Assembly (NCBI RefSeq): GCF_014252295.1
Contig: NZ_CP059215.1
Span: forward strand, 1-64,000
Source: Blattabacterium cuenoti
GTDB lineage: Bacteria; Bacteroidota; Bacteroidia; Flavobacteriales; Blattabacteriaceae
Direction of reading: 5' to 3'
Length of the DNA stretch: 64,000 nucleotides
Positions 1-64,000 of this stretch are shown piece by piece. Both the position numbers and the translations under genes were made by a program. The notes below the pieces were generated by a model that was not told where the DNA came from, did no database searches, and saw only the letters and a list, made by a program, of their open reading frames with translations. Numbering within the stretch: the first letter of the stretch is position 1; each line of letters begins with the position of its first letter.

Positions 1-1254
1 ATGGATAATGAAGCTTTAATAGATTCTTTTTCAGATTTTAAATATGAAAAAAATATAGATAGAGTAAGTCTAATGGCTATATTAGAAGAATCGATTCGAT
101 GTGTTTTAAGAAAAAAATACGATTCATCTAAAAATTACGATATTATTGTGAATCCAGACCAAGGAGATTTAGAAATATGGAGGAATCGCATAGTAGTGGA
201 AGATGGAAAAGTTAAAGATATAAACAAAGAAATTGAACTATCTACAGCACGTAAAATAGAACCTGATTTTGAAATAGGAGAAGAAGTCACAGAAAAAGTA
301 GAATTGCAATCTTTAGGACGGAGATCTATTTTATCTCTAAGACAAAATTTACTTTCAAAAATCAATGAATATGATAATACAAATACTTATAAAAAATTCA
401 AAAATAAAATAGGAGAAATTATTAATGTTGAAGTTTATCATATTTTATCTAAACAAATTATTATGAGAGATGAAGAACAAAATGAAATGGTTTTACCCAA
501 ACAAGAACAAATACCAAGTGATTTTTTTAGGAAAGGAGATCCAGTAAGAGCATTGGTTAAACGAGTAGATTGGAAAGACAACAAACCTTTTGCTATTCTT
601 ACTAGAAAAGATGAATCTTTTTTGGAAGAACTTTTCAAGTTAGAAATACCAGAAGTATCTGATGGTTTAATTACAGTTAAAAAAGTAGCACGTATTCCAG
701 GTGAAAAAGCTAAAGTTGCTGTAGAATCTTATGACGATCGTATAGATCCAGTAGGGGCTTGTGTAGGAATGAAAGGTTCTAGAATTCATCCTATTGTTAG
801 AGAGCTGAAGAATGAAAATATAGATGTTATAAATTATACTTCTAATACACAATTATATATTACAAGATCCCTAAGTCCTGCTAAAATTTCTATGATGGAA
901 GTAAATGAAGAACATAAATATGTAAACGTATATGTAAATCTTGAAGAAATATCAAAAGCAATAGGAAAAGGGGGACAAAATATAAGATTAGCAAGTCAAT
1001 TAACTGGATACAAAATCCATATATTTAGAGATTTTCCTTATGAAGATGATGTGGAATTAACAGAATTTTCTGATGAAATAGAAGCAGAAGTTTTAGAAAA
1101 ATTTCATAAAGTAGGTTTAAACACTGCAAAATCTGTTCTAAATTATAGAAAAAATGATTTAGGAAAACGAACCAATCTTGAAGAAGAAATAATAAATAAA
1201 GTAGTTTCTATATTGAAAAAAGAGTTTGAGGAAGAATTAAATATTAATACATAA
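1..1254 (+). CDS. nusA: Transcription termination/antitermination factor NusA
   Basis: NusA binds RNA polymerase and nascent RNA and modulates pausing, termination and antitermination. The 417-residue product has an N-terminal polymerase-binding domain (about 1-125), an S1 RNA-binding region (about 135-205) and two KH domains. The KH signatures are visible as GACVGMKGSRI near residue 255 and AIGKGGQNIRLA near 320. The C-terminal acidic repeats of enterobacterial NusA are absent, as expected in Bacteroidota. The ATG is the first base of the window, and the length fits the family, so the gene is probably complete. It is followed 40 bp later by infB, the conserved nusA-infB pairing of bacteria. 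Confidence 0.97.
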   Translation: MDNEALIDSFSDFKYEKNIDRVSLMAILEESIRCVLRKKYDSSKNYDIIVNPDQGDLEIWRNRIVVEDGKVKDINKEIELSTARKIEPDFEIGEEVTEKVELQSLGRRSILSLRQNLLSKINEYDNTNTYKKFKNKIGEIINVEVYHILSKQIIMRDEEQNEMVLPKQEQIPSDFFRKGDPVRALVKRVDWKDNKPFAILTRKDESFLEELFKLEIPEVSDGLITVKKVARIPGEKAKVAVESYDDRIDPVGACVGMKGSRIHPIVRELKNENIDVINYTSNTQLYITRSLSPAKISMMEVNEEHKYVNVYVNLEEISKAIGKGGQNIRLASQLTGYKIHIFRDFPYEDDVELTEFSDEIEAEVLEKFHKVGLNTAKSVLNYRKNDLGKRTNLEEEIINKVVSILKKEFEEELNINT

Positions 1255-1294
1255 AATTTTTATTTTTTACTCTGTACACATTTTAAATTTAAAT

Positions 1295-3913
1295 ATGGCT
1301 GATAAAATCAGATTAAAAACAATATTAACTCAATTCAACATTTCTTTACAAAGAGTAGTAAGTTTTTTACAAAAAAAGGGAATTGAAATAGAACATAATC
1401 CTAATGCAAAAATAAAAGATCAGGTATACAAATTTATTGTGCAAGAATTTCAAAATTGTAAAGAAATACGAGATAAATCTGAAAAAATATTTTTACAAAA
1501 GAGGATTGAAAAAGAAAAAATAAAAGAAGAATTATTAAAATCAAAAAATATTAATTCTTTGCAAGATACTCAAAATAAAATTGTAAGTATACAATCGGAA
1601 AATTTAATTGAATTTAAAAAAATAGAGAAAATAGGAAAAACAAATATTGATAAAAAAAAATATGACGTTACAGAAGAAAAAAAAAATAATTTGCATAAGA
1701 AAAAGAAAGTAGAAAATAAATTTAAGGACAACAAACCTGAACACATCGATACTATCTATCAAAAATTAGATGGAGTCATGTTAACAGGAGATAGAATTGA
1801 TTTATCTCAATTTGAGAAAAAAAAAATAAAACAAGAAATCAAAAAAAAACGAAAAAGAATTAAAAAAGAAATTTTTATTGATGATATAAAAAATATTGTT
1901 AGAAAAAAACAGGATAAAGAAAAAAAACTTTTTTTTAAACATTCTTCTGAAAAAAGAAGAGATAAACATAAAAATAAAAAAAATTCTCAAAAATCAGGAA
2001 TTTCTGACGAACAAATAGAAAAACAAATTAAAGAAACTTTGGAAAAGTTATCGTCTAAAGGAATAAAATCAAAATCGTCAAAAATTAGAAAAGAGAAACG
2101 TCAACACAAAAAAGAAAAAAAACTTTTAAAAAATGAAAGAGAGAATGAAAAACAAGAAAAAATATTAAAAGTAGCTGAATTTACAACGGTTAACGAATTA
2201 GCATCTATGATGGAAGTGAATGCAACTGATGTTATTGTATCTTGTATGTCTTTGGGAATAATGGTTACTATGAATCAAAGATTAGATGCGGAAATACTAA
2301 CTTTAGTAGCAGATGAATTTGGGTACAATGTAGAATTTGTGGGATTAGATTTAGAAGAAGCTATTCAAGATGATAAAGACTTAGAAGAAAATTTAAAACC
2401 AAGGTCTCCTATTATAACTGTTATGGGACACGTGGATCATGGAAAAACATCTTTATTAGATTATGTTAGAAATACTAACGTAATTGCTGGGGAAGCTGGT
2501 GGAATTACTCAACATATAGCTGCATATAGTGTTGAATGTCATGAAAATAAAAGCATTACATTTTTAGATACTCCAGGTCATGAGGCATTTACCGCTATGC
2601 GTGCGAGAGGTGCTCAAATAACAGATATTGCTATCATAGTTATTGCAGCTGATGATCAAGTAATGCCACAAACTAAAGAAGCTATCAGTCATGCCCAAGC
2701 AGCGAATGTCCCCATTGTCTTTGTATTTAATAAAATGGATAAATCTAATGCGAATTCTGATAAAATTAGAGAACAATTAGCAAATTTAAATTTTTTAGTA
2801 GAAGAATGGGGGGGGAAATATCCTTCTCAAGAAATATCAGCTAAATTAGGGACAGGAATAGATAAATTGTTAAAAAAAGTCCTTTTAGTAGCTGAATTAC
2901 TAGATTTAAAGGCTAATCCCAATAAACCTGCAATAGGAACAGTAATTGAGGCTTCTTTAGATAAAGGAAGAGGTTATGTTACAACTTTACTTTTACAGGG
3001 AGGAACATTAAAAGTTGGAGATTATGTTCTTGCAGGAAGTCATCATGGAAAAGTAAAAAATATTTTGGATGAAAGAGGTAAATCCATACATTTTGCAGGA
3101 CCATCCAAACCTATTACTATATTAGGATTAAACGGAGCTCCTACTGCTGGAGATAAATTTAAAGTTTTTCAAGATGAAAAAGAAGCAAAACAACTTGCTT
3201 CTAGAAGAGAGCAATTACAAAGAGAACAAAATATACGAGCTCAAAAGCATCTTACATTAGATGAAATAGGAAGACGTATTGCTTTAGGAGATTTTAAAGA
3301 ATTGAAAATAATTCTTAAAGGTGATGTCGATGGTTCAGTAGAGGCTATTGCCGATTCACTTCAGAAATTATCTACGAATACTATCATGGTTAATATTATT
3401 TATAAAGGAATTGGACAAATAACAGAATCTGATGTATTATTAGCAAGCGCTTCAGACGCAATTATAATAGGATTTAATGTAAGACCTAATATTGGTTCTA
3501 AAACCATAGCAAAAAAAGAAAATATAGAAATACGAACTTATTCAATCATATATGATGTCACTAATGACATTCAAGAAGCTATGGATGGTATGCTTTCTCC
3601 GGAAATAAGAGAAAAAATATTAGGAAATGCTGAAATTAGAGAAATTTTTAAAATTCCAAAAATAGGAACTATAGCTGGGTGTATGGTTATAGAAGGAAAA
3701 TTATTACGTCACGCAAAAGTGAGATTAATTCGAGAAGGTATTGTTATACATAATGGAGAATTTAATTCTCTAAAACGTTTTAAGGAAGACGTGAAAGAAG
3801 TAACTAAAGGATATGAATGTGGTTTAGGAATGAAAAATTATCACAATATAAGATCAGGAGATATTGTAGAAGTTTATGAGGAATTGTCTACAGAAAAAAA
3901 GTTAAATAAATAA
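1295..3913 (+). CDS. infB: Translation initiation factor IF-2
   Basis: IF-2 is the GTPase that brings initiator fMet-tRNA to the 30S subunit and promotes subunit joining. In this 872-residue protein the G1 motif GHVDHGKT lies at 378-385, DTPGH at 425-429 and NKMD at about 479-482, followed by the beta-barrel and C-terminal fMet-tRNA-binding domains. Before the G domain there is a short IF2-N region, then a long Lys/Glu-rich low-complexity linker (about 60-300). The linker is encoded by many poly-A tracts, including runs of nine or ten A at 1652-1660, 1677-1686 and 1817-1826. The stop overlaps the aspS start by one base (TAATG), indicating co-transcription and coupled translation. Confidence 0.97.
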   Translation: MADKIRLKTILTQFNISLQRVVSFLQKKGIEIEHNPNAKIKDQVYKFIVQEFQNCKEIRDKSEKIFLQKRIEKEKIKEELLKSKNINSLQDTQNKIVSIQSENLIEFKKIEKIGKTNIDKKKYDVTEEKKNNLHKKKKVENKFKDNKPEHIDTIYQKLDGVMLTGDRIDLSQFEKKKIKQEIKKKRKRIKKEIFIDDIKNIVRKKQDKEKKLFFKHSSEKRRDKHKNKKNSQKSGISDEQIEKQIKETLEKLSSKGIKSKSSKIRKEKRQHKKEKKLLKNERENEKQEKILKVAEFTTVNELASMMEVNATDVIVSCMSLGIMVTMNQRLDAEILTLVADEFGYNVEFVGLDLEEAIQDDKDLEENLKPRSPIITVMGHVDHGKTSLLDYVRNTNVIAGEAGGITQHIAAYSVECHENKSITFLDTPGHEAFTAMRARGAQITDIAIIVIAADDQVMPQTKEAISHAQAANVPIVFVFNKMDKSNANSDKIREQLANLNFLVEEWGGKYPSQEISAKLGTGIDKLLKKVLLVAELLDLKANPNKPAIGTVIEASLDKGRGYVTTLLLQGGTLKVGDYVLAGSHHGKVKNILDERGKSIHFAGPSKPITILGLNGAPTAGDKFKVFQDEKEAKQLASRREQLQREQNIRAQKHLTLDEIGRRIALGDFKELKIILKGDVDGSVEAIADSLQKLSTNTIMVNIIYKGIGQITESDVLLASASDAIIIGFNVRPNIGSKTIAKKENIEIRTYSIIYDVTNDIQEAMDGMLSPEIREKILGNAEIREIFKIPKIGTIAGCMVIEGKLLRHAKVRLIREGIVIHNGEFNSLKRFKEDVKEVTKGYECGLGMKNYHNIRSGDIVEVYEELSTEKKLNK

Positions 3914-5622
3914 TGTATAGAACACATAATTGTGGAGAATTGTGTAAAAAAGATGTTGGAAAAGAAGTTATATTATCTGGATGGATTCAAAAAAAGAGAA
4001 ATTTAGGATCTCTATGTTTTATTGATATTAGAGATTATTTTGGAGTGACTCAACTTATTTTTTCTAAAAAAAAATTAATAGATAAAAATTTTCTTTTAGG
4101 AAAAGAATTTTTAATTAAGATTAAAGGAAAAGTAGTTGAAAGATCATCTGTAAACTCAATTATTCCTACAGGAGAAATAGAAATTTTAGTGAAAGAGATA
4201 GAAATATTGAATTCTTCTCCTATTACTCCTTTTACTATCGAAAATAAAACAGATGGAAATGAAGAAATTAGAATGATTTATAGATATCTTGATATAAGAA
4301 GAAATCCTATAAAAAAAAATTTGATTTCTCGTCATAATATTTCTTTAGAAACACGTAATTTCCTTTCTAAAAATGGATTTCTAGAAGTAGAGACTCCCAT
4401 ATTAATAAATCATACACCAGAAGGTGCTAGAAGCTTCGTCGTTCCATCTAGAATACACATGGGAAAATTTTATGCATTAGCACAATCTCCACAGCTATTT
4501 AAACAATTATTAATGATAGGTGGGATAGATAAATATTTTCAAATTACAAAATGTTTTAGAGATGAAGATGCTCGTTCTAATAGACAAATTGAGTTTTCAC
4601 AAATAGATTGTGAAATGGCTTTTGTAGATGTAAATGATGTATTAATTTTTTTTGAAAGTTTTATAAAACATCTCTTTAAAAAGATAAAAAATATTCAATT
4701 GAAACCTTTTCCTTGCATCTCTTATTCTAATGCAATGAAAATGTACGGAACAGATAGTCCTGATACCCGTTTTGATATGTTATTTGTAGAATTAAATAAT
4801 TTAGTTCAAAAAGAAAATATTTCTTTCTTAAAAGAACAAGAATTAGTAATAGGAATAAAAATTCCGAAATGTCATAATTATCATGATAAAATGAATTATT
4901 TGAAAAAAAAGATAAAAAATAAAAATATTTTTTGGATACAATACTCATACGATGAAACTTCATTTTCTTCTAATTCATATTTTATGAATAAAAAAATGAT
5001 CAAAATTTTTATTAAATATTTTAAAGCTGTACCTGGTGATTTATTATTCATTTCTTATGGAAAGAAGAAAAAATCTAGAAAACAACTAGGAAAAATTCGT
5101 TTGGAAATAGCTGATTATCTCAATTTAAAAAATCCAAACGTTTTCAACCCTCTATGGGTTATAGATTTACCTCTTTTAAAATGGAATAAAGAATCTAAAA
5201 AATATAAATCAATGCATCATCCATTTACAAGTCCTAAAGAAGAAGATATTCATTTTTTAGAAAAAAATCCGGAGAATATTCGATCTAAATCTTACGATCT
5301 GATTATAAATGGGACAGAAATTGGAAGTGGGTCAATACGTATACATAATAAAAACATACAAAATTTGATTTTTAAATATTTAGGACTTTCTGAAAAAGAG
5401 ATAGAATCTAAATTTGGATTTTTTATAAAAGCTCTTGAATATGGTACTCCTCCTCATGGTGGAATAGCTTTAGGATTAGATAGATTAATTAATATGATAG
5501 AGGGGGGAGATGATATCAAGAATTTTATTGCTTTTCCAAAAAATAATTATGGAAAAGATTTGATGATAAAAGCTCCATCTACTTTGGAAAAAAAACAACT
5601 GAAAGAATTACATTTTCGTTAA
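3913..5622 (+). CDS. aspS: Aspartyl-tRNA synthetase
   Basis: This class II aminoacyl-tRNA synthetase charges tRNA-Asp. The 569-residue protein has an N-terminal OB-fold anticodon domain (about 1-105). Its class II catalytic core has motif 2 from F215 (FRDEDARSNRQ) and motif 3 GLDRL at about 521-525. Between them is the bacterial GAD insertion (about 280-400), which is poorly conserved and Lys/Asn-rich here. Bacterial AspRS is usually 580-590 residues, so it is nearly full length. The start overlaps the infB stop by one base. The 3' end overlaps the convergent pyrophosphatase gene by 15 bp (5608-5622), leaving no room for a separate intergenic terminator. Confidence 0.97.
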   Translation: MYRTHNCGELCKKDVGKEVILSGWIQKKRNLGSLCFIDIRDYFGVTQLIFSKKKLIDKNFLLGKEFLIKIKGKVVERSSVNSIIPTGEIEILVKEIEILNSSPITPFTIENKTDGNEEIRMIYRYLDIRRNPIKKNLISRHNISLETRNFLSKNGFLEVETPILINHTPEGARSFVVPSRIHMGKFYALAQSPQLFKQLLMIGGIDKYFQITKCFRDEDARSNRQIEFSQIDCEMAFVDVNDVLIFFESFIKHLFKKIKNIQLKPFPCISYSNAMKMYGTDSPDTRFDMLFVELNNLVQKENISFLKEQELVIGIKIPKCHNYHDKMNYLKKKIKNKNIFWIQYSYDETSFSSNSYFMNKKMIKIFIKYFKAVPGDLLFISYGKKKKSRKQLGKIRLEIADYLNLKNPNVFNPLWVIDLPLLKWNKESKKYKSMHHPFTSPKEEDIHFLEKNPENIRSKSYDLIINGTEIGSGSIRIHNKNIQNLIFKYLGLSEKEIESKFGFFIKALEYGTPPHGGIALGLDRLINMIEGGDDIKNFIAFPKNNYGKDLMIKAPSTLEKKQLKELHFR

Positions 5623-6105
5623 ATTATTGGTATATCGTGAACAAGACTGTTTGTACACAAAAATTGCCTCTTCTTTATTTTTCCAATTTCCTATTTGGAC
5701 TTTTTTATTTTCTAAATCTTTATACACTGAAAAAAAATGTTCTATTTCTTTTTTAGAATGTATAGAAATTTCATGAATACTATTTAATGTATTATAATTA
5801 GGATCATTAATAGGAACACAAATAATTTTTTCGTCTTCTCCTTTTTCATCTACCATAAAAAAAATACCAATAGGTTTTACTTTTATTAAGCATCCTGGAA
5901 CCGTAGGTTCTGTCAAGAAAACCAACGCATCTAATGGATCTCCATCCATAGAAAGTGTTTTTGGTATAAAACCATAATCGGTCGGATAACTCATAGGAGA
6001 GTATAAAACTCTATCTAACCGAATAAGATTATTTTTTTTATCAAATTCATATTTATTTCTACTTCCTTTTGGAATTTCAATAAGTACATCGAAATTTATT
6101 TTCAT
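5608..6105 (-). CDS. ppa: Inorganic pyrophosphatase
   Basis: This soluble family I pyrophosphatase hydrolyses PPi released by biosynthetic reactions. Recognisable features are EIPKGSRNKYE near the N-terminus, the metal-binding block DGDPLDALV in the middle and the preceding YPTDYGFIP. I start it at the ATG at 6105 (165 residues) because AAAAGGAAAT precedes it and the protein then begins as the family does. An upstream in-frame ATG at 6177 would add 24 unrelated residues and overlap the E2 gene. From 6105 the gap to the E2 stop is 16 bp, so the two genes are probably co-transcribed. Confidence 0.95.
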   Translation of the reverse strand: MKINFDVLIEIPKGSRNKYEFDKKNNLIRLDRVLYSPMSYPTDYGFIPKTLSMDGDPLDALVFLTEPTVPGCLIKVKPIGIFFMVDEKGEDEKIICVPINDPNYNTLNSIHEISIHSKKEIEHFFSVYKDLENKKVQIGNWKNKEEAIFVYKQSCSRYTNNLTKM

Positions 6106-6108
6106 ATT

Positions 6109-6115
6109 TCCTTTT
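6109..6115 (-). promoter_or_regulatory. Ribosome binding site that sets the ppa start
   Basis: On the minus strand AAAAGGA lies four bases before the ATG at 6105. Purine-rich Shine-Dalgarno-like sequence is uncommon in this window. It supports the 165-residue start over the longer frame that begins inside the upstream E2 gene. Confidence 0.5.
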
Positions 6116-6121
6116 AAATTT

Positions 6122-7342
6122 TTATATTTTTGTATAACAATTAAACTTTTCCAAATATAAAGCAACTTTTTTAGCAAATCCTCCTCCTAAGACTCCATCG
6201 ATCACACGATGATCATAAGAATGTGATAAATAAATTTTGTGTCTAATTCCTATTAAATCTCCTTCTGGTGTTTCTATAATTGATAATTTTTTTTGAATTA
6301 AACCTATAGCCATAATAGCAACCTGCGGTTGATGTATAATTGGAGTTCCAAAAACATTTCCAAAACTACCAATATTACTAATTGTATATGTTCCTCCTTG
6401 AGTTTCTTCAGGTTTCAATTGATTAGATTTAGCTCTTTTTATCAAATCATTAATAATTTTAATTAATCCCCCTAAACTATAAGAATCTGCGTTTTTTATA
6501 ACAGGAACAATTAAATTACCATTAGGTAAAGCTGTCGCTAATCCTATATGAATATTTCTCTTTTTGATAATATTGTTCCCATCAACGGAAATATTAATCA
6601 TAGGAAGATCTTTAATAGCTTTTACTACACATTCTACAAAAACAGACATTAGTGTTAATTTTTCTCCTGTATTTTTTTGAAAGGAATCTTTTATTTTTTC
6701 TCTCCATTTTACAACATTTGTGACATCTGCTTCAACAAAAGAAGTAACGTGAGCAGATATATTTTTGCTATTCATCATATTTTCTGCAATGATTCTACGC
6801 ATTCTATCCATTTCTACAACCTCTTCATTATCTCTCATTAAATCCTTTTTTTTGTTCCATGTTTTACACGAAAAAAATATATTATTCCTTTCTTTAGAAA
6901 GAAGAATTTTATTTTTTTGAATATATTTTAATATATCTTTTTTAGTAACGCGACCTTTTTCTCCAGTCCCTTCTATTGTTTCTAATTCATAGAAACTAAT
7001 ACCTTCTTTATGAGCAATAGTACGAACAAGAGGAGAATAAAAACGATTTTTATTTTCTTTTGTAGTTTTACCTTCTATTGTGGAAAATTTTTTTAATTTT
7101 TCTACCGTTTCTAAAATCGCTATCGAACTTCCTATCTTAGCTACCTCATTAGGATAAAATAATTTCTTTTTTAATATACCATTGACCGGAGAAGAAATTT
7201 CAGAGTCTACTTTATCTGTAGCAATTTCTACCAAAATATCTTCTTTTTTCACAAAATCACCCTCTTCTTTTAACCAACGAATGATCGAAGCCTCTGCTAC
7301 ACTTTCACCCATGGCTGGAAGGATCAAATTATACTCTGGCAT
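6122..7342 (-). CDS. 2-oxo acid dehydrogenase E2 component (lipoyl acyltransferase)
   Basis: E2 is the core acyltransferase of a 2-oxo acid dehydrogenase complex. The 406-residue protein has an N-terminal lipoyl domain with the lipoylated lysine in ATDKVDSE (K44). A peripheral subunit-binding domain follows at about 100-140, then the catalytic domain ending with SYDHRVIDG (H378, D382). A second E2, next to sucA at 53406, is clearly the succinyltransferase. This copy is therefore probably the pyruvate or branched-chain complex E2, though sequence alone does not settle which. No E1 or E3 gene is adjacent. It lies 16 bp upstream of ppa on the same strand. Confidence 0.9.
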   Translation of the reverse strand: MPEYNLILPAMGESVAEASIIRWLKEEGDFVKKEDILVEIATDKVDSEISSPVNGILKKKLFYPNEVAKIGSSIAILETVEKLKKFSTIEGKTTKENKNRFYSPLVRTIAHKEGISFYELETIEGTGEKGRVTKKDILKYIQKNKILLSKERNNIFFSCKTWNKKKDLMRDNEEVVEMDRMRRIIAENMMNSKNISAHVTSFVEADVTNVVKWREKIKDSFQKNTGEKLTLMSVFVECVVKAIKDLPMINISVDGNNIIKKRNIHIGLATALPNGNLIVPVIKNADSYSLGGLIKIINDLIKRAKSNQLKPEETQGGTYTISNIGSFGNVFGTPIIHQPQVAIMAIGLIQKKLSIIETPEGDLIGIRHKIYLSHSYDHRVIDGVLGGGFAKKVALYLEKFNCYTKI

Positions 7343-7357
7343 ATAAATTAATCGTTT

Positions 7358-7365
7358 TATATTTG
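7358..7365 (+). promoter_or_regulatory. Possible Bacteroidota -7 promoter element
   Basis: TATATTTG fits the Bacteroidota -7 consensus TAnnTTTG and lies about 80 bp upstream of the plus-strand NAD(P)HX repair gene, in the divergent gap after the E2 gene. No convincing -33 TTG partner is seen, and such AT-rich matches occur by chance. Confidence 0.25.
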
Positions 7366-7444
7366 CAGATACTAATCAGATTTTTCAATCTAAAAATAAA
7401 AAATTTACAAAATCAAACCAAAAATAATAAATTCATTTTAAAAA

Positions 7445-8983
7445 ATGAAAATTCTTTCTTTAAATCAAATCAGAAAATTTGATCAATATTGTATTGATTA
7501 CGAATCAATTTCTTCTATTAATCTAATGGAAAGAGCAGCTAAAAGCTGTTTTAATTGGATTATCAACAAGAAATGTTTTCAAATTAACAAAATTCCATTT
7601 ATAGTATTGTCAGGAAACGGGAATAATGGAGGAGATGGACTTCTTTTAGCTAAAATGTTATATTTATACGGTGCAAAAGTTTCCATATATATAGTGAATA
7701 TTTCCAATCATTTTTCAACTGAATTTTTAATTTGTAAAGATAAATTATTAAAAGATGGGATTCCTTTGAAAATCCTTCTTGAAGGAGAAAAATTTCCACT
7801 GTTGGATAATAATAGTTATTTAATCGATGCTATTTTTGGTATAGGATTTAATCGTCTTATAAGTCAATACTGGAAATCTTTTTTTCATTATATAAATGAA
7901 AAAAAATTTCAATATGTATTATCTATAGATATACCTTCTGGTCTTTTTATGGAAAAAAGTCATGAAGATTTTACAGGAATAATTAAAGCAACTCATACTC
8001 TAACTTTTCAAACTCCAAAACTACCTTTTCTTTTACCAAATTACGAAAATTATGTTGGAAAATGGAACATATTGGATATTGGATGTAAAAATGATTTTTT
8101 TCAAAAAATTCACACTAAAAATTTTTTTATAGATAATCAGTGCATTTATTCTATATACAAAAAAAAAAGGAGGAAAAAATTTTCCCATAAAGGAAATTAT
8201 GGGCATGGAATTCTTATAGGAGGAAATTATGGAATGATAGGATCTATTGTACTTTCCGCAAAAGCTAGTTTAAGAACAGGAATAGGTAAACTAAGTGTAT
8301 ATGTTCCTTATTGTGGATATGAAATTATTCAGAATTCTATTTCAGAAGTAATTGTAAAAACAGATCAAAAAAAAGATTGGATAAGTGATATTATTATACC
8401 AATCAATATTGGTATAAATGCCATAGGAATAGGTATGGGTATGGGAGAAAATTATAAAACAGAACATGCTTTAGCATCTTTTCTATTAAAAAAAAAGCAT
8501 AAAAATCTACCTATGGTAATAGATGCAGATGCTTTAAACATATTATCAAATAGATTAGAATTATTGAATACTCTTCCAAAGAATACTATTATTACTCCAC
8601 ATCCAAAAGAGTTTAATAAATTATTTGGATACTGGAAAAATGATTACCAAAAATTGGATCTTTTAAAAGAAATGTCCGCAGTATATAAAATTTTTATTGT
8701 ATTAAAAGGTGCTCATTCAATTATTTCTACTCCCTATGGAGAACTATATTTTAATAGTACGGGAAATCCAGGAATGGCAACAGCAGGAAGTGGAGATGTT
8801 TTAACTGGAATGATAATGAGTTTATTATCTCAAGGATATTCTCCTAAGGAATCATGTATAATGGGTGTTTATTTGCATGGATTAGCAGGAGATATTGCTT
8901 TAAAAAAATCAAGCGAAGAATCAATTATTTCTAGCGATATTATTAATAACATAGGAAAAGCTTATCAGAATATAGAAATGTAA
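7445..8983 (+). CDS. nnr: Bifunctional NAD(P)H-hydrate epimerase / ADP-dependent dehydratase
   Basis: This enzyme repairs hydrated NADH and NADPH. The N-terminal YjeF epimerase domain (about 1-215) carries SGNGNNGGDGL. The C-terminal ribokinase-like dehydratase domain (about 225-505) carries VIDADALN, TPHPKEF and the nucleotide-binding GNPGMATAGSGDVL. At 512 residues it is the usual length for the fused form. The ATG at 7445 gives the expected N-terminus. The 3' end overlaps the convergent lnt gene by 19 bp. Retention of a metabolite-repair enzyme in a shrunken genome suggests NAD(P)HX damage is costly for this cell. Confidence 0.95.
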   Translation: MKILSLNQIRKFDQYCIDYESISSINLMERAAKSCFNWIINKKCFQINKIPFIVLSGNGNNGGDGLLLAKMLYLYGAKVSIYIVNISNHFSTEFLICKDKLLKDGIPLKILLEGEKFPLLDNNSYLIDAIFGIGFNRLISQYWKSFFHYINEKKFQYVLSIDIPSGLFMEKSHEDFTGIIKATHTLTFQTPKLPFLLPNYENYVGKWNILDIGCKNDFFQKIHTKNFFIDNQCIYSIYKKKRRKKFSHKGNYGHGILIGGNYGMIGSIVLSAKASLRTGIGKLSVYVPYCGYEIIQNSISEVIVKTDQKKDWISDIIIPINIGINAIGIGMGMGENYKTEHALASFLLKKKHKNLPMVIDADALNILSNRLELLNTLPKNTIITPHPKEFNKLFGYWKNDYQKLDLLKEMSAVYKIFIVLKGAHSIISTPYGELYFNSTGNPGMATAGSGDVLTGMIMSLLSQGYSPKESCIMGVYLHGLAGDIALKKSSEESIISSDIINNIGKAYQNIEM

Positions 8984-10608
8984 AATAAATAGAATAGAAT
9001 TATTATTATTACTGATAAACTTATTTTATAAATAAAATCTCCATGTTTTATATAAAACGTTTTTTTGTTGTTTACGTATATTCTATTATAGAGTATTCCT
9101 TCCTTTCCATAAGGAATATGTGATATTATTTCTCCTTTATCATTGATAAAACAAGAAATTCCTGTATTAGCAGATCTAGCTATATATTTTCTATTCTCAA
9201 TAGCTCTTATACGTGCATAATGCATATGTTGTTTATGACCATCTGAGTTTCCCCACCATCCATCATTAGTAATGATAATCATTAATTCTGCATTTTTTTT
9301 CTTAAAAAAATTAGAAACATATTCTCCGAACACAGATTCATAACAAATAATAGGCGCTATTTTCACTTTTAAATGAGGATGATGAAAAATTGAAGGATAA
9401 TTTTCTTTACCAAGCTCTATTACGGTTCCTCCAAAATTGAGTAATGTATTGCCTAATATAGGACCAAAAATTTTTTTATAAGGAAAAATTTCTACTGCTG
9501 GAACTAATTTTGATTTATGATGATATTCTATATTGTCATTTTCTTTTATTCCTATTTGAATAACTGAATTAAAAGTATCTATCCATTGTATATTTTTTGA
9601 TTTTCCTATGAAAATAGGAACAGATGTTTTGCTTTTTTTTTCTTTATGCAAAGAAAATAATTCTACGCCAGTTATAAATACTGCATTTGGATATTTATTT
9701 ATTAAATAATTTCTAAATACAGAAACAATTTTATTATTTTTTATATTTTTTATTGAAATTTTATTTCCATTTCCATGAAATGTAGTTTCAGGAGATAAAA
9801 TCATCATAGATTTTGTAGATATTTTTTGATTCATTAATTTTTTCAATTTCAAAATTAGGTTTTTTTTTGAAATATGATATTTTTGATAATATGGATCGAT
9901 ATTTGGTTGTAAAATTAATGTATCTACAAATTTTCCATATTTTTTTTCTTCATATTTAATATATATTAAATTAGATATAAAAATCATTAAAAAAATTTTA
10001 CCTATATTGAATACAATTTTTAAATATAAAGAAGAAATATTTCTGTTTTTTTCATATTTAAGAATTGATTCTGTTAATCCTATATTAACTATCCATATCC
10101 ATACAGATCCTCCTAAAGTTCCAGTATATTCATACCATTGGATCCATTTTATATGATTAGAAAAGCCATTTCCTAGGTTTAACCATGGCCAAGATAATTC
10201 CCATTCCAAATGAATTTTTTCAAACAAAATCCATAAACAAACTAAAAATGCGTATCCTATCTTTTTACTTTTTACATATTTTTTTATCCATGAAAAAAAA
10301 GTAAAAACAATTGACATAAAAAAAGAATTTAGTAATACAGGAGCTAAATATGCTTCTACTGCAAAAGAACCGTTTATTCTTTTTGAATAAGATAACCACC
10401 ATGTAGAAGTAGCATTCCATATTAAAAAAGTAATAAAAGAGAGAAAAAAAATATAAAAATTCCTCAAGGAATTTTCTACATACAACAATGGAATAAAAGC
10501 AATAAATAAATAGATAGGATTACCATTAGTAGGCCATCCTAAACTCAATAGAATTCCTGAAAGAATGCTGTATAAAAAAAATTGAATCCTTTTTATATTA
10601 CATAAAAT
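8965..10608 (-). CDS. lnt: Apolipoprotein N-acyltransferase
   Basis: Lnt adds the third acyl chain to outer-membrane lipoproteins in the inner membrane. N-terminal membrane segments (roughly the first 200 residues) precede a nitrilase-like domain. The expected catalytic Glu lies in LSPETTFHG, Lys in HHKSKLVP and Cys in PIICYESVFGE. The start is unresolved. The frame stays open into the tmRNA gene, and its only upstream ATG (10656) lies inside tmRNA. Between the tmRNA 3' end (10622) and the first membrane helix there is no ATG, GTG or TTG in frame before the helix. I give an ATT at 10608 as a placeholder. The 3' end overlaps the NAD(P)HX repair gene by 19 bp. Confidence 0.85.
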   Translation of the reverse strand: MLCNIKRIQFFLYSILSGILLSLGWPTNGNPIYLFIAFIPLLYVENSLRNFYIFFLSFITFLIWNATSTWWLSYSKRINGSFAVEAYLAPVLLNSFFMSIVFTFFSWIKKYVKSKKIGYAFLVCLWILFEKIHLEWELSWPWLNLGNGFSNHIKWIQWYEYTGTLGGSVWIWIVNIGLTESILKYEKNRNISSLYLKIVFNIGKIFLMIFISNLIYIKYEEKKYGKFVDTLILQPNIDPYYQKYHISKKNLILKLKKLMNQKISTKSMMILSPETTFHGNGNKISIKNIKNNKIVSVFRNYLINKYPNAVFITGVELFSLHKEKKSKTSVPIFIGKSKNIQWIDTFNSVIQIGIKENDNIEYHHKSKLVPAVEIFPYKKIFGPILGNTLLNFGGTVIELGKENYPSIFHHPHLKVKIAPIICYESVFGEYVSNFFKKKNAELMIIITNDGWWGNSDGHKQHMHYARIRAIENRKYIARSANTGISCFINDKGEIISHIPYGKEGILYNRIYVNNKKTFYIKHGDFIYKISLSVIIIILFYLFYISIF

Positions 10609-10621
10609 TTTTGAAAAGGGA

Positions 10622-11024
10622 TGGAGCTGGCGGGATTTGAACCCGCGTCCAAACAAGTAGTATAAAGATTTTCTACATACTTATCCAAAAAGTAAGTTTT
10701 CCGTATTTATTCAAGTTTTGGATCTAAAATAAAAACTAAGATTCAAAAATGTTTTTCAGAAAACTTAAGAATCATCTGTTTTCTTATCCTTAAAGAAATT
10801 TTGTACCTCTATATCAGAAATTATAAGGAACAATTTCTGAGAGATATTTTGCTTCTGCATTATTTTCGCAGATTAAGCTATAACATTAAAACATTAAGCA
10901 GCAAAAGCGTATTGTTGTTCGCCATTTATTTTTTTTGTAAAGCTTGATTTACGTGTAAGACTTTACGTAACACGGTATGCTTATTTTTATAACTAACCTT
11001 GCTGTCAAATCCAAAATCAGCCCC
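10622..11024 (-). ncRNA. ssrA: Transfer-messenger RNA (tmRNA)
   Basis: tmRNA rescues stalled ribosomes and tags the nascent protein for proteolysis. On the minus strand the 5' end GGGGCTGATTTTGGATTTGA (from 11024) is the classic tmRNA start. It pairs with CAGCTCC (10629-10623) to form a seven-pair acceptor stem with one G-U. The T arm GCGGGTTCAAATCCCGC is intact. The discriminator A is at 10622 and CCA is not encoded. The length of 403 nt is normal for a one-piece tmRNA. It starts four bases after the rodA stop and ends just before lnt, so it may be processed from a rodA read-through transcript. Confidence 0.96.
10894..10923 (-). other. tmRNA-encoded proteolysis tag reading frame
   Basis: Inside the tmRNA, codons from 10923 to 10897 read GEQQYAFAA followed by TAA at 10896-10894. 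The hydrophobic C-terminal AFAA matches the degron type recognised by ClpXP-like proteases, and the leading Gly-Glu resembles Bacteroidota tags. The exact resume codon is inferred from the family pattern. Confidence 0.85.
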
Positions 11025-11028
11025 TTAT

Positions 11029-12261
11029 TTATATAAAGTTAGTCTGATCTGATGCATCCATTCTGACAAATATAAATAATAAAATAGTAAAAGACCAAAG
11101 AGAAGACCCTCCATAACTGAAAAAAGGTAAAACAATTCCTATTGTAGGGAAAATACCCATTACCATACCTAAATTGATGACAAAATGAGTTAGAATAATA
11201 TTTCCAACTGAATAACCAAAAACTCTTCCAAAAACATCTTTTTGTCTTTCAGACAAGAAATATATACGACTAATAAAGAATAAATAAAATGCAATAAAAA
11301 TAATACTTCCTATAAACCCCCATTCTTCTCCTACAGTACAAAAAATATAATCAGTATGTTGTTCAGGAACAAATTTACCTTTTGTAACAGTTCCTTTTTG
11401 ATATCCTTTTCCAAAAAATCTTCCAGAACCAATAGCTGTTTTCGAGTATAATAAGTTATATCCTACATTCTCTCTATATTTTTTGTCAAATTCATTTTGA
11501 AATAGAATATTAATTCTATCCCTATGATGTTTTTTCAAAAATTTTTGAGAGAGAAATGAAGAAAAAATAGAAATAGAAGAAAAAATAAAAAATAAAAATA
11601 TGTAAAAAAATAAATCAACGAATGATATATTTTTTCTCTTTTTTTTCAAGAAAAAAATAAAAAATATAAATAAAAATAAAACTATTATCCACGGAGGTAT
11701 ATTTAAGGAAAGAACAAATAAAACAATAGAAAATAAAAAATAAAGTATGAAATAAATAGATAATCCTTCTCTATATAAAGTTAAAAGAAAAGAGAAAAAA
11801 ACTATAGAAGAACCTGGATCTGGTTGAAAAAAAATTAAAGTAGCCGGCAATATAAATATAACACACGAATAAAATAACATCTTATTATTATATTGACTCA
11901 TTAAATATGCTATCATTAAAGATGTAGATATCTTAGATAATTCAGAAGGCTGAAAACTAATAGGGCCAAAAACATACCAGGATTTTGATCCATTTACATT
12001 CTTTCCAAAAAAAAATACTCCAATCAAAAGAAGTAACGTAATCAAAAAGAAAAAAGGTGTAAAATATTTATAGTGAACAGGTCTAAATAAGAAAACAAAA
12101 AATATGAAAAAAAAACTTAATAAAATCCATACTACTTGTTTGTCTGCTTTTTCAGAAGAAACTGAATACAAATTTATATATCCAAAAAAAATTATGAAAA
12201 TATAAATTGTCACTATTCCCCAGTCTATGTTTCTTAATAATATTTTATTTCTTTTTATCAA
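11029..12261 (-). CDS. rodA: Rod-shape peptidoglycan glycosyltransferase RodA
   Basis: RodA is the SEDS-family membrane glycosyltransferase that polymerises glycan strands with PBP2 during elongation. The 410-residue protein is almost entirely transmembrane helices. It carries the SEDS signatures PEQHTDYIFCTVGEEWG and the C-terminal FPTIGIVLPFFSYGGSS. It begins at a TTG (12261) that overlaps the mrdA end by 17 bp, consistent with translational coupling of the two partners. A long central helical stretch (about 180-235) is low-complexity Phe/Ile/Lys, typical of AT drift. The tmRNA gene begins four bases downstream. Confidence 0.96.
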   Translation of the reverse strand: MIKRNKILLRNIDWGIVTIYIFIIFFGYINLYSVSSEKADKQVVWILLSFFFIFFVFLFRPVHYKYFTPFFFLITLLLLIGVFFFGKNVNGSKSWYVFGPISFQPSELSKISTSLMIAYLMSQYNNKMLFYSCVIFILPATLIFFQPDPGSSIVFFSFLLTLYREGLSIYFILYFLFSIVLFVLSLNIPPWIIVLFLFIFFIFFLKKKRKNISFVDLFFYIFLFFIFSSISIFSSFLSQKFLKKHHRDRINILFQNEFDKKYRENVGYNLLYSKTAIGSGRFFGKGYQKGTVTKGKFVPEQHTDYIFCTVGEEWGFIGSIIFIAFYLFFISRIYFLSERQKDVFGRVFGYSVGNIILTHFVINLGMVMGIFPTIGIVLPFFSYGGSSLWSFTILLFIFVRMDASDQTNFI

Positions 12262-14155
12262 AAGAATTTTTTCTATAAAAACTATTTAATCTTTTCATTT
12301 TTGCTATAGTATTATACACTTTTTGCAATCCTGAAGTCATAACTTTTTTTTCCAAATTTTTTCTATATACATTATTATTTATATACTTTTCTGCGATAAG
12401 AGTAGCAATAGGACCTGCCCAACGAGATCCAAACCCTCCATTTTCTATAACAACGGAAATAGCAATTTTAGGATCCTCCACAGGAGCAAATAATATAAAA
12501 ATAGAATGATCAGGTAAAGCAATTGTTTTTTTACGATTACTAATTTTAAGAAAATTTTGAGCTGTTCCTGTTTTTCCTGCCATTCTAATATCATATGATC
12601 TAAAATTCTTTCCTGTCCCAATTATAAAAACTTTTTCCATTCCATTAATAATTAAATCAAAATATTTACTTTTTACTTTAGTATATTTAGCCTTAGTATA
12701 GTTTGGATCACATATAGGACGATGATTTATATTTTTTACAATATGTGGTGTATAAAAAAAACCTTTATTTGCTATGGCACAAACCATATTTGCTAACTGC
12801 ATAGGAGTTACATTGATTTCTCCTTGTCCTATACTATTGGAAATAATAGTAATGGCATTCCATTTTGTAATTCCATATTTTTTATTATAATAATCGCCTG
12901 AAGGAATAATCCCTTTTTCTCCTGTAGCCAAATCATTGTATAAATAATTTCCGAATCCAAAACTTTTTACAATATCACTCCATTCATTAACTCCTTTTGT
13001 TAAATTTTTAGGATATTTTTCAATAACACGTTTATAAACCTGTGCAAAATAATTATTGCAAGAAACAGCAACAGCCGTTTCTACTCCTATAGGGTATCCA
13101 TGAACTCCAGAATGGCATTGAATTCTTTTCTTTCCATATTTAAATCCTTTATAACATATAAAAGTTGTTTTCGTATCCACAACTCCCATTTGAAGAGCAG
13201 CTAATTCCGTTAGTAATTTGAATGGAGAAGCCGGAGGATAACGAGCTTGTGTTGTCCTATCAAATAAAGGATTATCTATGGTATTTCTCATCAATTTTTT
13301 TAATTCTTTAGAACGATTTATTCCTACAAATAAATTAGGATTGTTAATAGGACTAGATACTAATGATAAAATTTCTCCATTTTTAGGATTTATAGCAACA
13401 ATTCCTCCTTTTTTCTGATACATAAGTTGTTCTGCATATTTTTGTAAATTCCAATCTAGAGTTAAGGAAATATCACTTCCACTAACTGCTTTTACATCAT
13501 TTTTTTTATTATTATAATTTCCTATTATACATCCTATTCTATCTTTTAACCAATATTTTACACCTTTTTTACCCCTTAGTGTTTTTTCATAAGATTTTTC
13601 AACTCCAGATAATCCTATAAAGTCTCCCATTTGATAATAATTAGATTCTTTTTGAATATTCTTTTGAGTAACTTCTCCTATATATCCAAAAACATTAGCA
13701 GAACTTTCCACTTTATAATCTCTAAGAGATCGTTTTGTCCAATCGAATCCTTTGTATTTATATAGCTTTTCTTGGATGAAAGCAAACTTCTCTTTTGAAA
13801 TAAAAGGAAGAAAAACAGATGGTAAAAATTTAGAAAAAGATTTTGCTTTTTCTAAATTTTTAGAAAAAGTTTTTTTTTCAATTCCAACAAGATTACAAAA
13901 TTCTATAATATTAAAATGTTCATCTATAAGAATAGGAATAACTATTAATTCATAAATAGATTGATTAAAAACCAATAAATTATCATTTCTATCGAAAATA
14001 GAACCTCTCTCAGGAATAATTATTTCTTGTTTAATGGAAGTATTAAAAGCATTCAAAATATACTTTTCCGTATATATCTGTATAAAAAATAATCTAATTG
14101 TAAAAACCAAACCTATGAAACCTAATAAAATATAAAATTTATATAATTTTTTCAA
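12245..14155 (-). CDS. mrdA: Penicillin-binding protein 2 (elongation transpeptidase)
   Basis: PBP2 crosslinks peptidoglycan in the elongasome. The 636-residue protein has one N-terminal membrane anchor, a dimerisation/pedestal domain (about 45-220) and a transpeptidase domain. The catalytic SxxK is SPFK with S310 and K313, the SxN motif is in AVSCNNYF, and the KTG motif is in MAGKTGTAQ. The SxxK context usually reads GSTFK, so A-S-P-F-K is a mild variant. The start is a TTG (14155) four bases after the mreD stop, and no nearby ATG suits the anchor. It lies between mreD and rodA, the standard flavobacterial order. Confidence 0.96.
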   Translation of the reverse strand: MKKLYKFYILLGFIGLVFTIRLFFIQIYTEKYILNAFNTSIKQEIIIPERGSIFDRNDNLLVFNQSIYELIVIPILIDEHFNIIEFCNLVGIEKKTFSKNLEKAKSFSKFLPSVFLPFISKEKFAFIQEKLYKYKGFDWTKRSLRDYKVESSANVFGYIGEVTQKNIQKESNYYQMGDFIGLSGVEKSYEKTLRGKKGVKYWLKDRIGCIIGNYNNKKNDVKAVSGSDISLTLDWNLQKYAEQLMYQKKGGIVAINPKNGEILSLVSSPINNPNLFVGINRSKELKKLMRNTIDNPLFDRTTQARYPPASPFKLLTELAALQMGVVDTKTTFICYKGFKYGKKRIQCHSGVHGYPIGVETAVAVSCNNYFAQVYKRVIEKYPKNLTKGVNEWSDIVKSFGFGNYLYNDLATGEKGIIPSGDYYNKKYGITKWNAITIISNSIGQGEINVTPMQLANMVCAIANKGFFYTPHIVKNINHRPICDPNYTKAKYTKVKSKYFDLIINGMEKVFIIGTGKNFRSYDIRMAGKTGTAQNFLKISNRKKTIALPDHSIFILFAPVEDPKIAISVVIENGGFGSRWAGPIATLIAEKYINNNVYRKNLEKKVMTSGLQKVYNTIAKMKRLNSFYRKNSFDKKK

Positions 14156-14158
14156 TGT

Positions 14159-14662
14159 TTAATTTTTTTTGAAAAAAAAATATATAATACATAAAATAGT
14201 TGTAAAAATACTGCTGAATGTTGTTCTCAATAAAATAATTTGACTAAAAGTAGTTTCTTTCAATATTTCTAATATCAATAAAGATAAATGATGCGTGAAA
14301 ATTAATGAAAATATATAAAGAGTTGTTCTAAAAAAAGGTAACTCATAAATAGAAAAATCATTTCGATTTATAAAACTCTTTCCATCAAAAAACTTTAGAA
14401 AAGGAATTCTTAAAAAAGCAGATAAAGTAGTAGAAAATGCGTGGATTCCTCCAGAGTTCATACAATGATCTATAATCCATCCAATCAAAAAAGAGAAAAA
14501 TAAGAATAAAAATTTATTCTTATTGTATGGATATACAAATATAAATAGTACATATATATAAGAATAGTATCCTAAAAATAATGGATTTAATATTGATATT
14601 TGAATTAAACAAAGAAGAGAAATAAAAAAAATAGAAACAATAAAATTTTTGATAAAATCCAT
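14159..14662 (-). CDS. mreD: Rod shape-determining protein MreD
   Basis: MreD is a small inner-membrane protein of the elongasome. The 167-residue product has about five hydrophobic helices and the family-like segment GWIIDHCMNSGGIHAFSTT in the middle. Sequence conservation is low, so the call rests partly on its position. Its ATG overlaps the mreC stop by one base (TAATG) and it ends four bases before mrdA. Confidence 0.9.
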   Translation of the reverse strand: MDFIKNFIVSIFFISLLCLIQISILNPLFLGYYSYIYVLFIFVYPYNKNKFLFLFFSFLIGWIIDHCMNSGGIHAFSTTLSAFLRIPFLKFFDGKSFINRNDFSIYELPFFRTTLYIFSLIFTHHLSLLILEILKETTFSQIILLRTTFSSIFTTILCIIYFFFKKN

Positions 14663-15495
14663 TATTTATTTTCAACTTTATAAAATTGAATATTATTCCA
14701 CTCTTTTTTAAATAAATTTTTTACAACATAGGCATTTTCTATAGTAGAAAAATTAGCCATCAATTTTACCTTTATAATATAATTAGCATGTTCTTCGTCT
14801 AATCTATAAGAATCCACCTTTCCAATTTCTATTCCTTCAGGAAAGGTAGATGATTTTCCATCTGTTTCTACTATATCTCCTTTATTTATTTCGGAATGTC
14901 TAGGAATATCATATAAAATAACATATTCATGATCTAATCCATCCCAACTTAAAGTTCCAAAATATCTATTTTTTTTCAATCTAGCATTTACTTTAATTTT
15001 TGGATTTAAAAGAGAAATAGCAATACTAAAATGTGAAGATGTTTTTATAATAATTCCTGCAATTCCATCAGATAATATAATGCCCATATCAGGTTTGATT
15101 CCATCAATATTTCCTTTATTTATAGTTATATAATTTTCCTGTTCATGAATACTATTATTTATAATTTTCACAGGAGTAAAAGTATACTGTTGTAAATAAT
15201 CAATATTTTCTTTTTTAAAATCTTCAGATATTTTTTCTATTTTAGAAAATATGTGTTCGTTCCTCAATTTTCTATTTTCGTTTAATAATCTTTTATTTTC
15301 AATTTCTAATAAAAAATAATTTCGTAATTTATAAATAGTTTCATAAATATTTCCAATCATAAAATTGGATGATCCAGTATAAATATATTGATGAAGTTTT
15401 GAATTTGAAAAAGAAAGAAAGATAGCAAAACATTCTAGTAAAAAAAAGAAAATAAAAAAACGCCATTTCAAAATAAAATTAAAAAATTCACGCAT
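14662..15495 (-). CDS. mreC: Rod shape-determining protein MreC
   Basis: MreC is a bitopic periplasmic scaffold that links MreB to the wall synthases. The 277-residue protein has an N-terminal membrane helix (about 10-30), a coiled-coil region (about 60-95) and the beta-barrel domain with NKGNIDGIKPDMGIIL near 130 and GDIVETDGKSSTFPEG near 205. It begins 14 bp after mreB and its stop overlaps the mreD start. Confidence 0.94.
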   Translation of the reverse strand: MREFFNFILKWRFFIFFFLLECFAIFLSFSNSKLHQYIYTGSSNFMIGNIYETIYKLRNYFLLEIENKRLLNENRKLRNEHIFSKIEKISEDFKKENIDYLQQYTFTPVKIINNSIHEQENYITINKGNIDGIKPDMGIILSDGIAGIIIKTSSHFSIAISLLNPKIKVNARLKKNRYFGTLSWDGLDHEYVILYDIPRHSEINKGDIVETDGKSSTFPEGIEIGKVDSYRLDEEHANYIIKVKLMANFSTIENAYVVKNLFKKEWNNIQFYKVENK

Positions 15496-15509
15496 AAGAT
15501 TTATCTATC

Positions 15510-16550
15510 CTATTTCATTAAAAATGTAAATTTATTAATATTCTTTAACGCTACACCTGTTCCTTTTACTACAGCTCTTAAAGGATCGTCTACTAAAAAA
15601 ACAGGAAGTCCAGTTTTATTGGATATTCGTTGATCTAAACCTCTTAAAAGGGATCCCCCACCAGCCATATATATTCCTGTTTTATAAATATCCGCTGCAA
15701 GTTCTGGTGGAGTTCTTGAAAGAGTTTCCATTACAGCATCCTCAATTCGTAAAATTGATTTATCGAGAGCAGGAATGGTTTCTTTATAAGAAAGATTCAT
15801 TTCTTTTGGCTTTCCAGTAGATAAATCTCTTCCTTGTATATGAATATCCTCTGGAGGATTCTCAATAGAATCCATAACTGCTCCTATATCTATCTTTATT
15901 TTTTCTGCAGTCCTTTCTCCAATATATAAATTATATTTTGTACGAAGAAAATAAGCAATATCATTCGTAAAAACATCCCCAGCTATTTTTATAGATTTTT
16001 GACAAACTATTCCTCCTAAAGCTATAACTCCACATTCCGTAGTACCTCCTCCTATATCAATAATCATGTTTCCTTCTGCTTTTGTAACTGAAATTCCAGA
16101 ACCTATGGCTGCAGCCATAGGTTCTTCAATAAGATAAACTTCTTTTGCATTAAGGTGTTGAGCTGAATCTTTTACAGCTCTTTTCTCTACTTCCGTTATA
16201 CCGGATGGAATACAAATTACCATTGTTAATGATGGAGTAAAAAATTTACTATTTATTCCTGGTATTTTTTTGATAAATTCTCTTATCATAAGTTCAGCTA
16301 CTTGATAATCAGCAATGACTCCATCTTTTAATGGTTTATATATTTTAATATTCTCATGTGTTTTTCCTTGCATTTGTTTCGCCTCCTCTCCTACTGCTAA
16401 TACTTTTTTTGTTCTTATATCTATAGCTATTATTGAAGGTAAATCCACTATAACCTTATTGTTGTACATAATAAGTGTATTTGCTGTTCCTAAATCTATA
16501 GCTATCTCTTGAGTAAAGAGGTTCTTCATAAAATCTACTACTACTCCCAT
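15510..16550 (-). CDS. mreB: Rod shape-determining actin homologue MreB
   Basis: MreB is a membrane-associated actin-like filament that directs lateral wall growth. The 346-residue protein shows the phosphate-1 motif AIDLGTANT near residue 17, the phosphate-2 block IDIGGGTTE near 165 and the adenosine block GIYMAGGGSLL near 290. I use the ATG at 16550. A second in-frame ATG at 16529 (MKNLFTQ) would also give an acceptable N-terminus. It heads the mreB-mreC-mreD-mrdA-rodA operon and is divergent from folK across a 90-bp gap. Confidence 0.97.
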   Translation of the reverse strand: MGVVVDFMKNLFTQEIAIDLGTANTLIMYNNKVIVDLPSIIAIDIRTKKVLAVGEEAKQMQGKTHENIKIYKPLKDGVIADYQVAELMIREFIKKIPGINSKFFTPSLTMVICIPSGITEVEKRAVKDSAQHLNAKEVYLIEEPMAAAIGSGISVTKAEGNMIIDIGGGTTECGVIALGGIVCQKSIKIAGDVFTNDIAYFLRTKYNLYIGERTAEKIKIDIGAVMDSIENPPEDIHIQGRDLSTGKPKEMNLSYKETIPALDKSILRIEDAVMETLSRTPPELAADIYKTGIYMAGGGSLLRGLDQRISNKTGLPVFLVDDPLRAVVKGTGVALKNINKFTFLMK

Positions 16551-16639
16551 TAATATTTTTTTTATGAAAATGTTATCCTAATTTAAATAAAAATTACAGT
16601 TTTTCAGTATATTAAACATGTTATAATAAATTTTTTCTT

Positions 16640-17149
16640 TTGAAAGAACATCATGTTTTTTTGTTACAAGGTAGTAATAAAGAAAATCGTAAAGAATATT
16701 TAGATCAATCTTTAATTTTAATATCTCAAAAAATAGGAGAAATTATTAAGAAATCTTCATATTTTGAAAGTGAAGCATGGAAAATGAAAAATTCATCTTT
16801 TTTTTATAATAGAGCTTTATACGTAAAAACTTTTCAGTCCCCTATTAATATTTTAGAAAATATTTCGAATATAGAATTTCTTGTAGGAAGAAGAAAAAAA
16901 CATACAGACATAGGAAAAAAGAAATACGAAAATAGAGAAATAGATATAGATATTTTATTTTATGATGATATGGTTATATTTAGTTCTATTTTGTCTATTC
17001 CACATCCTTTATTACACATGAGAAAATTTGTTTTAGAACCTATGTGTGAAATTAATCCGAATAAAAATCATCCTATATTTAATTTAACAATTATAGAAAT
17101 ATTGGGAGTATGCACTGATAATCTAAATATCAGAAAATTATCAAATTGA
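16640..17149 (+). CDS. folK: 6-hydroxymethyl-dihydropterin pyrophosphokinase
   Basis: FolK transfers pyrophosphate from ATP to hydroxymethyl-dihydropterin in folate synthesis. The 169-residue protein shows the N-terminal LLQGSNKENR and the signature REIDIDILFYDD with the acidic metal-binding residues, followed by IPHPLLHMRKFVLEPM. It begins with a TTG at 16640; no suitable ATG lies upstream. Presence of folK suggests folate is made internally, though the rest of the pathway is not in this window. Confidence 0.93.
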   Translation: MKEHHVFLLQGSNKENRKEYLDQSLILISQKIGEIIKKSSYFESEAWKMKNSSFFYNRALYVKTFQSPINILENISNIEFLVGRRKKHTDIGKKKYENREIDIDILFYDDMVIFSSILSIPHPLLHMRKFVLEPMCEINPNKNHPIFNLTIIEILGVCTDNLNIRKLSN

Positions 17150-17179
17150 GTTTCTTTTCAAGCATAAAAAAAATAATTT

Positions 17180-19402
17180 GTGTGTATAAAAAAGTCTCTT
17201 TTTTTCATTTTTTTCGTTATCATGTTCTTTTTTTCTGATTCTATTTTTGTGAATGCAAACAACGAAAAAAAAGAAAATAAAGATTTTTTTGAAAAAAAAA
17301 ATAATTCTGTATTTGAAAGTATTATAAAGTACAAATCTGATATACAGGAGTATAATATAAAAGATGGAAAATCTTATCTAAAAGGAGATGCATCTATAAA
17401 ATATGATGATATAAAAATTCAGGCAGATTTTATTGAATTCAATTGGAAAAATGGAGATTTATACGCAATTCAGAAAGAAAAATGTGCTTTTTTACAAAAA
17501 AAAAATCAAAAATACTATTTTAATAATCTTCATATTAATTTAAAAAGTAAAAAAATAGAGGCGAAAGATTTTTTTATAAAAAGAATAAATTACATGATCA
17601 CAGCAGATAGTATTGAAAAAAACGATCAAAATATGAGTTTAATGAAAAAAATTAGATATACATCAGATCCTTTTTTTTTAGAAAACAAAGATAATGATCC
17701 AGATTTTTATTTAAAAACAAATTTTTTAAAATATCATCATATTAAGAAATATATTTTTTCTGGTCCCGTTTTCTTTTATTTATATAAAGTACCAATGCCT
17801 ATATTTTTACCTTTTCTATATTTACCTGTAAAAGAAAACAAATATGGAATAATATATCCAAAAATTGGAATTCAAAACAAAAAGGTTTATTTAGAAGATG
17901 TAGGATTATTTTTTCCAATTTTTAAATTTCTAAATTTCAGAATATTAAGTTCTATATACAATTCTGATAATTGGAGATTTAAAACAAGAATGGAATATAA
18001 ATTGAAACATTCTTATAACGGATTTTTCGATATAAATTACAAATTTATATCGAAACAAAAATTGAATTATCAATTTCAATGGGAACATAATCAAGATTAT
18101 AAATCAGATTACGATACAAATTTCAATGCAAAAATTAATTATAATAATATAGAAAAAAGCGATAATGAATTTCTTTCATATTTGAGTGTAAGAAAGAAAT
18201 TTTCTAATTTTTTATTATTCATGGATGCTTATATGTTTCAGCAAAATAGTAACAATAATCAAGTAGGAACAAAATTTGTAATTCCTGAATTTATTTTTCA
18301 TATGAAAAACATGCCATTTAGCAATAAAAAAAACTTTTTTTTACGTTTTCTAAGCATAGAAAATAAAATATCGATTTATAATTTTGTAGATTGTTTTCAC
18401 AAATATAAAAAAGTGTCATTGAACACTGGATTTAATCAAAAAATGAGTATTTCCACTTATTTTTCTTTTTTCGATTCTTATTTGAAAATTTCACCTAAGA
18501 TTCTTTATGATGAATTTTATACATGGGAATTTCATCAGTTTTCCGTTTTAAACTTTCGAGAGATAGATTTTTCAACAGATGTAATATCTATTCCATTCTA
18601 TTTCAATAAAATTTTAGGAATAAAAAGAAATTCCATTTTTTTGAGTCATAAAATAGAACCTGTGTTATCTTTTTATATCAGATATTTTCCTGATACTTTT
18701 TATAATAAAAAAAATCATTCTGAGAAAAGAATGGATTTTATATTGAATAATGATTTTTATTTGAAAATAAAAAATGTATTTGATAAAAAACTAAAAATAA
18801 TCAATAATTTTAGATCTTCATTTATAGTTAACAATAATTCTATGAAATGGGATAATTTTCATGTTGAAGGATATACAGATTGGATAGAAGGGTTAGGAGT
18901 GAAATATAAAGGGGGTATAAACTCCGTAAAAAAAAATGAGAATATGAATAAAACAACGTATTTTGATTTTTCTTTTTTTTGTAGTTATGAAACTAATTTA
19001 GCATCCGTAAAAAACGGATATAATAAAAAGAGAGGAAAAATTCGTTATGATTATTTTTTATTTGATAAAAATAATTATGCAAATTATCCTATCCCATTTA
19101 GTTTTAATATTGATTATCATTCTAGTTATGAAAATTATGTCAATCAAGAAAAATCATTTAAAACTTTTTTAAGTATAAGTGGATCTGTGAATATTACAAA
19201 ATATTGGAAAATTAATATCAATACAAATTATGATTTATTGAAAAAAAAAATAATATTAGCAAATATTATTTTTTATAGAGATTTAAGAAGCTTTGAAATG
19301 AGTTTTAACTGGGTTCCTTTGGAAACTCCTTCTTGGAATTTTTTCATTGGTATAAAAGATCCATACCTAAGAAATATCATACAATATAATGAAAAAAACT
19401 AA
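17180..19402 (+). CDS. LptD-like LPS-assembly outer-membrane protein
   Basis: This is a probable outer-membrane barrel that inserts lipopolysaccharide, of the flavobacterial LptD-like type. A signal peptide covers about 1-27. An OstA/LptA-like region follows (about 45-165), including YLKGDASIKYDDIKIQA. The segment from about 205 (KVPMPIFLPFLYLP) leads into a long beta-strand-rich C-terminus of alternating aromatic residues. Length (740) is short for free-living homologues. The start is a GTG at 17180. An OstA-like periplasmic protein (19826) and lptB (26490) are nearby. A generic barrel is the alternative, but the N-terminal OstA domain favours LptD. Confidence 0.85.
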   Translation: MCIKKSLFFIFFVIMFFFSDSIFVNANNEKKENKDFFEKKNNSVFESIIKYKSDIQEYNIKDGKSYLKGDASIKYDDIKIQADFIEFNWKNGDLYAIQKEKCAFLQKKNQKYYFNNLHINLKSKKIEAKDFFIKRINYMITADSIEKNDQNMSLMKKIRYTSDPFFLENKDNDPDFYLKTNFLKYHHIKKYIFSGPVFFYLYKVPMPIFLPFLYLPVKENKYGIIYPKIGIQNKKVYLEDVGLFFPIFKFLNFRILSSIYNSDNWRFKTRMEYKLKHSYNGFFDINYKFISKQKLNYQFQWEHNQDYKSDYDTNFNAKINYNNIEKSDNEFLSYLSVRKKFSNFLLFMDAYMFQQNSNNNQVGTKFVIPEFIFHMKNMPFSNKKNFFLRFLSIENKISIYNFVDCFHKYKKVSLNTGFNQKMSISTYFSFFDSYLKISPKILYDEFYTWEFHQFSVLNFREIDFSTDVISIPFYFNKILGIKRNSIFLSHKIEPVLSFYIRYFPDTFYNKKNHSEKRMDFILNNDFYLKIKNVFDKKLKIINNFRSSFIVNNNSMKWDNFHVEGYTDWIEGLGVKYKGGINSVKKNENMNKTTYFDFSFFCSYETNLASVKNGYNKKRGKIRYDYFLFDKNNYANYPIPFSFNIDYHSSYENYVNQEKSFKTFLSISGSVNITKYWKININTNYDLLKKKIILANIIFYRDLRSFEMSFNWVPLETPSWNFFIGIKDPYLRNIIQYNEKN

Positions 19403-19414
19403 ATTAAAATTAAT

Positions 19415-19798
19415 ATGATCCTCAAGAAATTTTCAATAGAACAAATTCCATCTTATGGCCCATACAACACATGTGTACTTGTAGGTAATTTTTTATTTGT
19501 TTCTGGACAAATAGCAGTAGATCCAAAAACTGGAAAATTAATTTCCGATCTTATAGAAGTTGAAACAAGAAATATAATGGAAAATTTGAAAATTATTCTT
19601 TCAAAGAATGGAATAGGATTTCAAGATGTTATTAAAACTTCTATTTTCGTGAAAAATATGAATCATTTATCCAAGATAAATGATATATATTCTGATTTCT
19701 TTCATAAAGGAAATTATCCAGCTAGAGAAACTATCCAAGTTTCTGGATTACCAAAAAACGCAAATGTAGAAATATCTTTAATTGCATATAAAGATTAA
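19415..19798 (+). CDS. RidA family enamine/imine deaminase
   Basis: RidA proteins hydrolyse reactive enamine and imine intermediates released by PLP enzymes. The 127-residue protein has the family pattern: GPYNTCVLVGNFLFVSGQ, the central ETRNIMENLK and the substrate-binding arginine R104 in YPARETIQVSGLP. Length is standard. It follows the LptD-like gene by 12 bp, so it is probably co-transcribed. A PLP-dependent aminotransferase lies two genes downstream, a plausible source of its substrates. Confidence 0.94.
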   Translation: MILKKFSIEQIPSYGPYNTCVLVGNFLFVSGQIAVDPKTGKLISDLIEVETRNIMENLKIILSKNGIGFQDVIKTSIFVKNMNHLSKINDIYSDFFHKGNYPARETIQVSGLPKNANVEISLIAYKD

Positions 19799-19825
19799 AT
19801 ATTTACTATTTACGTTGATTTCATT

Positions 19826-21505
19826 GTGAAATATTCTTTTTTATTCTTTTTTTTTATTTCATTTTTGAATCAAATATATTCCGAAAATATACATTTGGTT
19901 CATGCTGATTTAATACAAAAAAATAATAACGATGATACTATTTTTTTAGTAGGAAACGTTTATTTTAAATATAAAAAATATCATCTTTTTTGTGATCAAG
20001 CAATCTATCATAAAAAAAATAATAGATTACATGGATACGGAAATGTTCAATTGAAACTAGAAAAAAATAAAATAGTTTCTCGAGAAATAGATATAAAAAA
20101 TAATTTTTCTCATTTCAAATTTTCAGGAGAGGTTTCTTTGTTTATAAAACATATAAAATTAACAGCTGATACAATTAATTATGATTTAAGAAAAAAATTT
20201 CTTCAAGCTGTTAACAATGTTGTTTTTCTTTTCAATAAATTGAAGTTAAACACAAACATGTTAGAATATGATTTTATAAAAAATCAAATTTTTTATAAAA
20301 AAAATAGTATAATTCATTATGAATCCTATATCATACATAGTAAAGAAGGTTATTTTTTTCCTAATAAAGAGAAAGCAGAATTAAAAAATGGAATTAAATT
20401 AATTGGTGATAATTATACTGTATATGCAAATTTTTTAGAATATTTTTTAAAAGAAAAAAAAATAAATTTTGACCATTATGCTGTTATAGTACAAAATGAT
20501 AAACCAGATAATTTTATCTTTTTTAAAAAATCGTTATTTTTTATACGAAAAAAAACATTTTTATTCGAAAAAAATATTCGAATTCATTATAATGAAAAGA
20601 TTATAAAAGGAAAATATTTTTTTCTTGATCAAAAAAAAAAATATGGATTTATTAAAAATTTTTTATTGGAAGATTTTAAAAAAAAATATTTCTTAATAAG
20701 CGGATATGGAGAGTTTGATTTCAACAATTATTCTTTAATTTTAAAAGAAAATCCAAAAATAGTCAATGTCTCAAAAAAAGATTCTTTTCTTATTAATTCA
20801 AACATTTTAAAAATAAATTTAAAAAAAAATTCTGAATATTATCTTCAAGCTTTTTCTGTTAAAAGTTTCTTTTTGAATGAATCTATTCAAGGAAAATGTA
20901 ATGTTTTGAATTATGAGTCATCACATGATTATATACAATTTAATGGAAATCCTATTTTTTGGTTTCAAAACAAACAAGTAACTGGTGAGTCTATTTATAT
21001 CTATTTTTTGAAAAAAAAAGAATATTTTGTGAAATCCATAAAAATTATAAAAAATGCTTTTTATATAGAGAAAATAAATTCAAAAGAATTTAATCAAGTA
21101 CAAGGAGATATTATTTCTGGTTTTTTTGATCAAGAAAATACTTTAGAAAAAATTTTAATTCAAGGAAATATTAAGAGCATTATTTTTCTTTCTGAAAATG
21201 AAATGAAAGAAAAAAGATTAATTAACAAATCTTCTTGTGGAATGTTATCTTTGTATTTAGATAAAGAAAAAAAAATCAATAATATTTTTTGTGTAAAAGA
21301 ATCTTATTCAGAATTAATCCCTTTATCTAAAAAAACTCCAAATGATTTTCTTTTTCTTTCAAAATTCTCTTGGAGAGAGAAAGAAAAACCAGAAAAAAAT
21401 AAAAACTTTTTTGTTTACAAAACAATAGAAAAATATAAAAAAGAAAATTCTTTTGAAGAAGAAAAAATAAAACAAATCATAAAAAACATAACTCAATTCT
21501 TATGA
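19826..21505 (+). CDS. OstA/LptA-like periplasmic LPS transport protein
   Basis: This appears to be a Bacteroidota OstA-like protein, a long form of the LptA periplasmic bridge. The 559-residue product has a signal peptide (about 1-20). It then carries repeated beta-jellyroll units of the type VGNVYFKYKKYHLFCDQAI, HGYGNVQLKLEKNKIV and LTADTINYDLRKK. The C-terminal half is Lys/Asn/Phe-rich and poorly conserved. The start is a GTG at 19826. The stop overlaps the next start as ATGA. Position beside the LptD-like gene supports a role in LPS export. Confidence 0.82.
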   Translation: MKYSFLFFFFISFLNQIYSENIHLVHADLIQKNNNDDTIFLVGNVYFKYKKYHLFCDQAIYHKKNNRLHGYGNVQLKLEKNKIVSREIDIKNNFSHFKFSGEVSLFIKHIKLTADTINYDLRKKFLQAVNNVVFLFNKLKLNTNMLEYDFIKNQIFYKKNSIIHYESYIIHSKEGYFFPNKEKAELKNGIKLIGDNYTVYANFLEYFLKEKKINFDHYAVIVQNDKPDNFIFFKKSLFFIRKKTFLFEKNIRIHYNEKIIKGKYFFLDQKKKYGFIKNFLLEDFKKKYFLISGYGEFDFNNYSLILKENPKIVNVSKKDSFLINSNILKINLKKNSEYYLQAFSVKSFFLNESIQGKCNVLNYESSHDYIQFNGNPIFWFQNKQVTGESIYIYFLKKKEYFVKSIKIIKNAFYIEKINSKEFNQVQGDIISGFFDQENTLEKILIQGNIKSIIFLSENEMKEKRLINKSSCGMLSLYLDKEKKINNIFCVKESYSELIPLSKKTPNDFLFLSKFSWREKEKPEKNKNFFVYKTIEKYKKENSFEEEKIKQIIKNITQFL

Positions 21506-22698
21506 AAGAATTAGAAGAGGATTTTTTTCAATATCAAACTCAAATTAACCCTTCTCCTATGAAAATCGTAGTTGATTATGCTGATGGAAACTATATTTAT
21601 GGAAAAAATGGTCTAAAATATTTAGACTTTGTAGCAGGGGTTTCCGTTAATGTATTGGGACATAGAAATAAAATGATAAGAGAATCCATAAAAAAACAAG
21701 TAGATAAATATCTACATACTATGGTATATGGAGAATTTATACAAAGTCCTTGTGTAAATCTTTGCAAGAAGATAGCTGAAAATACTCCTAGTCCATTGAC
21801 CAGTACTTATTTGGTGAATTCTGGAACGGAAGCAGTAGAAGGTGCTTTGAAATTAGCTAAGTGTTATACTGGTAGGGAGGAAATTATTTCCTGTAAATGG
21901 GCATATCATGGTAGTACTCACGGATCTATGAGTATAATGGGAAATGAAAAAAATAAAAGACCTTTTAGACCTCTTATTCCTTTAGTTAAATTTATAAAAT
22001 TTAATAATGTAGAAGAAATAACTTCTTCAATATCAGAAAAAACATCTTGTGTAGTTTTAGAAACTATTCAGTGTTCTAATGGAATTGTGCTTCCTGATAA
22101 TTCTTTTTTAAGAAAAGTAAGAGAAGAATGTTATAAAAAAAAGGCTTTAATGATACTTGACGAAGTTCAAACTGGATTTGGAAGGACAGGAAAGCTTTTT
22201 GCTTTTGAACATTATGGGATAGTTCCTGATGTTTTAATAATGGGGAAAGGAATGGGAGGAGGGATGCCTATTAGTGGGTTCACTTCATCTGAAAAGATTA
22301 TGAAAACTTTTTGTGATTCCTTTCCATTAGGACATTTAACTACTTTTGGAGGGAATGCTGTAGCGGCTTCTGCTTCTTTAGCTACTTTAGAACAACTAGT
22401 AAATTCTAATATAATGGGAAAAGTTCTTCTTAAAGAAGAACTTTTTAGAAAAAATTTAGTTCATGATGAAATAAAAAGTGTAAATGGAAAAGGACTGATT
22501 TTATCTTTTGAATTAAAAGACGAAAATTCAGTAGAAAAATTATTACAGAATTGTATTAATAAAGGATTGATTTTATTTCGTTTTTTATTTCATAGTCATT
22601 TTGTACGTATATCTCCTCCATTGACTATCACAGATAAAGAAATAGAAAAAGGATGTTCTATAATTATTGAAAGCTTAAATCAATTAAAAAAAAAATAA
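21502..22698 (+). CDS. Class III PLP-dependent aminotransferase
   Basis: This belongs to the acetylornithine/ornithine-type aminotransferases. The 398-residue protein shows NSGTEAVEGALKLA near 110, the PLP-binding aspartate in MILDEVQTGFGRTG, and the Schiff-base lysine K249 in MGKGMGGGMP. Later FGGNAVAASA is also typical. The substrate is not certain. Acetylornithine or succinyl-diaminopimelate is plausible for an endosymbiont that makes amino acids for its host, and the OstA-aminotransferase neighbourhood resembles other flavobacteria. It begins four bases inside the OstA-like stop. Confidence 0.9.
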   Translation: MKELEEDFFQYQTQINPSPMKIVVDYADGNYIYGKNGLKYLDFVAGVSVNVLGHRNKMIRESIKKQVDKYLHTMVYGEFIQSPCVNLCKKIAENTPSPLTSTYLVNSGTEAVEGALKLAKCYTGREEIISCKWAYHGSTHGSMSIMGNEKNKRPFRPLIPLVKFIKFNNVEEITSSISEKTSCVVLETIQCSNGIVLPDNSFLRKVREECYKKKALMILDEVQTGFGRTGKLFAFEHYGIVPDVLIMGKGMGGGMPISGFTSSEKIMKTFCDSFPLGHLTTFGGNAVAASASLATLEQLVNSNIMGKVLLKEELFRKNLVHDEIKSVNGKGLILSFELKDENSVEKLLQNCINKGLILFRFLFHSHFVRISPPLTITDKEIEKGCSIIIESLNQLKKK

Positions 22699-22703
22699 TG
22701 TAA

Positions 22704-23459
22704 TTGAGATTTTTTATTGAATTATCTTATAATGGTAAATATTTTTATGGATGGCAAGTCCAAAAACAAGTAAGCACGGTAGAAGGACATTTAGAATATT
22801 GTTTATCTAAATTATTAAAAAAATCTATCAATGTAATAGGTGCTGGAAGAACAGATAAAGGAGTACATGCAAAACAAATGTTTGCACATTTTGATTATGA
22901 TTATGAAGAAATAATCATCAATAACAAAAAATTGTTGGAAAAATTGAACATTTTCTTGCCAAGATCTATTAATATATTAAATATTTTTCCTGTAAAAGAA
23001 AATGTTCATGCAAGATTCAATGCTATAAAAAGGACGTATAAGTATTATTTAACACGTGAAAAAAATCCATTTTATCAGGATTTTTCTTGGTATTGTTTTT
23101 ACCCATTAAACATTCGAAGTATGATTACTGCTTCTAGAGAATTAATTAAATATCAAGATTTTAGTTCTTTTAAAAAAAAAAGTAGCTCTGAAAAAGGAAA
23201 TAATATATGTCAAATAAGTCATGCTTGTTGGTCTGTGAATAATAATATTTTATGTTTTACTATTGAAGCTAATAGATTTCTAAGATCTATGGTTAGGTCT
23301 ATTATTGGAACGCTTATTAACGTTGGAAGAAATAAAACTACTCTTAGTGAGTTTATAGAAATCATAGAATCCAAAAATTCTAATTTTTGTAAACCAATAG
23401 TCCCTGCATCCGGTCTTTTTCTTACGAAAATTCTTTATCCAGAAGATATTTTTTTATGA
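22704..23459 (+). CDS. truA: tRNA pseudouridine(38-40) synthase
   Basis: TruA isomerises uridines 38-40 in the anticodon stem-loop. The 251-residue protein has the catalytic aspartate D51 in GAGRTDKGVHA and the C-terminal FLRSMVRSIIGTLINVG block. Length is normal. It starts with a TTG at 22704, five bases after the aminotransferase stop. Its stop overlaps the ABC exporter start as ATGA. Confidence 0.95.
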   Translation: MRFFIELSYNGKYFYGWQVQKQVSTVEGHLEYCLSKLLKKSINVIGAGRTDKGVHAKQMFAHFDYDYEEIIINNKKLLEKLNIFLPRSINILNIFPVKENVHARFNAIKRTYKYYLTREKNPFYQDFSWYCFYPLNIRSMITASRELIKYQDFSSFKKKSSSEKGNNICQISHACWSVNNNILCFTIEANRFLRSMVRSIIGTLINVGRNKTTLSEFIEIIESKNSNFCKPIVPASGLFLTKILYPEDIFL

Positions 23460-25207
23460 AAAAACAATTCAAAAGGAAGAGATATTCCTTAAAAGAACTT
23501 ATTAAAATTAGTTTAGATTATAAGTTAACACTAATAGCAACAATAACTACTTCTATATTAATATCTTTTATTTCTTCTTATCGTCCTAAGATGATACAAA
23601 AAGCTATAGATGTTCATATTCTTTATAAGGATTTTTTTGGATTGAAAAATATATTGATGTTAATTATTATTCTTCTTTTCTTGGAGAGCATTTTTCATTT
23701 TATTTTATTATACCTTTCCAATGTATTGTCTCAAAATGTAATTGAAAGAATTAGAATTCTTTTATTTGAAAGATTGCTTCATTTTAGAAACTCTTTTTTT
23801 AATAAAACTCCAATAGGAAAATTGGTATCTTATACAGTATCAGATATAGAAACTATAGCTGTAATATTTAATGATGGAATATTACTCGTTTCTGGAGATA
23901 TTTTAAGAATTGTTATGATTACAGTAATGATGTTTACCGTACATAAAAAATTGTCTTTTATTGTTTTTTCTTCTATTCCCTTTATGTATGTCATTACTCG
24001 ATTTTTTCAAAAAACACTAAAAAAAACGTTTCATAAAGAACGAGTACAAACTTCTCTTTTGAATAGTTTTCTGCAAGAAAATATTATAGGTATGCATGTT
24101 ATTCAGCTTTTTAATAAGGAAAAAGAAGAATATTCAAAATTTGAATCTATTAATAAAAAATTAATGCATGCTCATTTTAAAACTATTTTTTATTTTTCTA
24201 TTTTTTTTCCTATAGTAGAAATTGTTTCTGCATTGACAATAAGTGTTGTTATATTTTATGGAGGTATTTATGCAATTGAAAAAGAAAACATAAAACCAGG
24301 ACAAATTATCGCTTTCATTTTTTTCATTTATCTTCTTTTTCGCCCTATGCGACAAATAGCGGATCGATTTAATATTATACAAAGAGGAATAGCTGGTATA
24401 GAAAGAATATTCTCTATATTAAATTCTGATGAATTTATTATTAATAAGGGAAACTTACGTTTAAAAAAACTAAAAGGACATATTGTATTTAATAATGTTC
24501 ATTTTTCATATATTGAGAATGAAATAGTTTTGAATGGAATTTCTTTTGAAATTTACCCTGGAGAAAAAGTTGCCATAGTAGGATCTACAGGGTCTGGAAA
24601 ATCTACAATTACTCATTTAATATCCAGATTATATGAAATCAATAAAGGTTATATTTCTATTGATGGATATCCTATTCAAAATGTGGAATTACAAAATTTA
24701 AGATCTCATATAAGGGTTGTTACTCAAGATACTTTTTTATTTAATGATTCCATCATAAATAATATTACATTAGGAGATTCTTCCATTAGTATTGAAAAAA
24801 TAAAAAATATGGCAAAAAAAATTGGAATTCATAATTTTATAAAATCATTACCTAATGGTTATCAATATATTGTGAAAGAAAGAGGGGAATTATTATCTCT
24901 TGGAGAAAAACAATTAATTTCTTTCTTAAGAGTTCAAATGCATCCTTATTCTATACTTATATTAGATGAAGCTACAGCTTCTTTAAATAAGGAATTAGAA
25001 AAAATGATTTATAATGCTACAGATTTTCTAACTAAACAGAAAACTTCTATTATTATTACCCACCGTCTTTCTACATTAGAGAATGCTGATAAAATATTAG
25101 CTATTAGAAAGGGATGTATTGTGGAGAAAGGGACTCATCAAGAATTGATTCAACTTAATGGATATTATGCTTCTTTATATAAAGAATCTTTTAAGAAAAA
25201 AAATTAA
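23456..25207 (+). CDS. MsbA-like ABC exporter (fused permease and ATPase)
   Basis: This is a half-transporter that probably acts as a homodimer in the inner membrane, most likely a lipid flippase. The 583-residue protein has six transmembrane segments in about 1-320. The ATPase domain has Walker A GSTGSGKST near 380, Q-loop VTQDTFLFND, signature LSLGEKQ in place of LSGGQ, Walker B ILILDEATASL and H-loop ITHRLS. No partner half-transporter lies next to it. Nearby LPS-transport genes make an MsbA role plausible. It converges with surA, overlapping by four bases. Confidence 0.9.
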   Translation: MKKQFKRKRYSLKELIKISLDYKLTLIATITTSILISFISSYRPKMIQKAIDVHILYKDFFGLKNILMLIIILLFLESIFHFILLYLSNVLSQNVIERIRILLFERLLHFRNSFFNKTPIGKLVSYTVSDIETIAVIFNDGILLVSGDILRIVMITVMMFTVHKKLSFIVFSSIPFMYVITRFFQKTLKKTFHKERVQTSLLNSFLQENIIGMHVIQLFNKEKEEYSKFESINKKLMHAHFKTIFYFSIFFPIVEIVSALTISVVIFYGGIYAIEKENIKPGQIIAFIFFIYLLFRPMRQIADRFNIIQRGIAGIERIFSILNSDEFIINKGNLRLKKLKGHIVFNNVHFSYIENEIVLNGISFEIYPGEKVAIVGSTGSGKSTITHLISRLYEINKGYISIDGYPIQNVELQNLRSHIRVVTQDTFLFNDSIINNITLGDSSISIEKIKNMAKKIGIHNFIKSLPNGYQYIVKERGELLSLGEKQLISFLRVQMHPYSILILDEATASLNKELEKMIYNATDFLTKQKTSIIITHRLSTLENADKILAIRKGCIVEKGTHQELIQLNGYYASLYKESFKKKN

Positions 25208-26433
25208 GTATACTTGATATAAGTTCTTTTGAATGTTTCTTTTGACCAGTTTTTTATCACTTCTTTTTTTTTCATGTTTTTTACAATATTTTTTAATATT
25301 GTGTAATCCTTTTCAAAAGAAATAGGACGAGATGGAATAACATCTAATAATTTTACTATGAAAAATGCTTCTTTCCCATTTATAATTTCCTGATAAGGTT
25401 TGGAAACTTTACCTACTTTTAAAAAAGTTAATATTTTTTTCATATTTTTTGATAGTTCATTTTCTTGCACCCAAATTTTATTCCATATTGAGTAGTTCAC
25501 TATTGAATTATTTTTTTCCTTTTCCATAATATTTTCAATGTTTGCATTAGATATTTTTTTTGGAATTGAGTCTACAAATAATTTTGCTTTTCTTAATTCG
25601 TATTTTGTATAATTAGGCTTAATGAAAATATGCCTTATATCTACTTCATCTTTTCTTTTTTTTTCTAACTTAATTAAATGAAACCCGGAAGATGTTTCTA
25701 CAGGATTTGATATTTCTTTTTCTGATAATGATTGAACTACATTTTTTAATTCTTTTGGAAGACTATCTACTTTCACTCCTTGAATTAAACCACCATTTAA
25801 AGATGAATAGGTATCTTCAGAATATAAAATAGCTTGTACAGAGAAATCTATATCAGAATGTATTTTTCTCTTTAAATTATTTAATAATTCGATATTTTTT
25901 TTTCTGTTAATTGAACTTAATTTTGGATAAAAAACTATATAAGAAATGCACATTTTTTTTGGAATTAAAGGGATTTGATTACTTTTTTTAGTAAAAAAAT
26001 ATTTGACTTCTCTAGGTGAAATTTCTACATCATCCGTTTTTTTTCGATAAAATTTTTCTATATACTGATTATTTTTAATTCTTTCTTTTAATTTCTCAAT
26101 AAATTCTTTATTTCTAATTTGTATCGAAAATTCTTCTTGATTTGCATAATTTTTACTAATTTCTGATAATAACTCTTGAGTTTTTAATTCTAATTCTCTG
26201 TCGCTTATTTGTATACTATTATCTTTTTTTGCGTAGTAAAGCATTAATTTTTCAATCAAAAGATCATCTACAAAATTTTTTTTGTTATCATGTTTTTCAG
26301 TTTTTATTTCTGAATCTAAAATAATCTCATTTCCTACTATAGCATATATTCCTCCTAATTTTTCAAATGAAAAAGAAAAAGGAAAATAAATGAAAAAGAA
26401 GAATAAAAAAAAAGAATATCTTTTGAATATCAT
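25204..26433 (-). CDS. surA: SurA-like periplasmic peptidyl-prolyl isomerase chaperone
   Basis: SurA escorts outer-membrane proteins and isomerises prolyl bonds. The 409-residue protein has a signal peptide (about 1-22), an N-terminal SurA domain and one clear parvulin domain (about 165-260) containing PVETSSGFHLIKL. A second, weaker parvulin-like segment starts near VDIRHIFIKP (about 270-365). Flavobacterial homologues are somewhat longer. It is divergent from lptB and convergent with the ABC exporter. Its likely clients here include the LptD-like barrel. Confidence 0.88.
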   Translation of the reverse strand: MIFKRYSFFLFFFFIYFPFSFSFEKLGGIYAIVGNEIILDSEIKTEKHDNKKNFVDDLLIEKLMLYYAKKDNSIQISDRELELKTQELLSEISKNYANQEEFSIQIRNKEFIEKLKERIKNNQYIEKFYRKKTDDVEISPREVKYFFTKKSNQIPLIPKKMCISYIVFYPKLSSINRKKNIELLNNLKRKIHSDIDFSVQAILYSEDTYSSLNGGLIQGVKVDSLPKELKNVVQSLSEKEISNPVETSSGFHLIKLEKKRKDEVDIRHIFIKPNYTKYELRKAKLFVDSIPKKISNANIENIMEKEKNNSIVNYSIWNKIWVQENELSKNMKKILTFLKVGKVSKPYQEIINGKEAFFIVKLLDVIPSRPISFEKDYTILKNIVKNMKKKEVIKNWSKETFKRTYIKYT

Positions 26434-26489
26434 AATTGTGAAAATACAGGTTGTATATTTTTATAATAATACAAAAAAATTATAATATA

Positions 26490-27203
26490 ATGACTTTATT
26501 AGCTAAAAACTTATATAAAAAATATAAAAATAAATATGTGGTTAATAATGTTTCTTTTAAGTTAAATAAAGGAGAAATAGTTGGATTAATTGGTCCTAAT
26601 GGAGCTGGGAAAACGACCTCTTTTTATATGATTGTAGGAATAATTAAACCGGATAAAGGTAAAATACTTCTTCATAAAGAAGATATTACAAAAAAACCAA
26701 TGCACCAACGTTCTAAGAAAGGAATAGGGTATTTATCTCAAGAACCCTCTATATTTAGAAAGTTATCTGTAGAAGATAATATCTTATGCATATTAGAAAT
26801 GCAAAGAAAATTTTATAAAGAAAGGAAAAAAATAACAGAGAAATTGATTGAAGAACTAGGATTACAAAATATCCGAAATCATAGGGGAGATCTTCTTTCT
26901 GGAGGAGAAAGAAGACGTACGGAGATTGCAAGATGTCTTGCTATAAATCCTGAATTTATTTTTTTAGACGAACCTTTTTCTGGAATCGATCCAATAGCTA
27001 TAGAAGAATTACAAAAAATTCTTCTTTCTCTAAAGAGAAAAAATATAGGTATATTAATTACAGATCATAATGTACAAGAAACTTTTACGATAACAGATAG
27101 AATCTATCTAATGTTTCAAGGAGAGATTTTAAAACATGGATCTACTGTAGAAATAATGCAAGATTCTGTAGTAAAGAAAGTTTATTTAGGAAATCGTTTT
27201 TAA
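26490..27203 (+). CDS. lptB: LPS export ABC transporter ATP-binding protein
   Basis: LptB powers LPS extraction from the inner membrane with LptF/LptG. I start at ATG 26490 (237 residues), which gives the family N-terminus; a TTG at 26451 would add 13 unlikely residues. Walker A is GPNGAGKT at 35-42, Q-loop SQEPSIFRKL, signature LLSGGERRR, Walker B FIFLDEPFSG and H-loop TDHNV. The first-position Ser after the Q-loop Gln-Glu-Pro is typical of LptB. The permeases are not in this window. Confidence 0.95.
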   Translation: MTLLAKNLYKKYKNKYVVNNVSFKLNKGEIVGLIGPNGAGKTTSFYMIVGIIKPDKGKILLHKEDITKKPMHQRSKKGIGYLSQEPSIFRKLSVEDNILCILEMQRKFYKERKKITEKLIEELGLQNIRNHRGDLLSGGERRRTEIARCLAINPEFIFLDEPFSGIDPIAIEELQKILLSLKRKNIGILITDHNVQETFTITDRIYLMFQGEILKHGSTVEIMQDSVVKKVYLGNRF

Positions 27204-27229
27204 AAATAAAAAAATATAAAGAAATAAAA

Positions 27230-27850
27230 ATGAATCATCGTTTTAAAGGTCCAGAAGTTGGATTATTTCTTAATGGAGAACCTCCTGTTTTTTTAAAAGA
27301 AAAATTTTCTTTTTATAAAAAAATTTTTGCGGCAGATGGAGCTTTTTATTACTTAAGTAAATCAGGTATTTCAGTAGATTATATTATAGGAGATTTAGAT
27401 TCTATTAAAAAAATTCCTTCGGAGAACAATTTTTCTATTATTTATGATCAAAAATATACTGATTTTGATAAATCTTTGAATTTAATTCATAAAAAAGGAT
27501 TTTTTAATATCAATGTTTGGGGAGCAAGTGGAAGAGAACAAGATCATTTTCTGGGAAATTTATCTACAGCTTTGAAATATAAAAAAAAATTATCCATCAT
27601 ATTTCATGATAAATATCATTCTTATTTTTTTTCTGATAAAAAAACATTTTTTTATCAGAAAAAAAATAAGAAGGTATCTTTATTTCCTTTTCCAGAAGTA
27701 AAAGAACTGCATACTCATGGTCTCAAGTATCCTATTCACAAAGGATTTTTAAAAATAGGTAAGAATATAGGAATAAGAAACGAATCTAATGGGGAGAAAA
27801 TTGAAATAACTTATAAAAAAGGAGAATTACTAATTTTTTTAGAAAAATAA
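27230..27850 (+). CDS. Thiamine pyrophosphokinase
   Basis: This enzyme converts thiamine to thiamine diphosphate, the cofactor of the 2-oxo acid dehydrogenase E1 encoded at 50584. The 206-residue protein shows AADGAFYYL, the catalytic block IIGDLDSI and YTDFDKSLNLI, all typical of the family. It lies 26 bp after lptB. Because thiamine kinases act on imported or salvaged thiamine, its presence hints at uptake or salvage, but no transporter is seen here. Confidence 0.92.
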   Translation: MNHRFKGPEVGLFLNGEPPVFLKEKFSFYKKIFAADGAFYYLSKSGISVDYIIGDLDSIKKIPSENNFSIIYDQKYTDFDKSLNLIHKKGFFNINVWGASGREQDHFLGNLSTALKYKKKLSIIFHDKYHSYFFSDKKTFFYQKKNKKVSLFPFPEVKELHTHGLKYPIHKGFLKIGKNIGIRNESNGEKIEITYKKGELLIFLEK

Positions 27851-27873
27851 AAATTTCCCATTATAATTTTCAT

Positions 27874-28806
27874 TTAAAACGAAAAAAAGTTCAATTTTTC
27901 AATCATTTTTCTTATATGATTAGAAGATTTAATTAAAAGACATTTTTCATTTTCATTTAATTTTAAATCTATGATTTTTTCTATTCCAGATTTTCCTAAA
28001 ATAACTGGAACTCCCAGATATATATTTTTTAAATTATATTCTCCTTTTAAAAAGGCTGAACATGAAAAAATACGTTTAGAGTCTTTTAAAATAGCTTCTA
28101 TCATTTGTACAACAGAAGCACCTGGAGCTATCCAAGCAGATGTTCCTAATAAATTAACTATTTCTTCTCCTCCTTTTTTTGTTTTTTCAACAATAACATT
28201 GTTCTCTTCTTCTGATATAAACTCTTGTATTGGTATTCCAGATATAGAAGTATATCTGTATAAAGGAACCATTGTATCTCCATGTCCTCCTAATAATAAA
28301 CATTGAATATCATTAGGTGATAATTTTAATTTTTTGGATAAAAAATAACGATATCTTGCAGAATCTAATATTCCTGCCATTCCAATTACACGGTGAGAAT
28401 CAATTTTAGCAGTTATGTAACTTACATATGCCATAACATCTAATGGATTTGATACAACAATCAATTTTGCTTCTGGAGAAAAAAAAATAGCTTGTTCTGT
28501 TACAGAACGAATAATTTTTGCATTAATCTTAACAAGATCATCACGAGTCATTCCAGGTTTTCTAGTAACACCACAGGTAATAACAATGATTTCAGAATTT
28601 TTTGATTTTGAATAATCATTAGTCAATCCAATTATTTCAGTATTTGATCCAATAATAGGTAGCATTTGAGAGATATCCAAGCTCTTCCCTTCAGAAAACT
28701 TCTCTTTAATGTCTAATAAAACAATTTTTTTAACTATATCTTTTTGAGCTAAAAGACTAGCACAAGAAGACCCAACGTTTCCTGCTCCAATAATAGTAAC
28801 TTTCAT
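27874..28806 (-). CDS. mdh: Malate dehydrogenase
   Basis: MDH interconverts malate and oxaloacetate with NAD in the TCA cycle. The 310-residue protein is of the LDH-like malate dehydrogenase type. It has the NAD-binding GAGNVGS at 7-13 and aspartate D32. Substrate-binding arginines are R82, R88 and R151, and the proton-relay His is H175 in GGHGDT. R82 in the loop favours malate over lactate. Together with sucA, sucB and sucC in this window it supports a working oxidative TCA segment. Confidence 0.96.
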   Translation of the reverse strand: MKVTIIGAGNVGSSCASLLAQKDIVKKIVLLDIKEKFSEGKSLDISQMLPIIGSNTEIIGLTNDYSKSKNSEIIVITCGVTRKPGMTRDDLVKINAKIIRSVTEQAIFFSPEAKLIVVSNPLDVMAYVSYITAKIDSHRVIGMAGILDSARYRYFLSKKLKLSPNDIQCLLLGGHGDTMVPLYRYTSISGIPIQEFISEEENNVIVEKTKKGGEEIVNLLGTSAWIAPGASVVQMIEAILKDSKRIFSCSAFLKGEYNLKNIYLGVPVILGKSGIEKIIDLKLNENEKCLLIKSSNHIRKMIEKLNFFSF

Positions 28807-28840
28807 ATTATTTTATTTTAGATAAGCTTAAATATTTGCC

Positions 28841-28848
28841 TAAATTTG
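28841..28848 (+). promoter_or_regulatory. Possible -7 promoter element upstream of gcvP
   Basis: TAAATTTG fits the Bacteroidota -7 consensus TAnnTTTG and lies about 34 bp upstream of the gcvP ATG, in the divergent gap between mdh and gcvP. No clear -33 partner is visible. Confidence 0.3.
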
Positions 28849-28881
28849 TAATCTCTAAAGATAAAAACAATTTCTTTTTTT

Positions 28882-31761
28882 ATGAAAGAGGATTACATCA
28901 AAAGAAAAAAATTCTATCATAGACATATAGGACCATCTTGTAATGAAATTCACGATATGCTGAAAGAATTGCAATGTTCCTCTATTAAGAATTTTATTAA
29001 AAAAGCAATTCCTAAAAAAATACGTTTAAAAAAAAAATTAAATATACCTAATTCTATTTCTGAATATCAATATTTAAATCATATTCATAGAATTAGTAAA
29101 AAAAATAAAATCTACCGTTCTTACATAGGATTAGGATATAAAAATACTATTACTCCAAGTGTTATTCAAAGAAATATTTTAGAAAACCCAAGTTGGTATA
29201 CTCCTTATACTCCTTATCAATCTGAAATATCTCAAGGTCGTTTAGAAGCTTTAATAAATTTTCAAACTGTGATTTCAGATCTTACTGGAATGAAAATAAG
29301 TAATGCATCTATGCTAGACGAATCAACAGCTGCAGCAGATGCAATGTTTATGATTTATCAAGAAAAAAGAAAAAAGGAAAAAATCAACAATGATTATTAT
29401 TTTTTTGTTTCAGACGAAATTCTTCCACAAACTTTTTACGTATTAAGAACAAGATGTTTCGGGTTAGGAATCCATCTTATAAGAGATACTCATAAAAATT
29501 TATTGAAATATGATAAAAATAAAATATTTGGATTAATAATTTCTTACCCTTCTTGTTTAGGAGAAATATATGATTATACTAAAACTATTGAATTTGCAAA
29601 AAAAAATAATATCTCAGTAATTGTTTCTGCAGATATTTTATCTTTATCTTTATTAAAACCTCCTGGAGAATGGGGGGCTGATGTTGTAGTAGGATCAAGT
29701 CAATCTTTCGGTGTCCCTATGGGGTATGGTGGTCCTCATGCTGCTTTTTTTTCTACTCATGATAAATATAAACGTTTTCTTCCTGGAAGAATAATTGGAT
29801 TATCTGTAGATATCAAAAATAAAAAAGCATTTCGTATGGCTTTACAAACTAGAGAACAACATATTAAAAGAGAGAAAGCCACTTCGAATATTTGTACATC
29901 ACAAGTTTTACCTGCAATTATGGCTTCTATGTATGCTGTATATCACGGAAAAAAAGGATTAGTAGCAATAGCTAAAAACATTCACAAGTATGCTAAAAAA
30001 TTGGAATTTTTATTGGTTAATAGTATTAATAATATTTCTCAAGTAAATTCATTTTATTTCGATACTATTAGAATAAAAATTGATTGTATCGATGAAATTA
30101 AAAAGGTTTCAGAAAGAAAAAAAACAAATTTCAGGTATGTAGATAAAAATCATATAACTATCACTTTAGATGAAACAACATGCGAAGAAGATATAAATCA
30201 TATATTATCCATATTTCATGAAGTTTATAATCAAAAAAGAAAAAAAATTTCTTATAATGCGAGAAGAGATAGTGATAAATATAAGTTTCCTAGTTTTTTA
30301 AAAAGAACTTCTAATTTTTTGAAAAATGAAATTTTTCAAAAATTTCATTCAGAAAATGAATTGATGCGTTATATAAAACGTCTGGAGAGAAAAGATCTCT
30401 CTTTAAATCATTCTATGATTCCACTAGGATCATGTACTATGAAACTTAATGGTTCTACAGAATTATTTTCTTTGAGTCAACATGAATGGAGGAATATTCA
30501 TCCTTTTGTTCCTGATAAACAAGCAATGGGATATCATTTTATCATTCATAATTTAAAGAAATATCTCAAGGAGATAACTGGATTTTCTGGTATATCCTTG
30601 CAACCTAATTCTGGAGCTCAGGGGGAATATGCTGGATTAATGGTCATAAAATCTTATCATCATTCATTACAAGAATACAAAAGGAATATAGCATTAATTC
30701 CTTCTTCTTCTCATGGAACTAATCCTGCTTCAGCAAATATAGCAGGGATGAAAGTTGTTTTAATTTCTACAAAAAATGATGGATCAATTGATCAAAACGA
30801 TTTATTCAAAAAAGTAAAAGAAAACAAAAACTTTTTATCTGTGTTGATGATTACTTATCCATCTACTAATGGTATTTATGAAAAACATATCCAAGATATT
30901 ACATCTATCATTCATGAAAATGGAGGACAAGTTTATATGGATGGAGCAAATATGAATGCTCAGGTTGGTTTGATAAAACCAGCAGATTTAGGAGTGGATG
31001 TTTGCCATTTAAATCTTCATAAAACTTTTGCTATTCCTCATGGAGGAGGTGGTCCTGGAATGGGGCCTATCTGTGTAGCTTCTCATTTGAAACCTTTTCT
31101 TCCTGATCATCCTTTTTTTGGGGAAAAAAATAAAGATAATAATAAATTGACAATATCATCTTCTCCATATGGATCTTCTTTAATTCTCACAATTTCCTAT
31201 GCTTATATTCGTTTACTCGGTCCAGATGGAATTAGAAAATGTACAGAAATATCTGTATTGAATGCCAATTATATAAAAGAAAAATTAAAAAAATTTTATA
31301 AAATATTATATGTAGGAGAAAATAATACAGTAGCGCATGAATTAATTATAGATTGTAGGATTTTTAAATCTTTCGGAATAGAAGTTGTAGATATAGCAAA
31401 AAGAATGATGGATTATGGATTTCATGCTCCTACTATATCTTTTCCCGTAGAAGGATGTATGATGATAGAACCTACAGAAAGTGAATCTAAAGAAGAATTA
31501 GATCGTTTCATTGAAACACTTATTAACATACGTAAAGAAATTCAAGAAATTGCAGATGGTAAATTTTCTAAGAAAGAAAATGTTTTAAAAAATGCTCCGC
31601 ACAGTATAGAATTATTAACTGAGAATGACTGGAAATATGCTTATAGTAGGGAAAAAGCCGCATATCCATTATTTTGGGTTAGAGAAAGAAAATTTTGGCC
31701 ATCAGTGAATCGCGTTGATGATGGATATGGAGATAGAAATTTAATTTGTACATGTACTTAG
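28882..31761 (+). CDS. gcvP: Glycine dehydrogenase (glycine cleavage P-protein)
   Basis: The P-protein decarboxylates glycine and passes the aminomethyl group to lipoylated H-protein. This is the single-chain form (959 residues) with two PLP-transferase-like halves. The Schiff-base lysine is K714 in NLHKTFAIPHGGGG, a block diagnostic of the active half. The N-terminal RHIGPS is also typical. GcvT and GcvH are not in the window. It supplies one-carbon units and connects to folate synthesis (folK here). Confidence 0.98.
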   Translation: MKEDYIKRKKFYHRHIGPSCNEIHDMLKELQCSSIKNFIKKAIPKKIRLKKKLNIPNSISEYQYLNHIHRISKKNKIYRSYIGLGYKNTITPSVIQRNILENPSWYTPYTPYQSEISQGRLEALINFQTVISDLTGMKISNASMLDESTAAADAMFMIYQEKRKKEKINNDYYFFVSDEILPQTFYVLRTRCFGLGIHLIRDTHKNLLKYDKNKIFGLIISYPSCLGEIYDYTKTIEFAKKNNISVIVSADILSLSLLKPPGEWGADVVVGSSQSFGVPMGYGGPHAAFFSTHDKYKRFLPGRIIGLSVDIKNKKAFRMALQTREQHIKREKATSNICTSQVLPAIMASMYAVYHGKKGLVAIAKNIHKYAKKLEFLLVNSINNISQVNSFYFDTIRIKIDCIDEIKKVSERKKTNFRYVDKNHITITLDETTCEEDINHILSIFHEVYNQKRKKISYNARRDSDKYKFPSFLKRTSNFLKNEIFQKFHSENELMRYIKRLERKDLSLNHSMIPLGSCTMKLNGSTELFSLSQHEWRNIHPFVPDKQAMGYHFIIHNLKKYLKEITGFSGISLQPNSGAQGEYAGLMVIKSYHHSLQEYKRNIALIPSSSHGTNPASANIAGMKVVLISTKNDGSIDQNDLFKKVKENKNFLSVLMITYPSTNGIYEKHIQDITSIIHENGGQVYMDGANMNAQVGLIKPADLGVDVCHLNLHKTFAIPHGGGGPGMGPICVASHLKPFLPDHPFFGEKNKDNNKLTISSSPYGSSLILTISYAYIRLLGPDGIRKCTEISVLNANYIKEKLKKFYKILYVGENNTVAHELIIDCRIFKSFGIEVVDIAKRMMDYGFHAPTISFPVEGCMMIEPTESESKEELDRFIETLINIRKEIQEIADGKFSKKENVLKNAPHSIELLTENDWKYAYSREKAAYPLFWVRERKFWPSVNRVDDGYGDRNLICTCT

Positions 31762-31786
31762 TATGAGTAAATTTGCAATAACATTC

Positions 31787-32818
31787 TTAAAAATTTTTAA
31801 ATTTTGAATATGGAGAAACATTAATAGAATCGAATAAGTTTTTTTCATATTTCAATAATCCTGTAATAGCTATCATTGCTCCATTATCTGTGGTGTATTC
31901 TTTTTTAGGAATGAAAATTTCCCATTTTTTGTTCTCTTTTGCAAAAGATATAAAAACTTGTCTGATATCATGATTTGCGGAGACTCCTCCTGCTAAAGCA
32001 ATTCTAAAAATATTAGTTTTCAGAGTTGCTTTTTGCACTTTTTCTAAGATAATTTCTGCCATCGTTCTTTGAATGGAAGCACAAATATCAGACAAGTTTT
32101 CTTTTATAAAAGATGGATTATTATGTAATTTGTTTTTGATAAATTGCAGGACATGACTTTTAAATCCACTAAAACTAAAATTTAGACCATTGATTAATGG
32201 CTTTGAAAAAACAAATTTTTTGCAATTTCCATTTTTAGAAAAAAATTCTATAATAGGTCCTCCAGGATAATGAAATCCCAATATTCTAGCTAACTTATCA
32301 AAAGTATCTCCTATAGAATCATCTAAGGTAGATCCTAGTATTTTCATTTGAAAAAAATCATTTACTTTCACTATTTGAGTATGTCCTCCACTTATAACTA
32401 ATCCTAAAAATGGGAATTTAGGAGAACAATTATTAATATTTGAGTTATTTATAAAATGAGCAAGTATGTGAGCTTGAACATGATTTACTGTTATTAAAGG
32501 AATATCTAGGCCCATTGAAAATGATTTTGCGAAAGAAGCACCTACTAATAAAGAACCTATTAGTCCTGGCCCTAAAGTAAAGGATACTGCGCTAATTTCT
32601 TTTTTACTGATTTTCGCTAAATTAATAGCTTGATTTACAGTTTTTACAATATTTATATCATGTAGTCTTGAAGCTAATTCTGGAACTACTCCTCCATATT
32701 TTTTATGGATATTCTGATGAATAATAATATTAGATAATACATCTCTATTTCTAATAATAGAAACAGCTGTCTCATCACATGATGACTCTATACCAATAAT
32801 AATAGGTTTTTTTTTCAT
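31787..32818 (-). CDS. tsaD: tRNA N6-threonylcarbamoyladenosine synthase subunit TsaD
   Basis: TsaD transfers the threonylcarbamoyl group to A37 of ANN-decoding tRNAs. The 343-residue protein has the N-terminal GIESSCDETA and metal-binding H113 and H117 in VNHVQAHILAH. It also has GLVISGGHTQ, DSIGDTFDKLARILG and the C-terminal AGGVSANHD. Length is normal. It is divergent from the tamB relic, and the tsaD/tamB divergent pair resembles flavobacterial gene order. Confidence 0.97.
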   Translation of the reverse strand: MKKKPIIIGIESSCDETAVSIIRNRDVLSNIIIHQNIHKKYGGVVPELASRLHDINIVKTVNQAINLAKISKKEISAVSFTLGPGLIGSLLVGASFAKSFSMGLDIPLITVNHVQAHILAHFINNSNINNCSPKFPFLGLVISGGHTQIVKVNDFFQMKILGSTLDDSIGDTFDKLARILGFHYPGGPIIEFFSKNGNCKKFVFSKPLINGLNFSFSGFKSHVLQFIKNKLHNNPSFIKENLSDICASIQRTMAEIILEKVQKATLKTNIFRIALAGGVSANHDIRQVFISFAKENKKWEIFIPKKEYTTDNGAMIAITGLLKYEKNLFDSINVSPYSKFKNF

Positions 32819-32943
32819 AAGAAAATAACAATTTCATTGAAAATGAACAATGTTTTTTTTGCATAAATTTTTTACAAAAAAAATAATCCTTTAAAAGGAA
32901 CACAATTACTTGTTCTAAGTTAAGAATAGAAACATCAAATTTT

Positions 32944-33855
32944 GTGTATCTAGACTCTAGAAAAAATATTATAATTAAAAATCAAAAAATAGAAGCTTCT
33001 ATATCTTCACTACAATCTCAAATTTTTACTCAAAAAAATAAATTTTTTATAGAAAAATTTTTTTGTAATTCAATATATTATTACCCTGAAAAATTAGTAA
33101 TCCGTGATTTCTTTATAAAAACATCTAATAGTTTTTTAAGAGGAAATTTTTCTTCTTTTTGAAAAAAGAATATAGAGAAAAACTTGAAACAAGTGGAAAA
33201 TATTTTGTAACAGATGGATTATTTCATTTTTCTAAAAAAAAAGAAATAATTCCACTTATAAGATTGGACAAAAGATTTAAAATAAAACAAGGAAGTTTCA
33301 TTACTTGGGAAAATAATTTCGATAAATCCGATATTAATTTAACTGCTTATACAAATAAGTATATTTCCACAATTAATTTTTCAAAATATTCAAAAATATA
33401 TAAATACAAATAAGTATATTTCCACAATTAATTTTTCAAAATATTCAAAAATATATAAAAAAGTGGTTCCTATGGAATTAGGAATTAATATTTCTGGTAA
33501 TATAAAAAATCCAAATATTAATTGAGAAAATTTTTCCTAAAAAAAACGAAAAAATTCAACAAAAACATTTAATGAATGGAATTCTTTTGAAGAAAAAACA
33601 ATACAATTAGCATCTATTTTAATATTAGAAGGATTTATTCTGAAAATTATAAATAATATTTTATATTTTTTTATTTTCAATGTAAAAAAAATATTATCAA
33701 ATTTATATATAAGTTATACTCTAAATGTAGAAAAATCAAATCATTTATGTCATCATATTACTTATTTGTTGAAAAAAACTACCTATTTTCTTCCAAAGAA
33801 AGTTTTGTATCTTGGTATCTTTAATACTTTTATTCAAAAAAATATAAAACGATGA
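32944..33855 (+). pseudogene. tamB: Relic of tamB (translocation and assembly module)
   Basis: Several coding fragments resemble Bacteroidota TamB, a large inner-membrane protein that helps deliver outer-membrane components. Fragment one (32944-33162) matches the N-terminal-side DUF490-like pattern, including VIRDFFIKTSNSFLRGNF. A -1 shift at a T run (33155-33159) leads to the C-terminal-type block FKIKQGSFITW...INLTAYT (33159-33413). There a 55-bp duplication shifts the frame. Beyond it the single-copy frame continues as PMELGINISGNIKNP, stops at 33523 and 33538, then EEKTIQLASILILEGFI and a final TGA overlapping the next ATG. The family is typically above 1,400 residues, so most of the middle is deleted. 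Confidence 0.8.
33350..33459 (+). repeat. Perfect 55-bp tandem duplication
   Basis: Bases 33350-33404 are repeated exactly at 33405-33459. The unit begins TACAAATAAGTATATTTCCA. Because 55 is not a multiple of three, the second copy breaks the reading frame of the tamB relic. Perfect identity suggests a recent slippage or recombination event, or an assembly artefact. Confidence 0.95.
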
Positions 33856-34370
33856 TTCTAAGATATAATACAGATGAAATAGACAATACTATCGTCAGAA
33901 AATTAAATATAAATTCCAGAACTCCATATACTGAAATTAGTAAACAAATTAGCGAAGAAATAAGACCATTATCAGTAGGTACTGTTCATGTTAGAGTTAA
34001 AAAATTAGAAGATGCAGGTATTATAAAAGGAAGCACTTTGATTATAGGATATGAATCTTTGGGATTTCATTTAATAGCTTTTGTAGGAATTTTATCAGAT
34101 TCTCGGGAATCTAAATTCGTGAAAGAAGAATTAAAAAAAATTCCTAATGTAGTACAATTATATATTACTTCAGGTAAGTACAATCTTTTTTGTAGGATTA
34201 TTGCTAGGGATCCTTCAGATGCTAGAGATGTTATTTCTAAAATTGGAGAAATAAAAGGAGTTCTTAGAACGGAATCTACTATTTGTTTAGAAGAAAGCAT
34301 TAATGATGAAAATAGACTATTATCCAATATTTTGCAAAATAATCAATCATCTTATAAAAAAAAAACATAA
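33852..34370 (+). CDS. Lrp/AsnC family transcriptional regulator
   Basis: Lrp/AsnC proteins are small DNA-binding regulators that often sense amino acids. The 172-residue protein has an N-terminal winged helix-turn-helix (about 8-60) containing ILRYNTDEIDNTIVRKL and VGTVHVRVKKLEDAGII. The C-terminal RAM ligand-binding domain follows (about 70-150). Its ATG overlaps the last stop of the tamB relic (ATGA), so it may once have been its operon partner. Dedicated regulators are rare in such genomes. Confidence 0.93.
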   Translation: MILRYNTDEIDNTIVRKLNINSRTPYTEISKQISEEIRPLSVGTVHVRVKKLEDAGIIKGSTLIIGYESLGFHLIAFVGILSDSRESKFVKEELKKIPNVVQLYITSGKYNLFCRIIARDPSDARDVISKIGEIKGVLRTESTICLEESINDENRLLSNILQNNQSSYKKKT

Positions 34371-34481
34371 TGATATCATCATAATGAATTGATAATTATT
34401 GTTTAATGTTTAATACTTCTTCTCGAAAAGAGAACAATTTCATCCTTCCAAAAAAATTGTATGGGTTCAATTTTTTAGGTA

Positions 34482-36512
34482 ATGGCTAACTTCTTAAAAT
34501 TTTATACATATAAAAATATTGTAGATAAGGTCCTAGTTCCAGTTATTGCAGTCTTATCATTAACATTTTCATTTCCAAAAAAAGATATTTTTCAATATGA
34601 ATTTTTAAAAGAAAAAAATTGGAATTATAAAGATTTATTTTCTCCATTTGATTTTTTCGTTGAAAAAAACAGAAAGGATATTGATTTTGAAATAAATAAA
34701 CTGAAAGAAAACCAGGAAATATTTTTTACTCAAAAAAAGGAAGTAGTTAAAAACATAAAAAAAAAGATAAAAAAAAATTTATTTATAAGTAGCGATAAGC
34801 ATAATTATAAAATCGTTCAAAAAATATTAAATACTATATATAAGTATGGATATATAGATAATATTCCTCCATATGCATCAAATATTGATATAATTTTTTT
34901 CCAGAGAAATAAAAAATGGATTCCAACTTTATATAAAAAAATTTATACTAGAAAAAAAGTAAATAATATCATTAATAAAAATTTCTCAAAAAAGAATTAT
35001 CGTTCCAATATCTTAAAAATGATTTTAAAAAAAATTATTGTTCCAAATTTTTTTTATAACAAAAATTATACTGAATTTTTTTTTCATGAAAAAATTAGAT
35101 CTATCAATAAAATAAAGTATTCCTTTTCAAAAGGAGATAAAATTATTGAAAATAATGAAATAATAGATGAAAAAAAATTTCAAATTTTGTCTTCTTTCAA
35201 AAAAGAATATGAAAATAAAATATGGAATAAAAAAAAATATTATTGTCTTATTATAGGATATTTTTTCATAATCAGTATGATTTTTATTCTATTTATATTA
35301 TATCTTTTTTATTTTCATAAAAAAATATTTCAAAATAATAGAGTAATTAATTTTTTAATTATAAACATATTACTTGTATCATTGATCACTGTTTTCACCA
35401 TAAAATATCATTCTAAAATATTATATATAATTCCTTTCTGTCTCCTTCCTATAAGTATTCGAGCTTTTTTCAATTTTCATTTGAGTCTCACTATTCATTT
35501 AATAACCATTTTATTGTTGTCTTTAATAACTCCAAATAGTTTTGAATTTATTTTTATTCAGTTTACTACAGGATTCCTAGTTTTATTGACAAATAATAAC
35601 ATTTATAAAATGAAAAATCTATTTATTGCTGTAGGAAAAATAACAATTACTTATATAATTGTATTTAGTTCACTCACTTTGATTCGTGAAGGTTCTTTAG
35701 AAAAAATTTCTTGGTATACTTTCTTTCTATTTTTTTTTAGTGGAGTTTTAACTTTATTTGTTCATCCATTAATATTTCTTTTCGAAAAATTATTAAATAT
35801 TACTTCTGATATTTCATTGTTAGAATTATCGGATACTAATACTCCTATATTAAGATTATTATCTCAAAAAGCTCCAGGTACTTTACAACATGTTTTAACA
35901 GTATCTAATCTTGCAGAAGAAGCTGCTGTAGCTATTGGTGCTCATTCATTATTGGTAAAAATAGGATCTATTTATCATGATATAGGAAAAGTAGAAAATT
36001 CCAATTTTTTTTCTGAAAATCAATACGATATAAAAAATCCACACGAAAAATTAAGTCCTATAAAGAGTGCAAAAATTATCTTAAAACATGTTTCAATTGG
36101 AATTGAGTTAGCAAAAAAATATCATTTACCTGATTCTGTTATTGATTTTATAAGAACACATCATGGAAACAGCCTGATTCATTTTTTTTACGAAAAACAA
36201 AAGAAAAAGTATCCATATATCAAAATAGATAAAAAACAGTTTCAATATTCTGGACCAAAACCATTTTCTAAAGAAACGGCTATTGTCATGATAGCAGATT
36301 CTGTAGAAGCAGCTTCTAAAAGTATTAGAAATCCATCTTTTAAAGCTTTAGAAGAATTAGTAGAAAATGTTGTTAATAAAAAAAAAAAGGAAAATCAGTT
36401 TTCTAATGCAGATATTACTTTTAAAGAAATAGAAAAAGTCAAAAAAGTTTTTCAAAAAAAACTAATAAATATTTATCATACTAGAATAGAATATCATAAT
36501 CATAATACCTAA
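34482..36512 (+). CDS. 7TM-HD family phosphohydrolase (PgpH-like)
   Basis: In other bacteria PgpH-type proteins hydrolyse cyclic di-AMP. The 676-residue protein has an N-terminal membrane helix (about 15-32) and an extracytoplasmic 7TMR-HDED-like domain, here Lys/Asn-rich and eroded (about 35-255). Seven or so membrane segments follow (about 260-440), then a cytoplasmic HD domain with the metal-binding pair H499-D500 in YHDIGK and later FIRTHHG. Flavobacterial position and domain order fit. The substrate is inferred from family members. A 111-bp gap with no recognisable feature separates it from the Lrp gene. Confidence 0.9.
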   Translation: MANFLKFYTYKNIVDKVLVPVIAVLSLTFSFPKKDIFQYEFLKEKNWNYKDLFSPFDFFVEKNRKDIDFEINKLKENQEIFFTQKKEVVKNIKKKIKKNLFISSDKHNYKIVQKILNTIYKYGYIDNIPPYASNIDIIFFQRNKKWIPTLYKKIYTRKKVNNIINKNFSKKNYRSNILKMILKKIIVPNFFYNKNYTEFFFHEKIRSINKIKYSFSKGDKIIENNEIIDEKKFQILSSFKKEYENKIWNKKKYYCLIIGYFFIISMIFILFILYLFYFHKKIFQNNRVINFLIINILLVSLITVFTIKYHSKILYIIPFCLLPISIRAFFNFHLSLTIHLITILLLSLITPNSFEFIFIQFTTGFLVLLTNNNIYKMKNLFIAVGKITITYIIVFSSLTLIREGSLEKISWYTFFLFFFSGVLTLFVHPLIFLFEKLLNITSDISLLELSDTNTPILRLLSQKAPGTLQHVLTVSNLAEEAAVAIGAHSLLVKIGSIYHDIGKVENSNFFSENQYDIKNPHEKLSPIKSAKIILKHVSIGIELAKKYHLPDSVIDFIRTHHGNSLIHFFYEKQKKKYPYIKIDKKQFQYSGPKPFSKETAIVMIADSVEAASKSIRNPSFKALEELVENVVNKKKKENQFSNADITFKEIEKVKKVFQKKLINIYHTRIEYHNHNT

Positions 36513-36561
36513 TTATTTTTGTTTATTTTGTAGATCTATTTTAGATTTGTATTCTTTCTTT

Positions 36562-36648
36562 GGAGAGTTGCCGGAGTGGTTAACGGAACAGTTTGCTAAA
36601 CTGTCGGTATATAAAAATACTGCGTGGGTTCGAATCCCACATTCTCCG
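36562..36648 (+). tRNA. tRNA-Ser (anticodon GCU)
   Basis: An 87-nt cloverleaf with acceptor pairing GGAGAGT/ATTCTCC, discriminator G at 36648, a long class II variable arm and T arm GTGGGTTCGAATCCCAC. The anticodon stem-loop CAGTTTGCTAAACTG places GCT as the anticodon, reading AGC/AGU serine codons. The CCA tail is not encoded. It is the first of three tandem tRNA genes on the plus strand. Confidence 0.97.
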
Positions 36649-36658
36649 CAAAAAAAAA

Positions 36659-36733
36659 CGGGGTATGGCGTAGTTTGGTTATCGCGCCTGGTTTGGGACC
36701 AGGAGATCGTAGGTTCAAATCCTGCTACCCCGA
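36659..36733 (+). tRNA. tRNA-Pro (anticodon UGG)
   Basis: A 75-nt cloverleaf with acceptor pairing CGGGGTA/TACCCCG, discriminator A at 36733 and T arm GTAGGTTCAAATCCTGC. The anticodon stem-loop CCTGGTTTGGGACCAGG gives anticodon TGG. It starts ten bases after tRNA-Ser, so the two are probably processed from one transcript. CCA is not encoded. Confidence 0.97.
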
Positions 36734-36742
36734 TTATTCTAA

Positions 36743-36816
36743 GATCACGTAGCTCAAATGGATAGAGCAACTGCCTTCTAAGCAGTAGGTTACAGGTTCG
36801 AGTCCTGTTGTGATCA
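36743..36816 (+). tRNA. tRNA-Arg (anticodon UCU)
   Basis: A 74-nt cloverleaf with acceptor pairing GATCACG/TGTGATC (one G-U), discriminator A at 36816 and T arm ACAGGTTCGAGTCCTGT. The anticodon stem-loop ACTGCCTTCTAAGCAGT gives anticodon TCT for AGA/AGG. Its last three bases overlap the clpP stop codon on the opposite strand. Confidence 0.97.
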
Positions 36817-37485
36817 CTTTTTCCCTTCTAGAACTTCATCTATCATTCCGTATTTTTTTGCTTCTTGAGAAGTCATCCAATAATCTCTATCTGAATCTTT
36901 TTCTATTTTTTCAATAAAAACACCAGAGTGCTTCGATATAATTTCGTAAAGATCCTTTTTTAATTTTAAAATTTCACGAACTGTAATTTCGATATCTGAA
37001 GCTTGTCCTTGTGTTCCACCCAGAGGTTGATGTATCATAATTCTTGAATGCTTTAATGCAGATCTCTTATTTTTAACTCCTGCACAAAGTAAAACAGCAG
37101 CCATAGATGCCGCCATACCAGTACAAATGGTAGATACATCAGGTTCTATAATTTGCATAGTATCATATATACCTAATCCTGCATAAACATCTCCTCCTGG
37201 AGAATTAATATATATTTGTATATCTTTCACAGAATCAACGGATTGTAAAAATAATAATTGTGCTTGTATTATATTTGCCACCTGGTCTTCTATAGTTGTT
37301 CCTAAAAATATAATTCTATCCATCATTAAACGAGAAAAAACGTCCATTTGGGCTACATTAAGTTTTCTTTCTTCAACAATATAAGGAGTCATAGACCGAA
37401 TATATTCATCTATTGTTAAACTGTTGATTCTTTTGTGTTTAGTAGCATATAGCATAAATTCTTTTGATTTTTTTCTATAATCCAT
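36814..37485 (-). CDS. clpP: ATP-dependent Clp protease proteolytic subunit
   Basis: ClpP is the barrel-shaped serine protease used with Clp ATPases such as the ClpC at 59562. I start at ATG 37485 (223 residues), which gives the Bacteroidota N-terminus MDYRKKSKEF. An upstream TTG at 37515 would add ten residues. The catalytic triad is S127 in GMAASMAA, H152 in MIHQP and D201 in SDRDYWM, with the canonical spacing. It would also degrade tmRNA-tagged proteins. The stop codon lies inside the 3' end of the convergent tRNA-Arg gene. Confidence 0.96.
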   Translation of the reverse strand: MDYRKKSKEFMLYATKHKRINSLTIDEYIRSMTPYIVEERKLNVAQMDVFSRLMMDRIIFLGTTIEDQVANIIQAQLLFLQSVDSVKDIQIYINSPGGDVYAGLGIYDTMQIIEPDVSTICTGMAASMAAVLLCAGVKNKRSALKHSRIMIHQPLGGTQGQASDIEITVREILKLKKDLYEIISKHSGVFIEKIEKDSDRDYWMTSQEAKKYGMIDEVLEGKK

Positions 37486-37617
37486 TATTTTTATATTGAT
37501 GACTTTTATAGTCAAAGTTACTCATAATTAATCTCTATTTCTATGAAAAATTTTTATAAAAAATATACACATGTATAAAAAATATAGAAATTGGAAACTT
37601 AAAATTTTGCATTTAAT

Positions 37618-39078
37618 TTGTATAAAAAATTAGCAACACAAACAATTATTTACTCCATTGGATCAATTTTACCAAAAATTATTAATTATGCTTTTTTAAG
37701 ATTTTTTACTATTTCTTTAAAAAGAGAAGAATTTTCTCTTTATACAGATATGTATTCTTTATCTTTTTTGGCTATAGGATTTCTTTCTTTCGGATTAGAA
37801 AATACTTATTTCAGATTCTTGTATAAAAAAAATTATAATCAAGAAACTGTTTTTTCAACAGGAGTTATAATACAATTATTAATTATAACTTTTTTTTTGA
37901 TTATTTCTATTAACTCTATTAACTATTTAATTTCTATTGCTGGATATCATAATCATCCAGAGTATTTTTTTATGTTTTTCTTTATCATATTTTTTGATAC
38001 TATTTGTATTCTTCCTATGGCATGGCTTCGTGCACATGAAAAACCACTGAAATATACTGTTATAAATGTAATAAATATACTTATACAATCATTTTTAACA
38101 GTATATATGTTTTTTTGTTCTAATAATTTTTACATAAAAAAAACTTGTTTAGTTTCTATTTTTGAATGGATAAATTCTTTTACAGATAGGACTGGTTATA
38201 TATTTTTCGCAAATATGATATCATCTTTAAGTAATTTGTTTTTAGTGTTTCCTATTCTTTTCAAAGAAGTAGTTATCCAAAAATTTGATAAAATTCTTGC
38301 TAAGAAAATGTTAAGTTATGGAATTCCTATTATGTTGGGAACTATTGCCTTTTCTATTAATGAAAATCTTGATAAAATTTTGATTAAAAGATGGGGGTCT
38401 GATGAAATGAACGGATCTTATTCTGCATGCTATAAAATAGCATCTTTTATGAGTTTGTATATCAGAGTTTTTAGATTAGGAATTGAGCCTTTTTTTTTTA
38501 AAAAATACGGTGATTCTGATGCAGAATATTATTATGAAGAAATAAATTATATGTTTATCCTTTTCGGATTAATTTTTTATGTTTTAATATGTGGAAATAT
38601 TCCCATTATTATAGGATTGTTTATTCATCAAAAATATCACTTTGCTATGTCCATTATTCCTATAATAATGATGGGAAATCTTTTCTTAGGAATTTACACA
38701 AATTTATCCATATTTTATAAAGTATTAGATAAACCTATTATTGGTACTTATATCTCTTTTATAGGAGTATTAATTACTTTTTTATTTAATATTATTTTTA
38801 TTTTGATTCCTAATAGCAGTTTTATGATACCTGCTTGGGGAACTTTTGCATCGTATGGGTGCATGTTAATCATTTTATATATTTGGGGAAAAAAAATTTT
38901 TTCTAAATTTTTTAGAAAAAAAATAAATATCATAATTCATTTTTTATTCGCAATTTTTTTAGTTTTTGTAATCAATAAAAAAAGGGAAATAATGTTCAGA
39001 TTTTTTTTTCAACTCCTTTATTTGATAATTATTTTTGTACTAGAGAAAAAAAGATTTTTTAATTTAATAAAACGGTAA
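37618..39078 (+). CDS. Polysaccharide/lipid-linked oligosaccharide flippase-like membrane protein
   Basis: This appears to be a MATE/Wzx-superfamily flippase. The 486-residue protein has about 12-14 hydrophobic helices across its length and starts with KLATQTIIYSIGSILPKIINY, typical of flavobacterial lipopolysaccharide flippases. It begins with a TTG at 37618. It is followed by a dUTPase-like gene and a sugar nucleotidyltransferase, an order that resembles other flavobacteria. The exact lipid-linked substrate cannot be told from sequence. Confidence 0.85.
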   Translation: MYKKLATQTIIYSIGSILPKIINYAFLRFFTISLKREEFSLYTDMYSLSFLAIGFLSFGLENTYFRFLYKKNYNQETVFSTGVIIQLLIITFFLIISINSINYLISIAGYHNHPEYFFMFFFIIFFDTICILPMAWLRAHEKPLKYTVINVINILIQSFLTVYMFFCSNNFYIKKTCLVSIFEWINSFTDRTGYIFFANMISSLSNLFLVFPILFKEVVIQKFDKILAKKMLSYGIPIMLGTIAFSINENLDKILIKRWGSDEMNGSYSACYKIASFMSLYIRVFRLGIEPFFFKKYGDSDAEYYYEEINYMFILFGLIFYVLICGNIPIIIGLFIHQKYHFAMSIIPIIMMGNLFLGIYTNLSIFYKVLDKPIIGTYISFIGVLITFLFNIIFILIPNSSFMIPAWGTFASYGCMLIILYIWGKKIFSKFFRKKINIIIHFLFAIFLVFVINKKREIMFRFFFQLLYLIIIFVLEKKRFFNLIKR

Positions 39079-39097
39079 CCATAAAAGTTAATATACT

Positions 39098-39481
39098 GTG
39101 ATAAATAAAGTATTTCAATTAATTTTAATTGCTAATATAGAAAAATCTATTTTCATTAATTTTTTGGAAAGAAAATTAATACCAACAGGTATTTTTATTC
39201 GTTTTCACCAAAAAATGAAGTATCATTTTTTGGTGAAAAAAAAATTAGTGGAAGCTATTTGCATTATACATTTTGCAAAAAATAATAAAGAGAATCCATT
39301 CTTGGATCAAGAAATTAAAATCCTTTTAATAAACGTTTTTTTTGAAAAAATGAAGATTCAATCTAATGAACAACTAGTTGTAGTAAATATATTTCAAGGA
39401 AATAAAATAAAATGGGAAAAATGTTCTATTTTAAATACGAGTGTGAGGGGGAGCAACAGTTTTGGAAGTACTGGTATATGA
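39098..39481 (+). CDS. dut: Degenerate dUTPase-like protein (probable pseudogene)
   Basis: A 127-residue open frame aligns with flavobacterial dUTP diphosphatase. ANIEKSIFI-NFLERKLIPTGIFI matches the region after motif 1. EIKILLINVF-EKMKIQSNEQLVVVNIFQ matches the region around motif 4. SVRGSNSFGSTG matches the P-loop-like motif 5. The aspartate of motif 1 (AGMD), the RSG of motif 2 and the motif 3 block around NSPGTIDADYRGE are not recognisable, and the N-terminus is about 20 residues short. Motif 5 has lost a glycine. A perfect 17-bp inverted repeat occupies the place of the RSG motif. The GTG start is weak. dUTPase activity is unlikely. Confidence 0.7.
   Translation: MINKVFQLILIANIEKSIFINFLERKLIPTGIFIRFHQKMKYHFLVKKKLVEAICIIHFAKNNKENPFLDQEIKILLINVFFEKMKIQSNEQLVVVNIFQGNKIKWEKCSILNTSVRGSNSFGSTGI
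39202..39239. repeat. Perfect 17-bp inverted repeat inside the dUTPase relic
   Basis: The left arm TTTTCACCAAAAAATGA (39202-39218) is exactly complementary to 39223-39239 with a four-base loop AGTA. It falls within coding sequence, not at a gene end, so a terminator role is unlikely. It sits where the conserved RSG motif should be encoded. Confidence 0.9.
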
Positions 39482-39522
39482 AATATATGAAAAAAGTATA
39501 CACCACAAATTAATAAGTAGAT

Positions 39523-40548
39523 ATGAAGATTATAATTCCTATGGCTGGAAAAGGATTGCGTTTACATCCGCATACTTTAAGTACTCCAAAACCATTAATA
39601 CATATTGCAGGAAAAACAATTTTAAAAAGACTGATAGAAAATTTATCCGAAGTTATAAAAATTTTCTTGGTTCAAGAAATTGTTTTTATTATAGGAACTT
39701 ACGGAAATAATATTGAAAAAAAATTAATAAAATTGGCTAATGATGTAGAGATTAATCCTATCATTTATTACCAAAAAACTCCACTTGGAACGGCAGATGC
39801 CTTGTTAAAGGCTAAGGATTCATTGAATGGAGAGCCAGTAATTATTGTTTTTTCCGATACTTTATTTTATAATACTTCTTTAGAAAAAGAAATTTCTATT
39901 AAAAATCGAGAAAATAATATTATATGGACAAAAAAAGTTAAAAATCCCCATTTATTTGGAGTTGTTAAATGTGATTCTTCGGAAAGAATTACTCATTTTA
40001 TAGAAAAACCAAATAATTATATTTCGAATCTAGCAATCATTGGTCTTTATTATTTTAATAATAGTCTTTCTTTAAGAAAAGAACTGCAATTCCTATCAGG
40101 AAAAAACAATAAAAATGAGAAAGAGTATCAATTGACCTCTGTTTTGGAAAATATGAGAAAAAAAGGAGAAAAATTTATTAGCAAACAAGTTCAAGTATGG
40201 ATGGATTTCGGAAATAAAAAAAGAACTATTTATTCTAATTCAAAAATATTGTCTATTGAATACAAAAATTCACAGCTAATTCATAAAAAAACAATTGTAA
40301 AAAATAGTTTAATTATAAAACCTTGTTCGATTGGAAAAAATACAATCATTGAAAATAGCATTATAGGTCCTTATGTTTCAATAGGAAAAAGTACAAAAAT
40401 TAAAAATAGTAATATAAGAAAATCCTTGATTCAGAATTATACAAAAATTCAAAATGCAAATCTGCATAATTCTATGATAGGAAATCACACTTATTATATT
40501 GGAAAAGTGAAAGAAGTCAGTTTAGGGGATTATTCTTCTTACAATTAA
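39523..40548 (+). CDS. Sugar-1-phosphate nucleotidyltransferase
   Basis: This enzyme makes an NDP-sugar from a sugar-1-phosphate and NTP. The 341-residue protein has the N-terminal nucleotide-binding signature IPMAGKGLRLHPHTLSTPKPL. The middle has IVFSDTLF in the metal-binding position and GVVKCD plus FIEKP downstream. The C-terminal third shows hexapeptide-like left-handed helix repeats (IGKNTIIENSIIGPYVSIG). The sugar is not determinable here. It lies 41 bp after the dUTPase relic and downstream of the flippase, suggesting envelope glycan work. Confidence 0.9.
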   Translation: MKIIIPMAGKGLRLHPHTLSTPKPLIHIAGKTILKRLIENLSEVIKIFLVQEIVFIIGTYGNNIEKKLIKLANDVEINPIIYYQKTPLGTADALLKAKDSLNGEPVIIVFSDTLFYNTSLEKEISIKNRENNIIWTKKVKNPHLFGVVKCDSSERITHFIEKPNNYISNLAIIGLYYFNNSLSLRKELQFLSGKNNKNEKEYQLTSVLENMRKKGEKFISKQVQVWMDFGNKKRTIYSNSKILSIEYKNSQLIHKKTIVKNSLIIKPCSIGKNTIIENSIIGPYVSIGKSTKIKNSNIRKSLIQNYTKIQNANLHNSMIGNHTYYIGKVKEVSLGDYSSYN

Positions 40549-40603
40549 GAAAATTGATTAAAAATTGATAATTTTTTTTATATTTGGATAAAAATCCCAT
40601 TAA

Positions 40604-40795
40604 ATGGATTTATTTTCTGTTTTTTTAATACTACTTGGAACTTTTGGAACCACGGAAATAGTGGTTATTGTCATTCTTGCGCTTTTACTTTTTGGGGGTA
40701 AAAAAATACCAGAATTAATGAAAGGATTAGGAACAGGATTGAAAGAATTTAAAAAGGCTTCTGAAGGAAAAGAATCTGAATCTGAAGAAGAATAA
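40604..40795 (+). CDS. tatA: Twin-arginine translocase subunit TatA/TatE
   Basis: TatA forms the pore-like element of the Tat folded-protein export system. The 63-residue protein has one N-terminal membrane helix containing the family [19 protein letters not shown] motif (about 14-32). The amphipathic helix [20 protein letters not shown] follows, then an acidic tail. Length matches small TatA proteins. No TatC or clear Tat substrate is in this window. It is 62 bp upstream of the lytic transglycosylase. Confidence 0.93.
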
Positions 40796-40857
40796 GAAAT
40801 TTCTTTCATTTTACGTTTGTTCATTAGTACTTTTTTCTACAGTTTGAGAAACTAATA

Positions 40858-41964
40858 ATGGCAACGATAACAATAAGAAATATTATGTTTTTTATGCTAA
40901 TCTTAAAAAGCTTGATTCTTCAATCAATATCAAAACCCTTTTTATTTTTACATAAAGATATTTATGATCAAAAAAAAGATGTAGATAATATTTATACAGA
41001 AAAATTGTGGAAAAAAATGCTTGTAGGAAAAAAAAAATCTTCTCATGGAAAAAAATTATATCATAAAAGAAATATTCTTATTACTAATATAGATACTGAA
41101 GAGCTGAAAGCTAGATTTAGTTTTTTAAATACAAAATCTAGAATGAAGGTTTTTAAATACAATAGCATTGTACATGCTTCTGTAGAAAGCTATCTTCGTA
41201 TGGGTGAATACATAGGAAAGATTATTTCGTTCGCAAATTTTTATTTTCCTATGTTTGAGGAGAAACTCGAAACCCATCGTCTTCCAAAAGAATTAAAATA
41301 TTTAGCAATTGTAGAATCAAATTTAAATCCTATTGCTACTTCCAAAGCAGGAGCTAAAGGAATTTGGCAGTTTATGCCTGAAACTGGAAAAATATACAAT
41401 CTTAATATCAATGATATTTATGATGAAAGAAACGATCCTGTAAAATCAACAGAAGCAGCTTGCCGTTATTTAAAATTTTTGTATAAAAAAATAGGAAATT
41501 GGGAACTAGTTTTAGCAGCTTACAATGCTGGACCAGGAACTGTATATAAGATTTTACAAAATAATCAAAATAGAAAAGATTTTTGGGAATTATGGGAATT
41601 TTTTCCAAAAGAAACTCAAAATTATGTTCCAAAATTTATTGCTATTAACTATGTAATGAATTATTACAAGGAACATAATATACCTGTACAACGATCATCT
41701 CCATATAAATATAAGTATAAAGAAACAATTTTGATTCCTATAAAAGAAAAAATTTCTTTAAAATTTTTTTCCTATAGTTTAAATATGTCTTATCAAGATT
41801 TAATTCTTTTAAATCCACAATATCTGGTAGATATTATTCCTCCTGGAAATAAGTTTTTTTTGAGATTGCCTAAAAGAAAAGTTCTCTTTTTTCAAAAAAC
41901 TCAAAAAATTGGTAATCATGGACAAAGGGACCCCATACTTAAAAACATCCCTCAACACCCTTAA
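40858..41964 (+). CDS. Membrane-bound lytic murein transglycosylase (MltD-like)
   Basis: This enzyme cleaves glycan strands of peptidoglycan in the periplasm. The 368-residue protein has an N-terminal hydrophobic signal (about 5-25). The SLT domain (about 135-265) has the catalytic Glu in IVESNLNP, followed by [13 protein letters not shown] and AAYNAGPG. A single weak LysM-like segment follows (about 290-345), where larger homologues carry two or more. It precedes recA, whose proper start is 13 bp after this stop. Confidence 0.9.
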
Positions 41965-41977
41965 CATTTTCAATATT

Positions 41978-42973
41978 ATGAAGGAAAAAACTGACCAAAA
42001 AAGAAGATCATTAGAACTTGTTCTGGAAAAAATGGATAAAATGTATGGGAAAGGGACTGTTATGCGAATGGGAGACTCTAATATAGAAAATTTAGAAATT
42101 GTTTCTTCTGGATCTCTAAGCTTAGATATAGCTTTAGGAATAAAAGGATTTCCAAAAGGTCGTATCATTGAAATATTTGGACCAGAATCTTCTGGAAAAA
42201 CTACTTTAGCTTTACATGCAATTACTCAATCTCAAAAATTAGGAGGATTTGTGAGTTTTATTGACGCTGAACATGCTTTTGATTGTTTTTATGCAAAAAA
42301 AATAGGAGTTAATATAAAAGATCTAATCATATCTCAACCAGATAATGGAGAACAAGCACTGGAAATAGTAGATAATTTAATTAGATCTTGCGTTATTGAT
42401 ATGATTGTTGTTGATTCTGTAGCGGCTTTAACTCCTAAAAGTGAAATAGAAGGAGAAATGGGTGATTCTAAAATAGGATTACAAGCTAGATTGATGTCTC
42501 AAGCCTTGAGAAAACTAACTTCTAGTATAGGAAAATCAAAAAGTATTCTCATATTTATTAATCAATTAAGAGAAAAAATAGGTGTTTATGGAAACCCTGA
42601 AGTTACTACAGGAGGAAACGCTTTAAAATTTTATTCATCAATACGATTAGATATACGAAAAGGAAATCAAATTAAAAATGGAGAAAAAATATTAGGCAAT
42701 AGAACAAGAGTAAAAGTAGTAAAAAATAAACTATCTCCTCCTTTTAGAACAGCTGAATTTGATATAATGTACGGAGAAGGAATATCAAAAATAGGTGAAA
42801 TACTAGATTTAGGAGTTGATCTAGGAGTTATTAAAAAAAATGCATCTTGGTTTAATTATAAAGATATGAAACTAGGTCAAGGAAGAGATTCTGTAAAGGA
42901 ATTTTTAAAAGGGAAAAAAAATATTTTAAATGAAATAGAAACAAATATAATAAATCAATATGTTCGAAAATAA
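41978..42973 (+). CDS. recA: Recombinase RecA
   Basis: RecA forms filaments on single-stranded DNA for homologous recombination and SOS induction. I start at ATG 41978 (331 residues), just after the transglycosylase stop; an upstream in-frame start at 41909 would overlap that gene by 56 bp. Walker A is GPESSGKT at 68-75, with FIDAEHAFD downstream where AEHALD is usual. The loop-2 region [26 protein letters not shown] is complete. The C-terminal acidic tail is short. Its retention suggests recombination, and thus events such as the tandem duplication at 33350, can occur. Confidence 0.97.
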
Positions 42974-42994
42974 AAAATTGGTTAGTTCATACAT

Positions 42995-43759
42995 ATGAAA
43001 ATTACCTTTTTAGGAACTGGATCTTCTCAAGGTGTTCCTATTATTGGATCTAAACATCCAGTATGTTTATCTAAAAATCCAAAAGATAAGAGACTTAGAA
43101 GTTCTGTTTTAATTGAAAAAAATCAAAAGAAATTACTAATTGATTGTGGACCAGATTTTAGATATCAAATGTTGAGAAGTAATCATTGTAGATTAGATGC
43201 TATTTTTATTACACATGAACACCATGATCATATAGGTGGATTAGATGATATAAGATCAGTTTATTTTCAAATGAAAAAACCCATACCTGTTTATGGGTTG
43301 CGAAGATCTTTAAAAGAAATAAAAAAAAGATTTTTTTATTTCTTTTCAGAAAATCATAAATTAAATACATCAAAAATATCCATACATGAACTAGATAATT
43401 GTAAAGATTTCTTTTTTATGGAGCATTTTCAAGTTTTTCCTTTATTTATATGGCATGGGGATCTTCCTATTTTGGGGTTCCGTATAGAAAATTTTGCATA
43501 TATTACGGATGCAAGCAGTATTTCAGTTCAAACAATTCAACAGTTAAAAGGATTAGATATATTAGTCTTGAATGTTTTAAGAAAACTTCCAAAAAATCAT
43601 TTTACTATTTTCGAATCTTTAAATGTAATTCAAGAAATTTTTCCTAAAAAAACTTATTTAACGCATATTAGTCATGTGCTTGGATTTCATGAAGATCTTG
43701 AGAAAGAATTACCGAAAAATGTCTATTTAGCTTATGATGGATTAATCATATATGTATGA
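42995..43759 (+). CDS. MBL-fold metallohydrolase (PhnP-like)
   Basis: This is a metallo-beta-lactamase-fold phosphodiesterase-like hydrolase. The 254-residue protein begins GTGSSQGVPIIG and has the metal site THEHHDHIGG (H74, H76, D78, H79). The later ITDAS and THISHV supply further ligands. The family includes the cyclic phosphate diesterase PhnP, but the substrate here is unknown. It follows recA by 21 bp. Confidence 0.9.
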   Translation: MKITFLGTGSSQGVPIIGSKHPVCLSKNPKDKRLRSSVLIEKNQKKLLIDCGPDFRYQMLRSNHCRLDAIFITHEHHDHIGGLDDIRSVYFQMKKPIPVYGLRRSLKEIKKRFFYFFSENHKLNTSKISIHELDNCKDFFFMEHFQVFPLFIWHGDLPILGFRIENFAYITDASSISVQTIQQLKGLDILVLNVLRKLPKNHFTIFESLNVIQEIFPKKTYLTHISHVLGFHEDLEKELPKNVYLAYDGLIIYV

Positions 43760-43887
43760 AAAATACAATAAAAATATCTTTTCCAAAGATTCCTAAATTA
43801 GGATCCTCATCGTGATAATCTCATTATTAATATTGTACAAATGATTTTTCTTCTTTCTAAGAATATTTCTATTAATTCAACAAAAAT

Positions 43888-46800
43888 ATGCAGCAATTAA
43901 GAAAAATTTTTTTTTCCACAAAAATAACTTCTTTTTTATTTTTATTGTTTGCAATATCTATGGCTCTAGCTACTATTCTGGAGCAGAAATATTCTACCAG
44001 TGTTGCAAAAGTATTTATTTATGAATCTACTTGGTTTGAGATTATAATGTTATTAATTATAATAAACCTTATTGGAAATATATGGAAATATAAATTATGG
44101 AATTATAATAAAATTCCTCTTTTTATTTTTCATTTATCATTTGTATTTATCCTCATTGGAGGAATTTTTTCGAGATATTATAGTTTTGAAGGAATAATGT
44201 CTATAAGAGAAGGAGAAACAAATAGAAAGATTATTTCTAGAAAAAATTATTTTAAATTAGAAATTAATCAAGGAAATTACACTAAATTTTATCATGACCC
44301 TTATATCCTTTCTTCTTATCATAGTGGATATAAAAAAAATTTTTCTTTTCAAGGAAATCCATTAGAAATAAAAATTTTGGATTTTATTCCATGTGCAAAA
44401 GTTATTTTTTCTCAAAAAAAACCAAAAGAAAAAATTGTCAAGATTATTTCAAGTAGTCAAAAAGGAAGAACAGAAAATTTTGTTAAAAATGGAGATGTCA
44501 CGAAAATAAATGGTGTAATATTTTCTCTCAACAAGAAAATTCCTTTTGGAATACAAATTTTTGAAAAGAAAAATAAGCTGTTTTTAAAATCTTCTTTTAC
44601 AGGAGAATGTATTAATATGATTAATAGAAAAAACTATTTTGTACTCAAAAATACTTTTGATGTTTTAAGAATAAAACACTTATATCGATTTAAAACAGAT
44701 CATGGAATGATTCATTGGGTTGTTCCAGAAGGAATTGTAAAAGGAAAATTAGAATATATAAAATCATGTGAAAAAGATGGAGATGATAATAACGGTTTAT
44801 TAAATGCTATTACAGCAAAAATATCTTTTCTAGATCAATCTAAGTTAGTAACTTTTTTAGGAGGAAAAAATACAACAAAAATGAGCAATCCTTTATTGTT
44901 TAGGGATTGTAAAGTATCTATTGGATATGGATCTTTATCTTTGCATCTTCCTTTTTTTTTGAGATTAAATAATTTTAAAATAGAAAATTATCCAGGTTCT
45001 GAATTTCCTTCCTCTTTTATGAGCAATGTAACTATCATAGATAAAAAAAATCAAAAAAATTATTTGATTTATATGAATAATGTTTTGAATTATAAAGGAT
45101 ATAGATTCTTTCAGTCTGGATATGATCCTGACAAAAAAGGAACTCATTTCTCTGTTAATAATGATTATTTAGGTACCTATTTTTCCTATATAGGTTATTT
45201 TTTAATGAGTATAGGCATGTTTATGACTTTGTTTTGGAAAGGAAGTAGGTTTAGTTATTTAAAAAATAAATTAAAATATTTATATTCCAAGAATTATTCA
45301 ATTTTACTTTTTTTATTATTATTTCTAGGGAATAATTGCGATTCTTTTTCTCAAGAAAAAAATACAAATAATAAAATACACGAATTCAAAAAAATTCCTT
45401 TAGAAAATGTATATGATGCTATCCATATTCCTAAAAAACATAGTGAAAATTTCGGACGTTTATTAGTACAAGATTACAAAGGAAGAATAAAACCTATTAA
45501 TACTATAGCTATTGATCTTCTTAGAAAAATACATAAAAAAAATTCTATAGAAAATATAGATGCTAATCAATGGTTTATATCTATACATCAAGATAATATT
45601 TTTTGGACAAAAGTTCCTTTTATTAAAGTAGATAAAAAAGGAGGAGATAAATTTTTAAACAAGGTAAAAGCAAATAAACAACATTATGTTTCTTTGATGG
45701 ATCTCTATATTTTAGATCCAAAAACATTAGGTTTAAAGTTTGTACTACAAGTAGATTATGAAAAAGCTTTTTCTAAAAATCCAATGTACAGAAATCAGTA
45801 TGATAAAGCAGTCTTAAATCTTAGTGAACGTGTAGGAATTATTCATGAAATTTTTCAGGGTAAATATATTCGCATTTTTCCTATTCCTAATGACGTTAAT
45901 CATACCTGGTCTAGTTGGATTATATTAGAATCAAACAGATTAAATTTTCCTGGATTATTTATGTATAATAATTATCTAAAATCTCTATTAGATTCTCAAA
46001 ATGAGAAAAATTGGAATATTGCAGATAATGAAATAAAAAAAATACGATTGTATCAAATAAAACATGCAAAATCTCTTCTACCTTCTGAAAATAAAATTTC
46101 GATGGAAATCATTTACAATAAACTTAATATATTTTATATTTTATCTTTTCTCTATGCTTTTTTTGGAATCGTTATTATAATCAATTCTTTTTTAAGAATT
46201 TTTTTTCATAATAAATATTTGCATTTTTTTTCTAAAATATTTTTTTTTATTTCATTATTTTTATTTGTTTTAAATTTTTTTGGTTTAGTTTTTAGATGGT
46301 ATATTTCAGGACATGCCCCATGGACTAATGGATATGAATCAGCTATTTTTATCGGTTTTTGTTTAGTAGGAATAGGATTTCTATTTTATAGAAATAGATT
46401 TGTTTTAGGAATAACCGTTTTAATATCATCTATTTTATTAATGATAGCGAATGGAAATACAATGGATCCAGAAATAACAAATTTAGTTCCAGTTTTAAAA
46501 TCTAATTGGTTAATTATACATGTTGCAACAATAACAAGTAGTTATGGTTTTTTTTTCACAGGATCTTTTTTAGGATTTTTTGTGTTGCTTTTATATATAT
46601 TAAAAGCATATATTCACTCTTATAGAAAGAGAATTCAAATGAATATTGAGAAATTAACGATTATTAATGAAATGTGCCTTATTATAGGTATTTTTTTATT
46701 AACAATAGGAACTTTTTTAGGTTCTATTTGGGCAAATAATAGTTGGGGTAGATATTGGAGTTGGGATCCAAAAGAAACTTGGGCATTAATTAGTATTATG

Positions 46801-47061
46801 ATTTATGCTTTTGTATTACATATGCGATTTATTCCATGGATGAAAAGTATATTTGCTTTTAATTTTTTTAGTATTTTATCAATAAGTTCTATTATAATGA
46901 CTTATTTTGGAGTAAATTATTATTTATCTGGATTGCATTCCTATGCCAAAGGAGATCCTATTCCAATTCCTTTTTGGATATATTGTAGTTTATTAATTTT
47001 TTTCATTTTCACAAGTTTTTCATATTATTCTTCTAAATTTTATAATATTACAAAAAAATAA
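43888..47061 (+). CDS. ccsBA: Fused cytochrome c biogenesis protein ResB-CcsA
   Basis: This system II enzyme transports haem and attaches it to apocytochrome c outside the membrane. The 1057-residue protein has an N-terminal ResB half with membrane helices (about 10-95) and a large extracytoplasmic domain (about 100-420). The C-terminal CcsA half carries the tryptophan-rich haem-handling motif WGRYWSWDPKETW from W953, with conserved histidines H878 and H1017. The fusion is the form found in Bacteroidota. The 128-bp gap before it has no clear gene. Its presence implies c-type cytochromes in a respiratory chain. Confidence 0.95.
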   Translation: MQQLRKIFFSTKITSFLFLLFAISMALATILEQKYSTSVAKVFIYESTWFEIIMLLIIINLIGNIWKYKLWNYNKIPLFIFHLSFVFILIGGIFSRYYSFEGIMSIREGETNRKIISRKNYFKLEINQGNYTKFYHDPYILSSYHSGYKKNFSFQGNPLEIKILDFIPCAKVIFSQKKPKEKIVKIISSSQKGRTENFVKNGDVTKINGVIFSLNKKIPFGIQIFEKKNKLFLKSSFTGECINMINRKNYFVLKNTFDVLRIKHLYRFKTDHGMIHWVVPEGIVKGKLEYIKSCEKDGDDNNGLLNAITAKISFLDQSKLVTFLGGKNTTKMSNPLLFRDCKVSIGYGSLSLHLPFFLRLNNFKIENYPGSEFPSSFMSNVTIIDKKNQKNYLIYMNNVLNYKGYRFFQSGYDPDKKGTHFSVNNDYLGTYFSYIGYFLMSIGMFMTLFWKGSRFSYLKNKLKYLYSKNYSILLFLLLFLGNNCDSFSQEKNTNNKIHEFKKIPLENVYDAIHIPKKHSENFGRLLVQDYKGRIKPINTIAIDLLRKIHKKNSIENIDANQWFISIHQDNIFWTKVPFIKVDKKGGDKFLNKVKANKQHYVSLMDLYILDPKTLGLKFVLQVDYEKAFSKNPMYRNQYDKAVLNLSERVGIIHEIFQGKYIRIFPIPNDVNHTWSSWIILESNRLNFPGLFMYNNYLKSLLDSQNEKNWNIADNEIKKIRLYQIKHAKSLLPSENKISMEIIYNKLNIFYILSFLYAFFGIVIIINSFLRIFFHNKYLHFFSKIFFFISLFLFVLNFFGLVFRWYISGHAPWTNGYESAIFIGFCLVGIGFLFYRNRFVLGITVLISSILLMIANGNTMDPEITNLVPVLKSNWLIIHVATITSSYGFFFTGSFLGFFVLLLYILKAYIHSYRKRIQMNIEKLTIINEMCLIIGIFLLTIGTFLGSIWANNSWGRYWSWDPKETWALISIMIYAFVLHMRFIPWMKSIFAFNFFSILSISSIIMTYFGVNYYLSGLHSYAKGDPIPIPFWIYCSLLIFFIFTSFSYYSSKFYNITKK

Positions 47062-47063
47062 AA

Positions 47064-47861
47064 GTGGATTTTCATTCATTTTTTTTAAAAACCAATGAAA
47101 AAAAAAAAAGTACTCTTTTTAGAGACGCATTCGGAAATTTACATTTTATAAAACGTTTTTTAATTTTCACTTTTGGTTGCATTTCCTATAATCGTTATAA
47201 TGGATTTAATCAACTACAATTAAAGGGGACAGAATATATTAAAGATCTACCTGATAAAAAAGTTCTATTTGTCTCTAATCATCAAACTTATTTTGCAGAT
47301 GTATTCGCTATGTTTCATGTTTTTTGTAGTGTAAAAAATGGATTTGTAAATAGCATAAAAAACCCAATTTATCTTCTAAACCCAAAAGTTAATTTGTATT
47401 ATGTGGCGGCTAAAGAAACTATGAATAAGGGGTTTTTAACAAAATTATTTATTTATTCTGGAGGTATCACTGTAAAAAGAGCATGGAAAAAAGGAGAAAA
47501 CAAAGTAAGTCAGTCAGAGAATATATCTGAAATAACTCGTATGGGAATAGCTATTAATGATGGATGGCTAATTACCTTTCCACAAGGTACGACTCAAGAA
47601 TTTGCACCAGGACGAAGAGGAATTGTTCATGTAATTAGAAAATATAATCCTATCGTTGTACCTATTGTAATAGATGGATTTCAAAAGGCTTATGACAAAA
47701 AAGGAATTCGAATTAAAAAAAAAGGGATATTACAGAAAATGAAATTTAAAAAACCTATTCAATTAGATATAAAAAAAGATTCTACTGAAAACATTATGGA
47801 AAAAATTATGGATGCTATAGAACAATCTCCTAAATATTATAGAAAAAAAATTCATAAATAA
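47064..47861 (+). CDS. 1-acyl-glycerol-3-phosphate acyltransferase-like protein
   Basis: This PlsC-family enzyme adds the second acyl chain in phospholipid synthesis. The 265-residue protein has SNHQTYFADV with H73 and D79. Spacing is one residue longer than the classic HX4D, which I regard as a Bacteroidota variant. It also has the phosphate-binding block FPQGTTQEFAPGRRG, where FPEGTR is usual. It starts with a GTG at 47064, two bases after the ccsBA stop. A lipid A or ornithine-lipid acyltransferase is a less likely alternative. Confidence 0.85.
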   Translation: MDFHSFFLKTNEKKKSTLFRDAFGNLHFIKRFLIFTFGCISYNRYNGFNQLQLKGTEYIKDLPDKKVLFVSNHQTYFADVFAMFHVFCSVKNGFVNSIKNPIYLLNPKVNLYYVAAKETMNKGFLTKLFIYSGGITVKRAWKKGENKVSQSENISEITRMGIAINDGWLITFPQGTTQEFAPGRRGIVHVIRKYNPIVVPIVIDGFQKAYDKKGIRIKKKGILQKMKFKKPIQLDIKKDSTENIMEKIMDAIEQSPKYYRKKIHK

Positions 47862-47874
47862 TAATGTATTGATT

Positions 47875-50574
47875 ATGAAATACAAATTGATAAAAGACAC
47901 TTTTCTCAGTTTTTTTCAAAAAAAGGAGCATAAAATTATTCCTTCTTTTCCTATTTATTCAAATAATGATCCTACTCTTTTTTTTATCAATGCAGGAATG
48001 AATCCTTTTAAAGATTATTTTTTAGGTCACATGAAACCGGATTATTCTAGAATAGTAAACGTTCAAAAATGTCTTAGAGTAACTGGAAAACACAATGATT
48101 TGGAAAACGTAGGATATGATAATTACCATCATACTATGTTCGAGATGTTAGGAAATTGGTCTTTCGGAGATTATTCCAGAAAAGAAGCCATAGAATGGGC
48201 TTGGGAATTATTAATTGATGTTTATAATATTCCAGAAGAAAATATTTACGTATCTATTTTTATTGGAGACAAAAAGGAAGGATTATTTATGGATGACGAA
48301 ACTTTCAAATGTTGGAAAAATTTAATAAAAAAAGATAATATTCTTTTCTTTGGAAAAGAAGAAAATTTTTGGGAAATGGGATTAACAGGTCCTTGCGGAC
48401 CTTGTTCAGAAATTCATATAGATTTACGTAATGAAAAAGAAAAAAAATTTTTACCAGGAAAAAATCTTGTTAATAAGAATCATCCAAGAGTCATAGAAAT
48501 TTGGAATCTTGTTTTTATAGAGTTTTTACGTAAATCAGATGGTATTTTAGAGAAACTTTCAAAAAAACATGTTGATACAGGGATGGGATTAGAAAGGTTA
48601 TGTACAGTATTGCAAGGAAAATTTTCTAGTTATGAAACTGATATTTTTTATCCAATTATTCAAACCATTAAAGAATTTTTGGGAAAAATTTATAAAGAAG
48701 ATTTTCATCAAAAAGTGTCTATACACATAATAGCAGATCATTTAAGATCTATTGTTTTTTCCATTTCCGATGGAATATTACCATCAAATAATGGAGCTGG
48801 CTATGTTATCAGAAGAATTATTAGAAGATCTATAATTTATGCAAATCGTTTTTTGTATCAAAAAGGACCTTTTATTTATCAATTTGTAGATTTTTTAGTA
48901 AACAATATGGAAAATGATTTTCCAGAATTGGAAAATAAAGAAGAACACATAAAAAATGTAATTTTGGAGGAAGAATTATCTTTTTTAAGAGTTATTGAAC
49001 AAGGGAATCAAAAAATTCAACATATCATAGAAAAAACTAAACAAAAAAATGAAATCATTGTTGATGGAAAAACTATTTTTCAATTATATGACACTTATGG
49101 TTTCCCTATGAGATTATCAAAAATATTAATTGAAAAAAATAACATGTCAATTGATGAAAAAGCATTTCATGAAAAACTGTTAGAACAAAGAAATAGATCC
49201 AAAAAAGGATATATAAAAAAAAAAGATTGGATAAAAGTACATGATCATCAATTTATTAACGGAAATATTAGTCTTGTAGGATTCATAGGATATGATACAA
49301 TAAAATGTGAAATTTTAATTGTAAAATACAGGAAAGTAGAAAATATACTAGAAAAAACTCATTATTATGAGTTAGTTTTTTCAAAAACTCCTTTTTATCC
49401 GGAAGGAGGAGGACAGTTAGGAGATAATGGAATCATAAAAAATGAAAATGATGAAATTCATATTTTCAATACTAAAAAAGAAAATTCCATTATTATACAT
49501 TATACTAAAAAATTGCCTTCGAATGTTTCTTCTCATTTTCATGCTATAGTTAATCAAAATAGAAGATCAGAAATTGAGAAAAATCATACTTCTACTCATT
49601 TACTGCACTTTTCTTTGAAAGATGTATTAGGAAATCATATACAGCAAAAAGGTTCTTATGTAGGAGATGAATATTTACGATTTGATTTTTCTCATTATAA
49701 AAAGATAAGTCTTGAAGAATTGCATAGAATAGAAAATATGGTACAAAAATTAATTTTTTCTGATCTTCCTTTAGAGGAAAGAAATTTTTCATCCTTGCAA
49801 GAAGCTAGGAAAAATAGATCTATTAGTGATACATTCGAAAATAAATATAAGAAAGGAGTTAGAGTTATAACTTTTGGTGATTCATCTGAATTATGTATTG
49901 GTACACATGTAAGACACACTGGACTAATTCAAATTTTCAAGATAATATCAGAAACGTCTGTATCGTATGGAATACGAAGAATTAAAGCAATAACTTCGAA
50001 AAAAGCAATACAATACTTAAAATCAATTCATGATCAATATCAATCTCTAAAAGAGATGATGAAATATCCTGAATCTCCTTTAAAAAATTTTATTGATTTA
50101 CAAAAGCATAATAAAGAATTAAAAAAAGAAATATCAAAAATACGGTTACAGCAAGTGAATAGAATCAAAAAAGAATATTCTCTAAAAATTATTCAATTAT
50201 CTTCAATTAACTATTTATATGATATCGACCTTTTTCAAGAAAAAGAATTAGATATGAATCTTGTTAAGAAAATAGTTTTAGATTTAAGATGTGAAATATC
50301 TAATTTATTTATGATTGTTGGGTTTCTAAGGGGGGGGAAGCCAGTTGTATTTATATCTATTTCAGATTCTGTAATTAAAAGTCAAAATATTCATGCTCAT
50401 AAAATCATATGTAGGATTGCATCTTATATACATGGTAAATATTGGGGAAATTCTTTTTTTGCAGCGGCTATAGGAACTAAAAAAGATGGATTGAATTTAA
50501 TTTTGAAAGATGCAAAAAACATAAAAAATCAAATAAACTTTGATAGATATTTAAAATGTTTAAATTTGGAATAA
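47875..50574 (+). CDS. alaS: Alanyl-tRNA synthetase
   Basis: AlaRS charges tRNA-Ala and edits mischarged Ser and Gly. I start at ATG 47875 (899 residues); a TTG at 47869 is only two codons upstream. The class II core shows NAGMNPFKDYFLG and the ATP-site block GPCGPCSEIH. The editing domain has HTSTHLLHFSL and CIGTHVRHTG, which holds the zinc-binding Cys and His. The C-terminal oligomerisation domain is present. An eight-G run (50330-50337) lies in the C-terminal coding region, unusual in so AT-rich a genome. Confidence 0.97.
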   Translation: MKYKLIKDTFLSFFQKKEHKIIPSFPIYSNNDPTLFFINAGMNPFKDYFLGHMKPDYSRIVNVQKCLRVTGKHNDLENVGYDNYHHTMFEMLGNWSFGDYSRKEAIEWAWELLIDVYNIPEENIYVSIFIGDKKEGLFMDDETFKCWKNLIKKDNILFFGKEENFWEMGLTGPCGPCSEIHIDLRNEKEKKFLPGKNLVNKNHPRVIEIWNLVFIEFLRKSDGILEKLSKKHVDTGMGLERLCTVLQGKFSSYETDIFYPIIQTIKEFLGKIYKEDFHQKVSIHIIADHLRSIVFSISDGILPSNNGAGYVIRRIIRRSIIYANRFLYQKGPFIYQFVDFLVNNMENDFPELENKEEHIKNVILEEELSFLRVIEQGNQKIQHIIEKTKQKNEIIVDGKTIFQLYDTYGFPMRLSKILIEKNNMSIDEKAFHEKLLEQRNRSKKGYIKKKDWIKVHDHQFINGNISLVGFIGYDTIKCEILIVKYRKVENILEKTHYYELVFSKTPFYPEGGGQLGDNGIIKNENDEIHIFNTKKENSIIIHYTKKLPSNVSSHFHAIVNQNRRSEIEKNHTSTHLLHFSLKDVLGNHIQQKGSYVGDEYLRFDFSHYKKISLEELHRIENMVQKLIFSDLPLEERNFSSLQEARKNRSISDTFENKYKKGVRVITFGDSSELCIGTHVRHTGLIQIFKIISETSVSYGIRRIKAITSKKAIQYLKSIHDQYQSLKEMMKYPESPLKNFIDLQKHNKELKKEISKIRLQQVNRIKKEYSLKIIQLSSINYLYDIDLFQEKELDMNLVKKIVLDLRCEISNLFMIVGFLRGGKPVVFISISDSVIKSQNIHAHKIICRIASYIHGKYWGNSFFAAAIGTKKDGLNLILKDAKNIKNQINFDRYLKCLNLE

Positions 50575-50583
50575 AAATAGTAT

Positions 50584-53376
50584 ATGAGTGAATCTATGAG
50601 TGATAGATATTCTTTTCTAAATTCCATTCATCTAAAAAATTTAGAATATCTATATAATAAGTATAAAAAAAATCCTAATTCAATAGAAAAAAGTTGGAGA
50701 GATTTTTTTCATGGATTTGATTTTGGAGAAAAAAACTATAAAACAGTTTTTTCATCAAAATCAAATAGTCAAGAAAGTTATAAAAAATCATTTCAATCAT
50801 TTCATTTAAAAAATGATAATAATCTTATTAACCAGGAATTTTTAGTATATAATTTGATTAATGCTTACAGAAAAAGAGGTCATTTTTTTACTCATACAAA
50901 CCCTATACGAGAAAGAAGAAAACATTTTCCTTCTTTGGATTTAGAAAATTTTTCCTTATCAGATAAAGAACTAGATATGTCTTTTGAAGCTGGAAAATTG
51001 ATAGGAATTGGAAAAAATTCATTAAGAAATATAATCAAATATCTTAAAAATATTTATTGTGGGTCAATAGGAATAGAGTACATGTATATTTCAGATCCTA
51101 CAAAAATTCAATGGATTGAACAATGGTTTCAAAAAGAAAAACTGCAATTTTCTGCAGAAGAAAAAAAGTTTTTTTTGAAAAAATTAAATGCAGCAGTTGC
51201 ATTCGAAAACTTCATTCATACGAAATTTGTAGGTAAAAAAAGGTTTTCTATAGAAGGACATGAATCTATATTGCCTGGATTAGAAGAAATGGTAAAGTAT
51301 GCATCCAGAAAATATTTGACAGAAGATTTTATAATTGGTATGTCACATAGAGGTCGTTTAAATCTTCTTTCTAATTTTTTTCAAAAAAATTATTCTCAAA
51401 TATTTAGTGAATTTCAAGAAAAAGAATACAAAGAAAAAACTTTTTCTGGGGATGTAAAATATCATCTTGGATTTTCCACAATCAGAAAAGATTATAAAGA
51501 AAAATATATTAAACTGAATTTAGTACCTAATCCTTCACATTTAGAATCTGTAGACGCTATTGTGGAAGGAATTACACGTGCAAAAATAGATATCATTTAT
51601 AATCAAAACAGTAATTCAGAGAAAATTATCCCTATTTTAATTCATGGAGATGCAGCATTAGCAGGTCAGGGTATTGTTTATGAAGTTATTCAACTATCTA
51701 GATTAAAAGGATACAAAACTGGAGGTACAATTCATATCATACTTAATAATCAAATAGGTTTCACTACAAATTACACTGAAGGACGTTCTAGTATTTATTG
51801 CAGTGATGTGGCAAAAGTTATACTTTCTCCAGTATTACATGTTAATGCAGATGATGTAGAGTCTGTCATACGAGCTATTCATTTTTCTGTAGATTTCAGG
51901 ATGAAATATCATGAAGATGTTTTTATAGATTTGCTTGGATATAGGAAATATGGACATAATGAAGGAGATGAACCTAGATTCACTCAACCTTCTTTATACA
52001 AAGCTATTTCTAAACATACAAATTCTTATAACTTGTATAAAGAAAAATTAAAAAGAGAAGGAGTTGTTAGTAATGATGATATAATAAATATGGAAAAAGA
52101 ATATGAAAACATTCTGAATATAGGATATAATAAAGCAAAGAACATAAAGTGGAATGTTTTGAATTCTTTTTTAGAAGAAGAATGGAAAAATGTTCCTATA
52201 GTATCTAATCATAAAGATATTTTTCATACAGTAGATACTAGAATTTCAATGAAAAGAATTATAGATATATCCAATAAAATTTTTTCTCTTCCCAATCATA
52301 AAAAATTTTTTAGAAAAACGGAATCTATTTTTCAACAAAGATTAGAAATGATTAGTAATCAATTAGTGGATTGGAGTATGGCGGAATTGCTTGCTTATGC
52401 TACACTTTTGGATGAAGGATTTCATATTCGTTTATCGGGAGAAGATGTAGCTAGAGGAACATTTTCTCAACGTCATGCAATTGTCAAAACAGAAGAAGAA
52501 GAAGAAATTATTCTTTTGAATAACATACGAAGAGAACAAGGAAAAATACAAATTTTTAATTCCCCTCTTTCAGAATACGGAGTATTAGGTTTTGATTATG
52601 GATACGCTATGTATTCTCCTCATGTTTTAACTTTATGGGAAGCTCAATTTGGAGATTTTGGAAATGGAGGACAAATTATAATAGATCAATATATCTCCTC
52701 CGGAGAAAACAAATGGAAAATTAAAAATGGAATTGTCTTATTGCTTCCTCATGGATATGAAGGACAAGGTCCAGAACATTCTTCTGCGCGCGTAGAACGT
52801 TATTTGCAACTTTGTGCTAACAACAATTTATTTGTGGTAAATTGTACTACTCCATCTAATTTTTATCATCTTCTAAGAAGACAAATGAAATTAAAATATC
52901 GTAAACCTCTTATAGTTTTTACTCCAAAAAGTTTACTTAGAAATTCCAAATGCTTATCTCAAATAAAAGATCTTTCTGAAGGAAAATTTGTTGAAATATT
53001 AGACGATCCTTCTGTGCAAGATACCAATCAAATAACTAAATTAATTTTTTGTTCTGGAAAAATATATTATGAATTGCTCAAAAAAAAAGAATCTATAAAA
53101 AATGAAAATACAGCATTGATTCGAATCGAACAAATTTATCCATTAAAGATGGAAAGAATTAAAGAATTACTTGTTACGTACAAAAACAAAAAAGAAATTT
53201 TTTGGGTTCAAGAAGAACCGGAAAACATGGGATTATGGAGTTTTATTTTAAGAAAGATAGGAAATATAATATCGTTTAATTTAATCTCTCCGTCTGAAAG
53301 TTCTAGTCCATCTACAGGGTCTTATCCAGATTTTTTAAAAATTCAGAATAAAATATTGGAAAAAGCTTTTTTTTGA
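50584..53376 (+). CDS. sucA: 2-oxoglutarate dehydrogenase E1 component
   Basis: SucA decarboxylates 2-oxoglutarate with thiamine diphosphate and passes the succinyl group to the SucB lipoyl domain. The 930-residue protein has the N-terminal SWRDFFHGF segment, the ThDP-binding region around HGDAALAGQG and IGFTTN, and GHNEGDEPRFTQP. The C-terminal transketolase half contains GHGYEGQGPEHSSAR-like sequence (HGYEGQGPEHSSAR). It begins nine bases after alaS and is followed 29 bp later by sucB. Confidence 0.97.
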   Translation: MSESMSDRYSFLNSIHLKNLEYLYNKYKKNPNSIEKSWRDFFHGFDFGEKNYKTVFSSKSNSQESYKKSFQSFHLKNDNNLINQEFLVYNLINAYRKRGHFFTHTNPIRERRKHFPSLDLENFSLSDKELDMSFEAGKLIGIGKNSLRNIIKYLKNIYCGSIGIEYMYISDPTKIQWIEQWFQKEKLQFSAEEKKFFLKKLNAAVAFENFIHTKFVGKKRFSIEGHESILPGLEEMVKYASRKYLTEDFIIGMSHRGRLNLLSNFFQKNYSQIFSEFQEKEYKEKTFSGDVKYHLGFSTIRKDYKEKYIKLNLVPNPSHLESVDAIVEGITRAKIDIIYNQNSNSEKIIPILIHGDAALAGQGIVYEVIQLSRLKGYKTGGTIHIILNNQIGFTTNYTEGRSSIYCSDVAKVILSPVLHVNADDVESVIRAIHFSVDFRMKYHEDVFIDLLGYRKYGHNEGDEPRFTQPSLYKAISKHTNSYNLYKEKLKREGVVSNDDIINMEKEYENILNIGYNKAKNIKWNVLNSFLEEEWKNVPIVSNHKDIFHTVDTRISMKRIIDISNKIFSLPNHKKFFRKTESIFQQRLEMISNQLVDWSMAELLAYATLLDEGFHIRLSGEDVARGTFSQRHAIVKTEEEEEIILLNNIRREQGKIQIFNSPLSEYGVLGFDYGYAMYSPHVLTLWEAQFGDFGNGGQIIIDQYISSGENKWKIKNGIVLLLPHGYEGQGPEHSSARVERYLQLCANNNLFVVNCTTPSNFYHLLRRQMKLKYRKPLIVFTPKSLLRNSKCLSQIKDLSEGKFVEILDDPSVQDTNQITKLIFCSGKIYYELLKKKESIKNENTALIRIEQIYPLKMERIKELLVTYKNKKEIFWVQEEPENMGLWSFILRKIGNIISFNLISPSESSSPSTGSYPDFLKIQNKILEKAFF

Positions 53377-53405
53377 TTTTATAATATTTAAAAAAATTTA
53401 TATTT

Positions 53406-54599
53406 ATGATAATAAAAGTAAAAGTGCCTTCTCCAGGAGAATCAATTACAGAAGTAGAAGTCTCCACATGGTTTGTGAAAAATGGAGATTATGTTGATAA
53501 AGGTAAAACAATAGCAGAAATAGATTCAGATAAAGCTACTTTAGAAATTTCCGCAGAAGAAAATGGAGTAATTACTTTAATGGTAAAAAAAGGAGAAAGA
53601 ATAAGAGTTGGAGATGTTTTATGCCTTATTGACACTTCTAAAAGTTCTAAAAATCAAGAATGCGCAGAAAAAATTCCTAAAAAAGAAAAAGAGTTGTATT
53701 TAGAAAACATAAAAATTCTTTCTCCAGCTTCAAAAAAAATTTTAAAAGAAAAAAATATTCCTATAGAATATGTAAAAGGAACAGGAAAGGATGGTAGGAT
53801 CACAAAAGCAGATTGTATTCTTTTTCAAGAAGAAAAAAACTCTTTTTCAGAACCTCTTTCAGTACCTAGATCCAAGAAAATAACACCTCTTTCTTCTTTG
53901 AGAAGAAAAATTTCTGAAAGATTAGTATCTATAAAAAATGAAACAGCTACACTGACTACATTCAATGAAGTTGATATGCAAGAAATTTTTATTATAAGGA
54001 AAAAGTACAAAAATGTTTTTCAAGAAAAACATGGAGTACACTTAGGATTTATGTCTTTTTTTATTCTTTCTTGTGTCAGATCTTTACAAAGGTATCCAGA
54101 TGTTAATGCTATGATTAGTGGAGAAAAAAAAATTAATTTTGAATATTGTGATATTAGTATTGCTATATCTGGTCCTAAAGGGTTAATGGTCCCTGTTATC
54201 AGGAATGCGGAAAATTTATCATTTCGTGAAATAGAACAGGAAATTAATAATTTATCAATACGTGTTCAAAACGGAACAATTTCTATAGATGAAATGACAG
54301 GTGGTACATTTACTATTACTAACGGAGGTGTTTTTGGATCTATGTTGTCTACTCCAATAATCAATCCACCACAAAGTGCTATATTAGGAATGCATAAAAT
54401 TATGGAAAGACCTGTATCTATTCATGGGTCTATTGAAATTCGTCCTATTATGTATTTAGCTTTATCCTATGATCATAGAATAATTGACGGACGGGAATCT
54501 GTTGGATTTTTAGTATCTGTTAAAGAACATATAGAAAATCCAATAAAATTTTTAATGGGAGGAAGTGAAAAAAATATTCCTAGTGTATTAGAATTGTAA
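53406..54599 (+). CDS. sucB: Dihydrolipoyl succinyltransferase (2-oxoglutarate dehydrogenase E2)
   Basis: SucB transfers succinyl from lipoamide to CoA. The 397-residue protein has a lipoyl domain with lysine K43 in EIDSDKATLE, a subunit-binding domain (about 105-140) and the catalytic domain ending SYDHRIIDGRE with H357 and D361. Immediate linkage to sucA fixes the substrate, and distinguishes it from the other E2 at 6122. Confidence 0.97.
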   Translation: MIIKVKVPSPGESITEVEVSTWFVKNGDYVDKGKTIAEIDSDKATLEISAEENGVITLMVKKGERIRVGDVLCLIDTSKSSKNQECAEKIPKKEKELYLENIKILSPASKKILKEKNIPIEYVKGTGKDGRITKADCILFQEEKNSFSEPLSVPRSKKITPLSSLRRKISERLVSIKNETATLTTFNEVDMQEIFIIRKKYKNVFQEKHGVHLGFMSFFILSCVRSLQRYPDVNAMISGEKKINFEYCDISIAISGPKGLMVPVIRNAENLSFREIEQEINNLSIRVQNGTISIDEMTGGTFTITNGGVFGSMLSTPIINPPQSAILGMHKIMERPVSIHGSIEIRPIMYLALSYDHRIIDGRESVGFLVSVKEHIENPIKFLMGGSEKNIPSVLEL

Positions 54600-54644
54600 A
54601 AATTCGTTTAGTTGATAAAATTTTTTTGTAGAAAAAATGAAATG

Positions 54645-55202
54645 TTATGATTTTCTAATATAAGGATTTTGTTTGTTTTTATTTCCTATATTTATTTTTT
54701 TCATTTGCATTTGTATAATCTGAATTTGATCATGTAGTAACCCATAAGTATCCGTTTTTTTTGCTTCCAACAATAAAATTTTAGCCATTTTTTTCTCTCC
54801 TCTTGATAAAGACGCTATTGCCAAGTTCAATTTGGCAATTGCTATGTTTTGTTTAAACTTTAGTCCAAAATGTAGAGATTTCTGCATATAACTCTCTGAT
54901 TTAAGTATATTCCTTTCAGAATATAAAATTCCATTCAAAAAATAATAATAAGCAATTTGATTCTTAGTAAGTTGTAACTTAGGGTTTTTTATATATCCCA
55001 AATATTTTTTTAATCCATTCATATCTTTTTTTCTTATTTTAAGAAATGCCAATAACAAAAATTCATTTCTGAAAATAAAAAAAACAGGTATAAAACTTAA
55101 TAAAGTAAAAAAAAACCCGAAAAGATAATTTCTCTGTAAAAAGAAAAAAATGGATACAAAAAAAGTTATTATGAATAATATTATTTTTGAATATTTACTC
55201 AT
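54645..55202 (-). CDS. Membrane-anchored TPR-like protein of unknown function
   Basis: I do not recognise a named family. The 185-residue protein has two N-terminal hydrophobic helices (about 5-50). A helical region with TPR-like periodicity follows (about 85-165), for example NQIAYYYFLNGILYSERN and NIAIAKLNLAIASLSRGE. The tail is Lys/Asn-rich. It is downstream of the esterase and LolD-type genes on the same strand, so may share their transcript. The conserved repeats favour a real gene, perhaps a scaffold at the inner membrane. Confidence 0.75.
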   Translation of the reverse strand: MSKYSKIILFIITFFVSIFFFLQRNYLFGFFFTLLSFIPVFFIFRNEFLLLAFLKIRKKDMNGLKKYLGYIKNPKLQLTKNQIAYYYFLNGILYSERNILKSESYMQKSLHFGLKFKQNIAIAKLNLAIASLSRGEKKMAKILLLEAKKTDTYGLLHDQIQIIQMQMKKINIGNKNKQNPYIRKS

Positions 55203-55208
55203 GATTTT

Positions 55209-55244
55209 GTTTATTATGGTTTATTATTATGGTTTATTATTTAG
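55209..55244. repeat. Short imperfect AT-rich direct repeats
   Basis: Three tandem copies of a GTTTATTATTATG-like unit (10-13 bp) occupy the gap after the esterase and its stop codon. They look like replication slippage in AT-rich sequence. No function is apparent. Confidence 0.6.
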
Positions 55245-55914
55245 AATAAATATGTTTTTTTTTAATCCAATTCATAAGATCTTGATAATTTAAACTGTTC
55301 AAAGTATGTCCCGATTCATATTCTTTATAATCGAAAGAAAGTATTTCATTATCCTTAAGAAACTTTAGTCCTTTTTTGGTCCAATTTAAAGGTATGATTG
55401 TGTCATATTTTCCATGAGATATAAAGAACTCCAAATTAGAATAATGATTTTTGTTTATTTTTTCAGGTAAAATATTTCTTTCTAAATAACCACTTAAAGC
55501 AATTACTTTTTTTATTTTATTAGGTCTTTTAAAAGCAATAGCATAACTTAAAATAGCACCTTGACTAAATCCACATAACCAAACTTGGTCTTCTTTTAAC
55601 TGATATTCTTGAATAGCTTCATCTATAAAAAAAGATATTTTTTCAATTGTTTTTTTAGCTTGTAAAACATCGATAAATTTTTTTTCATTTGAAAAATCAA
55701 TATCATACCAAGAATATTTGTCTGTTCCAAGAGAATAAATTCCTTGAATGCTAATTATGAAAAAGTTATTAGGAAGATCTTTTTTAAAAGAAAAAAGATC
55801 TTCCTCGTTACTTCCATATCCGTGAATCATCAAAAAAAGAATACTTTCATTTCCATTACCATTAATTGGTTTTTTTATAATATGTTTAATAGAAAGTTGA
55901 TTTTTTAAAAGCAT
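55237..55914 (-). CDS. Alpha/beta hydrolase (carboxylesterase/YpfH-like)
   Basis: This serine esterase has the nucleophile in CGFSQGAILSYA, the aspartate in HGKYDTIIP and the histidine in ESGHTLN. The 225-residue length and N-terminal HGYGSNEEDL match the phospholipase/carboxylesterase family. The natural substrate is unknown. A perfect 15-bp inverted repeat (55771-55805) lies inside the coding region. It starts eight bases after the LolD-type gene. Confidence 0.88.
   Translation of the reverse strand: MLLKNQLSIKHIIKKPINGNGNESILFLMIHGYGSNEEDLFSFKKDLPNNFFIISIQGIYSLGTDKYSWYDIDFSNEKKFIDVLQAKKTIEKISFFIDEAIQEYQLKEDQVWLCGFSQGAILSYAIAFKRPNKIKKVIALSGYLERNILPEKINKNHYSNLEFFISHGKYDTIIPLNWTKKGLKFLKDNEILSFDYKEYESGHTLNSLNYQDLMNWIKKKHIYSK
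55771..55805. repeat. Perfect 15-bp inverted repeat in the esterase gene
   Basis: AGGAAGATCTTTTTT (55771-55785) is exactly complementary to 55791-55805 with a five-base loop. It encodes part of the normal-looking EEDLFSFKKDLP segment, so it does not break the protein. Confidence 0.85.
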
Positions 55915-55922
55915 AAAATATT

Positions 55923-56597
55923 TTATTTTTTTATTTGATAGATTTTTCCATTTTCTATTTTTAGTTGTTCATCAGCTATGTCTGCTAATTGCATATTATG
56001 AGTAACAATTAAAAAAGTTTGTTTTAGTTTTTTTCTAAGGAAGAAAAAATTATGTAATTTATCTGCGTTTTTCTTATCTAAATTTCCAGAAGGTTCGTCT
56101 GCAAAAATAACTTTAGGATCATTAATTAAAGCTCTTGCTACAGATAACCTTTGTTTTTGTCCTCCAGATAGTTCTTCTGGCTTATAGTTTTCATATTTAG
56201 AAAGATTTAATTTGTTTAATAAATTTTTAGCTTTTTTTTTTACATTCTTTTTATTTTTTTTATTTATAAACCCCGGTAAACAAATATTTTCTAATGCAGT
56301 AAATTCAGGAAGAAGTTGAGGAGTTTGAAAAATAAAACCTATCGTTTGATTTCTTATAATAGAAAGTTCTTCATCTGAAATAGATAATACTTCTTTTCCA
56401 TTTATTTTTAAAACAGTTTTTAATTTTTTTTTTATAGTAGGTCTTTCCAAAGTTCCAAGTATATGTAACAAAGTACTTTTTCCAGCTCCAGATTCTCCCA
56501 AAATACAAACTATATTTCCTTCTTTTACAAAAAGATTCACTCCTTTGATTACTTCATCTTTTCCAAAAGATTTATAAATATTTTCAGCTTGAATCAT
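55923..56597 (-). CDS. lolD: LolD-type ABC transporter ATP-binding protein
   Basis: LolD powers release of lipoproteins from the inner membrane with LolC/E; related proteins serve MacB-type exporters. I start at ATG 56597 (224 residues, MIQAENIYKSF), which fits the family; an ATG at 56633 or TTG at 56639 would extend it by 12-14 residues. Walker A is GESGAGKST, signature ELSGGQKQR, Walker B VIFADEPSGNLD and H-loop VTHNMQ. The permease partner is not in the window. It may act with Lnt in lipoprotein sorting. Confidence 0.85.
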   Translation of the reverse strand: MIQAENIYKSFGKDEVIKGVNLFVKEGNIVCILGESGAGKSTLLHILGTLERPTIKKKLKTVLKINGKEVLSISDEELSIIRNQTIGFIFQTPQLLPEFTALENICLPGFINKKNKKNVKKKAKNLLNKLNLSKYENYKPEELSGGQKQRLSVARALINDPKVIFADEPSGNLDKKNADKLHNFFFLRKKLKQTFLIVTHNMQLADIADEQLKIENGKIYQIKK

Positions 56598-56708
56598 TTT
56601 TTGTAAATTTTTATTTTTTAATTCTTTCGACATATTCAAGTTAAATAAACATTATCAAAAATAAGCGAATTTTAGTTTAAATTTACTTGTAAATAAAATT
56701 ATTTTCTA

Positions 56709-57911
56709 ATGAATTTACATGAATACCAAGGTCGTGACATATTGAACTCTTTTTCAATTCAGATACCATATGGTATCATTGCTTCCTCTCCAGAAGAAGC
56801 TGTAAAAGCGGCAAAAATTATTTTTCAAAGAACTGAAAAAAAATCTTTGGTAATTAAAGCGCAAATACATGCAGGCGGACGTGGAAAGTCTGGTGGTGTT
56901 CAAATTGTGAAAACTTTAGACGAAGTTTATGAAAAATCAAAAAATATATTAGGAAAATTTTTAGTTACTTCACAAACTTCTAAAAAAGGAAAATTAGTTA
57001 GAAAAATTTTATTGTCTGAAGACATTTATTCTTACGAGTTCAATCCACCTAGAGAATATTATTTATCCATATTACTCAATCGTGATATAGAAAAAAATAT
57101 GATTCTCTATTCCAAAGAAGGTGGAATGAATATAGAATCTCTTTCCAAAAAGAATCCAGAAAAAATATATACAGAAAAAATAGATCCAATATTAGGATTA
57201 CAATTATTTCAAACTAGAAAAATTGCTTTTAATCTGGATATGTATAATGATTCATTAAAAAATTTTAGTTCTTTTTTAATTTCTCTTTATGAAGCTTATA
57301 AAGCCTGCGATGCTTTATTATTGGAAATAAATCCTTTAATAAAAACATTTGATAATAAAATCATTCCTGTAGATATAAAAATAGTATTGGATGATAATGC
57401 TTTGTTCCGTAATAACAAATATTTTATGATAGAGGATAAAGAAGATGTTGATATTCTTCTTGAAAAAGAAGCTAATGAAGCAAATTTGAATTTTATAAAA
57501 TTAGAAGGAAATGTAGGATGTATGGTAAACGGAGCAGGATTAGCTATGGCTACAATGGATATGATTAAATTTTGTGGAGGAGAACCAGCTAATTTCCTAG
57601 ATATAGGAGGTTCCGCGGACAATAAACGTGTAGAAAAAGCTTTTTCTATAATATTAAAAGATCAGTCTGTTAAAACAATATTGATTAATATATTTGGTGG
57701 AATAGTTCGTTGTGATACAGTAGCAAAAGGAATAATTAATTCATATTCTAAAATCGATCATGATATTAAAATTCCTGTAGTTATTCGTTTACAGGGTACA
57801 AATGAAAAAACAGCGAAAGAAATGCTTAAAAAAAGTTCACTACCTATTTATTCTGCTGATACATTAAAAGACGCTGCTGATAAAATTAAAAATATTTTAC
57901 ATCTAAATTAA
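56709..57911 (+). CDS. sucC: Succinyl-CoA synthetase beta subunit
   Basis: SucC with SucD converts succinyl-CoA to succinate while making ATP or GTP. The 400-residue protein has the ATP-grasp domain with KAQIHAGGRGKSGGVQ near 45 and the C-terminal CoA-ligase domain with GGIVRCDTVAKGI and NLFG-like IFGGIVRCD near 330. The length is standard. SucD is not in the window. It continues the TCA module with sucA and sucB nearby. Confidence 0.97.
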   Translation: MNLHEYQGRDILNSFSIQIPYGIIASSPEEAVKAAKIIFQRTEKKSLVIKAQIHAGGRGKSGGVQIVKTLDEVYEKSKNILGKFLVTSQTSKKGKLVRKILLSEDIYSYEFNPPREYYLSILLNRDIEKNMILYSKEGGMNIESLSKKNPEKIYTEKIDPILGLQLFQTRKIAFNLDMYNDSLKNFSSFLISLYEAYKACDALLLEINPLIKTFDNKIIPVDIKIVLDDNALFRNNKYFMIEDKEDVDILLEKEANEANLNFIKLEGNVGCMVNGAGLAMATMDMIKFCGGEPANFLDIGGSADNKRVEKAFSIILKDQSVKTILINIFGGIVRCDTVAKGIINSYSKIDHDIKIPVVIRLQGTNEKTAKEMLKKSSLPIYSADTLKDAADKIKNILHLN

Positions 57912-57923
57912 AATAGATGTTCT

Positions 57924-59420
57924 ATGAATAAAATTTTTCTCAAAAAAATTATATTAGCCGAAAAATATAAACCTATTAACTTAAATGAGTTGATAGGACA
58001 AAGAAATATTTGTATTTCTTTAAAAAAAGCAATACAGGAGAATCGTTTATCTCAAGTTTTATTTTTTTTGGGACCAAAAGGAGTAGGAAAAAATACATGT
58101 GCATATATTTTAGCAAATGAATTGAATTCTTTCTCCGAATTAAAACACTCAAATGTATTTGAAATCAATGGAGGGTTTCACTACTCTTTAAAATATATTT
58201 ATAAAGTTATTGATCAATCTAGATCTTTTCCTAAAAAAGGAAAATATAACATTTTTATTTTTAAAGAATTACATAATTTTTCTCAATATTTTTTCTATCT
58301 ATTTTATAATTTTATAAAAGAAGAAAATCCACATATATTATTTATTTTTTGCGGAATAGAAGAAAAAATAATTCCAGAATTTATTTTATCACATAGTCAA
58401 ATTTATGAATTTGAAAATATTTCTGTAAAAGAAATTTTTTTTCATTTGAAAATGATTTCGGAAACAGAAAATATAGAAATAGAAAATGAATCTTTATTGA
58501 TTATTTCCCAACATGTAGAAGGATCTCTAAGTAAGGCTATTCATTTGTTCGATAGATTTCTATCTATTAATAAAACAAAAATAACTAAATGCCTTATAAT
58601 GAATAAATTAGGAATTATTGACATAAAATACTATTTTGAAATAGTAGATCATATTTTAAACGAAAATGTCAATAAAATATTGATCCTGTTAGATACAGTA
58701 TTTCAAAAAAAAATTTACTATTATAATTTTGTAGCTGGATTAACTAAACATTTCAGAAATTTATTTTTTTCTAAAAATTATGAAACAATTTCTATTTTGA
58801 AATTCAAAAAAGAGATAATACAATCTTATGTTGAACAATCAAAAAAAATATCTTCCTTTTTTTTAATTCATTCTTTAAATATATTTCATCGTTTAGAAAA
58901 CGAATGCAGATTAAAAAATCAAAATTCCAGATTGACTATAGAAATAAATTTAATACAATTAACACATTTTTTTTCTATTCATAAAAAAAAAAATCATAAA
59001 AATTTAACAATGCAAACGATAGAAAAAGATCGTAAAGAATTTTATTTATATGAAGAGAACGAAAAAATTCAGTTCTTGCAAAAGAATTGGATGATATTCG
59101 TACAGAAATTTTCAAGAAAAATAAATCCTATTTACTTGGACTTTTTAAAAAATGAAATACAATTTCAAATCATAAAAAATAAAATACTTTTTATGATCCC
59201 ATCAAAATTAGAGAATCGATATTTTTTATTAATTCAAAAAAATTTTGAAAAATATTTCAAAAAAAAATTAAGTAGTTCAGATTTGGAGTTTCAAGTCATA
59301 AAAAAAGAATATCCAATCAAACAGTTAGAACAATATAATTTTTTATATAAAAAAAATAAATTAGTAGAAACATTAATAGAACGATTGAATTTAAAAATAT
59401 CTTCTTCTAGAACTAAATAG
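57924..59420 (+). CDS. dnaX: Divergent DNA polymerase III gamma/tau subunit
   Basis: DnaX is the AAA+ subunit that, with delta and delta-prime, loads the sliding clamp. The 498-residue protein starts AEKYKPINLNELIGQ and has LGPKGVGKNT at 49-58, aligning with DnaX. The P-loop has Asn57 where Ser/Thr binds Mg2+. The Walker B aspartate is Lys114 (FIFKELH). The arginine finger SRC reads SHS (His157). The four-cysteine zinc module is absent. The C-terminal region (about 360-498) resembles a short tau-like tail. It follows sucC by 12 bp. Function may persist structurally, with low ATPase activity. Confidence 0.85.
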   Translation: MNKIFLKKIILAEKYKPINLNELIGQRNICISLKKAIQENRLSQVLFFLGPKGVGKNTCAYILANELNSFSELKHSNVFEINGGFHYSLKYIYKVIDQSRSFPKKGKYNIFIFKELHNFSQYFFYLFYNFIKEENPHILFIFCGIEEKIIPEFILSHSQIYEFENISVKEIFFHLKMISETENIEIENESLLIISQHVEGSLSKAIHLFDRFLSINKTKITKCLIMNKLGIIDIKYYFEIVDHILNENVNKILILLDTVFQKKIYYYNFVAGLTKHFRNLFFSKNYETISILKFKKEIIQSYVEQSKKISSFFLIHSLNIFHRLENECRLKNQNSRLTIEINLIQLTHFFSIHKKKNHKNLTMQTIEKDRKEFYLYEENEKIQFLQKNWMIFVQKFSRKINPIYLDFLKNEIQFQIIKNKILFMIPSKLENRYFLLIQKNFEKYFKKKLSSSDLEFQVIKKEYPIKQLEQYNFLYKKNKLVETLIERLNLKISSSRTK

Positions 59421-59561
59421 AACTAGATAATAAAACAATAAAATTAGTTATAATTTTACTATGTAAAAATATGTAAATATGTAAAATTTTTCGAAAAAAT
59501 TTTATATTCATTTTCCAATAAAATACATAATATGTTTTATCTTTTCTATAAATTTTAATTT

Positions 59562-61676
59562 ATGATTCATTATTACTCGTCAAAAATTATAAAAAAAGTT
59601 TTTTTCTCTTATTCAGATGAAGACATGGAAAATGATAATAGTTCTACTTCTTATTCTTACGGATCAGGAGGAAGTGGAGCAGGATCAGGTTATTATGGAG
59701 GAGCTTCAATAAAAAGCAAAACTCCTGTTTTGGATAATTTTGGGAGAGATTTGAATGCTATAGCAATAGAAGGTAAATTAGATCCAGTAGTTGGAAGAGA
59801 CAAAGAAGTAGAACGTGTTTCTCAAATATTGAGTAGAAGAAAGAAAAACAATCCTTTACTTATAGGAGAACCTGGGGTAGGAAAATCAGCAATAGCCGAA
59901 GGATTAGCGCTTCGTATTGTGCAAAAAAAAGTATCTAGGGTATTATACAATAAAAGAGTGGTTGTTTTGGATTTAGCCAGCTTGGTCGCTGGAACTAAAT
60001 ATAGAGGACAATTTGAAGAAAGAATAAAGACAATTATAAATGAATCAGAAAAAAATTCTGGTCTAATCCTTTTTATAGATGAAATACACACAATGATTGG
60101 AGCAGGAGGAACAACAGGATCATTAGATGCATCTAATATATTTAAACCGGCTTTGGCACGAGGATATATTCAATGTATTGGAGCCACTACATTGAATGAA
60201 TATAGACAATATATAGAAAAAGATGGAGCTTTAGAACGAAGATTTCAAAAAATTATAGTACAACCCTCTTCTGAGGAAGAAACTATAGAAATATTGAAAA
60301 AAATAAAAGGGGAATATGAGAGTCATCACAATGTTCTTTATACAGAAAAAGCAATAAAATCTTGTGTAACTCTAACTGTCCGCTATCTTGTAGACCGTCA
60401 TTTACCTGATAAAGCTATTGATGCTTTAGATGAATCAGGATCTCGCGTGCATATTAAAAATATAAAAGTTCCTCAGGAGATAGTCATTCTGGAAAAAGAA
60501 TTAGAAAATATTCGTAAAGAAAAATCTAAAGTTGTTAAAAGCCAAAAATACGAGGAAGCTGCACGTTTACGTGATACAGAAAAACGTATAGAAAAACAAT
60601 TGATAAAGGCTCAAAAGGAATGGGAAAAATCTTCTAAAGAAAATAAAGAAATCGTATCTGAAGAAAATATTGAAGAAGTAGTATCTATGATGAGTGGAGT
60701 TCCAGTAAAAAAAATAGCTCAAGCTGAAATGAGAAAGTTAAATAGAATGACAGACATATTAAAAGAAAAAATAATAGGTCAAGATGAAGCAATAGAAAAG
60801 ATAGTAAAAGCAGTTCAAAGAAACAGAACTGGATTAAAAGATCCTAATTCTCCTATAGGTTCTTTTATTTTTTTAGGACAAACAGGTGTAGGGAAAACCT
60901 ATTTAGCAAAAATTTTCTCAAAAGAACTATTTGATTCAGAAGAATCATTAATACGTCTAGATATGAGTGAATATATGGAAAAATTTTCTGTTTCTAGATT
61001 AATAGGGGCTCCTCCAGGTTATGTTGGTTATGAAGAAGGAGGACAATTAACAGAAATTATACGTCGTAAACCATATTCTGTAATATTGTTGGATGAAATA
61101 GAAAAAGCACATCATGAAGTATTTAATATTTTATTGCAAATGTTGGATTACGGATGTGTAACAGACAGTATTGGAAGAAAAATAAATTTTAAAAATACCG
61201 TAATTATTTTTACGTCAAATACAGGGACACAACAATTAAAAGAATTCGGTAAAGGAATTGGATTCCATACTAAAGCACGACAATCAAATAATTACATTAA
61301 AAATATCCTAGAGCAATCTTTAAAAAGAACTTTTCCTCCAGAATTTTTAAATAGAATAGACGATATTCTTATTTTTAACTCTTTAACACGAGAAAATATA
61401 TCTAAGATAACTTCTATAGAATTAAAAAAGATAATACTTCATGTTTCTAATCTAGGTTATAGGTTAACTTTATTACCTGAAGTAATAAACTTTATTCAAA
61501 AAAAAGGATTTGATCATGAATACGGAGCTCGTCCTTTAAAAAGAGTAATGGAAACATTTATTAAAAATCCTATATCAGAATGTATTATTAATGAAACATT
61601 AAAAAAAGGAGATATAATCTCATTGAGAATGAATAAAAAAAATAACAACACAGAAGCTTTAATTCAAAAAATATGA
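59562..61676 (+). CDS. clpC: ClpC-type Clp ATPase lacking the N-domain
   Basis: ClpC unfolds proteins for ClpP. The 704-residue protein has two AAA+ modules, with Walker A GEPGVGKS at 102-109 and GQTGVGKT at 439-446, and a central UVR-like coiled coil (about 310-360). ClpC proteins are usually about 840 residues. The missing piece is the N-terminal repeat domain that binds adaptors and substrates. The protein instead opens with about 50 residues of a Gly/Ser/acidic linker. A second possible start is ATG 59625. The 141-bp gap before it holds no recognisable N-domain code. It overlaps nth as ATGA. Confidence 0.92.
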   Translation: MIHYYSSKIIKKVFFSYSDEDMENDNSSTSYSYGSGGSGAGSGYYGGASIKSKTPVLDNFGRDLNAIAIEGKLDPVVGRDKEVERVSQILSRRKKNNPLLIGEPGVGKSAIAEGLALRIVQKKVSRVLYNKRVVVLDLASLVAGTKYRGQFEERIKTIINESEKNSGLILFIDEIHTMIGAGGTTGSLDASNIFKPALARGYIQCIGATTLNEYRQYIEKDGALERRFQKIIVQPSSEEETIEILKKIKGEYESHHNVLYTEKAIKSCVTLTVRYLVDRHLPDKAIDALDESGSRVHIKNIKVPQEIVILEKELENIRKEKSKVVKSQKYEEAARLRDTEKRIEKQLIKAQKEWEKSSKENKEIVSEENIEEVVSMMSGVPVKKIAQAEMRKLNRMTDILKEKIIGQDEAIEKIVKAVQRNRTGLKDPNSPIGSFIFLGQTGVGKTYLAKIFSKELFDSEESLIRLDMSEYMEKFSVSRLIGAPPGYVGYEEGGQLTEIIRRKPYSVILLDEIEKAHHEVFNILLQMLDYGCVTDSIGRKINFKNTVIIFTSNTGTQQLKEFGKGIGFHTKARQSNNYIKNILEQSLKRTFPPEFLNRIDDILIFNSLTRENISKITSIELKKIILHVSNLGYRLTLLPEVINFIQKKGFDHEYGARPLKRVMETFIKNPISECIINETLKKGDIISLRMNKKNNNTEALIQKI

Positions 61677-62320
61677 ATCTTCTTTTTTTCAAAAAAAAAA
61701 CGGAAATAATTGAAAAAATATTAGATTCTTTATATCCAAATCCAAGGAGCACTCTATATTATATAAATGAATACACCTTGCTTATAGCTATTCTCCTTAC
61801 AGCAAAAAGTAAGGAGAAAAAAGTAAATGAAATAACAAAATGTTTATTTAAAAAAATAAAATATCCCAAGGATATTTTGCATTTTTCTGTTGAAAAAATA
61901 AAAAATTTTATAAAAAATATAGGTCTTCATAACAAAAAATCAAAAAATATTTATGACTTGTCTATTACTTTGTTGAAAAACTATAATAGTTTTATCCCTA
62001 AAAACATTTCCAAATTAAAATCTTTGCCCGGAATAGGACATAAAACAGCATCTGTTTTTTTATCTCATGTATCAAATATTCCTGTATTTCCTGTAGATTC
62101 TCATATTCATAGAATGATGAATCGTTGGGAATTGAGTAATGGAAAAAATGTTAAAAAAACGGAAGAGGATGCAAAACGAATTTTCAATAAAAAAAATTGG
62201 AAAAAATTACATTTTCAAATTATTTTTTATGCAAGAGAATATTCTCCTTCTCAAAATTGGGATCTAAATAAAGATATAATTTATCAAAAATTATTAAAAA
62301 AAAAATTGTTAGAAAGGTAA
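61673..62320 (+). CDS. nth: Endonuclease III-like DNA glycosylase without Fe-S cysteines
   Basis: Endonuclease III removes oxidised pyrimidines and nicks the resulting site. The 215-residue protein has the helix-hairpin-helix SLPGIGHKTA with catalytic lysine K124 and the catalytic aspartate D142 in PVDSHIHR. The usual four-cysteine [4Fe-4S] motif at the C-terminus is absent: the region reads REYSPSQNWDLNKD, and the whole protein has one cysteine (C57). The DNA-inserting glutamine region LSAQ reads LTAK. It starts inside the clpC stop and overlaps DUF3127 by 12 bp. Confidence 0.9.
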   Translation: MNLLFFKKKTEIIEKILDSLYPNPRSTLYYINEYTLLIAILLTAKSKEKKVNEITKCLFKKIKYPKDILHFSVEKIKNFIKNIGLHNKKSKNIYDLSITLLKNYNSFIPKNISKLKSLPGIGHKTASVFLSHVSNIPVFPVDSHIHRMMNRWELSNGKNVKKTEEDAKRIFNKKNWKKLHFQIIFYAREYSPSQNWDLNKDIIYQKLLKKKLLER

Positions 62321-62647
62321 ATCATCAAAATCATCAGAAGATAAAGATGGAGATATAGAGGATGTTTTTGAAGAACTAGAATCTTCTATTTTCCATCCTT
62401 GTATGGAATTAAAATATTTAATAACTCCTTCAGGATTAGTCCATTCTCTTCCACGAAGATTGATAAAAATTTTTATTTTATCTTTTTGTTTTATATTATC
62501 TAACAAATCTACCTTATCTTGAATAAATTCAATTAATATATTTTGCGGATATGGTTCTTCAGTAGTAAGAACAATTTCTCTTTTTCTAAATCCACTATCA
62601 AATTTTTGAGTTTTAAAAAGCTTTTTAACTATTCCTATAATTTCCAT
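62309..62647 (-). CDS. DUF3127 domain protein
   Basis: A 112-residue Bacteroidota protein of the DUF3127 family, recognisable by FRKREIVLTTEEPYPQNI and DKIKIFINLRGREW. The fold is thought to be OB-like, and single-stranded nucleic acid binding has been suggested for such folds, but no function is established that I can assert. The acidic C-terminal tail DDFDDLPF resembles the interaction tails of single-stranded DNA-binding proteins. It converges with nth (12-bp overlap) and is downstream of the SPFH gene on the same strand. Confidence 0.88.
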   Translation of the reverse strand: MEIIGIVKKLFKTQKFDSGFRKREIVLTTEEPYPQNILIEFIQDKVDLLDNIKQKDKIKIFINLRGREWTNPEGVIKYFNSIQGWKIEDSSSSKTSSISPSLSSDDFDDLPF

Positions 62648-62653
62648 GAAATT

Positions 62654-63589
62654 TTATGATTTATTTTTTTTATTCTTTTTTTTGAGTGTTTCTCCAATTT
62701 GATTAGAAATATTAAATGAAGTAATCATATTATTCAACATTTCACTAGCTGATCCTGGAGAATTAGGTAATAAAATTAAATTTGTATTACTTCCTTCTCC
62801 CATGGATTGAAGAGTGTCATAATGTTGTGTTACTACAATCAAGGCTGAAGCTTCCTGTGAATTTATTCCTACATTATTTAATACTTCAACAGATTCTAAT
62901 ATCCCTCTAGCTATCTCTCTACGTTGATCTGCTGTTCCTTTTCCTTGTAATTTTTTACTTTCAGCCTCTGCTCTCGCTTTAGCAACAATTTTAATCCTAT
63001 CAGCTTCCGCTTTATACTCAGCTGCTACTTTTTCTCTCTCAGCTGTATTAATACGATTCATAGCTTGTTTTACTTGTTCATCGGGATCTAGATCTGTAAC
63101 TAATGCTTTAATAATGGAATATCCATAATCTAACATAGATCCTTCTAATTCTCCTTTCACTACGAGTGCTATGTGATCTTTTCTTTCAAAAAGATCATCT
63201 AAACGCATTTTTGGTACCTCTGCTCTAACAACATCAAAAATATAAGAAGTAATTTGAGAATGAGAATTATCTAATTTATAAAAAGCTTCATATACTTTTT
63301 CTTTGATTACTTTAAACTGAACTGATATTTTCACTTTAACAAAAACATTATCTTTTGTTTTTGTATCCACTAAAATGTCTAATTGTTGAATTTTTAAAGT
63401 TAGTTTTCCTACTATATGATCTAAAATTGGAATTTTAAAATTTAATCCAGCATAACGAATACTATGAAATTTACCCATTCTTTCAATGATAAAAGCAGTT
63501 TCTTGATTAACTATAAAAATGAAACCAGAGACAATAGACAAAATTAAAATAGTTAATATTCCATAAAATAATAAACTAAAAATACTCAT
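62654..63589 (-). CDS. SPFH/Band 7 membrane protein (stomatin/QmcA-like)
   Basis: SPFH proteins form oligomeric membrane assemblies and often influence proteases or membrane organisation. The 311-residue protein has one N-terminal membrane anchor (about 6-28). The Band 7 domain includes ERMGKFHSIRYAGLNFKIP and a coiled Ala/Glu-rich segment EREKVAAEYKAEADRIK. Length and C-terminus LLPNSPGSASEML match the QmcA/stomatin type. Exact role here is unknown. It sits six bases from DUF3127. Confidence 0.92.
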   Translation of the reverse strand: MSIFSLLFYGILTILILSIVSGFIFIVNQETAFIIERMGKFHSIRYAGLNFKIPILDHIVGKLTLKIQQLDILVDTKTKDNVFVKVKISVQFKVIKEKVYEAFYKLDNSHSQITSYIFDVVRAEVPKMRLDDLFERKDHIALVVKGELEGSMLDYGYSIIKALVTDLDPDEQVKQAMNRINTAEREKVAAEYKAEADRIKIVAKARAEAESKKLQGKGTADQRREIARGILESVEVLNNVGINSQEASALIVVTQHYDTLQSMGEGSNTNLILLPNSPGSASEMLNNMITSFNISNQIGETLKKKNKKNKS

Positions 63590-63601
63590 ACTTAAAAAAT
63601 T

Positions 63602-63916
63602 TTATAATAAACCAAGTTCTAAACGAGCTTCTTCGCTCATGAATTCTCTACTCCAAGGAGGATCAAATGTTAAGACTACATCTACATTTTTTATTTCTTT
63701 CAAGGATTCAACTTTATTTTTGATCTCAATTGGTAAACTCTCTGCTACTGGACAATTTGGTGTAGTTAAAGTCATTATGATTTTAACTTTTTTTTCATTG
63801 GAAATCTGAATATCATAAATAAGACCAAGTTCATAAATATCTACCTCTATTTCAGGATCATATATACTTTTTAAAACAGAAATAATACGATCTTCTAAAG
63901 AATAATTTTCTTTCAT
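63602..63916 (-). CDS. MIP18/DUF59 family SufT-like protein
   Basis: This family helps mature Fe-S proteins. The 104-residue protein has IYDPEIEVDIYELGLIYD and the conserved cysteine C55 in TTPNCPVAESLP, both characteristic. Bacteroidota often keep it next to the suf operon. The upstream partial gene overlaps it as ATGA on the minus strand, suggesting an operon that continues beyond the window. Confidence 0.93.
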   Translation of the reverse strand: MKENYSLEDRIISVLKSIYDPEIEVDIYELGLIYDIQISNEKKVKIIMTLTTPNCPVAESLPIEIKNKVESLKEIKNVDVVLTFDPPWSREFMSEEARLELGLL

Positions 63917-64000
63917 TTTTCATCTTTTTTTAAGAAAGATCCGTTTGGATTAAAAAAACGAATCGGATAACCTAATTTTTTTATATTAGGTAATATATCA
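63913..64000 (-). CDS. 3' end of an unidentified gene running off the window
   Basis: On the minus strand an open frame enters from the window edge and codes 28 residues (ending PIRFFNPNGSFLKKDEK) before TGA at 63915-63913. The stop overlaps the SufT-like ATG in the ATGA arrangement common here, which supports it as a real gene tail. I do not recognise the family from this fragment. Confidence 0.6.
   Translation of the reverse strand, partial: DILPNIKKLGYPIRFFNPNGSFLKKDEK

Follow-up and report, generated by a model that had tools for sequence, protein, structure and literature searches.

A Blattabacterium DnaX with a degenerate ATPase site is most likely no longer a clamp loader

Introduction

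Cellular replication is regarded as depending almost universally on a sliding clamp and on a loader driven by ATP. Clamp loaders can contain ATPase-dead AAA+ subunits: E. coli delta' (HolB) and yeast Rfc5 carry a degenerate nucleotide site and are kept for structure. Both of these stand beside active ATPase subunits, whereas Blattabacterium appears to be left without any active clamp-loader ATPase.

In E. coli the tau form of DnaX is bound by the C-terminal domain of DnaE and also touches the helicase (PMC3919608). Loss of the corresponding genes has been described in Portiera, where dnaX, dnaN, holA, holB and dnaQ were lost on one branch (PMC5322561), and in Uzinura, which lacks dnaX and dnaN, and Sulcia, which lacks dnaX; the latter study scored Blattabacterium dnaX as 'present' (PMC3971599). 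These systems resemble the one analysed here in that replication apparently proceeds without a clamp loader, but there the genes vanish, whereas Blattabacterium retains a conserved and almost certainly ATPase-dead DnaX even in species that have no clamp. Erosion of dnaN in the genus has already been noticed: a 2009 study of strain Bge detected neither dnaN nor dnaA (PMC2768785), and dnaN is a pseudogene in the Blattabacterium of P. japonica (PMC6039017). Our literature search, which drew on papers other than the principal study of gene loss in the genus (Kinjo 2021, MBE), turned up no description of a DnaX that is ATPase-dead throughout the genus, of absent HolA and HolB, of a DnaE without its clamp motif or of DnaX outliving the clamp.

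Results and discussion

The window dnaX encodes a diverged orthologue with a tau-type C-terminus

The window, i.e. the whole 64,000-nucleotide stretch of Blattabacterium cuenoti DNA that was analysed, forms the beginning of a genome consisting of a single contig of 624,952 bases with about 25% GC. The features considered here are, in window coordinates:

56709..57911, + strand: sucC, upstream flank of dnaX (synteny marker)
57924..59420, + strand: dnaX, 498 amino acids, open reading frame without internal stop, comprising an AAA+ ATPase module with apparently dead motifs, lid, collar domain III and tau-type C-terminal domain
58071..58097, + strand: Walker A, GPKGVGKNT, with N57 (58092-58094) in place of Thr and the Lys kept
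58254..58274, + strand: Walker B, FIFKELH, with K114 (58263-58265) in place of Asp and Glu115 kept
58350..58367, + strand: sensor 1 region, CGIEEK instead of ATTEKH, first Thr lost (ATT to CGI)
58386..58400, + strand: SRC position, LSHSQ, where SRC reads SHS, with H157 (58392-58394) in place of the trans-acting Arg
58521..58538, + strand: sensor 2, GSLSKA, with S203 (58530-58532) in place of Arg
58983..58993, + strand: A11 run at the gamma/tau boundary, matching in position the A10 slippage run in dnaX of free-living Bacteroidota
59073..59411, + strand: C-terminal tau-type domain (about residues 384-496), aligned by hhalign to the outgroup tau C-terminus with a probability of 94.9 over 108 columns, colinear to the end
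59562..61676, + strand: clpB-like gene, downstream flank of dnaX (synteny marker), N-terminal domain absent

The top NCBIfam models for the protein are all DnaX, E. coli tau matches it with an E value of 8e-20, and PF13177 scores 33 bits against a cut-off of 27. The equivalog cut-offs of NCBIfam are not reached (TIGR02397, 191.6 of 250 bits; NF011531, 253 of 685 bits). The order sucC-dnaX-clpB is conserved across the genus, and in the AlphaFold2 model (mean pLDDT 83) residues 7-356 match E. coli gamma/tau with a Z score of about 27, so that the fold is predicted to be intact over this region. By rank, synteny and fold the window protein is thus an orthologue of DnaX that is too diverged for a functional equivalog cut-off. 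It shares with E. coli DnaX the orthologous gene, the fold and a tau-type C-terminal extension, and differs from it in lacking the Walker A Thr, Walker B Asp, sensor 1, sensor 2 and SRC Arg, in a genome without delta and delta'.

The hhalign comparison shows homology between the C-terminal stretch of about 110 residues and the C-terminus specific to tau in free-living Flavobacteriales. Predicted alone and without an alignment, this domain reaches a pLDDT of 62 and its best PDB match has an E value of 0.065, which is not meaningful; coming from a low-confidence model, this is no sign that a known fold is lacking. The downstream clpB-like gene encodes a ClpB-like disaggregase of 704 amino acids, which carries a Ser/Gly-rich tail in place of the N-terminal domain.

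ATPase motifs are degenerate throughout the genus

A sequence-only reading of the locus had noted Asn for the P-loop Ser/Thr, Lys for the Walker B Asp and His for the arginine finger. N57, K114 and H157 are indeed all present, and the losses of the sensor 1 Thr and the sensor 2 Arg come in addition. We compared 37 Blattabacterium genomes (the window species and 36 relatives), with motif counts based on the 34 that have an alignable AAA+ module. The P-loop T/S position is Asn in 29 of the 34, Ser in four and His in one; neither the Walker B DE pair nor the sensor 2 Arg is kept in any of them (0/34 each), and not one DnaX retains the full set of ATPase residues (0/34). The SRC Arg is kept in 19/34, which suggests that its loss is recent and repeated within the genus. 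The P-loop Lys56 is invariant (34/34), and no other 15-residue block of the protein is as well conserved as the P-loop.

As controls we used DnaX from 77 named free-living Bacteroidota. A contig search with a single DnaX protein as query had given no match, and a second search returned only free-living Bacteroidota, which were taken as this control set. The P-loop Thr, the Walker B DE pair and the sensor 1 Thr are each found in 77/77, as is the sensor 2 Arg (one by eye); SRC is found in 76/77, the remaining one being a missed match. Genus-wide losses against intact controls argue that the motif losses are not due to chance. The ATPase chemistry of the window DnaX is thus almost certainly lost, in agreement with the sequence-only reading.

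That reading had also counted a missing zinc module among the changes. The window DnaX has no Cys cluster, but this is not a loss in the symbiont, as most free-living relatives lack the cluster as well: in 52 of the 77 control proteins, the 60 residues following the P-loop contain no more than one Cys. We have therefore rejected the absent zinc module as a symptom of decay.

Among the structure matches of the DnaX model is PDB 3glg, the T157A mutant of E. coli gamma. The mutated residue is a conserved Thr of the ATPase site, located at sensor 1. The likeness to the window protein lies in this kind of change, whereas in gamma T157A a single residue was altered by design and the rest of the motor is intact.

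Partner subunits and alternative ATPases are missing

Profile searches find neither HolA nor HolB in any of the 37 genus genomes; matches are to paralogues (DnaX, RuvB, Clp) or there are none. The same profiles match strongly in outgroup genomes, with HolA recovered in 22 of 23 and the exception being 76% complete. When HolA and HolB profiles built from outgroups are run at maximum sensitivity against all open reading frames of the window genome, the HolB profile hits only DnaX and the HolA profile hits nothing, while control profiles recover DnaN (E 1e-67) and DnaX (E 1e-90). A HolA candidate at genome positions 418980-419228 was rejected, as it scores 15.5 bits, below the cut-off, and is part of a 583-residue frame.

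A search of the single-contig 625-kb genome for a second intact dnaX, a RarA-like protein or HolB yields only RuvB and Clp paralogues. DNA polymerase I (PolA, PF00476) is absent from 37/37 genus genomes; DnaE and DnaB were recovered from every genus genome searched. With HolA, HolB, a second DnaX and PolA all missing, no other known subunit appears to supply the ATPase activity, and the earlier suggestion that another subunit does so loses its ground.

DnaE has lost its clamp-binding motif and the clamp pocket has changed

The QxxLF clamp-binding motif of DnaE is found in 0/37 genus members and in 6/6 outgroups from six families, where it reads QVSLF, QFDMF, QASLF, QLSLF or QLEMF. In most genus members it has been deleted outright. 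On the side of the clamp, the docking pocket is changed in every genus member readable there, from MPVML to MSTI or MSVI at the C-terminus and from TDAHKL to TDTYKL or TDTFRL. A contact with the clamp might still be made in another way, through the proofreading subunit DnaQ.

DnaN is found in 30 species. In most of those possessing the clamp, dnaN has a dN/dS of 0.14-0.45, and this purifying selection indicates that the clamp has some job there. In the pair G033/G036 (L143, L144) the value is 0.89 (0.61-1.34), compared with 0.62 for dnaX, and the clamp looks nearly unconstrained. The dnaN frame is broken in G017 (L109, near an A13 run) and G002 (C1:580876-581978), which may reflect further erosion, slippage or sequencing error.

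dnaX is under purifying selection and can outlive dnaN

The genus set contains 32 full-length dnaX open reading frames of about 460-515 codons at 25% GC. In all pairs tested dN/dS, taken across the entire gene, lies between 0.21 and 0.62 and is clearly less than 1; for the lineage of the window it is 0.24-0.30 (against G010, G017 and G011). The comparison among related symbionts that had been proposed from the sequence thus finds DnaX changes common to the genus in a gene under purifying selection. The protein evolves about twice as fast as SucC.

In seven genomes dnaN is cleanly deleted before pheT; pdxH is also gone in G025. An assembly gap was rejected as the cause, since the flanking genes are contiguous. 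The seven species form one clade with a support of 1.0 in a DnaE+SucC+ClpB tree with outgroups, and this monophyly makes a single, old loss probable. Two independent losses, suggested by a two-gene tree that placed G025 elsewhere, were unsupported once DnaE and outgroups had been added. As the branches are long, the grouping could in part reflect long-branch attraction.

Five members of this clade (G008, G009, G016, G025 and G028) have a full-length dnaX. For G008 and G009 the dN/dS of dnaX is 0.49 (95% 0.37-0.67), over a divergence that falls entirely after the loss of dnaN if that loss was single, and in neutral simulations neither dnaX frame ever stayed open. These data indicate that purifying selection keeps dnaX even in species without a clamp. 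A sixth member, G020, has no recognisable AAA+ region and retains 255 open codons that correspond to domain III and the tau domain; the chance of these staying open is about 1e-12.

The converse is also seen. In G021, a close sister of the window species, sucC adjoins clpB, and dnaX is deleted while dnaN is intact; dnaX is lost in G019 as well. Long, stop-ridden remnants of eroded dnaX lie between sucC and clpB in G020 (L049:1893-2500), where only the 3' half is open, and in G019 (L050:3580-4430).

A scaffold without a motor as the favoured explanation

Based on the lost ATPase motifs, the absence of HolA and HolB, the missing DnaE motif and the persistence of DnaX beyond the clamp, we favour a scaffold. 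The window DnaX is most likely no longer a clamp loader, and it is probable, though far from assured, that the ATPase-dead protein is retained as a static, tau-like scaffold, a role that we infer. The comparison shows that delta (HolA), delta' (HolB) and the DnaE clamp motif were lost, and that the ATPase site of DnaX decayed, in the ancestor of Blattabacterium; on this reading the clamp-loading pathway was taken apart stepwise. The AAA+ module, with its conserved P-loop Lys and loop, may still bind nucleotide; binding without hydrolysis would hold the oligomer together, with collar domain III providing oligomerisation. Judging from the roles of tau in E. coli, the C-terminal domain would act at the fork as a tether for DnaE and perhaps also for DnaB, both partners being encoded. 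In that case coupling of DnaE, DnaX and DnaB, and not a loaded clamp, would provide processivity, and the clamp, where present, would be a lingering protein with no known loader to put it on DNA. Points against the scaffold are that dnaX is dispensable at least sometimes, as it is lost in G021 and G019, and that the constraint on dnaN in most species possessing it speaks for a clamp that has some use there.

These same losses, together with the truncation in G020, the broken frames in G003 and G022 and the fast evolution of the protein relative to SucC, would also be expected if DnaX were a functionless relic whose reading frame survives because decay takes time. We consider this unlikely, as dN/dS is below 1 in every tested pair, the 32 full-length frames persist at such a low GC content and the G008 and G009 frames do not survive neutral simulation. 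Less likely still is a reduced, hydrolysis-free loader, in which a DnaX homo-oligomer would need only to bind nucleotide in order to open DnaN, or stabilise it, on primed DNA. The sequence-only reading had raised loading by a reduced mechanism, and the conserved P-loop, the SRC Arg in 19/34 and the mostly constrained DnaN of 30 species are in line with it. It is weakened by the absence of the clamp-opening delta subunit and of the clamp-binding motif in all 37 DnaE proteins, and by genes that part company in both directions: one clade is without dnaN yet mostly with dnaX, which outlives dnaN there in five species, and G021 is without dnaX yet with dnaN.

A new role apart from the fork polymerase, e.g. 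as partner of RuvB or another ATPase, would account for the persistence of DnaX where delta and delta' are missing and, in some species, the clamp as well. We regard it as very improbable, given that the tau-specific C-terminal and collar domains are kept, and are the sole parts left in G020, which points to the replisome.

Returning to the scaffold, five species with DnaX and no clamp and a sixth with a domain III-tau fragment offer natural proteins in which a scaffold role of tau can be studied separately from clamp loading. The 37 related complete or near-complete genomes can be read as stages of a dismantling that would proceed from the partners through the polymerase tag, the motor and the clamp pocket to the clamp or DnaX. 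More tentatively, and as a prospect to which we give slightly less than even weight, the whole genus might dispense with a clamp loader altogether and replicate its chromosome by DnaE and DnaB, with the former loader ATPase as a permanently non-hydrolysing scaffold that confers clamp-independent processivity, after which some species deleted the clamp. A gene table that scores a symbiont as 'dnaX present, dnaN present' should not be equated with clamp-dependent replication.

An A run at the gamma/tau boundary

A two-ORF organisation of dnaX with 10 As has been described for nine species (PMC3711429). Among the free-living Bacteroidota, 69/77 have an A run of at least 9, mostly A10, at the gamma/tau boundary, and all short-ORF dnaX genes (17/17) end within 25 codons of it. 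This run is probably a transcriptional slippage site that produces gamma and tau across Bacteroidota. In G003 and G022 dnaX is out of frame at the gamma/tau A run; located at long A runs, these frame breaks may be due to sequencing error or slippage.
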